Assembly: GCA_037975125.1 (NCBI GenBank)
Contig: CM075853.1
Coordinates: forward strand, 34,618,613-34,682,612
Direction of reading: 5' to 3'
DNA length: 64,000 nucleotides
Source: Latrodectus hesperus
Lineage: Eukaryota; Arthropoda; Arachnida; Araneae; Theridiidae
Below, in pieces: positions 1 through 64,000 of the stretch. The notes under the pieces are model-generated. The model was not told the origin of the DNA. It worked only from the letters and a program-made list of their open reading frames with translations, and searched no databases. Each line of letters opens with the position of its first letter. The stretch's first letter is position 1. The translations under genes were made by a program, and so were the position numbers.

Positions 1-3000
1 CTATAAAATTTTTAAATGTGTTTGATTCTAGAAATGGGGACATCAACATAAACTTGATAAATGAAATCTATTTAGTTAATAGTTATTAATGCTTTCAGTT
101 ACCAATAAATATTTCATTCATATTTTCAAATGCTGATAATATTGTTAAACATTATGTTTAACAATATTTATTAATAATAAATTTTATATTAATATTAATA
201 ATAATAAAAAATATTAATTAATAATAAAAATATGAAATTTTAAAGAAATAAAATAATATTTTTTAAAAATATGTATTAAAACAAAATTTTAAAATTATTT
301 AAAAGACTCTATTTTTTATTTTCTTTCCATGCACCTTATCTTTATTTCCATTTTTATTCTTAGATAATGTTTTACACGATTAATTTATTTTATAATAAAT
401 TCACATTTTATTGTTTCCTTAAATGTTTAAAATATTATTAATTATGTTTATCATTATTTTTATACATGAATAAATTGTTTTTTATTTACGGAAAACATTT
501 TAAAATTATGCTAGATAATAATGAGGGTTGGAAGTTGCCAAAACCTAATTTAATTAAATAAATTCTAATCTAGACTAACGTTTAAACGTTATAATAGTAT
601 TTACAAATATACAATAAAGAAATATTTACAATTAATCATCGTAATCACATTAACATGAAAATGAGCATTAGAATTATGTAAGAAGGAACATCTATTTTGT
701 TGCAACATCATCCCGCGTCTTCGAACAGTCTCGTCTAACCTCGTTGTTCCTCTTCGCTTCAATTCATCTTATGAGACCAATGCCATCTATTCCAATATGT
801 TGATCCAGTAACGTTTTATTAATCTTCACCATTTAATATATATTATTTTATTTTGATTTCAAATTTTGAAAAAAATATACTTAAAAATATTCAACTTTGT
901 TGCAAAAACATATACTAAGTGGAAAATCCTTGGCTTATGGTTAAAATTCTCCAATTAGGCCTTTTATTAACTTGTCAACTCTAAATAAATATCAATTCCA
1001 ATATATAAATCTTCTACTGTGGGACTACATAAATTGATATACTTTAAATTAGATTCTATCGATGGCATTCTTCAGAAACACTTTCTGCAATTGTTGAAAC
1101 TGATCAATTACATTGGTATTTCGAGATTGCTGAACGCGTGTTCCCAATATAACTTAGATATAAATTAAGGAAATTAGACCTGTTTTTCTAGCAGGATATG
1201 TAAGAGTAACAGTATCTTGCTAAAACATCCTCCTTATTCTGCTATGAGGATTGTGCAGCACGATAATGAATACCATCTTTAAGACAATTGATTTTTGTTC
1301 TACGAAACAAAATTGGCAATATCATAAACAACAAAATGTCGTCATTATATCTATATACTTGAAAAGGACTTATTGTCCAAGATTTCCACCAGAGGTTTAC
1401 AACAATACATCCCTTAATAATAAGAACTGGGCCAGATCATAGGCTTTTACAATTAGGGTTTGGCTATATACAATTGTGGTATTCATCACCGAAGTGATAA
1501 CATCTGATTCGCAGCAAAAATTCTCCTTTTTTCAGTCAGACGCTATTAGTTTCTTCACTATCCTAGTCAATTCAGACTTCATTGCCTGTTTCGAGAACTG
1601 AAGCAATTGAATTAATGGATCCTGCAAATGTGTTTTATTAAGATATTCAATTTCTCCTTTGTCATCGACGGATATTTCAGTATACATTGGTATCATCTAG
1701 TTCACATCAATTCATAAATTATATTAAATAGGTGATAGAGATATTTTTAATGTAAAGTAATACACTATAACATCATGTTCAGTTGACTTAAAAACCACCC
1801 ATTTCAGTTTATGATAGTATTTTAAGATTAATCTTTCTTTTTTAAATAGAAATAACCTAATTGCTTAGAAAATAGAGAAATAATAACAATCAAACAGTAT
1901 GCATTTCATTCATAGAAGAAATTGGTGTCTATAAGGTAAAAAATGCAGAATTTCAGGCACACAATATTTTCATGGCAGTGATTCATGATTTTATCAAGTA
2001 TTATTTAAGGAAATTTTTAGCCATTTGGTGATAGACTTTTCTTTATATTTCAACTAATATCATTTTTGGCAAAATACTTACTAATATGTGTATTTATAAA
2101 TATATATTATTCACACACAGACGAAAGCACGCACGCATACACATACACACATATGTATGTGTGTGCATTTAGGCATTTTTGTACATAGTAATGTTTTTTT
2201 TACATCTTAAAAACATTTTTTTACTTATAAATGTATTCATTCACCAATATAGTGCATTATCAAACTGAATTTTATTATTTCCACTTATTGCAAAACACAA
2301 GTGTCGATAAAATCTAAGGGAAAATCATTTTTAATATAATATTATAGACTAAACTTATAGACTTAATAATATGGTAAATTTTCAAGCTGGTGCACAGAAT
2401 AGGCACAGTAATGTATTAAACAATTAATAAAGATGGTGCAAAAATCCTTATTATAATTTAGATTTCATTATAACTTGATAGAATGAGTAAATTTGCATTT
2501 CTTAGGTGTTTGTCACAAAAATGCATACTTTAAGACTAATAAGCATTTTAGCACTACGATAACACTCAAATTTCACAAAATATTTTTTGCATAGATATTG
2601 ATGTCTTATAATATTCTATCTGATACCTCTCAAGATGTCCCTAAACATTTTAATAGGATTTATATCTAGAAACTAATTATAAAAATACTTATTAAATAAA
2701 CTTATTTTCTAGTTGAGACGCGGAATAACTAATTATACGATTGTGTTCATAAAATTGCCGTTCTTTAAGCAAAAATTAAGATCTACAACAGCTTTATGAG
2801 AATAAAAATACATGTCATGAATTATCAACATTTTCTTAAAAGAAGACAGTAATGACTGAATTCTTTAGACAATGGAAATGTCACTGTCATTAAAAATTAT
2901 ATAGAACTGCATGTTTCTTTATTTTTTCAAGTTGGATTTAAGCCTGGAATCATTTATTTTAGAATGAGTTAACTTTCTTTTCTAGAAATCTTTGAATTCC

Positions 3001-4068
3001 CTTTTTGTTGTTTACAATTCTTATGTTTTCTTTCATTCCAAATTAAACTAAAATATTAAGTAAGCAGAGATTAGTGAAACACACCAGAACTATATTTTTT
3101 CATAAAGACATATATGCGGTATCGAACATTTGGTTGTATACTTTAAATTTCTTTCTATAACATTGACTGTTTGTTGTTTACTTCATCAACTCTCTAAGTG
3201 GACATTTAAAAGAACCTCATTCTAGGTTCGCTTGTTAACATTATGCTGTATGGTACATTCTTCACTTTGATTGTTCTTGTTTGTTGAATGCTTATTTACC
3301 TTATGAACTTCAGGTAATTTAGATCTCATGTTCATAGCTTAATTTTTTCACCGATAACTATATTTATACTTATCATAATAATCAAACTTCTACTTTTATT
3401 AAATTTAGCATGATTTCACTTTAAAAAATGGTTCATTTTTAAAGTAAAAAACCATTTCAAATTTAAATGATTTTCTGATAGCTAAATGAGCCTGTAACAG
3501 CAAGCCAATGTCACTCCATTCATAATATTCTTTGCAGTAATTTTCAAATGAGTATGTGACGTCTACATATTATATTGTTCAACACTTTTAATGATATTCT
3601 CTTAAAAATGATAACATTAAATTAAGTTATTAATATTTTATTTATTGAAATTAAAGAATTTTTCACCTCAGTGTAAGGAATTGCCTTTTTAATATCAGAA
3701 TCGAGATAAAGATTAAAATAAAGTACATATCTTTGTGACAGATATTAGAAATTATATATTTTGTAAAATTTACCAATATTTCAATCAGTAATTTTTCAAT
3801 CATATTTTATTCAAACTTTTTTCAAATCATTTGTTAAATTAGTTCAAATGTATTTAATTTATATATGATGCATTTTTTTAATTTCCTTTATTACTTTAAA
3901 AATATACCATCTTCAATTATTCAACAAAGATATCACTTTATGAAAACTTGCATAATTTTATTCTATATTACTTTTTATTTTGATGGAAAAAGTTAAAGAA
4001 CACAAAGAAAACAATTAAAGTAACAATGCGGAATACTTGCAAATATTTCAATGAGTAGCCTCTCGTTT
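1..4068. other. A+T-rich non-coding DNA
   Basis: No credible coding region, RNA gene or transposon was recognised. About 680-1740 is less A+T-rich than its surroundings and could be an old transposon remnant, but I could not align it to any family on either strand. A short run of alternating CA/TG (about 2111-2166) is the only simple repeat of note. The 63-residue frame at 1251-1442 shows no domain and is treated as chance. Confidence 0.6.
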
Positions 4069-4290
4069 CAAATAAATTTTGATTAAAATTTATTGAGATT
4101 TAATATTATAACATTATAATTAAAAATTATTCACAATAAATATACTGCTTTAAAAGTTCATAAAATCAATAATTGCCAATCAATAAATTTTGCTTTAAAT
4201 TTATTGAGATTTAATATTATAACATTATAATTGAAAATTATTCACAATAAATATACTGCTTTAAAAGTTCATATAATCAATAATTGCCGT
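4069..4290. repeat. Two-copy tandem duplication, 111-bp period
   Basis: Two head-to-tail copies of an A+T-rich unit lie at about 4069-4179 and 4180-4290. They share long identical blocks, including the stretch around 'tttattgagatttaatatta', and differ by only a few substitutions. No coding potential is seen. The right end of copy 2 overlaps the left arm of a 21-bp inverted repeat, so the duplication and that element may share a history. Confidence 0.9.
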
Positions 4291-4665
4291 AAAAGTAAAA
4301 AATACCTAAGAACACAATTAATTTTATTTTTTCATTTACTAAATTATTTCATAGTTGAATAAATATCCTAAGATGCACAATTGTCATTTGTAAGTAAAAT
4401 GAATCATGGAATTTTTGCAAAATTATGTGATCTAAAATGATCAGAAGTATTTAATAACTTTTAAATTCAAAGATCATCAATTTTGAATTTCATGTTTAAA
4501 TTTAATTAATCAACTAATTAAAAAAATATTTTTAAATGTTTCTTATTACAGGTAATCAGTTAAAGAAAAATGAAATATTCAGTTTTCTCGTATCCTTTTT
4601 AGCTCAATTCCCAAGTCCTAAATACACATTTTTTTTACGTACAATTTACTTTTACGGCAATTATT
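4279..4665. mobile_element. Possible 387-bp MITE-like element bounded by 21-bp inverted repeats
   Basis: The 21 bases at 4279-4299, with core ttgccgtaaaagtaaa, are repeated in perfect inverted form at 4645-4665. The interior is A+T-rich and non-coding. The span and terminal inverted repeats would fit a small non-autonomous DNA transposon. I cannot define a target-site duplication, and the first 9 or so bases of the left arm also end the tandem duplication, so the call is tentative. Confidence 0.35.
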
Positions 4666-5939
4666 AGAGCTTTTATTTCTTTTTTTGAGGAATAAATTTT
4701 TTTATTGTGTGAGTCATAATTGTTTGCCTTAAATTCTCCAATTTTATAAATTTATTTTAAAAGATGTTTCACAGTTACTATATAAATATTTAAAATATAT
4801 TTCCGTATAATGAATAATAAATACACTTTAGAAAATTTGCAAACGTATAAAATAACATTCTGTAATTTGAGACAGAATTAGGAAAATTAATTAATATAAT
4901 TATATTCGAAAATCCTTTAAAACATGATTCAATTACCGTAAAAGATAATTATGATGGTTAGTGAGCACTTAAAAATGTTAATTTTCTTTATTTTATTAAC
5001 TTCTCTTATATAACTTTCAAAATTAATAGTGACTTCAAGCGATGCGTAATTAAATTAATTCTGATTAAACTAATTAATTATACTCATGGTCAGGAAATAA
5101 GTTTGCATTCCAAAGAAATAATTTTAAATTTAAAAAGTTTGCATCTTTGTTTCACGAATACTTAATAAATAATAATTAATCACATTTTAACAATAACAAT
5201 TTGATCAATAATTTTAATTTAATAAAATGATGCTCTATTTTAATATAAATAAAAATCTAATTTTTTTTAGATGTTTTGATGAGAAATAAAGTAAATGGAA
5301 TTATTTCTGTTGAATAGTTCAATTACATTTACTGAAAAAAATACGAAGCCTATTCATATTTAGTAAATAATATTTTAATTATTAATTAAATTATTTTTCC
5401 GATAATAATTTTTTTAAACATTATAATAAATAGAATACTTTTTCTTAAAACTGGAAGAAAGGCTTAAATATATTACAAACTGTATTGAAATATTTACTTT
5501 TGATTAAACTTGTTATTTAATGACATATCCAAATATTTCGTGTTTAGACAAAATAATTTAAGTTCTGAAAATATAGTAATTAAAACCATTTTTTCTCTAA
5601 GTGCTATGTTTAAAACTAAAATTTAATAAATTGCTGAGAAAGACTAAATAATCCAAATGAATTGGCTAGTATGCTATAATCATAATATATTATTAGAATA
5701 AAATCAGATTTAACTAAGTATTTCGATTAAATATAAAGCTATAGCCACCAACATTATATTTTCTTAATATGGCATAACAACCAGATTTAAGAAAAACAGC
5801 AATTTTTGCTTGGCATAAACTGAAAAACTGATCACTCGGTAGGTTGAACATCTATCTCTGGTATCCTGTATTGATTTAACAGAAGGATAACTGAGAGTTT
5901 TCCACTTTGATCTAAAATCTACTGCAAACTCACTATGAA
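4666..5939. other. A+T-rich non-coding DNA
   Basis: No gene, RNA or transposon signature was seen on either strand. Confidence 0.6.
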
Positions 5940-6660
5940 GTCTATCTTAGGTTCATAGCTCTAAAAATTATTGATTGCATTCCTAAAGATGTATTGCAGG
6001 TCTATATTGACGGTAGTCGTAGGGAAAATCTGCTGACAGTGATTATTTAGTTTAGGAGCCATCAGTTTAAGACTACAATAAAATAACGCAACTCTGACAC
6101 TTGCTATGTCTTCAGGAGTAAGTTAATCCCTATTAATGTAGGGCTCTTACGATTGTGATTTCGGAGAACTATGGTGTTTATCGGACAGTTGTTGTGCATT
6201 ACAACGTATTTGTGGTTGATCCTCCCGCAAGTGAATATCTATTTTGCTCAAACTGAGAAAAATCACTTCGTATCATGATCGAATTAACATTAGTGGTAAT
6301 GAAGTCATTAATAAACTAGTCAAAAGGGTAATCAGAATGAAAGCGTCACTGACTTTTTAGTTACATGTAAAAAACCATACTCAAGTAAAAGAAAGCACAA
6401 TTTAATATGGCGTATTCCACCTTCACACCATTGGTGCACAAGAATATACCCTAGACCTCTGCTAGAAATTAAATGTGACTGTAACTCCCAGACTGTTGTA
6501 GCCAGACTAATGAGTGGGCGGCTTTTGTGAAACGAGTGGTCTTCCTATATAGCAATTTACCGCAAATGTAAAAAAATGCTATGATCATCCTGTTTCACAG
6601 GATAATATCTGAGATTCATCAGACTCTCTATATGAATAACATAAAAATCTAATCATCTTA
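5940..6660 (+). pseudogene. Decayed non-LTR retrotransposon fragment: RNase H domain and downstream tail
   Basis: Translated piecemeal on the plus strand, this region resembles the RNase H domain found downstream of the reverse transcriptase in Jockey/I-type non-LTR elements. The entry strand IPKDVLQVYIDGS (about 5970-6014) keeps the first catalytic Asp. The next block, RNSDTCYVFRSKLIPIN (about 6086-6136), matches the usual 'SVFRSELIAI' helix, but the catalytic Glu position reads Lys. The C-terminal block RINISGNEVINKLVKR (about 6280-6328) matches the usual 'H.GI.GNE.AD.LAK' motif with substitutions. Multiple stops and frame changes separate the blocks, and no reverse transcriptase or endonuclease was found upstream. 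It is a dead 5'-truncated copy; the exact clade is not assigned. Confidence 0.7.
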
Positions 6661-8115
6661 TTATTATAGATTTTTTGGCAGTCAATAATCTTCTATAGCT
6701 GATCTGAGATAGATCAGAGAATTAACAACATATTTTTATAGGATTTTTACTGTTTGTGTAAATATTTTCTAAAGAAAAATGCTTACATGATTAAAAACAC
6801 TTTGTAATTACAAAACATTTGAGAACAATAAAGAATCAATTAAATTGGCCATACATTTTCTTATGAAAACTATGAAGACAAACAGAAATAAGAAAACAAG
6901 TATATAAAATTCATAAAATGATATTAAATGTAAAAATGAGTCAAATTATTATCAAATAGAAATACTTTCATGAATATACTTTACTAAAATGACGGTCATA
7001 TAAAAATATTTTCTTTTTGTTTTAATAACAGGATGTAAAATTTTGAATTTTTCTAAAACTTTCTCAATGACATGATTTATCACAAAATAAATATATTCGT
7101 TAAAATTATTATTAATATGCTCATCTCTTAATAGTTATACAATATGTACATTCTTTTATCTTGGATCGCGTAAGATTAATTTCAGTAATTGAGATTCATA
7201 TTAATAATCCCATAATTAGAGATACTTTAAACTTCTTACACATTGCAAATTCATTTAATCCATGAGCAGTATGCTCTAGTTTAAACATGGCTTTGATAGA
7301 CAAAAATAATAGAACAATTAAATCAGTAGTTTAAATATAGTAAAATTAAAAATTTGTTAAAAATACTTTAACATAAAAAGAATGATATTAATATTTTTAA
7401 ATAACAGTTTAAGCCAGTTTAATTATTTATGAAAGATAATTTTAATCAGTGTATTGTTTATAAACTACTGCAATACGATAAACGGAAAATATCAAAAATT
7501 CCTTTAAAATTCAAGTCATTTCATTTTTTTAAAGAAGAAAAAAATTTTCGATATGTAATAGACCTAACAGATTATGAAAATTTATGTCAAAACAAATACC
7601 AAAATCATTATTATACTTTGTTATTTTTTAAGAAAAGTGTAAAAGTTTGAAATATTTTGATACGTATACAACAAATATAAATATAATTTTTCAAAAATTG
7701 ATTTGTAATCCGCTTTCAAATTATTTTTAACTATATGGTAACCATTGTGTGAAAATTTGAAAAGCAAATAAAATGAAAATTTAATCCTAACAAAGATCTA
7801 AAGTTAACGTTAAATAGTCTATTGATCATTTAAAAAAACTTAATTTCGAAGTACTTGTGTAGAAATACAATAAATTATTTGTGTGTGGGCCATGGGATTA
7901 ATTTTGAGAATAAATTTTGTCTGTGATTCATAGATAAATGATTGAATATTTGATGTAGACAACACGCTTTATGATTATATATCCTTGAAGAAATTATGCA
8001 AACTTTAAAGAAAACATTTTTTTTTGGTATCATTGCTGTTGATAATAGTGTTTGAAAAAGAATAAACTGTGTTTATTTTCAAGTACATATTTAATTTTGA
8101 ATGCGTAGTTTATTT
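6661..8115. other. A+T-rich non-coding DNA
   Basis: Nothing recognisable. The 73-residue frame at 7429-7650 is Lys/Asn/Ile/Phe-rich, has no motif and sits in uniform A+T-rich sequence, so it is treated as chance. Confidence 0.6.
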
Positions 8116-8495
8116 TTTACAATAGTTGTTGTTGTTGCTGATCCCTGTTGTCTAGCAGCGCTAGACCAAGTCTATAACATTGCACACTCTCAGGAAATCA
8201 ATGACCAATAATGGTGACGTATTCATAGATAGGGAAAAGGGGCAGCTTCTGTATTCCAAGTGGACCGGAGCACCAAAGGTAGAAGGCTGACTTAGCTCCT
8301 TACGTGGGTTTGGATCGGAGTTTTCCTTCTCCTAGGTATCTCTTTTAGTCTGGCTCCTACCCAACGAAGACCTGTCTGGCATGGGAGACCCTACCAGTAG
8401 CTAAGCTACCGCCGGCTTAGCTCTCTGGGTTGCAGGAGCACGCAAGCCCGCCCACCACGTCAAGGTGAAGATACCATCGGGCGGGTTTACAATAG
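8116..8495 (-). mobile_element. Non-autonomous retroposon (360 bp) with target-site duplication and (CAA)n tail
   Basis: A markedly GC-richer block at 8126-8485 is flanked by the exact 10-bp direct repeat tttacaatag (8116-8125 and 8486-8495), the signature of target-primed retrotransposition. The (TTG)4 at 8126-8137 becomes a (CAA)4 3' tail on the minus strand, so the element reads from 8485 down to 8126. No open reading frame of useful size exists, so it is a SINE-like or internally deleted LINE-derived copy. The first 151 nt fold into a layout like HDV-type self-cleaving ribozymes, which are known at the 5' ends of several non-LTR families such as R2 and RTE. I do not recognise the family by name. 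The exact duplication suggests a fairly recent insertion. Confidence 0.88.
8335..8485 (-). ncRNA. Candidate HDV-like self-cleaving ribozyme at the retroposon 5' end
   Basis: Read on the minus strand from the first element base (8485), the helices occur in HDV-fold order. P1 is CCCGCCC (8485-8479) with GGGCGGG (8453-8447), 7 bp. P2 is GGTATCT (8475-8469) with AGATACC (8341-8335), 7 bp. P3 is ACC (8466-8464) with GGT (8456-8454), closing a 7-nt loop, and is followed directly by the P1 3' strand. P4 is GCTCCT plus ACCCA (8439-8434, 8430-8426) with TGGGTAGGAGC (8363-8353), with a 3-nt bulge and long internal extensions that include an 8-bp stem. Between P4 and P2 lies CTAAAAG, placing a cytosine (8348) where the catalytic C is expected. 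Weak points: the first pair is C-G rather than the usual G.U, four bases separate P4 from that cytosine, and P1.1 is not clear. Confidence 0.6.
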
Positions 8496-11400
8496 TAAAA
8501 TCTATATGCATCTGAATGTATGTGTATCTGAAGGGAGATTTTACTTCAAATTAAATATTTGATATTTATTTAAATGAGTATTATTTGAATAAATAACATA
8601 CATTTAACAAATAAAAATCTATAGTTTGATTTGACTGAGATTTAATATAGCAAATATTTTTCAATTAAAGTTTTATCTCAAAACCTGTAAGTTTGATGAT
8701 TTGGTAAGTTTTTAACTTTAATATAATGCAGATAATTTATTATGTGAAATCAAATTATCTTTAAAGTAACTATAGATGTTTACAAGGATTTTAAAAAATT
8801 TGGGATTTTTAAGAATTTTATATTCTTTTTTCTAATTCTATTCATTTTTTTTAAATTTTAAATGACAAACAATCTAACAGTTAAAGAAATTATTTATTAC
8901 GTCACTCTTTGGCTTACTTTAAAATCCTTTGATGTTTCATTGAAAAATTGTATTTATATATTTCTCTCTTAAATTCTGGGAATAATTTGAATACCAAATC
9001 TGAAGAGAAACAGTGATTATATTTGAATCGAAATATTTTCTATTGCTGAAAAGTCTTTCCATTTCTGTTTAGCGTCCATTACATTGAAACTTCGACAATT
9101 CTATTTCCATTTTACAAATTTTATGGGATAACGTTTCTATTCTAGTCATTTCACTAGACTTATGAAATAAATAATTCTTGTTATGAACATTCCTTGCATT
9201 TGTAAGAGACTGAATCTGAGGACAGATATTTCTTATAAAAGAAGACATTACATTCCTAAATTATAAGAGAATTCTACAAAATTTTAAATTACAAGTTTAG
9301 GAATCATGGTGATATGATTTAAAATATTTCAAATCTAATCATAAATATGGCATCTGATGCTATTAAATTTCATCCTGAAAATGCTGTACTTTATGTTATT
9401 TTTATATGCGCTGAAAAATATTTTAATAATATTTTTCTACACAAGAAAAATCTAATATTGTATGTGAGGAAAATGTTTGTGAATTTAAACTATTAATATT
9501 TTTATTTGGAAAAAAATAAAGATTTTTATATGTATTTTATTAAAAATTATTATATTTTCCTTTTATAATATTATATATTTAAATTTTCCTTTTTTATTAA
9601 TAACAGAGAATGTAAAATTTTAATTAATATAGAAAATAAACATGTGATTATAAAAGCACACAAATATTTATTTATTGGTAGGAATCAAAATACATTAAAT
9701 ATTTGTCCAAAACAAGGACTTCAAAGCACTTAGATAATTTAGAAAATTCTTGTTTATTACATAGGCTTTTAGTAGGATACTAGCAGTTTTTTTAAGTAAA
9801 CATTTGATGTAAATAATTTAAAGTAAACGTTGAGCTCAGCATCTAAATGTAATGCTTTTTTAAATTTAAACTTCAGGCATTCACTCATAATTTTATGTTT
9901 ATTATGGATGAAAGTTAAATCATATGTGTGTTTGGAAGAATACCATGGATGGAATATAAAATGACGGGAAGATTGTTTTCATTACATACATTTCTGTGAT
10001 CTTATAATGTGTTTATATTATATAAAAATTTATCAGGTGTATTTAAAGATTTTATCAATTTACCAATTTAAATTAATTGTAATGACGAAATTGTTTTAAC
10101 AATATAGGTATATGCAGTAATTTTTTCAATAATATTCCTAATAATAAGTTAATATTAATAAAATGTAGCAGTATTAAAGAAATCCTTTTTATGTTTGCCT
10201 GCAAATTTCAAACACATAAAAACAGGGGAAAATATATATGAAATAATGAATTTCCAGTATTATTGACTGGCACTAGTATAAAAAAACAAATTTTCAATCT
10301 ACTTTATATCTTTATATATCTAATGTAATGTCTGAGTAAAAATTTTAAATTAAATTTTTCTTAAACTTAATAAAAAATATTTTATTCACTTATTAAATTA
10401 TGTAGCTGTAACTTAATTATAACACATTGTTTTGCATAAATTTATGTAATTATTTATGTAAAGTCTTATCCACACTAAAAATAAATTTTAAACTGAGTAG
10501 TAAATAAGGTATGAAAATTGTCTTTGTAACATAAAAATGTAAAGTAACACTCAAAGGTGGGAAATTGATAAAGATTTAAGAATAATCATATCATCATGTA
10601 ATGGGGACAAACAGCCGGATATATTGTTCAGTTCATCACACACTTCCGTCATTGTGTATCATTTATTTGTGAGTGACAGAGTTTTATTTTTTTAGGAAAC
10701 ATTTTTTATGAGAAATTGCAAATAGTTACGAAAGAGTTATTTATATTCAAAAGAAATCTTTAAATGAAAAAACTACACAGTTATCATTTACTTATATACA
10801 CTTATTTTCAAAAATTAGGTAAAAAACATAAAAACTAAAGCACTATTTTAGCTCACTATAAAGCAATGTAGCAAATATATTTAGATTTGAAATAAAATAA
10901 ACTTGCATAAAAATATGAAAACATTTTAAAAGCTACAAAGTAACATCCTACTAGATTCTTTAACAAAAGATTAAAGTCAAAACCCAAATTAAAAATTGTC
11001 ATAAATAAAACAATTTAGGAGCATCTTTAGTCAGCAAAATTACAGAATTTCTATCAAACAATCAGTAATCTTAGATTTAAATATTTTTCATAATTTTATT
11101 ACACTAGTTTCTATGCGTGCAGTAGTGACCTGCTTTGGGAAACTTGTAAATTTAAGTATACTTAATTTGATTCAGATTAAGAGCAGCTAGACTATTCCGA
11201 ACATATAATTTCTTTACAATCTAGTAATTGTTGGTGATTACAGAAACAATACAACTGTAACGGCACTGCTTCCAATATTGTACAGCAACCATTCATTTAA
11301 ATCTAAATATGTATCATGTATTTAGATCTGAGATAGTTGAGGTATGCTAATTCATTGCCCTAACTACGGTAATTTCATATCAAAACAAATTAATTTCAAG

Positions 11401-14400
11401 AGAGTCGATTATATAATGTTTTATGATCCTTTAACAGTTATAATTAAATTTAAGAACACATCTTAATATATCCAAGAACATAACTTTGCTATAATTGGAG
11501 TAAAACCATTTGACATTTTTGTGACTTCATTTTTAATTGTGTTATTCGTGATTGTAACGTTAAAAGAACACAAAACCGTATAAGAGATGTATATATCAGT
11601 ATTATTTGCAACTAATATCACACAAAATATTAGCATACGCAAACTTTAGACGGAGAAAAACCACTCTTTAATTTCACCTGGCTGCATGAGCAATATATCG
11701 ATCTTCCGCATAGATTGTAATTCTTGTACAACTGGACACAAGTCTTCGCACAATTGTTTTATTGTTTTGAAATTGTTTGTACGATCATAAAGTGACAGAA
11801 TGATGAATGTCAAGAAGCAAGTAATGTTTATAAATGATTATTAGATTTCATTGGTGGTTTGATACAACAACAAAACAAGTAAATTTCAAAATATAGCTGC
11901 TATGATAATACTAATATCTCAAATGGGAAATAATTTAAATTTTTTAAAAAATGTATACCTCAAAATCTTAGAAAAATTTATTTCATTTTTTTAAATTTAA
12001 TTGATTTTATAGGTCAATTAATGAGTAAAATATTATCTCCATATCTATAATAATAATATTATCTTCTAGCGTTTCTATGGTTATTTTATTTATTAAGTAA
12101 TTTTTAAAAAACTGATCATATGGGAGAAGGATGGAAATATGGTTGTTCTGACGAAAATAATAAAAATAATGAATCATATCAAGTATTTAACTTGATCTGA
12201 ATTCATACCGTGCAACTTTGCAAGAATATTTGGATCCCTTACTTTCATGTCTCACTAATTATTTCGTTAATGAAAGCTCTGAATCATATGAATAACTTTT
12301 ACAGTCTAATGGTACGAATAAGCTCAATGCGTGATGAGAGGAGTACACTGCTTAACTCACTCAGTCGTAACAAATTTGCCTTTTGCGCATACTTCGTGCT
12401 CATTCAGTGCTATGTAATTCCTAAGAGATTTGAATTCACGCAAGCATAATTACTAAAATACACTGAGTCATCCCAAATCAATCAATTTGAATCGAAAATA
12501 ATAAGTCAACAGTCAAATATTCTTTTAAATGTCTCGAAGCATTGAATCATTTCAATTTTTAATTTCTTTTTAATTTGGCGGAAGCAGCTTGAAAGATCTG
12601 AATAAAAGACAATGCCCCACAGCATATTTTATGCATCTTATATAAATAAGGAATACTCTTTTCTAAATTGTTTTCTGATGAAATATTTTTCATTCATTTT
12701 ATATACTTAATAATGAGCTAAATAATGAAATATGAATAGCGTTAGGAAATGAAATGTTAGAATAAGTTTAATGAATGTTATTAATAAGTAATGAAATGTT
12801 GCAAGGAAGAAATTATTTAAATTAAATACATATGAAATTTTAATAGTAGTTCAATTTTTAAGCTTAATTATTAAGTAATTATTTTGCAAGAAGAAACTTA
12901 TTAAATATCATCTATTATCTGATGTAATAGTAATAGCTAGTTTTAATTCTATATTGGAGCTTAAAATCAGTACATAATTTCAGAAAAATTTTCCTTCTAA
13001 ATTCTTAATCATTAAACTATTTTATGTATCATTAACAAATATATCATTTTATAAGATATTTAAATAAAACCGTGCGCATACACATACGTTTCCTGAAGCA
13101 AAGAATTTTAATTACTATTATAGTTAATTTTTATTACTAAACTAATTTAAATTACTAATGGCAATTATTATACATCCATATCGTTGTAATAATAGGCTAT
13201 ATGTCACCAAACTTTTAATAAAATGAATTATTAGAATCAATAAGCAAACTACAACTAATAAATATGAAAAGTTGAATTAATAGTGCAATCAACAATAATC
13301 CTTATACAACATTTCATTTAAAAATGAATAAGTACGAGATAATTATATTTTAATTTTGATGTGAAAAATTATGGCTTTGTGTAATTTGTTCTGTTGTATT
13401 ATAAAACTCCCTTACTTCTAAAATGTACTTTAATCCAGAAAGACTAATTATTGACAGAGTAAACGAATCTATATTTAGAACAGTTTTAATAATTTAGCAT
13501 AGTTTTAACTTAGACTTATTAATTTTAATAATGATTTTCAGGAAAGAAATATTAAATCTTCAAAAGAATTTATTTATCATTATTTAAATAAAATATGGTT
13601 TTCAATTTTGAAATGAAGAATGGCCAAATTTTAATTACAGTAATATCACATAATTAATTTATTTTTGTATATTTCTGTAAGGCATTAAATATTTTTGGAA
13701 ACTTTAATTAAAATTTAAAAAAGTTTTGGAACTTTAAATTTCATTAATTGAATTTTTAATTTTTGTTTCTTTTCAAAAAATATGAATTAACTGAATTAAA
13801 AAGAAATAAGAATTTTCCTCATTCATTATATTGGTTCACACTAGAATTTCATTAAGCAAAAAAAATGTCTTAATAAAAGATATAAAAGGTAATTTAAGTA
13901 TTTAAAATAGATATTATAACCAAGGAATTTTCTCAGGTTTTTAAATAACGAAAATAATGAGTTCATTAAAACCATTTTCAAAAATTGTTTATTTTTCTTT
14001 GAAGATGCGGTTTGGTAGAGTAACTTTTACGTAAATGTTACGAATGAAAAATATAGAATAATAAATATCTATATTAAATTTTCAGGTTATGATAAAAATT
14101 ACTTTTAAATAAAAATAAAACTAAAATATGACATAGCTTATATAATAGACATTAGTATCATAAAAGATAATTTACAAAATAAAACATCTTATTCGTTGTA
14201 AAGAAAAAAATCATAAAATATATAATAAATTCCTTAAAAGGTCGAAACTATGCAATTTAATTCGATTTGTTTGAATAATGTAAGTACTCATAATGTGATT
14301 ATATATTGAAATAATTTTGTGAAAATAAGCTCAAAGTTAATGAAACTAGATTTATTTTTATAAATAAGCAAAAAATTGCACTTCATTTTTATGTTTATCA

Positions 14401-14604
14401 GTAGTATTGTACAAAATAAATTACGAAAAAAAATTATGTATTCTTATTAGTAAATAACTAAGTTTCAAATTATGTTTTTTTTAAATCAATGGAAATAAAT
14501 AATTCAAATGATGACCAATTTTTAAAATTCCTTGATATTTTTCTTGAAATTGTAATGTTGAAAATATATTTAAAAAATTCTTAAAAAATGACTGATAAAT
14601 CATT
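8496..14604. other. A+T-rich non-coding DNA
   Basis: About 6.1 kb of uniform A+T-rich sequence. No domain-bearing frame, transposon end or RNA gene was found. The frame at 12210-12449 (79 residues) has no recognisable motif and no transcript signal around it. Confidence 0.6.
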
Positions 14605-14805
14605 AATAAAATTAATATGCCGAGCTGGCAGCCGAATGGTTAGCGCTCTTGCCTTCGGTTCAACAGTTCGTGGGTTCGAATCCCACCTTGGGCATGGATG
14701 TTTGTAGTGGTTCGGAATCCACTTTAAACCGTAAGTCCCGGTCTAATTAGCCCTCGTGTTCAAAGAATGACCGTTGAGCGACAAACAAACCAATAAAATT
14801 AATAT
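14605..14805 (+). mobile_element. tRNA-derived SINE with 14-bp target-site duplication
   Basis: The 173-bp element (14619-14791) is flanked by exact 14-bp direct repeats aataaaattaatat (14605-14618 and 14792-14805). Its head is tRNA-like. It has a box A region (tggcagccgaatggttagc), a box B with a perfect 5-bp T-stem around ttcgaat (about 14671-14687), and a rough acceptor stem between TGCCGAG and TTGGGCA. These are the internal RNA polymerase III promoter parts. The body (about 14694-14780) is unrelated to tRNA, and the tail is a short acaaacaaac run. The exact duplication points to a recent insertion. It is not a working tRNA gene, because the anticodon arm is not properly formed and there is no independent 3' terminator. 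Confidence 0.92.
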
Positions 14806-17800
14806 TTAATTATAGTTAAGCACATTTTAGTAATCAGTCTGCACAACATTAAATAAGAGCTTAAATAAAATGCCAGCATAAGTATATAAACTAAGTCAAA
14901 TAGGAAAAGAAAAGAGATACATTTGTACAAATAATAATTTACTTTTTTTATAACACACACCAATTTAAATTAATCGAATAATGAATATTTTATCTTATAT
15001 AATTAAGAGTGCATTAAAATTTGTAATTAACAGCTATATTTTTTTGAAATCATGCAAATTATTTTATTAATATAATTATTTGTATCCCAATCTGCAATTA
15101 GGTCTTTAGATTTCCAAAAAGGATTGTTTTTAAGAATCAAAAACATCATTCTTAAACAAATTAGCTTTTAAATTTAGATTTAAAACAACAATAAAATTGA
15201 TTTAAATATGTTTTTGGAGCATTCACTCTTTAATTTCCTATATAACTGTTATTCTTTGCTTGAAGACTATATAACTAAATTGCAAATTAAAAAGATAATC
15301 CAAAAACCTGCACTACAAAATAGGTTATTTATAAGCATATTTCATAAAAATACAATGCTTATTTTAAAATAAAATTAGAAATTAGTATATATATGTTATA
15401 TTGATCAAACTTGTAAATATTTTACAAATGTCAATATTAAATGTTCTATATTCTTATGTTGATTATATTTACTTTTTGAAATATAAACATTTATAAATAT
15501 GTGTTAGAGTGAATTAATATTTGTGTATAATTTATTTAACTATTAAAAGTATAATGTATAAATATGTTACATATTTTATTTATGTATACATATGTTACAT
15601 AAAAATGAATATATTTTCAATTTTATCTAACTTGAAAAAATAAGATAATATTTTTTCATTCCGTACGTAGCATTTTTAAGAATTATGTGAAATTTAAGGA
15701 AATTTTCTCAATGAAAATATCCATATTCGTAAAAAAAGTTTCTTCCATTTTTATTTCCAAAATTAAAATCAATTTAATTTCTTTAATGTTTCTAGACAAA
15801 ATTTTTCTTTTTACATAACAATTAAACAAGTAATTTAATACTATTTCAACTATCAATTTTCTCAAAGAATGGAACTGATATATTTCGCTTCTGAAATTCT
15901 TTCGGGAATTTCTACTTTCATCTTAATATTATGTTTTTGAACTTTAATTTAATTACATTGGTTTGAGCAAATATTAAGATTTTAAAAAATATATTATAAA
16001 AGGAAGGTATTTCTTGTTATAATAAGTATTTTTTCACTTTTCAAATTGGGCTTAAAAAGTGTTTTCATGTCATTTTTTTAACTATGATAATATGAAGTTC
16101 GAACGAAAGATTAATTAATATATTATACCATAAAACTACAAATGAATTCATTCCTTATATCAATCTGAACCTTTTTGTTGTGTTTCAACTAATTGTAGAA
16201 ACTATATATTCTTAAAAAGTTGCTACTAATTGTTAGTTATTATTATCTACTTATTAGATCGAATTTTGTATTTCAAACCCGCTCTTGTACTTCTGATAAA
16301 GAAAGTGAAGAATTTTTGTGCAATGCAACTTTCTTTATTTTGATGAAATTAATAATCAATGATTAAAAATCAAGTTTAAACTTTTACAAATGTAAATGTT
16401 TTATTAGAAAACGTAACTGAAAACTGAATGACAATAGGGGTAAGTCAATTCATTGTGCTTATTTTATTAAAATGTTTCCATTGAAATTACTAGTTCTGAA
16501 TATCTGTCACATAATTTTTGTTACTGTTTCTAAAACACCTGACTTATCGAGTCATGAACTGGCAAGTGTTATTTGAATGTAAGCGTTGCTTAAAATTTTC
16601 TATAAAGCTGCAAGAGTGTATCAATTTACTACGAAGCTCACATTCGAAAACGGATAATACCATTAACTTTTTAATATTGAAATGTTTTTTTACAATAGTT
16701 TTCCTATACTATTATGTGAATAATGATTGAATTACTTTATGTGGGAAAAAATAGGCTCATATAAATTGCCAGTTTTTAACATCTTTTAACGTTTTAATTC
16801 TGTATTGTTAATATTATCATTTTGAATCTACTTTGCTTTTGAAACAACCAATGTGTTTACATGTGTAACAAACTCTCTCTTTTTTTAATATGTAAAGTGT
16901 TTCTCACTGTAGTTTTCTTATTTTATGAAATCAATAATGTATGAGCTATCTCAGTTTAGAAATACATCTAGCATAATAATTTTTAAGATACAATTGAATT
17001 AACTAAGTGTTATACTTTATAATTTATCTAAGTATGTTCATATTTTCTAAATTTATGATACATTGAATATCATAGAAATTAGATACATATGAAGTGAATA
17101 ATATTAATAATTATTAATTTCAAAATTCAAATCGAGATTTTAATAATAAATTTGTATTATTTTAAATAGTGTTTCAAATTTTTAATTGTTTATACAATGT
17201 ATGTGTACTCATTGTAAAAAATAATAATTAATTTAATTATCTATTAAGAGAAATTTAATTCCAAAATAATCTAAACATGTTTAACTTGCTAATGAGTCTT
17301 AATATACATATGGAAAGAAAAATAATAAATGCATGCAAAGAATGGCTGCCAGATTCTTAAACAGAACTTTGCTGATAACAAATAAAACATATAGTTGCAA
17401 AAAAAATCTTATGGAAAAGAAACTACTATGATAGTTTGCTATTTATTTTTATAAAAAGAAAATCTCAAACATGACATTTGTGAAAAGTTGGAAGTTTTTG
17501 CTTCAATTATTTTACAAATCTGAAACCTATGAATGTTTCTTTTTATTGGAGGAATTTTATTTTTAATTTCACTTACTTTAATATTTTGCTTCATTAAGTT
17601 TTTCTTTTATCATCTGATAAGCAAGATGTGTGAATTGAGAGAAAGATCAAAATGTTGGTCGTAACAAGTTACTTGCTGTTGTAAAATACACAAATACACA
17701 CAAAAAGACCTCAATTTTTCATTTTATTTTGAAAATTCATTTATTTTAAATATATCGTTGATACGTGTATTCATTGCAGAATCATTTATACACACAAACA

Positions 17801-20800
17801 CAGATTTTTTTCTTAAAAGGAAATATTTAAGTAATTATAAACAGGGATTTATATTAACGTTTTTTAATTATAATTCTTAAAAGAATTTAAATGTAGAATT
17901 TCTAGCTGCTTGAATAAGCTGAAATTTTAATTTTCTTCAAAATATGAAAACGAAACACATAAAGTAATAAATATTTAAAAAAAAATAAACAATATTAATC
18001 CACATTTATATAGAGTTTAAAAACATTTTTCTACTTTAAACTTTAGAAAATGCCATGCAATTTATGAATTAATTTACGAAATGCATTCAAGAAAATATTA
18101 ACATATTAAAAATTAATCATATTAAAAATTCTCAATTTGCATACAAAAACAATTTGTGCAGTAAATACTCTAATTTATGGAAAACGTGCATAAAACTGCA
18201 GTTGTTTTGCGAAATAGTAGCATATTAATATATATTTTAGTACTTAATTAAGTATAAATTACAATTTATTAACTAATGTATTACAATGAGGAAAAATATT
18301 ATGTAAATAGCAATTTACTGTAAGCATTAATTTTTTTTTGAATTTCAGTTTGAAAGAATCTTTAAAATAATCTGAAAATGGATAAATTATATTTAATTAA
18401 ATACATTGCTAACAATGAACATCAGCGAAAATTGTGCAAACATATATTGAAGTGGTATTGAAAATATATAAAAGTAATAATTTTAAAAAAATGCTGTGAG
18501 GTTAAAAACTGACAAGTTATGTGCACCTGCTTCTAGAATTAATTTTCATAATCCGGAATTCATTGATTATCTTTTACCATGAAGTCTTTCTTGGGTGAAA
18601 GAAAAAAAATTGCACGTAACAAGATGGAAATTCTAGGAGAGTGTTGAGTCATTTTATACTTGAGTTTACGTTGACCCTCTGCTATTGCGTGTGAGGTGGA
18701 TTCAGGAGCTTTCTAATGTTGCAAAAGTATTTTTTGCAGGATTCAGTTAACAAGAAGACATGATTCTCTCTCTCTCTCTCTTTTTCTGCATTTTGAATTA
18801 AATTTCTGACGAGTTTAAGAAGTTTATCACCTTTGGCATTGATGGGTATCTGCTGCATATTTAATTAACAATGATGGAATTTTCAAGTTTACAATCATGT
18901 AATTATGGTAGCCTCTGATTTAAAATAGGCCTGTCAACAGCATAATTCATTTTCATAAACATTATCCAAAGGATGCTGATTTTCATTAGGAATAATATTT
19001 CCTGCAGTTAAAAATTCAGTAAATTATGCCGCTTAGCTCTTGTTAATGCAGAGCTCGAACACGTCACCATACTTCCGTTTGTCAAATTAAACCTCAAACT
19101 GAGGATGGCTATGAGAAGGAAATTCCATTTCTCATTTCATCTGACACACTTTTGAGCATCTAATACGTGGCAAACACATTTCAACCTGATTATATTTAAA
19201 TACTTAAAATAACTTTTTAAAAAAGCTTTACAATATTTCCATAAAATATTCATCTGAATGTGCCTCCATTAGAAATGAAAATACATGTTATATGACTGAA
19301 TTTTATGTGAAATAAACTAGTGAAGAATATTTCTAGAACAGCATATTTTCTAAAAAGAAAATTAAAGATAAGTTGTAATGTTACATATTATAGAGTTTAA
19401 TAGACTAAAATATTATAGGTAGCTTGGTACTTATTATTTAAATAGTTGAAATGTAAATTAGATTTATAACGTTAAACTACACGTAGAATTAATTATGGAG
19501 GTAAAATACATTATCAATTGAACAACCATTTTTTTTAAATTTCAAAGATGTTATATATTTAACATAAGATAGCACAAAATACATATATTTTTAGCCTCCA
19601 TTTTCTAAATAAACAAAAAAAAAACTCTTGAATAATAATATTAGATACAAATTACTTAAAATATATAATTAAAGACCAAACGAATTTATTGTCATATTTT
19701 TTAATTTATATGCTTTAATATTAAAGGAAAAGAAAGAATACCATTATAGAATAACGTATAGAATTACATTTTAGGTAAATAATAAAGAAAAACCTAAAGG
19801 AAAAACATTATAAACAGCTCTAAAAAATGCCTACATCATACTACAGACTCATATTTTTATTAATAGTATTAATATAAGGAGAATTGATATTTCATATCGC
19901 TTGCTTACACTATACAATTAAAAATTATTACTTATATACTATATGAGACTCAGTTATTACTATACGAGAATTAGATCCAAAAAAATATTTTGATGAACAT
20001 ATTAATTCTTGATTTTTAAATGCATCTCATAAAATATTTTTTACAACTTAGAATATTTTCTATACTAAAACTTATATATTTGTAGATTTTTTTCCAAAGT
20101 CTTGTATGTTTCTTAATGTATGATAATAAATTATGCATACATTTTTTTAAATAATTTATTAAAAAGTTTATATACTTTTTTTAATAATTAGTCAATTTCA
20201 GTTCATTTTTAATCACCTCTGACATTTAAAAACATACATTTATAAGCAAATGATGAAAGCTTTTAAAAACTTTCAATGAAACTAGAATGTATATATTTTT
20301 ATCTAATTAAAAACAAATGAGAAAAATCACTGGAAAACACTGTATAAAAATAAATGAAATTTAGCAAATAAGATGCAATACATCAATAAATGCGCACATA
20401 TTTTAAACAGTATACAAGATAATATTTTCCTAAGATATTTCAAATGCATTTTCGCTTTATGAACTAAGGATTATTTATTTTCTATGGAAGAATGTTATTT
20501 ATAATATATAGACATTTTTAAGATATGTGTTAGAATTGTCTTCATGTTTAACTAGTTCACCTAATTTACTTAGAAAAAATATATTTCAAAAGTTCAAAAA
20601 TACCAATCTTATAATTCACCATAAGAATTTTAATTTCAATTTTCTTTTCGAAGATCATTGCCTCCCCCCCCTTCTTTAAGAGTTTTGTGTGGTGGAGGAT
20701 TCTGCGGTATATTGGAATTCTTTCTGCGCTTGTTTTCCTTCGAATAATTTTCATGACCCGAATACTTGGCAAAGTTTTTTTGATGTGAATTATGTTGGAA

Positions 20801-20923
20801 CATAAGCCATTTATATCAATTTGCTGTTAGAATGAATTCTTCATTAAGAATATATTAGCTTGTCTAAATTAAATCATTGATGCTGTGTAGAATTCTAGGA
20901 TCTGTGATTCAATTCAGATAGAA
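14806..20923. other. A+T-rich non-coding DNA
   Basis: No gene or transposon was recognised. A short (CT)n run occurs at about 18763-18782. About 18520-19160 is slightly less A+T-rich but gives no recognisable protein on either strand. The frames at 15683-15865, 16518-16730 and 20566-20772 show no family motif. Confidence 0.6.
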
Positions 20924-20994
20924 TGTGGTGGATATTATTTGCAAATAAAATAAAATATACCATTTTATTTTATTTGCAAATAATATCCACCACA
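20924..20994. repeat. Perfect 33-bp inverted repeat with 5-nt loop (twin hairpin, left)
   Basis: The left arm 20924-20956 and right arm 20962-20994 are perfect reverse complements over 33 bp. They are separated by the 5-nt loop atacc. The arm contains the asymmetric core ggatattatttgcaaat, so this is not simple-repeat self-complementarity. The right arm ends on the first base of the next hairpin. Confidence 0.95.
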
Positions 20995-21072
20995 CAAAAT
21001 AATACGATAATACGATATTTTTCTTAGTATGTTTAATACTAAGAAAAATATCGTATTATTGTATTATTTTGT
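20994..21072. repeat. 37-bp inverted repeat with 5-nt loop (twin hairpin, right)
   Basis: The left arm 20994-21030 pairs with 21036-21072 over 37 positions with one mismatch, which would be a G.U pair in plus-strand RNA. The loop is gttta, 5 nt. It abuts the previous hairpin, so 149 bp is almost entirely self-complementary in two adjacent cruciform-type units. The two arms are unrelated in sequence to each other. Confidence 0.95.
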
Positions 21073-22271
21073 TAAGGTGAAATGAATAATATATTGATAT
21101 TTTTAATCTGAATTAACTATTTAATGATTTCTTCACTAAGAATAAATTTTTTATATTATTTAATGTAAACACTTAATATAAATTCATTAAACTTCTTTAG
21201 TTAATTATAAATAATAAAACTAAGCAATTATAAATTGAATTCAATTTGATGTAAAAAGTTATAAAAAGGAATTTATCATTTGTCATAAATTTTAGTAATT
21301 TAACTGTAGTCTTATTACACTGAGATCATTATTTACTTTCTAAATAAAATCATGATTATTCTCAGAATAAAAGTAGATTTTTATTCTGGTAATGTCAGCT
21401 TATTATTATATCAATTTTTAACACAGGAAGAACTGAGTATACCATTATTTCAACACAAAAGGACTTGATATAAATAACCTTTATAGTATACACTTATTAT
21501 TTTTTAGATTGATGTTTGGAAGACAATAAATACTTTTTAAATTTAAAAATTAGAAGAAAAAGTCATATGATTTTATATCAACTTATAATAAAAAGTGTTT
21601 CTTTGCCACCTTATTGTAGATGCAAATTGCAGGAGACATTTAGATTGATCATAAAAGATAATTTGTTGTAGCTTCATTTAATAGTAATATATTTAAATGT
21701 TCATTTTATTTACTATCAATCAAAATCAAGAAACTTCTACATTACTTATTAGGATCTTATGAATATCATTCATTTAAAATAAGTAGACAACTGTAATTAT
21801 TAACTGATGTTACAAAAATGAATAACCTAAAATGTAATAGTAGTAGAACCAGAACCATGTTTCTAGAGGAAAATTGTTGGGCATTTTAATTACGGTGTTG
21901 AAACTGGAAGATTTCATGTATAAAACTCTAAAAAATAAGCTTTATTCTTATCTTCTCATGCTATAGGAAATTCATATGAAAGGAGCCAAGACGAATAAAC
22001 TTCATTGAAGCTTAAAATATACTTCATAGAAGCAAGATCATGATATGAAAGCAATGGAATTTGTGAGTAGCGTTTCGTCGAAAGAGTGGAAAATGAAGAG
22101 TGAAATCAATGGTTGGATAGTTGCAGTGAAAAATCTTTCACGAATGAAGATGGGAAATAAATGAATACTTAAGTCAAGCATTCCTTGCAGGTAATATTTC
22201 TCAATTCAGGTAAAATTCCGTGTAAGAAATGTTAACGTTTAGCAAAATTTTTTAATATTTTAAATTAATTC
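21073..22271. other. A+T-rich non-coding DNA
   Basis: Nothing recognisable apart from a minor hairpin at 21363-21388 with 10-bp arms and a 6-nt loop. Confidence 0.6.
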
Positions 22272-22279
22272 ACACACTT

Positions 22280-22343
<64 letters not shown>

Positions 22344-22405
22344 GCATATATATATGTATATTATGTATATAAATATATATATTTATGTATATACATATCT
22401 ATCTT
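22271..22405. repeat. Compound (CA)n-(TA)n microsatellite
   Basis: About 25 CA units run from about 22281 to 22326. They pass into interrupted TA and TATG runs and then a short TATC-type stretch. An open frame across it encodes only dipeptide repeats and is not a gene. Confidence 0.95.
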
Positions 22406-23180
22406 TCTATCTATCGGTCTAATGTATACAGTCTCAGCTTCTAAATTAAATAGTAAAAGCGACTGTATTATGCCAAAGTATAGAACAATAGAACACAATT
22501 CACTGAATATCTGCCATATAATCATATACACTTATAAGTGACACATTGGAACGCTTAGAATTAATTATCTTTTAAATAATATTGATGACTCATTTTTGCT
22601 TTTATTATAAGCTACAAAGTAATACACTATCATAATTGAATGAAAGCAAAACGTAGTTCATTAATAATAGAAAGAGCAATTAAAATGAATATGGGTAACG
22701 CCAACAAAATTAGTAAAGGCAAATAATCAAGTCAGTGTGTTTAAGATAAAACGACAAGTTTGTGTATTTAATAGAAAAGAAAGTCAGGCCGAGCATTCTA
22801 ATCAATGTGATCATAACTAGTGTGAGGTAGCAATATTCGTGGTTGTTAGTATGTCTCAGTACAACACTAATAATAGTATCCAAACCAAGATGCACTGAAA
22901 AATGAAGCTCTTTAAAAATATGTAATAACCATCGTATATTTTATGTTATTGTTCAACATAGCTTTCTGATTTAAATAATCTCTTCTCAGTATCTAGGAAC
23001 TTTGCTATTAAGGAAGAAAATAACATTTTTTCATTGTCTTCTTATCTGCGTATGCGTATTTTCTTATTTATGTATACGCATGCTCATGAGACAAGTTTCT
23101 GAGTCATAATAAGGAATTATCTGTATTAGCTGGTGATTCCAAGCAGTAAACAGTTTTGTATTTTATATTTTGTATTTTAT
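22406..23180. other. A+T-rich non-coding DNA
   Basis: No coding or transposon signature was found. The minus frame at 22710-22895 has no motif. Confidence 0.55.
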
Positions 23181-23219
23181 AAACACATCAGGATTTATAG
23201 CATAAATCCTGATGTGTTT
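23181..23219. repeat. Perfect 17-bp inverted repeat with 5-nt loop
   Basis: The arms 23181-23197 (aaacacatcaggattta) and 23203-23219 are exact reverse complements around the loop tagca. No T-rich tract or gene end follows that would suggest a terminator, and this is a eukaryotic context. Confidence 0.95.
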
Positions 23220-23585
23220 AAAACCACCCTTTTGTGGTTTTGATAAAAATATATTTATCTTGTAATTCATAGAACTCATATATTATATACGCAAGATTCA
23301 TATCACGTAAAGCTTATCAGTAATTTTTAAATAGGTAAGGTTCTAACCATGATTAGCTTCTGCAAAAGCTAGTGAGAACTATTATTCTCAAGAACCAGTT
23401 ATTTTTTGTAAAAGCAACGAAAACATAAATGTTATTTTACTATTACAAAACTGATCTAAAATATTGATGGTTTTGTATCTTCACATGCATGCTGACAGTA
23501 ACTGATCGTTTGCATGTCCAATATTTTTATTGATTCTCTTCATATTTATTCAGTTGATCATTTTTTTAAATTAAATGATAGTTAT

Positions 23586-29627
<6,042 letters not shown>

Positions 29628-29762
29628 TAATGGAAAAATGTTAGCTACATGTCTATATGAGTGCGAGAAAAAATTTGAAAAAAATCAGACTTTCGTAATT
29701 AAGCATGAAACTTTTGTTGATTTTGGTTTTTTGTTATCAGATTCATTGATAATATTCAGCGG

Positions 29763-30209
29763 GGTCCCGCAAAGTCTAGGAAAAGCCATTTGCTTGATTC
29801 GTTAAGGTGACTGATGGTCGGAGGGATGGAAATGGGGAATTTTCAGACTGATGCTACTAGGCACCTTAATGTATGTAGCAGTTTGACCAACCGTTTGGAA
29901 ATCAATATCAAACTGAGTCTCTCCTTTCCAAAAATACATTTTCCAGGCCAACCACGATCTACAGCACCAAAAAAAGACAGTTTTATAGCTCTTTCGGTCC
30001 AAAGGGAAGGAAACATTTATGTGCCACAATTTGTTGCAGAATACTCTGTAGCACCAGGGACAAGAATATCAGCAAGTATGCTTCGAACGAGTCTTAAAAA
30101 TGGAAGCCTTAGTCCAAGGAGGCCAGTTGTGTGTGGCTTCCTTATCGTACGACAGAGAAGGACTAGCTTATCTTCAGCAAGAGAATACGTTTCCTTGACC
30201 AGACAGTGA
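29763..30209 (+). pseudogene. Tc1/mariner-type transposase relic, N-terminal part
   Basis: The plus-strand frame reads [12 protein letters not shown], an in-frame TGA at 29808-29810, then an open stretch from Met at 29814 for 131 residues. Residues about 1-30 match the first helix-turn-helix of Tc1-like transposases. PGQPRSTAPKKD (residues 44-55) matches the GRPR-type linker. Residues about 56-130 match the second helix-turn-helix and its exit, including RRPVVC (102-107) and a degenerate 'R.RR..L..ARE.V' segment. The frame ends at a TGA about where the catalytic DDE domain should start, and no DDE motif follows. The DNA-binding half alone survives, with an internal stop, so it is a dead copy. 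No terminal inverted repeats were found. Confidence 0.82.
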
Positions 30210-30362
30210 TGTGTTTCTATACCTTATAAAATTCCACTCTACCTCTAATTTGAATAAGAAGCTTTAAAGATAGTAATCCTCCAAGCTAGAAAATCAGTAA
30301 ACATTGATGGAGAAATCCTTCATCCAGACCAAATCTAGGGAAAGTCTCATAAAGATCTGATT

Positions 30363-30700
30363 CACCCATGTAAACGCGATAAAGGAATCACAGTGATAAT
30401 CAACAAATACTCAACCTTACAACCTACTTCCAACCACCCTAACTACTATACAGAAGGGTCAAAAATGACGAATCAACTGGAGCAGCTTTTGTTTTTCTAA
30501 TCAATGACAACATCATCATGACAAGTCAATTCTTACTAAATCCTTTGAATAGGGTTTTCCAGGCTGACGCTCTCGGCATCCTTGAAGCCATAAAACACGT
30601 CTTAAACTCCAAATCCCAAAAGCAACAGTCTGGTCCAACAGCCAATCTACACTTCTAGCCATCAACAACCCCCTACATTGCTCCTCCTTATATAACTAGT
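30363..30700 (+). pseudogene. Non-LTR retrotransposon RNase H relic
   Basis: The plus strand encodes an RNase H-like domain. NYYTEGSK (about 30441-30464) is the first catalytic strand, with Asp replaced by Glu. After a one-base frameshift in the A-run 30461-30465 follows NDESTGAAFVFLINDN, then NRVFQADALGILEAIKHV, where the helix Glu is kept. After a second frameshift near 30616-30625 comes VWSNSQSTLLAINNP, where the usual Asp of 'SDSQS' reads Asn. It ends at a TAG near 30697. It is a different, less scrambled copy from the relic near 6 kb and lies about 150 bp downstream of the Tc1-like relic. Two frameshifts and two replaced catalytic residues mean it is inactive. Confidence 0.8.
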
Positions 30701-31482
<782 letters not shown>

Positions 31483-34400
31483 TAAAAATTATTTTATTAA
31501 GAGTAAAATAAAATAATTTAAAAATAATAACAATTTACAAGAGTGGAATAACAAAATATCATGTTATGCCCTAAAAGTTTATTTTCAAATTATTAAAAAT
31601 GTTAAACAAGAAACTAAGACAGGTATACTTGATATGATACAAAAATATCTTTATTTGCTTTATTCGTCTCATAGTAATTTTTTTGAATTTCTTTTAATTA
31701 ACATAATAGTATTATGTCTAGCAAAATATTTTAATTAAACTAATATGCATTAATTAGTCAGATAAATAAAAGATTGCTAAACAGGGTTTCTTAATATATT
31801 TTTAATGTAAAATTGTTTTTTTCTAAATACTTTATGCAAAAAATGTTTCAAAAGCAAAAAGTAAGAAAAAATTCACAGATATTTCCATGAAATTTTGCAG
31901 AATATATTTGTTGTGATAAAAATGTACCCAATGAAGAACATAATTTGTTAATTGGAATTCATGATCTTGATAATTAATATATATTTTTTTATTTTCATGA
32001 CATTTTCTTTATTGTAGCTAAATCCTCTGTAAATATTTTTTCGTATTTCCCTCTCTTCGTAAAAAGTATCAAATTAATTTCATAAAAAAATTTCAATAAT
32101 TTTATTTTCTTACTACAATGATTAATACTAATGCGTTAATTTTAAAAATGTAAGCGTTTTTGTAAAATGCTCTGCATGCTTGTATATTCCTTTTTTGAAT
32201 AAATGGCTAATAATAATTAATTTTAGCATAAAAATTGTCAATGATGTATTTTTATAGTGAAAAAATAAAGTTTAAGAATGAAAGAAAATGAATTTAAAGG
32301 ATATTATTGCTAGAATCTTTAATAAAGTATTATGCTACAAAATGAGTAATGATTTTACTTTTTTATTGGTGATAAAATGTTTAAAAGTACTATCAATAAA
32401 GTACTATATAATGCTTCACCAAGTGCATAGTTCATTTGTTAAGTGCTGTTCATTTAATTAATTAATTATTCAACCAAGTCTTTTTTAAGATGTGGCATGA
32501 AAATTGAACGAAACAATTAAAAATTTGTTGAAACATTCAATTCAGTTAAGTGTTACATCATCAATGTCATGCCCCTATTCAATATTTATAGTTTATATGT
32601 ATTTTTATAATTTTTTTAATGGTAAATAAATGTCAATGAACGATTTGTTCAAATTATTTCCTAAATTAAATAGAAGAATTAACTAATCAAATTGAAAATT
32701 TTGAAATCTATGGTAAAATATGTAAACAATAATTGATTTTATTTCGAAATTGTAGATTTTTTTGCAAAGTTAAATGCTTTAAAATTAAAGTTCATATTCT
32801 TGCATTTTGGGAAATCAGAAATAGTTTAATTTCATTTATTTATTTTCTGTAGATAATTATTTTTATTTTGAACTTAATTCTTGAGTTGAAGTTTTTTAAT
32901 ATTAACTTATATGTAATAGTTTTAAATAATCTAATTATAAAATTTATATTTATAAATTACTAACTTTATATTTCTTGTAGATGTAAAATCTAAATATATG
33001 GCCCGCCTGGAAAAATTCAGAATAAAATATTAGACTTGTATAGATATGCGTCTTCATTAACATTATTGAAATATATTTTCATTACAAAACACCAAAGAAT
33101 ACATTTATAATTAAAATGTATCATTGAAACAAAATATTTGGAAAAGAAATCCAAATTATCTACTAGTTTATAGATATTTGTGTAGTGTTGAGGAAATAAA
33201 TGTATGCTTAAAAATATATCATTTGATTTAATTAAAAAATGCTTCTAATTATAATAGATTATAGTTAAATATTTATACTAAAATTACTAGAATCGATTTT
33301 TAAGGCCTTAATATTCAGATTAAATAATCTGGCAAAATATGCACATAATGGATATAAAAATACTCTTTCTTATTTATCAGTACTAAATAAGTGCTTATGG
33401 TATTTATCAACACTGTTGTTATAAGATTTTAAAATGATTGTTTATATAACCTCCAGACCTACTAATGACACATTTAGTATAACCACTTTATAGTAGCATT
33501 ATTTTAATAATTGGAAAGAATAAAGTTAGATGCTGAATCATCAAAGGTTAAATGCTGTTAATTCAAAGGCAAAAACCTTCAGAAGTTATTAGATATAAGA
33601 AAATCAATAAACTAGTAATTTGATATAATACATTATTCTCAAAATAGAAATGCAAATTCGGCAATTTATTTCTAACCAATCAAAATATTCGAAAAATGTC
33701 ATGTTAATGAAAAAAAAAGTATTTTTCTCCTAACTCAACTCAAATAAATAAGTTAAAAGAAATATTTTGCAATATTTTCGTAAAAAATATTGACCTATCT
33801 TTGCACTAAAAGTGTAAAGATAGGTTATTATGTAGACAATACTTCAATTATCTTATTTTATATGTATTTTTCACAAAATTCTTTTACTTTCTGGGATTTT
33901 TATAGATTTTGGGAGAAATGAATTCCTAGACGTTTTCATAGTAAAAAAGTTTGAAAGTATAAAAGAAATATAGGCTTTAAGGCAATATTTTCTTTCTGCC
34001 TGAATTAATTTATGTTGTAGATTTATCTCAGGCTTATTTTTACACCAAATAAGTTGTCGGTTTTCATTCTTTCTTTTTCTCTTTGTATTCTTTTCTTTTA
34101 ATGAAAAACTAATTAATTAATATACTCAGTTCCTTAAATGCTAATTATCTCCATCTTTTACGAACTTTACAAAATAATTTTACACAAAAGAGTTTATATT
34201 TCAGTGTTCTGATGTTTTTCGCTAGTTATAAGCATATGCGTTATATTGTATTATTTTATCTGACTCAGTATTAAACATTTTTCAAATATATCTAATTTAA
34301 AAATATATCCATACGTAAACTAAATAAAATATAATTAATTAATATTGCAGTTGATTTTTATACGATAATAGACACATCATAATAAATATATTTATAATTT

Positions 34401-35899
34401 AGTCTTTAAATTTCATTATCATAAATCTAATAAACGGAGAAAATTAAATACCTGATATTTTTCATATCTATGTACATTTCTGATAGTGACAAATATGATA
34501 AATTTAAGAACTGGTTGCTAATAATTTCCTTCTAGTATTACCTTTTAGCAAATATATATCTAGCAATATAAAATAGTACTTTATCTCCTTAAAGACTTAA
34601 TGAAATTATAACTAACTGGACTACCTGAATCTTCATTTATTTGTTGATTATCAACAGTCATTATAATTACTTTTAATATTTCTATGAATTTAAATATAAA
34701 AATATTTTTAAAAGCAAGAAATGACATATAATTTATTAAAATTTTTGCTTCTAATTTTAATGTACCAAAATTAATAATAGTGTCAAAATTAAAATTTGTG
34801 TTCAGTTGAAACACTTTGGGAGTGTCATTTTGTGAACAGTAAATTTAAGAATATTAAATTATGCCAACAAGTTTCTCTTGTTCAAAATCTAATAAAAATA
34901 TATTTATCCATGAATTTTCTTTTTAAAAATTTCTACACATTTTGAACATACTTTTATTTTTATGTATTGATTACGCATTGTATCACCACATCAAAAATTC
35001 ATATCATTTTGAATTTTTAAAGTTAATAAGATTTCATAGACTTGATTTTTTGAAATGTAATAAAATTAAATTAAATAGGCAATTTTTAATATTGTCAGTG
35101 ATAGAAAGTAATGTTAAATATTCAAATATTTTTATAAGATGATTTTTATTGTTTAGGCGATATGAATTTATATTATCGAAGACATTTATGTAAACTATTA
35201 AAACACTGCATTATTTTAATAATCATATATAATTTTCAAAAATAATTTTCACCTATTACAATTCTCAAACGACATTTACTTACAATTCGAAAAAATGACA
35301 ATTTTAAATTTAATTCGTAAATCCTCAAAGGATGCATTTAAAATTAATAGGTAATTTTTATAAGAATAACGAATGTTCCATTTTTTAAATACTATTTGAA
35401 AAATAGCTTTTTATATTTTATTCAAGTTTTTTTAGAAAATATGTTTTTTAGAAAATGTGAACTTTAATATCGGACATTTCACAATATGGTTCTTTTAAGA
35501 TTAAATAAAAATTAAAACAAATGAAAAACTCGCATTAAGAAATATTCAGGAATATACAATAATGAATTTTCTTTTTAAAAGAGTGGGTTTAATTAAATAT
35601 TATTATTAAAAATAATATAAAATTCATTATCGTTAATAATTTTGTCTTCCGAATAAAATTGAATTGCATTTGTATTATGATATATTATCCAATTGAAATT
35701 TAATTTTTTTTCTTTTTTGGAAAAATAATTTACAATTTTGGAAAAAATATGAAAACATTTTTCATTCCAATAGAATTTCTGAAAAAGTATTCAGTATCAG
35801 AAATTAAATATTTAAGTCGAGATTATTAAAATATTCATACATTAAATAAAACAAAATATCTACTTATACTCCCAAATTCATTTATAGATTTTTTTCATG
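31483..35899. other. A+T-rich non-coding DNA containing one short hairpin
   Basis: About 4.4 kb of uniform A+T-rich sequence with no supported gene. The only structured item is the inverted repeat at 33793-33825, listed separately. The frames at 34581-34814 and 34942-35142 have no motif. Confidence 0.6.
33793..33825. repeat. 14-bp inverted repeat with 5-nt loop
   Basis: The arms 33793-33806 (acctatctttgcac) and 33812-33825 are reverse complements with one mismatch, around the 5-nt loop taaaa. Confidence 0.9.
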
Positions 35900-36660
35900 T
35901 CCTAATAGTGATACTTTGTACAGCATAATGAGTTACAACAATGGTAAAAGGGTGACTTTTATCCTGGTAGGAATCCCTCTCTGTAATATTGTCATTAATG
36001 GCCGAACAATAGATTGCATCATCAAGTTGGCTTTGACATTTACAGTTTGGTTGCCCAAAGCAGCAATGAGATTGATCCTACTTTCGCAAGAAAAATACTC
36101 TCCAGACCCTAATTCTCAGTATCAATAATGGGTGTCTTGGCCATAGACAAGAATGGTGCCAGAACCCACCTGGCGCTTTTTTAACCATCACTGACTTTAA
36201 TTGGCATCCAAACCAAATCAGTTAATAACAGAAAGGTCACTGTAGTGTATAACAGTTCTACAAATATTCAATTTATTACAGATTGTTGTGTGACTAGTGT
36301 TTCTGTAGCAGTTCGAACATCTGCTAAACACCTAGTTCTATGCACCTCGGCCATACTAAGCTTATAGTAGTTCATCTATTTGTTGTGCCATGTAACAGCT
36401 CACTATACTGTCTTTTCACAGAAGTACTTTCATTTAGCTGTTGCTGTGAACAACCATGTTGAGTGGACACATTTCTGTCCAGTCGCTCTTCAGTATTGCG
36501 GAAATAAATTCAACCTTTTCACTGATCTACTACACAAATATGTTCTAAATTAGTGAGCTAGTGAAAATAGTCTAGTCTTTCTTAAGGTGTAGTGTCATCC
36601 ATCTGTTTGGAGGCTTCAGGTGAAAACGGAAGTCATATGTATTATCTGAAAAACTAAAAA
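35900..36660 (+). other. GC-richer relic of an unassigned mobile element
   Basis: Composition changes clearly from the A+T-rich surroundings, and the block is probably an old transposon copy. On the plus strand one frame around 36135-36360 reads NGARTHLALF and then KVTVVYNSSTNIQFITDCC. This faintly recalls the aspartic-protease region of BEL/Pao-type elements ('..LDSGSQ.SFIT..'), with the catalytic Asp changed. The similarity is weak, stops interrupt it, and no reverse transcriptase or LTR was identified. The region to about 37030 may belong to the same relic; it contains a (TTTA)n stretch near 36931-36966. The 70-residue frame at 35916-36128 is not recognised. Confidence 0.35.
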
Positions 36661-39044
36661 AACATTTTAATTCATGTTTTGGCAGGTATCATGCACACTA
36701 ACATAATTTGACTCTAGATTCTACTCAGTCGTTTAACCATTCTTGGATGCAATATTTTAATATAGGGCGTCTTCCCTGAATTTTAGAACTGCGTTCTTCC
36801 AGAATGAGATTCCAACAAGATTTTTTTTCGTTAAAGCTTGTTGGAAACCACATGAATGTTACCTGCAGATACACTGAATAGGCAGGAATGGACTATTCTT
36901 TAGTGTCCTGCTTTATCAGACTTGATGTGTTTTTTTATTTTTTATTTATTTATTTATTTTATTTTTTGGTGACACATAAACATTTTGATGTGCGATACTC
37001 CACAACCTCTGAACCAGGGCAATATGCCCAATTTTCTGTTTTTACCTGAATTGCATATGAAATTTCTAATTTTATTAATAATATAAACTAATTTATATGA
37101 TCAAAGTGTGTGTTTCAATTTGCTATTAATGGTCACTCTTACTATCAAGTATTGTAAATTTTTTAATAAACTTTTTTTTTATTTTCATGAGTTTTTATTT
37201 TGTTTTCTTAACTAATGTTGCTGTTTTCTTGGTACAAATTATTTTTCCATTCTACATTATGAATATATTAAAGGCTAAACAATGAATTTGACATCCAGTG
37301 TCCAATGGTTTATGTCATTTACAAAATTTAACTATGCTTATGAATGATAAATATGCAAAATTACTAAACTAATAACATTAAAGGCAACAGTAAGAAATTG
37401 AATCAAAATCAATTATGTGATATTTAATTAAGAAATACTTTTATAATGTTATTTAAATTGGAATGAATTATTCACATATACAATGTGAAGTTTCAGCAAA
37501 TATTACCAAATCAAAATACATATTTCAATTGAAACATCCTTTTTCTTAAAATAGTAGGTATGACCAAATACTTAGCAGGAAATCTAAATTCTTTATAATT
37601 CATTGATATTAATTTTTAATTTAAAAATGTAAATAAATAAAATACTCTGTTCGGGTAAATTTCATGATCAAAAAGTTTAAATGTAGAGAATAAATTATTC
37701 ATCAATTTGATATTCAAATATTTAATGGGAAACAACGTGCAAAATACGAATGAATCTACTTGACCAAATCCATAGTCTATATGAATTATTCAAGCAATTA
37801 AGTTAAAAGTTCTTGAAGGGCTTTCGAAATAGGCTGGAACAAGTTAACTCAATGAAGCTCTATAATGCATCGATAGAGTAACGATATAGTTTCTCTTGTG
37901 ATTCTGAGTGCATTTTTGAGGTTAGCATTTGAATTTTGAATAAATTATTCTGATCCAAGATATCTTTTTCAGATTAAACTTCTAAAACAGAATGATTTAT
38001 TTTAGATTTTCTACAGTTTTAGCAAATGCATTACGAAATTGGAATGTCTTCAAAAACGAGATTTTGGTTTATTGAATGTCAAAGTTATTATGTATATATA
38101 TCACGGAAATGTTTAACGAGCTCAAACTGTTGTTTACTTAGTGCAGAAATTGCAATGATTAGAATTGCATACAAAACAGATGCACAACTCACTTTTATGG
38201 GCTAAACTTTGTAATTCCGATGATATTTTTGTGAACTAGCTTCATTTTCTACGCTTACTATTAAAGACACATTCATTTTGTAAAAATTAAAGTAATGAAA
38301 ATAAAACTTTACGATCATTTTAATCCATAATATTTCTCAGATACATGTTTTGGCAAATATTCAGCTGGTGATCAATGCTTCAATTTTTTTTAAATTAAGA
38401 ATTCTTACGTCACCAATTTTATTTAATAACTTGTTTGTACAAATATGTCTAAAATTAAAAGAAAAGTTAATATTAGAGCCCATTTATTTTGTAAACAATT
38501 ATGATTAGCAGTTCTTATACGGAAATGTTAATCACTTGGTAAACTGACAAATATGTAGCACGGTGGAGGATTTGTTAAAAAGCAATTATTTCGCTAACAT
38601 TATAATTAATAAAATTTTAAGCTTATGTATATATACCAATAAAAGGATTCTTAAGAATAAAATTAATTTAAAAATTTAAAACTAAGTAATCATTTAATTC
38701 TAACTTGTAATAAATAGTAACAGAAATTTTGCTTGTATTTACCTTGAATGTAAATAACAAAGGCTGATCAATTTTATTTTATTCAATCGAATATTCACGA
38801 AATTTAAAAATAATATGACAATATAATAGGACTATTTAATTTTTATTAATAGAAATTATTTTTTTCTTTACATTTGCAAGTTTTCTGTTAAATAACGGTA
38901 AAATTATCTCTTCGAATCATAAGTCCATTTCTTTTTGAAATACTATTTCGATTTTTATTAAGGTTTCTCTTTCTAATAAGTCATAGATAATTTAAAAAAT
39001 GATATTTAATGGTCGCAACACTCTATAATATATATATAACTAAT
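36661..39044. other. A+T-rich non-coding DNA
   Basis: After the relic and the T-rich (TTTA)n stretch, no gene or element was recognised. Confidence 0.55.
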
Positions 39045-39089
39045 GTTTTGGGTATTTTAACTATATAAAATAGTTAAAATACCCAAAAC
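39045..39089. repeat. Perfect 20-bp inverted repeat with 5-nt loop
   Basis: The arms 39045-39064 (gttttgggtattttaactat) and 39070-39089 are exact reverse complements around the loop ataaa. Confidence 0.95.
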
Positions 39090-39397
39090 CAATTTTTTTC
39101 GTGAAGTAACCTCGCATATTGTTTATCACACGTTTAAATTATACTATAAAATTGAAGACAAATTCAAACGATTTGTAATGAAAAAACAATTGAAACTATT
39201 TTGATGTGAAAGGATGAATTCGATATCTGAAAGTGGTTATAAGAATGTATATTTGTTCTTAAGATACTCATATGTACCCCATATAAAATTCTATTCATTA
39301 TTCCATGGGAATTCAAACCCAGACAATTCAATAAAGTTAAGAAACACTTATATTTATACTGTATTGGTAGTTAGATGTATATTTTAAATTATACACA

Positions 39398-39989
39398 CAC
39401 TGCCCAACATTGAAAATACAATACTAAGAAGGAATTGCCAGAAAGTAACGAAACTCGGCTGACAGAAAGAGACAGCAACGAACTATAAGTGATCACCACC
39501 ACCACCTCCCGTCGGGCGTGTCGATCCACGCATGCTGACGTCACTCTGGCTGCACCAACACCCTATAAACGTTCCACAGTTCCTTGTTCCAACCATCTTC
39601 ACCACAGCTGGTGCACTGAGGACGCGTCCAGATATCTGTCAGCTGGATTTGTCATATGGACCATCCTTCCCCTCTCAGTCCAATCACCATGCTCCTCGTA
39701 AACTCGTCTGTCAGCTGGAACTGACTCCGTCGACGATGGTTTGGTATTCTCGGCAATAACAGGCGTCCTTTGCGACAAGAAAATATTTCAACGATTATCA
39801 TTCCAAGCAGCAATAACGACATGAATATTGACCACTTTGCCGTTTAATCACTTTATATCTAATTCTACGTGCTCTGGTGAGCTGAAACTTTACATCACTT
39901 TCATAACTTGCTAAGGTGCGTCTACTTTGAAATTTTCATAATTTTCTGACCACTCCTTATTGGTGTTGTGTTTTCAATGTTGGGCAGTG
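39398..39989 (-). mobile_element. Internally deleted Tc1-like DNA transposon with terminal inverted repeats
   Basis: The ends at 39398-39420 (starting CACTGCCCAACATTG) and 39967-39989 (ending CAATGTTGGGCAGTG) are inverted copies over 23 bp with one mismatch. Weaker inverted similarity, about 70 percent, continues inward for about 33 more bases. TA follows the right end; on the left TA lies four bases outside (39392-39393, with CACA between), consistent with a TA target duplication disturbed by a small CA slip. The GC-rich interior holds a broken transposase N-terminus on the minus strand. At 592 bp, the catalytic two-thirds of a full-length element is missing, so it could move only with enzyme from elsewhere. 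Confidence 0.88.
39500..39720 (-). pseudogene. Transposase N-terminal relic inside the Tc1-like element
   Basis: The minus-strand translation gives LTDEFTRSMVIGLRGEGWSI (about 39716-39657), matching the first helix-turn-helix of Tc1-like transposases. In another frame follow HQLW, a stop, then RWLEQGTVERL, a stop, and GVGAARVTSACVDRHARRE (about 39612-39500). These correspond to the 'RW.E.G.V.RR.GSGRPR.T...DR' helix and GRPR linker. At least one frameshift and three stops make it non-functional, and no catalytic domain follows. The plus-strand frames at 39489-39759 are antisense shadows. Confidence 0.78.
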
Positions 39990-42900
39990 TAGATAAATAT
40001 TATTTAATCACTTCATAATCATTAACTCTATAACTCAAATATTCCGAAACTTCTCAGGATTAGTAACAAATAATTATATTTGTGCTTAAATGCACAATCT
40101 AGAGCTAGATTTTGGTGAAATTTTAACGCATTTTTATTTAATATTTTTAACTTTTTACCATTAAAGTAAAAATGAAAATATAAGTACATTATAGACTTCA
40201 TATAAGGAAAAAATAAATCCATAATACATTGGCTGTAAATATTAAATTTAAATAACATAAGTTTGAAACTAATTCCATAAGAAGATTTGAATAATTAATT
40301 CTAGGGACGAGAGATTTATTCTTCAAAATATAACTCAATCTTTTAAGATCTTTCGAATGAAAGGGAGGAGATTAAGTTTGAATTTCTCCAGAATTGTTTT
40401 GAAATGTTTGGAGTTTGGCTGAAATTTATGTAATCCGAAATATGCAGGATCCCATTTATGAATTTAGTTTATTTTCCTGATTATCATATCACAGTGTTAG
40501 TTCCCATGAAATTTACAAATGATCTTATTTTTTCCCTTTTAAACTATCACGAAATTCAGTCATTATGATTTAAACTGTTCTCACTTTTGTTTATTGATCG
40601 ATGATAAATTAACGAGTCTCCGATCGTTTCTTTGAATAATTCATGATCATGTATACATGTACCTACATTTATTATTCCTGAGATACTTTTCTGACTATAT
40701 TTATTTTTGTTGTGAGTTTGGATTTTCATCATTCCATTTTCTCCACGAAAAAAATTATATCAGCATTGATGAAATCATTATAATCATGTCATTAAATTTC
40801 AATACTTAAAAAATTAAAACTTTCCTGAAACTTTACATCGAAAATTATGATAGCAAATTATTCTTTTAACGCATTAATGGAACCACAAGATTTCGAAAGA
40901 CAGTGCTTGTTAAAAATAAAGTATATATTACAATTTATTCTTGTGTTAGAATAGGTGGAAGAGATTTTGTAAGCTATTGTTTATTTTGAGCATTTTTGTG
41001 AATCAATATTTAAAACAAATAACTAATATTAACACATGAATCTATTTATAATTCTTAAATTTTTTCATGGTATTTCCCTTTATATTTTAACAAGGTAGCT
41101 TTATGTTTGCAAACTTGTTTTCTTTTTAATTTTTATAGCACAATGATTTTTTATATATAATTTTATATAAAGCAAAATAAAAAGTTCAGTTAAATTAAAA
41201 AAAACATAAAATGATTTATTTCATTATTTAGAAACTATATAATTACATTTCATAAAATAGAAGTATTACCTTATTCAGAGTTACGTTCTTAGCGAAGCAA
41301 ATGAAAATATGTGTGCATGCTTAGGTGTATTTGCTTAAAATCTCACCTACTTCTTGCAAAATAATGTATGTGTCTAACTATTACACAATTAATTCTTTGG
41401 CTGATATGAATTCACATTTAAAAACTTATTTGTATTTAAGGATCACAAACTTGTATGACTCTAATATAATTATAACATTTGAATTTATCTAATACTAAGC
41501 AAATTTTATGAAATATACCAAAAAGAAACTAGATGGCTAGAACTAGAAATTAATGAGTTGCCTTTTCCTTATTACTCACGTATATATTTTAAAAGCTTAC
41601 TCACTGATTAAAATATATATCCATCACATGAATACAATGAATATTCTTGTGGTATAATAAAATATTTTTATTTTAGAAAGTTTTCTGTTTTGCAGAGAAT
41701 GTCAGCAATGATTTATAGGGGCTATTTTCTCTCTACCTGCTATTGCTAGAAACACTTTATAGTCATGTTTATAAAAATATATTTTATAAATTACACAAAA
41801 ATATATAAATTATGTGAAATCTGTATAAATAGTATTAAAAAAAGCATAAGTAATATTTAAATATATAGCTTAGCATAAATAAAAATCATATAATTACTAC
41901 AAATCTTGCTTACTAAATACTTATTTTTTTCGCTGTAAACGTTTTAAAATGTAACATATTTTAATATTACAGTTCATTTATTTTTAGTCAATGCTTATTA
42001 TTTATTTAATACTTAAAATTTAATATGATTTTTTTAGTGTTAGCTATTTTATCTTCAATTTAAAACTATTTAATTTGTTTTGTTATTTACAGGAGCATTT
42101 CTCAAATAATGTATATTTCATGATGCTTACATTTATCGTATGAAAAAATAAGATGTTTTTAGTAGTTAAGACAGATTTTAATTAGGTATATAGTTTAAAA
42201 AACCTTTTATAACATTTTTCAAAATATTAATATTTTCATTAACAGGGAATATTTTATTTTTATGTAATTTTTAATGAATTATAAAATATTCGTGAATTCT
42301 GTTACATTTTTAGGCTTATAACTATTTAACAAAAGAAAGTTTTTCGTTTTACTTTTCTTGAATGAAAAATTTTTTATCAAGGTAACTTACAACAATATAA
42401 GCTTCTAGAAAAGCATAAAAAGGAAAATTGCTAAAAATATTTAGAGAAAATCAATTTACATAATAATGAGAATCTGATCTCAAAATGGAATATTCATTAA
42501 CAATGTTTCAGTAATAATAATTTTAAGGGTTCTATTTTGAAAAATGTAAAATTGGACTATTGAATATTGAAAATAAAAATTGGATGGGGTAAAATATTTT
42601 AAATGTTTTTGGTATAAAATTTATAGCTTGTTATGAATATGTTAGTTTTCTTGAATAAAAAAACTTTTAGATGAATTATTACTCGCTCTTTCCTTTCTCG
42701 ATCTTTTTCTTCCTAAATATATACATATTTTTTCAGCATACATACATATTTAAGTCGAAAAAAGTTTGATTAGTAGATATAAATGCGTATGTTAAAAATT
42801 AATTTATATCGTTAGTTATACAATGCATTGGATAACAATTTTCAAATATAATAATATAAGATTTGTATTTAAATTTTAAATGTTAATATCAGAATTTTAT

Positions 42901-43861
42901 TTGCAGTTTTAAATATAATTTATAAAATTACAAAAATCCATAAGTGAATATTATTGTCATGTTTTAAATATTGATGTGGTTAACTTTCTTCATTTCACAT
43001 TCACTTCATTATTTTCAGTAAATTCCCGTTAATATTGATAAAAATTATAAACGGAAGTAATTAATATTACTCTTTACATATATGGTTACAATTTTACCGA
43101 TGCAAAATTTTCCTTCTGAATGATTTTCTAAGAATTTAATCTTCTTTCTTGCTATACTTCTCTGTCAAATGAAGAACTGTGAAATGTTTCTATGAATAAA
43201 TTTTCAGCCCTGTTTATAGTTGGAGCTTCCGTATAACAATATTTGAGATATGTGGAAAATTACTTAAATAATAAGATGTGTATAAAATCTTAGCTGATCG
43301 TTATCATAAATTGCAATCAACGATATACCTGGCACATATAGTTTACTATCCAATTTTCTCTTCATAATTAATTGAAAATAAAATTTTCAAAAATGAAATT
43401 GTTCAAATGAAATGTATGTCTTTTTATGAGTAACAGTGTAAAATATAAACTTTTTTTCTTTAAATTAACTAAAATAGGTTAGATTCAAAATGAGACTATA
43501 AAAACTAATATTATTTAATTTGTGCCGATCTAAATCCTTATATTTGAGTAGAAACTTGTCAAAGTGATAAATTTTAATGTTTTAAATATGCAAAGAAAAC
43601 AAAATCTTAAAATTAACTTATTAATTTGTGCTTTTTCTTGTATAGGTTTTCTTCTTGGGTCTGTTTCTTTGATAATTTTACTCCATTCTTTTCTTCAACT
43701 TCTTTTTAATTCCTGTCTATAAGTAAATTTCAGTGGTATTTCTTTTAAAAAAATTAATTGTAAATAATCTTCATAATATCATTAACAATGAATGTATTTA
43801 TTCATATTTTAAATAGTCGTTATTTAAACGTTATTACCACAAATTTCCTTTTTGAGGTCCA
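39990..43861. other. A+T-rich non-coding DNA
   Basis: About 3.9 kb with nothing recognisable. The minus frame at 40028-40258 has no motif. Confidence 0.6.
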
Positions 43862-43930
43862 AAATGAACCCAAGAACTGTTGAATCGAAGGCAAAACCCT
43901 AACCATTTAGCTACCTACAATGCCTGAATT
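43862..43930 (-). mobile_element. Decayed tRNA-SINE head, same family as 14619-14791
   Basis: The minus strand reads a close variant of the head of the SINE at 14619. Shared blocks are ggtagct.aatggttag, then ttgccttcg.ttcaacagtt and tgggttc (box B region). The body and tail of the SINE are not recognisable downstream and no target duplication is seen, so it is an old or truncated copy. Two members in one window show that this SINE is dispersed. Confidence 0.75.
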
Positions 43931-46277
43931 GGTGATGGGATAAAACTTGCTTATTTACCCCTAATTATAGGATATGTCTAATCATATTTCGACTTAGAAT
44001 GATGTTAGCATTTCAATACGGAAAATATTCCTAAATATTAACACTGCCTAGCAAATAAAAAATAACCGATTGTAAAAGTTTTATTAGCTTGTAAACACTA
44101 GTGTTTTATTAAGAAAAATTATCTTGATTAACACTACATAGTCTTATAGCACAAAAAAGTGAAAAATACATTTAAATAAATGCGAGCCATCCATTATAGG
44201 ATTTCTTGTTTTTTTTTTCTTGCAAAAAAGCATAATTTATCTCTATCACAAAATTCCCACATTTAATTTTTTATCTGCTCTGTTTTAATAAATAACAACA
44301 AATGAGTCTTTAGAGTTTTTGAACGGGAAGGAAAACAAAAATGTCAGGCGTTTTTATTACAAACTTTTATGCTAAGGCCTTTAAATAAATTATGGTGTTG
44401 TAGGTTTATTCTGAATTCAGTGTGTTTTTGATTGTATTTTTTCTATTTACTCTGTGGTTTCATTTTATTCTTTATTTGGTATGCTCCACATTCCTAGAAT
44501 TCCATATTAATTAAAAAATCATTTTATAAAAAACAAATCATTTTTGCATATTATTTTCGTATAACATGATATATTTCATTGTATTAAAAAAGTTTTTATA
44601 TTATTTTCATTTTACTGCATTTGAAAATAATTGTAAAGCATGAAAAGTTGTTTTATGTGGCTCATAATTTTTAGCAATTTGTATTCTTATAAAAATGTAA
44701 ATATGAATTCGCGTACGAAAATATCTCCACTTAAATGAGAAGAAGTCTATATTAGTATCTGGCTACACATTATTACATTTAAAAAATATAAATTATTATT
44801 AAATACAAATGATGGAATTATATTTAAAAATAATTCATATTTATCATGAAATTTATTAATGTAATAAATATAATATAATGTATAACGAAAACTCCTCAAG
44901 TCTGATTATTTTTCCTCTTATACTTAAAAAATTTAAAGTTTATAAATATTAAGATATTTATATTTTAAGTTAAGTGTTTGTCAATTTCTTCAAAATGCAT
45001 AACGTTTCAATATTAAACGTGTTGAGCGTGACTTTGAAGTCTATTAATTATTTTAAATTCTTATTTGATTGTTTGTATTTGTTATAATTAATTTTAAGAA
45101 ATTTGCTTTTATAGGCATACGGAAACATTTTTTATTTTATATTTTAAATTATTTTTTAATTTATCCATCAAATCAATGAAGGAAAAGGAGATTCTTTAGT
45201 GAAACTAGAAATGTTTGAAGTCAGTAAAAAATATAAAATACATTTCTCTTCGGAAATTTTTTAAAAAGGATTATCATTTTCATAGTATAATTAGAACGAT
45301 AGTATATAATGCATTTCTATGTGCATTGAGATATTTGCTTAAATCTATTTGATATTTTACGCTAATTACACATAATAAATCTTTTACTGACTAGCAAAAT
45401 TATAATTTAAACTTTTTATTAAATTAAATAATGTAAAATGAATTTACTTCTGGATATTTCTTTAGTAAAATATGAAAAGAATCTGCAAACATACAATCAT
45501 ACAAATAAATCATAATTTGAATTTTGCTGTCGTAGTCATAAAATATTTTTCTTAATTAAAAGATTAGATATCACGATTTAGTCAAATTTTCATTAAATTG
45601 AAATAAAAATAAATTAACTCTATTGCTAATTAATTATACGATGGTTTCAAATTAATTTAAGTGAAATTGAAATATAGTTTAATTCAGAATTTGTCAATAA
45701 TAATTATTTGTGTAAAATTTTATATAATAAAAATAATAATTATTGGTAATTTGAATAACATTACTCGTTATAATTTAATTGTTTTAACAAAAAAAATCTT
45801 ATTTATATCCGAATAATATAAGGTTTGTAAAATGTGAGTGAATAGAATTTTTTTGAATTTTTTTTTTAAAATTTCAATAAAAATATATAACATTTTTACA
45901 TCATTGATGCATTCTTTTCATAAATTTTTATTATAAATTGCAGTTAACTTAGAAAATTCCTCCCGCATTTATTGTATCGCAGTATATAATTTCAAAATTT
46001 AGAGATTTCATTCAGTCTTTGCATAGATATTTTGGAATTTTGCAAATAATATATATCAATTCTTGTAATAAATTAATGCTTAATTTTAAAATTTCGCTGA
46101 ATCATTAATGCCTGATTAAGTCAAAATTTATTCTTGAGTTTTTTATAAATCAGAATGAGTATATAAGAAAAATAAAATTTATAAAATACAAAAACTAACA
46201 AGAAAATTATTGCCATGAAAATGTGCTATTTTTAATATGTTCTCGAACGATAGAAAAATGTTACTAATAATGTATAA
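43931..46277. other. A+T-rich non-coding DNA
   Basis: No gene or element was recognised. Confidence 0.6.
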
Positions 46278-46317
46278 ATATAAACTGTCATATATATATA
46301 TATATGACAGTTTATAT
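46278..46317. repeat. Perfect 40-bp palindrome with a (TA)7 centre
   Basis: The 13-bp arms atataaactgtca (46278-46290) and its reverse complement (46305-46317) flank alternating TA. The left flank gtataaatataaact recurs directly at about 46330-46345, so a local direct duplication is superimposed. Confidence 0.9.
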
Positions 46318-46345
46318 GTATAAATATATGTATAAATATAAACTA

Positions 46346-47575
46346 TATATCTGATATTGAATTTAAGCATTTGGTAATTTTCTATTAATTTTAATTATAT
46401 CATTTCACTTCAACTATACATTGATATTTATAGTTATTTCAATTACATATTTATGCACAGAAAATTATTGTTGTAATGTTTATGTCAAAACGATATTAAG
46501 TTGGTGTGGCATATAAAATGTAAGTATCTGATGTATCAGTCCTGAGTTTTGGGATTAATAAATGTAATTAATTGTTTCTTTTCTTCGATTGGTTTATAGA
46601 GCTGAAGGTAATTAGTAAACTATAATAACTAATAATAAGAAACAAAATCAATTTTGAAATTTAAATTGATATTCAAATGTACAAATATAACAAGAATTGC
46701 ATTTTAGAATATAATCCTGGAATTAGTAAAAAACAGGATTCTTTACAGTTTCAAAACCAGTAAATAGTATCAATATCTACTATGTAGAGTCTGTTTTTTA
46801 TATTTACTGAGTTTAAATTCATTTGAGACAAATTGCATAAATCAGTAATGATAACTTCCATTATGATGTAAAAATTTGCAAAAATTTTATTGAAAAATGT
46901 ATTGAGAAATTTGGACACTTTATGATGTAACTAAACATATTAATTTAAATTCATTACATTTGTTATTGTAAAAATTCATTGATATCACTTTGTTAGTATG
47001 CTGAGAAGGCGTAAAGGAGAAATTGCCGACAAGAACCAGCGAATTGTAATGAGTAAGATTTAGATATGCTTGAAATGCAAAATATATCATGATATTCTAT
47101 GGAATTCATGTTGGTTTTTATAGCTAATATACAATTATTATGTATGTAAGCATTATGTATAATATATTAGCTATTCAATTGTTTTATAATATAATGTTCT
47201 CTTAGTTTTTTCAATTGCATATACAGTAAAACTAACAGAAATCATAAATACTACTGTATATGGTAATACAAAAAGTATTCTTTCAATAAATTATTACAGC
47301 TTTTTTATTTCTTAAGAAAATTTGTATTTTACTCTTATTATGTTTAATGTTAAATAGTATTACTTGTGCAAATAAGTGAAGTGAGATCAATTAATATCCA
47401 ATATTTTATATTTAAAAATAAAACTAAATCATATAAAGTATAAAAATAAAATTTATAAATGTAGGTATTAAGTTGTTTAAAATTTTCTCTAAAATTTCCA
47501 AAGCAGAAATTATTTTAAAATTATATGCAAGTGCAAGTCACATGCCTAAGTTTATTTTCTTTTAACAATTGTTTA
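46346..47575. other. A+T-rich non-coding DNA
   Basis: Nothing recognisable before the large TA array. Confidence 0.55.
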
Positions 47576-48025
<450 letters not shown>

Positions 48026-48120
48026 AAATGCAAAGTTAGATGTATAACCAAGAGCACAAGAATATATAAAGATATAAATGTAAAGTTAGACATATAACCA
48101 AAAGCACAAGAATACATAAA
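48026..48120. repeat. Two-copy 50-bp tandem repeat in the element leader
   Basis: Two adjacent copies share aaagttaga..tataacca and agcacaagaata blocks with a 50-bp offset (about 48026-48075 and 48076-48120) and a few substitutions. They are the first unique sequence after the TA array, so they may mark the 5' end of the element or a partial tandem insertion, which is common in Penelope-like elements. Confidence 0.85.
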
Positions 48121-48242
48121 ATTTTAAGTTTTAAGTTTAGCAGTATATTTAGCGCAAAAGCAGCTTGAATAGTATTACTAAGATATAGTTAATAGTATAA
48201 TTTATAAAATATAATGAAACAAAATACAATGAAAAATGCCAA

Positions 48243-48404
48243 ATGGAAAATAGTACATTGAAAAATTAAATGCCAAAAGTAGAATATCAAATGGAAGACA
48301 ACACATTGAAATATTAAAGCATTGAAATATTAAATGGAAAACAATTTATTGAAATATCAAATGGAAAATAACACATTGAAAAGAATACAATAAAAAGAAT
48401 TACA
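48243..48404 (+). repeat. 27-bp tandem repeats upstream of the ORF
   Basis: Units starting atggaaaa and containing acattgaaatat recur from ATGs at 48243, 48270, 48291, 48334 and 48361, with a basic 27-bp step and shorter deviant units between. Each unit could encode a 9-residue MEN..LKY. peptide, but in-frame TAA codons close most of them. The TTG that opens the long ORF lies in the last partial copy of the same acattgaaa motif. Confidence 0.75.
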
Positions 48405-49589
48405 TTGAAAACACTTCAAAGAAAGATAAATATAAATGGAATAAATGTTTTGGAGTTACAAGTATTAAATCTAAATTTTACAAAAAAATTTACATTTAAT
48501 TCTTGTAACTCCAAACTCTGTAAGACATGTCCTAAATTCAATACATCGCAAATTGATAATTCCTATACTTTAAATAAAGCCAGTAAAGCTTACAATGTTA
48601 TATATATGATTGAATGCAAAATTTGTAAATTTAAATATATTGGACATACTTCTAACAATATTAATATGCGCATAAACCTACACAGATCTAATATTAAAAA
48701 TTATAATAATAACAAAAGTTATAACATTGAATTTGAACATTTCAAAATACATAGTTTCGATAATATTACTATAACTATTTTAGATATTGAAATCGACATT
48801 AATTTACGACTAATTAAAGAAAATCAATATATTATTTATTATAAAACCTTAGTATCATTTGGACTTAATGAATTATTTAACAATTTGAAAATTAACTATA
48901 AAAACACAAAATCATTTATGTACTTTAAACCTAATAATAAAAAAACTAAAAGATATAAATTAATAAGACTGGATGGTAGAAAAATTAATAAAACTTATAA
49001 CAATTACAATCTAAATAACTTTATATATTGGAATAATAAAATATACGAATTAGAAGGTCAGTTTGTTAACACCTATAATTTTTCATTTTGTAAAAACTTT
49101 ATTATGAGCTTAAACAAAAAACAATGTATTTTTCTTTTAGAATTTTTGAATAATTTTAACTTTAATAATGAGCATTTTAAGATTTTAATTTTTGACATTT
49201 TTAAATATAAAATAAGTAAACTAAATATAAATTCTAATAAAAATATCAAATCAGATTATTTTGTTATTAACTTTAAACATCCATTATATGATAAAATTGG
49301 ATTTTCGAATATTATTAAGGAGCTTGAACATATATTTCCGTTAAATAATAATGAAATTAAATGTACCTTTAAATATGATCTACCCATTGGTAGACATATA
49401 TTTAATTATAATAAATTCTGCTGTAATATAAATATAAATAAAGAAAGTACAGATTGCTTTTGTGATAACCCAAATTACAGTAAATTTGTAGATTCAACTT
49501 TTGGTCACATAATAACTGGAAATACTGAAATTATATTAAATAATGAATTAAAAAATATCGTTAATAAAGGTAAAAATTTCGACCTATAA
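48405..49589 (+). CDS. Naiad ORF, part 1: GIY-YIG endonuclease and CxC linker
   Basis: This encodes the N-terminal half (394 codons) of the retroelement polyprotein. GIY-YIG domain: VIY at residues 65-67, YIG at 78-80, catalytic Arg89 and the Glu of LIKENQ at 139. Cys71/Cys74 with His112/His116 would supply the CCHH zinc-binding set found in most Penelope-like endonucleases, and Cys34, Cys39 and Cys42 precede the domain. CFC at residues 351-353 is the CxC linker that marks N-terminal-endonuclease Penelope-like elements. The endonuclease should nick DNA to prime reverse transcription. The frame opens after a TAA at 48369 and has no ATG before Met68, inside the GIY-YIG core, so initiation is unclear: TTG at 48405, a lost ATG, or an upstream leader. 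The codon after GKNF starts the overlap with part 2. Confidence 0.85.
   Translation: MKTLQRKININGINVLELQVLNLNFTKKFTFNSCNSKLCKTCPKFNTSQIDNSYTLNKASKAYNVIYMIECKICKFKYIGHTSNNINMRINLHRSNIKNYNNNKSYNIEFEHFKIHSFDNITITILDIEIDINLRLIKENQYIIYYKTLVSFGLNELFNNLKINYKNTKSFMYFKPNNKKTKRYKLIRLDGRKINKTYNNYNLNNFIYWNNKIYELEGQFVNTYNFSFCKNFIMSLNKKQCIFLLEFLNNFNFNNEHFKILIFDIFKYKISKLNINSNKNIKSDYFVINFKHPLYDKIGFSNIIKELEHIFPLNNNEIKCTFKYDLPIGRHIFNYNKFCCNININKESTDCFCDNPNYSKFVDSTFGHIITGNTEIILNNELKNIVNKGKNFDL
48449..48515 (+). repeat. 30-bp hairpin inside the 5' end of the Naiad ORF
   Basis: The arms 48449-48478 and 48486-48515 pair over 30 positions with two mismatches around a 7-nt loop (48479-48485). The arms encode about residues 15-37, including the first Cys of the endonuclease lead-in. 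It could be an RNA structure near the start of translation or an inverted duplication created by template switching. Confidence 0.9.
49574..49580 (+). promoter_or_regulatory. Possible -1 ribosomal slippery heptamer A AAT TTC
   Basis: In the part 1 frame the codons are GGT AAA AAT TTC GAC. The seven bases from 49574 fit the X XXY YYZ slippery rule. A -1 slip there gives exactly the frame that continues into the reverse transcriptase, with the part 1 stop only two codons further on (49587-49589). No strong downstream stem or pseudoknot is visible in the A+T-rich sequence that follows, and Penelope-like elements normally have one uninterrupted ORF, so a simple one-base deletion is at least as likely. 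Confidence 0.35.
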
Positions 49590-50917
49590 ACTATTATAAC
49601 CACAAACAAATTTTAAAATTTTTTATTAATGATATCGATACATTTATTTTTAAAACCTCTAATATTTATTCAATTCCAATAGAATATTTCTCACAATGGA
49701 AATGGAACTTCTACCACAAATTTAAAACAAATATAAATAACTTAAAATTTGAAGGAATAAATAAAAAATATCTAAAAAAGCATATAAAAGAAATACAAAA
49801 TCTTTTCATTATCACACCAGTAGATAAAGCTTTTAATAATTACGCATTTATTTGCAAAAAATTTTACCACCAATTACTTAACGAAGAAATTTCCAATTCA
49901 ATTACTTACAAAATTATTAATTCAAATAAAACAACAATTTTTAAAAAAATTCTTGCATTTGCAAAAAAACTTAAAATTAAAAACATAAACTTTAAAATTC
50001 CATACATTACAATATATCCAAAATTCCATAAAAAACCTGTTAAATTTCGTTTCATTACTTGTGGAAGCAACACATATGCAGATAAATTTGGTAATCTATT
50101 CTCTTATTATTTAAATTTAATCTTAGACAACATTAATAATTCAAATAATACATGGATAATTAAGAATAATAAACCTATAATTGAATTTATTTCCGCCAAT
50201 GAAATTAATGATGTTTCCACTTATGATTTCAAAGATTTATTTACCAGTATTCCACTTGATAAACTTTTTGATATTATTATGTTTAATTTTTATGACTTTA
50301 ATTCAATATTGGATATCGATATAAATTTTTGGAAAGACTTAAGTTTATTTTGTATTTACAATAATTATATTTTTTATGGAGAAAATATTTATTTACAAGT
50401 TAACGGCATTTCCCAGGGTTCCAAATTTTCAAGTATATTGGCAAATTTATTTTTAAACTACTATGAAAAATCATTTATTATACAAATGCCTTTTGCTTAT
50501 AGATATATTGACGATTTAATAGTTTTTAATTGCCTGGAATTCGATAGAATTTACAATAATATATATCCTAAGGAATTAAAATTAATTAAAACCAATATTG
50601 ATAACTTAAAAACTGAATTTCTAGATATTTCAATTACTATAAAAGAAAACTACACATTTACTGACATTTATGATAAAACTAATAATTTTAATTTCAAAGT
50701 TAATAAGATGATTTTCTGGAATTCAAACATTTCAATTAAAATTTATAAAAATATTATTTTTAATCAACTTAATAGAATATATAATATATGTAATAATTTA
50801 AATAATATTAATAAACAAAAAAACAGACTAGAAAATATTTTAACTCATAATGACATTCCAACTAAATTTATTAAACACTATTTGGCTAGTAGAGCATTGC
50901 TTATAAGAGTGAAGTAA
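49580..50917 (+). CDS. Naiad ORF, part 2: telomerase-related reverse transcriptase (-1 frame)
   Basis: It continues the polyprotein in the -1 frame, open from 49580 to the TAA ending at 50917 (445 codons) with no internal stop. The entry RPINYYN follows GKNF of part 1, which together match the 'KG.NF.P' start of the Penelope-like reverse transcriptase core. Next come KFRFITCGS (about 50042-50068), motif A TYDFKDLFTSIP with its Asp at 50225-50227, motif B NGISQGSKFSSILANLFL (from 50402), and motif C YIDD at 50504-50515. All catalytic Asp residues are present. The C-terminus ends KHYLASRALLIRVK with no second endonuclease domain, as expected when GIY-YIG is N-terminal. Either a recent one-base deletion or programmed frameshifting separates it from part 1. 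Confidence 0.85.
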   Translation, partial: RPINYYNHKQILKFFINDIDTFIFKTSNIYSIPIEYFSQWKWNFYHKFKTNINNLKFEGINKKYLKKHIKEIQNLFIITPVDKAFNNYAFICKKFYHQLLNEEISNSITYKIINSNKTTIFKKILAFAKKLKIKNINFKIPYITIYPKFHKKPVKFRFITCGSNTYADKFGNLFSYYLNLILDNINNSNNTWIIKNNKPIIEFISANEINDVSTYDFKDLFTSIPLDKLFDIIMFNFYDFNSILDIDINFWKDLSLFCIYNNYIFYGENIYLQVNGISQGSKFSSILANLFLNYYEKSFIIQMPFAYRYIDDLIVFNCLEFDRIYNNIYPKELKLIKTNIDNLKTEFLDISITIKENYTFTDIYDKTNNFNFKVNKMIFWNSNISIKIYKNIIFNQLNRIYNICNNLNNINKQKNRLENILTHNDIPTKFIKHYLASRALLIRVK

Positions 50918-51559
<642 letters not shown>

Positions 51560-53141
51560 ATAAATTATTTTTCACGATTATAACAATTATTCAACAAAGA
51601 AATATTATCTAAGCAAATATCAAATATATTTTATAATATATTTGCATAAATAAATATTACAAAACACTGATTATGTGTGTCCCAAGAATTCAGTCTGCAT
51701 GAAATTTTTGCAGTAAAAAGAATAAAATTTGCGCATAACTTTTCTTTTGAAGATGAAAAGTAATTCATTATAGCATAAAATATTTAAGTGCTTAGAGATA
51801 TCATCATTTATGTTTTCGGAAAGAAATATATACTTTTCCAATTTACTTTGGTAAATCATTTGCAGTACAGATTGAAAAAAAATATATTTTTATATAATAT
51901 ATATATTTTTTTGTTTAAAATAATAACTTCTCTAATTTATTTAAAGATCCTCAAATATAATTGATGTTCACACTACTTATTCTGTTTCATGAAGAGTGTA
52001 ATATTCCTATTATAGGTAAATATTTATTCAAACTGTATCAGTATTTTATTTTTCTTTATTTAAACTCTCATATTTATGTTAAAATAATAATAAATAAGAA
52101 TGCAATACCGCAAAATTTCAATGTAATTTTATATGATTTTATGATTGTTATTAATTACAATGTAAATATAAAAAAACTTATTCATTTCAGTTTGTGCCAA
52201 AGGGATTTACCTTATTTAAAAACTCGATATTCTCTTATTTTGTCCGATTAAATTTTTAATAATAAATTTTACAGCAAGCATTGTAGAATATGAATGGAAA
52301 TACGAATTAAAAATATAATAAAATTAAATTTAATATAATTGAATAATTACTGATATTTATTACTATTAACTTCAAAAGAAGTCCATATTATATAACAACA
52401 TATTTAAATGATAAATTTATGTAAGCAAAAGATATATCTATATTAAAAAATGAAGTTTCTTTTATATTTTGTATATGTTAATGAATTTTTAATACATGCT
52501 TAGAAAAATTTTCCCCTAAGAAATGGTTAAAGCAACAAAAATAAGGAATCTTCGACTAAAAGAAAAATAATTCACTGAAATTTAGGCAAAAGGTATTTTT
52601 TAACTCTTAAATCTTTAATTTAATTAAACAACCTTTTTGAGCAGCCATACTTTAGAAATATCTAAAGTATTATAAATAAAATTATTATTTTATTTTAAAG
52701 CAAGTATTTTAATACAAATTTTAATATGGATTTTAAATATTTATAGTAATGATTTAAGATTTCTAAATAGCAGCACCGATTAATTTTTTCAATATGTATC
52801 TTATTAACTGTAAGCAATTGGTCAAAAATGTTTCTGGGAAGAAACATATAAAAAGAGAAAAATGAACTAGGAAATAAAAATGATAATATTGATAACATGT
52901 AGGAAAATACATATTAAATCAATAACCTATTCATTTTTACGCAGTTACAATTTTAAATTGAATTTTACGCTTTTATATTAAAAATTTGTTTTACAGATAA
53001 TTTAATTATTCGTTAAGTAAAAATTTAAAAATTAAAGTATCAGCCTTTCGCTTTAACTGATCTAGTCAAATCAAATATCAAAATAGTCGTAAAAGTAAAA
53101 CAATATATTGTAATGTATTCATATGTTAAGTGAAGTGATAC
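51560..53141. other. A+T-rich non-coding DNA
   Basis: No gene or element was recognised. The frames at 51671-51859, 51961-52251 and 52695-52898 lack any motif. Confidence 0.6.
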
Positions 53142-53300
53142 TGTTCTGGTTGTACGTATAAAAAAGAAATGATGAATGATGATGTTCTGGTTGTACATAT
53201 AGAAATGAAATGATGTATAAAAAAGAAGTGATGAAAAGATGAAATTCAGAATATTTAGAAACTTGTTTCTTAGAATATTTAGAAACTTGTTTTCTTAGAA
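53142..53300. repeat. Short tandem duplications (41-bp and 24-bp periods)
   Basis: tgttctggttgtac recurs at 53142 and 53183 (41-bp step), followed by repeated aaaaaagaa.tgatga blocks. Just downstream agaatatttagaaacttg recurs at 53248 and 53272 (24-bp step). Confidence 0.85.
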
Positions 53301-56300
53301 TAACTTATATTTATTCGGTGATATCTGATATTTACTTAAAACTAATTTTATATCATAATCTGAAATATTTTAAATGGTAAGACTATCATTTAATATACAT
53401 ATAAAATTATTTTATAAAGTTAGTTTATATTTTTACATAAATATTCTTTATGAAATTTTTGTAAGTAAAACATATTAAATACATGATTTCTAAGAAAGCA
53501 TTTTTAACAATGATCATATAAGATAAGCCAAAAATCTTGGTATTCTGGTTAAAAGTTGAAAACAACATCTTATTAGAAATTTGGCTCGTTCTGCAAGGAT
53601 GAATATTTTCTTTGATGTAGCTGAAATACGTTAAATATTTGAAAATGCAAATATGTTAGTTTTGTTTCATTTTACTATAATTTCCCAAAATATTAAAAAA
53701 AGAAAACCTCGTTTCGTTGAATCTCTATCCAGACAGAACTATTTTATGTTTCTTCATATGTTTGTTGCTTTGATGTCCAAAGTTAATATGCTTTGCTTTC
53801 TTTTATTTGCATACATCATTTATCTTTTACATATTTGCCAATATTCAAAACAAGTTCATAAGATTGCTCTAAGGCATATTCTCAGATAAACACTAAATTT
53901 ATATATTTCGAATAAAGCCTTTTGTATAAATATTTATTTTAAATGTATAATTCCTTAGGCAAAATTTGTCTTTCTTAATATTTCAAACTTATTCATGTTA
54001 CTTCATGCTAAAATAATAATAACATGTACAAATAAGTAAGTAATTAAATCGTATTTGGAGTTTTCTATGAAACGTATAATTAATTTGCAGTTCCGATATC
54101 TAAACAAATATTTGAAATAAATGCAATTAAAATCTTAAAAGTAATAAATTACTGGATTTAAATTCATAATTCAAAAGTTTAATCTCGTGTATTAAACAGT
54201 TCCTCTTAAAATAAGATGCTTATTTGGTGAAGAATTGTGATGAACTATATGAAAGTGTTTGTTAAAGTATTATATGATGCGTTAAAGTTTTTAACAATGT
54301 TTGTACTCATAAATAAGATTTAAGTTCCAACTATACATTCATTGCAAGATTTTTTTATTAACAGCTAATATTGAAGTTATTTAATTAAAACTCTCTTTGA
54401 TTTCTTAATACGTGCATTTTTTTCAAAAAATATCTTTTTATAAGTATGCAATAATACATTTTTTATTAAAAGAAATCGCATAACAGTTTAGATATTCTTA
54501 TTATCATAATAAAATAATATTAATTAATATAAAATGAGCTTGTTTCTATTACTTACCTTTCATTAAATCATGGTAGTAAACCTTATTCTAAAGTGAACTT
54601 CAAGAAATTTCATAACTTTTCCTCTATTGTGAAATAAAATAATGACGCCTAATTATATTTACCAGATTCCTTTATCAACTGATTGAGAATTGTAAATTTG
54701 CGAAATTAAATGTATTTAATGTCAGCCAACACAATTTTACTTGTCTGAATACGTTTGAACATGATATTGATGTCCTACAATTACCCAGGGGCAATTTTAT
54801 TACTGGTTTCATCTTGCATAGAACTTGAACAAGAGAATTTAAAGTATGCTTAAAATAATATGAATATCTAGCTGATGCAAACATATATAATGATAAATTA
54901 ATCATTATATGTTTATTGCAATAATTTTTTATGTTAATGTTTCTTATGTTCATATATTTTCATATTAACTAAAATGTGTGCTTTGCATATATCATTGTCT
55001 AAAAGCATATTAAGTAATTTTTTTATATTTCACATGGTTTTATAAGAAACAAATGGAGAATGTTCCCATTTAACATTTTATGAATTATTTATTTACTGTG
55101 AATGTTTGTTAGAAATATCTTTTTGTACACATATTATCGATATAAACGTTTCATGCCATTTGTCATTAGTATTTTACTTCGTAAATCAAATGTGATGAAT
55201 ATCTACAAAAATTGTTTATTATGTCTTTAGTTTGATATCTTTTACTTTGAAAATAATGTCAAAGTCAGGAATTATACAATTTTAAAGTACGCGCTACTAT
55301 TTTATCTTTCTAATTCGCTTAATTAATAAGTATTTATAAAATGGAGGATGTTTCACTTGAAATTTTGTGATAAGGAATGATTAGAATCTATTATGATTTC
55401 CTAAGCATTTACAATAAGTTTGTAGATTATTAAAACTTAACAAATAATTTTTTAAATAATTTACTTTTCCTAGGCAAGCTAATGTTCATGAATATATATT
55501 AAAAAGGAAGTTTCATAAGAAATTTAGATTGCTATGTACAAATGCGAATACATTTTTGAAGAAGATGAAACTGTGCAATTACTATGCATAAATCCAAAAA
55601 AAACTTAAAATGGATTTAATAGAGAAAATCTTAGCAATTTAAAATATTATACTAAGATTGTGCATTACATTTGTCGTATATTGTTTGAATTTTTTTTAAA
55701 GCTAATGTTAAAAAGTAAAAGATTTCTAAATGGTATATAAGAAAGGAAATCAGCGATTTGATTCAATATTTTAATAAGAATAAATTTCGTGAAAATTATA
55801 TAATTTTTATAATAGTTTTTTGATTATAGCAAAACGAATCAAAACCAAATGCTTATAATGTGTCTTTTTTATTATAATATATATTTACAATATAAAGAAA
55901 ACTACACAACTTTAATAAAACAATTATCCTCTGAATTTGTCTCATTGCTTTTCTTTTTAAATGTAGACATTTCGGTGAAGAAGAAAATAAAACTGTATTA
56001 GGTGTTTTTTACGATGTATAAAATAGTAATTTATAGTAATTAATACCTTATCTTTTGAAAATAAATGTATTAATGAATTTTAAATTTGTGTACAATTTTT
56101 TCAATTATAAATCGTAAACTAAAAATATTTTAATAAACTTTAATTTATTACCAGTAAAAAAGGTACTGTCTTTAATATAATGAATGAAGATATTATATTA
56201 TTAAAATTCATATTTAAATTTTGCATTACTGTATTAAAAATTCAGCTCTTTACTCATACATCATTAAATGATTTTAAAGTTATACAAGCTAAAAACAATT

Positions 56301-58689
56301 TCTTCAATGTGTTTCAACTCTCTTTTAAATGAAAATATATCAGAAAATTAAAATATTTAATTAAATAAATGCTGTGGCATATAATAAACTTAAAGTATTT
56401 TTTGCTTTAAAGCACTGTATAAAATTATTAGTATTACATGCTAATTTCTTGCAATATATTTTCGAACTAAAAGCTTAAAAGCTATAACAAAAATGTTGTC
56501 TTTTAATCCAAAATATGTAGTTTATTGTAACAAAAATGTAAAATGATATTTTCTGGGTTTTAAGGCCAAATACATTAACACACATGTACATAGTTCTCAG
56601 AAAACAAATAAATAAAAATCCTTCTTTTCCCTAAATTATATAAATATAAAAACTGTGAATAATACATTCATATATAAATCATTGCTAAAAATTGTGAAGA
56701 AATAGATTATTTTTGACATAACTATAAAATAATCAGTTCTGTGCAAAAAATATATTTCGCTGAGTTCATTTGTATGTTTGTTTCCTTCTTCTAATCTTAG
56801 TTATTTCTTCTGAGAAAATTATCTTTTCTTTGCCAGTGCATTTTTTCTGGAGTTTTGTTTAGACACAAAAGACTAGCATATATTGTCAGGAAATTCTTGC
56901 GGGATTATTTGCTTCCACATAAATTCCCGAATGAAGATTTTTTTTTACATTCTTCTAATGCGTATCATTGTCAGCTGTAACTGAATCTTTTGAGTACTTC
57001 CTGCAGCAAATTGATATTTCACCCTATCTGCGCAATGGAGATCCTCACAACAGAACCAAGTATTTTCGTGGATCAGAGAAAATTATGACAAAATTAATGT
57101 TGATAAAGTATATACCACTCATTTCCATCGCTTCTTCTGTGACGTAATAAATATTGAACTATTTCATTATTTTAATACATTTTAAATATAAAAGTTTAAA
57201 ATGTAAAAATGTACGAAGTAACTTTTAGTGAAAAAGCTTTATTTTTTAAATAATATAAAATATCTCTAGGTATGACGCATTTCCTTTATTAGAATAAAGT
57301 TCAAGAATTTTAAAATAGAGATTACGTTTTAGTTAAAAAGAACCAAACATAACATTTTTACTAGAAATATAACATTCAAAAGAACCTACGTGGGCTGTAT
57401 CTATATGTCTTTATTTTATTGAGTTTGTACTGATATCTATCAAAAACTATAAATAAGTATCTGAAGATCAATATTAATGAATCTAAGGTGATGTCACTTC
57501 GAAACATGATCTTATTTTGTATTTTCGGAGATTATTTCTACCAATACAGGAAAAGGAGAGTAACATGAAAGTTATGATAAAATAATTAAATATAGTTTCC
57601 AAGTTGTGTATAATAGGACATTAATTTCTTATAAGGAGGTTTTCTAAAAATAATAATCTCTCCTTTGAATTGACTATAAAAATAAATAAATATTTTATCA
57701 CTATAAATCTAACCCATATATTTTAAGATTATCTTTCGATATTAAAGACGTTAGAAACAGAATTGAATCTTAAATTTTATGAAATAACCTCCTTAAATAC
57801 TATATATAGATGGAACTATCCTCATATAAAACAGTCTTATATTTTGAATTACTTTATTTAATTATATAATTCTTTGGATTACACTATTATATTATTTCCA
57901 TAGCTGAATCTTCTAATTTTTCTTATCAAAATTATGAACGATAATAATTTAAACGAGTTTTTATACTTATAAAGTTTAATTATATTCTGAAAAAAGAATT
58001 CAATCATGTTTTAATTTAATCAATCATAAATCCAGTTTATTCAAAAAAATTTTTAAATCTGTGGTTTTCGTTGTTTGAGTAATTAGTTTGTCCAAATGCA
58101 ACTAATGCAAGCTTTCTTAACTTAACGAAATATAAACGAGTTTGCATTATAAAAGAAAGTTTCATAAACATTGCCAGGAAAATTATATATAACTCAATGC
58201 AATTACAGCAAATTTATATCACAAATAAGAAAAGGAAGTAATATTAAAGTATTACCTAAAAATGAGATATTTTAGAAACAAAGAGTGGAGGAGTGACTAA
58301 TATATTATCAATATATTTTAGGATATATTTTCAATAAGGATATATTTTCAATGAACATATCTTGGACATGTGGAATATTTTTCTGACAATCAAAAGCAAA
58401 AATTAATGTATACATTAAAAATATTAAATAAGTACTTACTTTTTCCTAAGAATTAGTTGCAAATTAAGTTTAAATTCACTACACTTGTACAAGAAATATT
58501 ATCTTTTCTATTTTTATTATTTTTAATTATTGAAATATTATTTTTTAAAAATGAAAGTATGTAAAATTTACAAATATTTACAGTATTATTCTTAAATAGA
58601 TTTTTAATAATTGATGAATAATTTGTGGTGGCATAAGAGTGTTCTTTTTATTTTATTTTATTTGTGATTAATTGATATTAAATTAACTT
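53301..58689. other. A+T-rich non-coding DNA
   Basis: About 5.4 kb with no supported feature. The frames at 53653-53889 and 54675-54953 carry no recognisable domain. Confidence 0.6.
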
Positions 58690-59350
58690 CATGCATAAAA
58701 TTCTCTATTGAAAACTTTTCACAATATTTAAATATTTAAGTTTTATGATTTTAAAAATTATAACCACATCGTAATTTGTAACTACTTCGTCTTGATGAAA
58801 AAGTGTTTTGATATGAATGACTAGCTAAATTCTCTCATCATATCATTAGGATTATATAACAGAAATTAGCCTCAAACATCCATTAGGGTACAGAAACTTA
58901 GTTTTGTTTTTATTTGGATTGATTGAAAAATTGATGGAAAACTTAAGTATGTTTGATATTTAAGTTTTAAATCAATCTTTATAATCATTAAAAATATAAT
59001 ATAGAATTATACAAAATGAAAAATATTCTCTGTTATTGCATTTTTCAACTATAAAAATGTTTCACGATATTTAAAAATTTAAATTTCATAATTTTAAATA
59101 TTATATCCATATTGCAATGTAAATAAAAAATGTCTTTAATTATTAAAAATTAAATAGCAACTGGAATATGTCATTTTATTAATAACAGGGAATATTTTTT
59201 AAAAAATATTCCCTGTTATTGCATTTTTGAACAAACAAAATGTTTCACAAGATTTAAAAATTTCAACTATACAATTTTAAAAAATATAACCTTATTGCAA
59301 TTTAAAGAGAAATATCTCTAATTTTTAAAAACTAAGTAGTAACTGAACAA
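58690..59350. repeat. Diverged local repeat family, two clear copies and one weak copy
   Basis: Copy A (from 59021) and copy B (from 59204) are offset by 183 bp. They share aaatatt.(c)ctgttattgcatttt, a atgtttcac.a.atttaaaaattt block and a tattgcaat block. A weaker third copy begins near 58693. Divergence of roughly a quarter suggests an old duplication. A perfect 40-bp palindrome sits at the start of copy B. Confidence 0.75.
59181..59220. repeat. Perfect 40-bp palindrome without a loop
   Basis: The 20 bases aataacagggaatatttttt (59181-59200) are followed immediately by their exact reverse complement (59201-59220). The right half is the normal start of repeat copy B, while copy A has no left half, so the left half looks like a secondary inverted copy. 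Confidence 0.97.

Positions 59351-64000
<4,650 letters not shown>

What the first reader, a model, noticed from the sequence alone, without database searches (positions are those of the whole stretch)
8335..8485. HDV-like ribozyme fold exactly at the 5' end of a short retroposon
The insertion is framed by an exact 10-bp target duplication, so its 5' end is known to the base (8485, minus strand). From that base P1 (7 bp), P2 (7 bp), P3 (3 bp with 7-nt loop), P4 (two blocks) and a CTAAAAG joining strand with a candidate catalytic C (8348) occur in HDV-ribozyme order. A ribozyme that cuts at the element start would define the RNA 5' end, as known for R2 and RTE-type elements. Here it sits on a 360-bp non-coding passenger. 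The C-G first pair is unusual.
Basis: partly seen in the sequence, partly recalled or inferred. Interest (0 to 1): 0.8.

Follow-up and report, generated by a model that had tools for sequence, protein, structure and literature searches.

The report
Probable self-cutting RNA starting a retroposon
A short non-coding jumping element in an AT-rich, probably animal, genome appears to begin exactly where a self-cutting RNA of the hepatitis-delta-like kind would cut, which is a known trick of some larger jumping elements and their short passengers, here probably in one more of them.

Summary
On the minus strand, an insertion of about 359 nt starts at 8485 and is framed by an exact direct repeat of 11 bp (9 to 11, because of its CAA tail). 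Its first 151 nt fit an HDV-like double pseudoknot: P1 7 bp, P2 7 bp, P3 3 bp, an L3 with the family's core letters, and a P4 domain. The candidate catalytic C is at 8348. A strict descriptor finds this one site in the window, against about 0.004 expected. Only 2 of 1,188,150 shuffles of the element put even a looser match at its first three bases. The best Rfam match in the element is an HDV ribozyme model starting at 8485, far below threshold (18.3 against 44 bits).

The C-G first pair has precedent: cleavage 5' of C1 was mapped in five trypanosomatid ribozymes (PMC4035085). Short non-coding passengers with 5' HDV-like ribozymes are known (R2 SIDEs, NARTc, SIDER).

I found no second copy, so covariation, a shared 5' end, the helper LINE and the host remain untested, and so does cleavage. 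Verdict: probably a real HDV-like ribozyme on a non-autonomous retroposon, a new member of a known kind.

The parts
8127..8485 (-). short non-coding retroposon; longest stop-to-stop frame 56 aa, (CAA)n tail, no inverted terminal repeats seen
8486..8496 (.). target-site duplication, 5' copy (ACTATTGTAAA)
8116..8126 (.). target-site duplication, 3' copy; limit ambiguous over 9-11 bp
8335..8485 (-). HDV-like ribozyme candidate, predicted cut between 8486 and 8485
8479..8485 (-). P1, 5' strand CCCGCCC; C8485 is the predicted +1
8447..8453 (-). P1, 3' strand GGGCGGG
8469..8475 (-). P2, 5' strand GGTATCT
8335..8341 (-). P2, 3' strand AGATACC
8454..8466 (-). P3 and L3: ACC-TTGACGT-GGT, with U8463 and G8458 as the candidate trans G-U pair and G8461 able to pair with C8446 as a one-pair P1.1 (inferred)
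   Evidence: pair assignment is inference, partly from recalled family structure
8353..8439 (-). P4 domain: two helix blocks closing a region with two predicted inner hairpins
8342..8348 (-). J4/2 CTAAAAG; C8348 candidate catalytic C
8268..8274 (-). possible attenuator: predicted to pair with 8342-8335, that is, to capture the 3' strand of P2
   Evidence: pseudoknot-free model

Best explanation
The element is a non-autonomous non-LTR retroposon whose first 151 nt are an HDV-like self-cleaving ribozyme. A host transcript that reads through the element would fold at its 5' part and cut itself just before C8485. That would release an RNA whose 5' end is the element's first base (inferred). A LINE enzyme supplied in trans would recognise the 3' end and (CAA)n tail and copy the RNA by target-primed reverse transcription, leaving the 9-11 bp repeat (inferred). 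Shown here: the fold, its position on the insertion's edge, the direct repeat, and the lack of a long reading frame and of a recognisable tRNA-type promoter. Not shown: cleavage, the helper, transcription, other copies.
For: Every pair of P1, P2 and P3 is Watson-Crick. One strict descriptor site in the window, against 19 in 8660 shuffled window-strands; 2 of 1,188,150 element shuffles place a looser match at the first three bases. The best Rfam match inside the element is an HDV ribozyme model that begins exactly at 8485, though at 18.3 bits, E 0.41, below its 44-bit cutoff. C8348 alone has a long P2 partner. [quoted passage not shown] The exact repeat fixes the boundary. The closest B box has 4 mismatches in 10 specified letters; no tRNA by ARAGORN and no Rfam family at threshold in the window.
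Against: No covariation: one copy only. The Rfam match is below threshold, and its 3' part aligns to a different joining strand. J1/4 (7 nt to the first P4 block) is longer than the 0-2 nt given for R2 ribozymes (PMC3774820), and 4 nt stand between P4 and the catalytic C, unless P4 is extended by weak pairs (my inference). The P4 domain folds no better than shuffles (z -1.14, 26 of 200 as good). In pseudoknot-free ensembles P1 is formed with probability between 0.98 and 0.03 depending on how much has been transcribed, and P2's 3' strand is mostly captured downstream from 230 nt on. One A-box-like string with one mismatch exists.
Confidence: 0.77

Rival explanations
1. The fold is a decayed or inactive ribozyme relic: the family had an HDV-like ribozyme, but this copy no longer cuts, or cuts too slowly to matter.
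For: Two trypanosomatid SIDER1 beta ribozymes with adequate predicted folds were inactive in vitro (PMC4035085, section read). Competing folds and downstream capture of P2 are predicted here.
Against: No mismatch in P1, P2 or P3, and the core letters are intact. The exact direct repeat suggests a recent insertion (inference).
Confidence: 0.13
2. The element is an ordinary SINE with chance resemblance to an HDV-like fold.
For: Any GC-rich structured RNA can form helices. The descriptor with one G-U allowed per helix expects about 0.10 sites per window (452 in 8660 shuffled window-strands). An A-box-like string with one mismatch lies at 8423-8412.
Against: A match that starts within the first three bases of the element came up in 2 of 1,188,150 shuffles. 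No B box, no tRNA, no Rfam family at threshold in the window.
Confidence: 0.06
3. The ribozyme is real, but the element is a 5'-and-3' remnant of an autonomous LINE (an internally deleted copy or SIDE) rather than an independently assembled non-coding family. This overlaps with the best explanation and shares its mechanism.
For: R2 SIDEs, and trypanosomatid NARTc and RIME, are such internally deleted elements (PMC3414825, PMC4035085). No tRNA was found in the window.
Against: No partner LINE could be compared. No copy in the window or in the collections searched, which are prokaryotic or viral.
Confidence: 0.4

Closest known systems
Trypanosomatid L1Tc/ingi-clade Pr77 ribozymes and their short passengers NARTc, RIME and SIDER (PMC4035085)
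   Same: HDV-like ribozyme at the very 5' end of short non-coding elements; cleavage mapped 5' of a C1; a downstream region that attenuates cleavage in L1Tc and in L1Tco/NARTco
   Different: The sequence was not compared (no Pr77 record was fetched); here P4 is a domain of about 87 nt; the host is probably an animal (inference)
Drosophila R2 SIDEs and R2/R1 hybrid SIDEs (PMC3414825)
   Same: A short non-coding element made of a 5' HDV-like ribozyme and a 3' end recognised by a LINE enzyme
   Different: Those sit in 28S rRNA genes; here the window has no Rfam rRNA match
HDV-F-prausnitzii (RF02682)
   Same: Best Rfam match, same register; P1, P3 and L3 aligned
   Different: 18.3 bits against a cutoff of 44; its 3' joining strand aligns elsewhere; a bacterial ribozyme by its name
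Large HDV-like ribozymes such as drz-Agam-2-1 (PMC4908430, part 1 of 4 read)
   Same: HDV-like core with added peripheral structure; a 3-nt J1/2 spacer still allowed cleavage
   Different: Agam-2-1 has its extra domain in J1/2; here J1/2 is 3 nt and the extra domain is P4

Membership tests
HDV-like ribozymes | nested double pseudoknot order P1-P2-P3-P3'-P1'-P4-J4/2-P2' | tested here: met
   P1.1 is one inferred G-C pair only
HDV-like ribozymes | L3 U and G that form the trans G-U pair; catalytic C in J4/2 | tested here: met
   L3 TTGACGT and C8348; signature from passages of PMC3386971 and PMC10879173. C8348 is the first base of J4/2 only if P4 is extended by weak pairs
HDV-like ribozymes | match to a curated covariance model at its threshold | tested here: not met
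   RF02682 at 18.3 bits against 44; the only other family listed up to E 10 is an unrelated lncRNA
HDV-like ribozymes | self-cleavage 5' of the first P1 nucleotide | not testable with these tools
   bench assay needed
HDV-like ribozymes | compensatory changes in P1, P2 and P4 among copies | not testable with these tools
   no second copy found; the own-genome search did not complete 11 times
Non-autonomous non-LTR retrotransposon (SIDE/RIME/SIDER type) | target-site duplication, 3' repeat tail, no long ORF, no inverted terminal repeats | tested here: met
Non-autonomous non-LTR retrotransposon (SIDE/RIME/SIDER type) | 5' and 3' ends shared with an autonomous LINE | not testable with these tools
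tRNA-derived SINE | A and B boxes of a pol III type 2 promoter | tested here: not met
   best B box has 4 mismatches in 10 specified letters; one A-box-like string with 1 mismatch at 8423-8412; no tRNA. Box consensus letters are recalled

The most novel reading that the evidence does not exclude
An animal SINE family that has no polymerase III promoter at all and lives only on read-through transcripts. Its RNA 5' end would be made by a built-in HDV-like ribozyme with an enlarged P4 domain, and a downstream segment would capture P2 after cutting, so that the RNA becomes a stable template. That would be a ribozyme-headed SINE class beside the tRNA-, 7SL- and 5S-headed ones.
Probability: 0.25. 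Interest if true: 0.6.

Novelty: new member of a known kind. Interest (0 to 1): 0.42.

Why it matters
If it cuts, it adds a probably animal, dispersed (not rDNA-bound) example of a non-coding passenger whose RNA 5' end is defined by a ribozyme rather than by a promoter. It would let one ask how such elements are transcribed, whether the enlarged P4 serves recognition by the helper enzyme, and whether downstream sequence switches the ribozyme off after cutting, as proposed for L1Tc.

Tried and rejected
Copies and relatives: blastn of the element in the window found itself and six short matches of 12-20 nt. Exact patterns from P1/P3, J4/2, the middle and the 3' end found nothing in viral contigs. 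One 16-base pattern found 6 loci, 0 of 6 with a P1 partner, so chance. Genome contigs gave nothing, nor did phages or plasmids. These are prokaryotic or viral collections, so their silence says little about an animal repeat.

Protein trick: one frame of the element was searched for spurious ORFs from other copies: 2 candidates shared words, none scored. Of the 39 homologues of the neighbouring reverse transcriptase, 3 have any name from a source and none names an animal, so the host was not identified.

Rfam's alternative joining strand GCUAAG (about 8420) was rejected because its longest P2 is 4 pairs. A DNA transposon was rejected: no similarity between the first 25 nt and the reverse complement of the last 25, by eye. 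The P4 stability test is negative, as is that of the 3' half (z -0.09, 90 of 200 as good).

Literature: 9 of 10 searches used. The eight on HDV-like ribozymes, SINEs and non-LTR elements list, by titles and first lines of abstracts, no animal SINE with a 5' HDV-like ribozyme outside rDNA. Searches showed only 20 of 441 and 20 of 74 papers, one search found none, and the library lacks most subscription papers. Two papers that I expected to be closest (PMC3308841, PMC3256349; seen only in a reference list) are not held.

Full report
What is there. The window is AT-rich (19 to 30% G+C in 4-kb blocks) and eukaryotic in character (inference: few long frames, a Penelope-like element, long TA arrays). 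The finding lies in one of the window's two stretches of 45% G+C by a sliding 150-nt scan (8113-8571; the other is 39366-39862). On the minus strand, 11 bases (ACTATTGTAAA) stand directly before C8485 and recur exactly at 8126-8116. Between the two copies lie 359 nt without a long reading frame (longest stop-to-stop 56 aa) and without inverted ends, finishing in a CAA repeat. Because the tail can share up to two bases with the repeat, the duplication is 9 to 11 bp. This is the anatomy of a short non-LTR retroposon.

The fold. From C8485: P1 CCCGCCC pairs with GGGCGGG (7 bp); J1/2 GAT; P2 GGTATCT pairs with AGATACC 8341-8335 (7 bp, plus a possible U-G); P3 ACC/GGT around L3 UUGACGU; then a domain closed by GCTCCT/AGGAGC and ACCCA/TGGGT with two predicted inner hairpins (P4); then CAGACTAAAAG leading into P2. 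L3 has the U and G that form the trans G-U pair of the family (PMC3386971, passages read). G8461 of L3 could pair with C8446 just after P1 as a one-pair P1.1, and P4 can be lengthened by weak pairs up to A8349 so that C8348 opens J4/2; both statements are my inference, the first resting partly on recalled family structure. Of the C-N-A sites in the joining region, only C8348 is followed by a long P2 partner (8 pairs, G-U allowed); the next best reaches 5.

Is it more than chance? I scanned for the HDV-like order with L3 letters U...CG.U, a 7-bp P1, a 6-bp P2, a 3-bp P3 and a C-N-A joining strand. With Watson-Crick pairs only, the real window has one site, this one; 8660 shuffled window-strands gave 19, so about 0.004 are expected per window. 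Allowing one G-U per helix, the shuffles gave 452 (about 0.10 per window), and the real window still only this site. In 1,188,150 dinucleotide shuffles of the element, 48 had a match anywhere (one G-U allowed), 1 of them strict, and 2 began in the first three bases. A first, smaller run gave 12 in 345,800 shuffles concatenated 20 at a time, and 1 in 10 shuffled window-strands. The descriptor was written after the site was seen. The L3 string ACCTNNACGTGGT occurs exactly once in the window, here; with up to 2 mismatches it occurs 4 times, no more than chance (mean 2.69). As an independent pointer, the best Rfam match within the element is the HDV ribozyme of F. prausnitzii with its first base at 8485, but at 18.3 bits against a cutoff of 44 and E 0.41 (E 1.6 in the longer stretch); nothing in the window reaches any Rfam cutoff.

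Results against. No second copy was found, so covariation could not be tested. J1/4 is 7 nt to the first P4 block, against 0-2 nt in R2 ribozymes (PMC3774820). The P4 domain is not more stable than its shuffles (z -1.14; 26 of 200 as good), and neither is the 3' half (z -0.09; 90 of 200). In pseudoknot-free ensembles of growing transcripts the mean probability of P1 pairs is 0.98 (39 nt), 0.03 (60), 0.56 (100), 0.90 (137), 0.71 (151), 0.17 (170), 0.89 (200), 0.59 (230), 0.03 (260), 0.03 (300) and 0.41 (359 nt), so misfolds compete. That model cannot hold P1 and P2 together, so low P1 at 170 nt partly reflects P2 winning (0.81).

A possible switch. Once 230 nt are made, the 3' strand of P2 is predicted to pair downstream with mean probability 0.85 (8342-8335 with 8274-8268). 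With the downstream part shuffled, 0 of 100 reach this at 230 nt, and 1 of 100 reach the 0.84 of the full 359 nt. I noticed this in the fold before testing it, and the model ignores the pseudoknot. It recalls the downstream attenuator of L1Tc, and of L1Tco and NARTco, described in PMC4035085 (background and activity sections).

How it most likely works. Read-through transcript, self-cleavage at 8486/8485, an RNA with the element's own 5' end, then target-primed reverse transcription by a LINE enzyme in trans. The cleavage step rests on the fold; the others are inferred from the element's anatomy and from R2 SIDEs and trypanosomatid elements. The lack of a B box and of any tRNA fits an element that has no promoter of its own; one A-box-like string with one mismatch exists at 8423-8412.

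Known or new. Short non-coding elements with a 5' HDV-like ribozyme or its hallmark are established: NARTc, RIME and SIDER (PMC4035085, sections 3, 5, 6, 8 and 13 read) and Drosophila R2 SIDEs (PMC3414825, abstract and discussion read). Cleavage 5' of a C1 is mapped in five trypanosomatid ribozymes, so the C-G first pair is not strange. [quoted passage not shown] A 3-nt J1/2 spacer is compatible with slow activity in a large HDV-like ribozyme (PMC4908430, part 1 of 4 read). PMC7761336 (passages) treats hammerhead retrozymes, a different ribozyme on non-autonomous elements. I therefore file it as a probable new member of a known kind. What could lift it is the reading in the section on the most novel reading.

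Noticed in passing
48372-50917, +: Penelope-like element in two overlapping stop-to-stop frames: a GIY-YIG endonuclease domain (PF01541, E 9.3e-6) upstream of a reverse transcriptase (PF00078, E 7e-7, exactly at its cutoff). The endonuclease-first order recalls the Naiad/Chlamys type (label recalled; the paper search found nothing). Closest protein to the second frame 51% identical.
   Followed up: partly
29811-30206, +: Stop-to-stop frame of 132 aa that reads to me like a Tc1-like transposase fragment (recalled motif); no Pfam match.
   Followed up: partly
30443-30655, +: Possible RNase H fragment of a LINE: RVT_3 at E 0.037, below its cutoff; an IF-2 match is as good (E 0.035), so weak.
   Followed up: partly
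39366-39862: A second G+C-rich island (45%) of about 500 bp with a CAC run, perhaps another retroposon; two frames without a Pfam match, no Rfam match up to E 2 and no HDV-like descriptor hit.
   Followed up: partly
8150-8166, -: GTCTAGC-GCT-GCTAGAC hairpin (7 bp, predicted) close to the 3' tail, a candidate recognition signal for the helper LINE.
   Followed up: no
23593-23801, 29434-29623, 31155-31440, 47574-48026, 51334-51562: Five long TA dinucleotide arrays of 95 to 228 units.
   Followed up: no
8345-8347, -: J4/2 contains TAA; PMC3414825 reports a stop codon in J4/2 of 18 of 19 R2 elements but in none of five SIDEs. Probably coincidence here.
   Followed up: no
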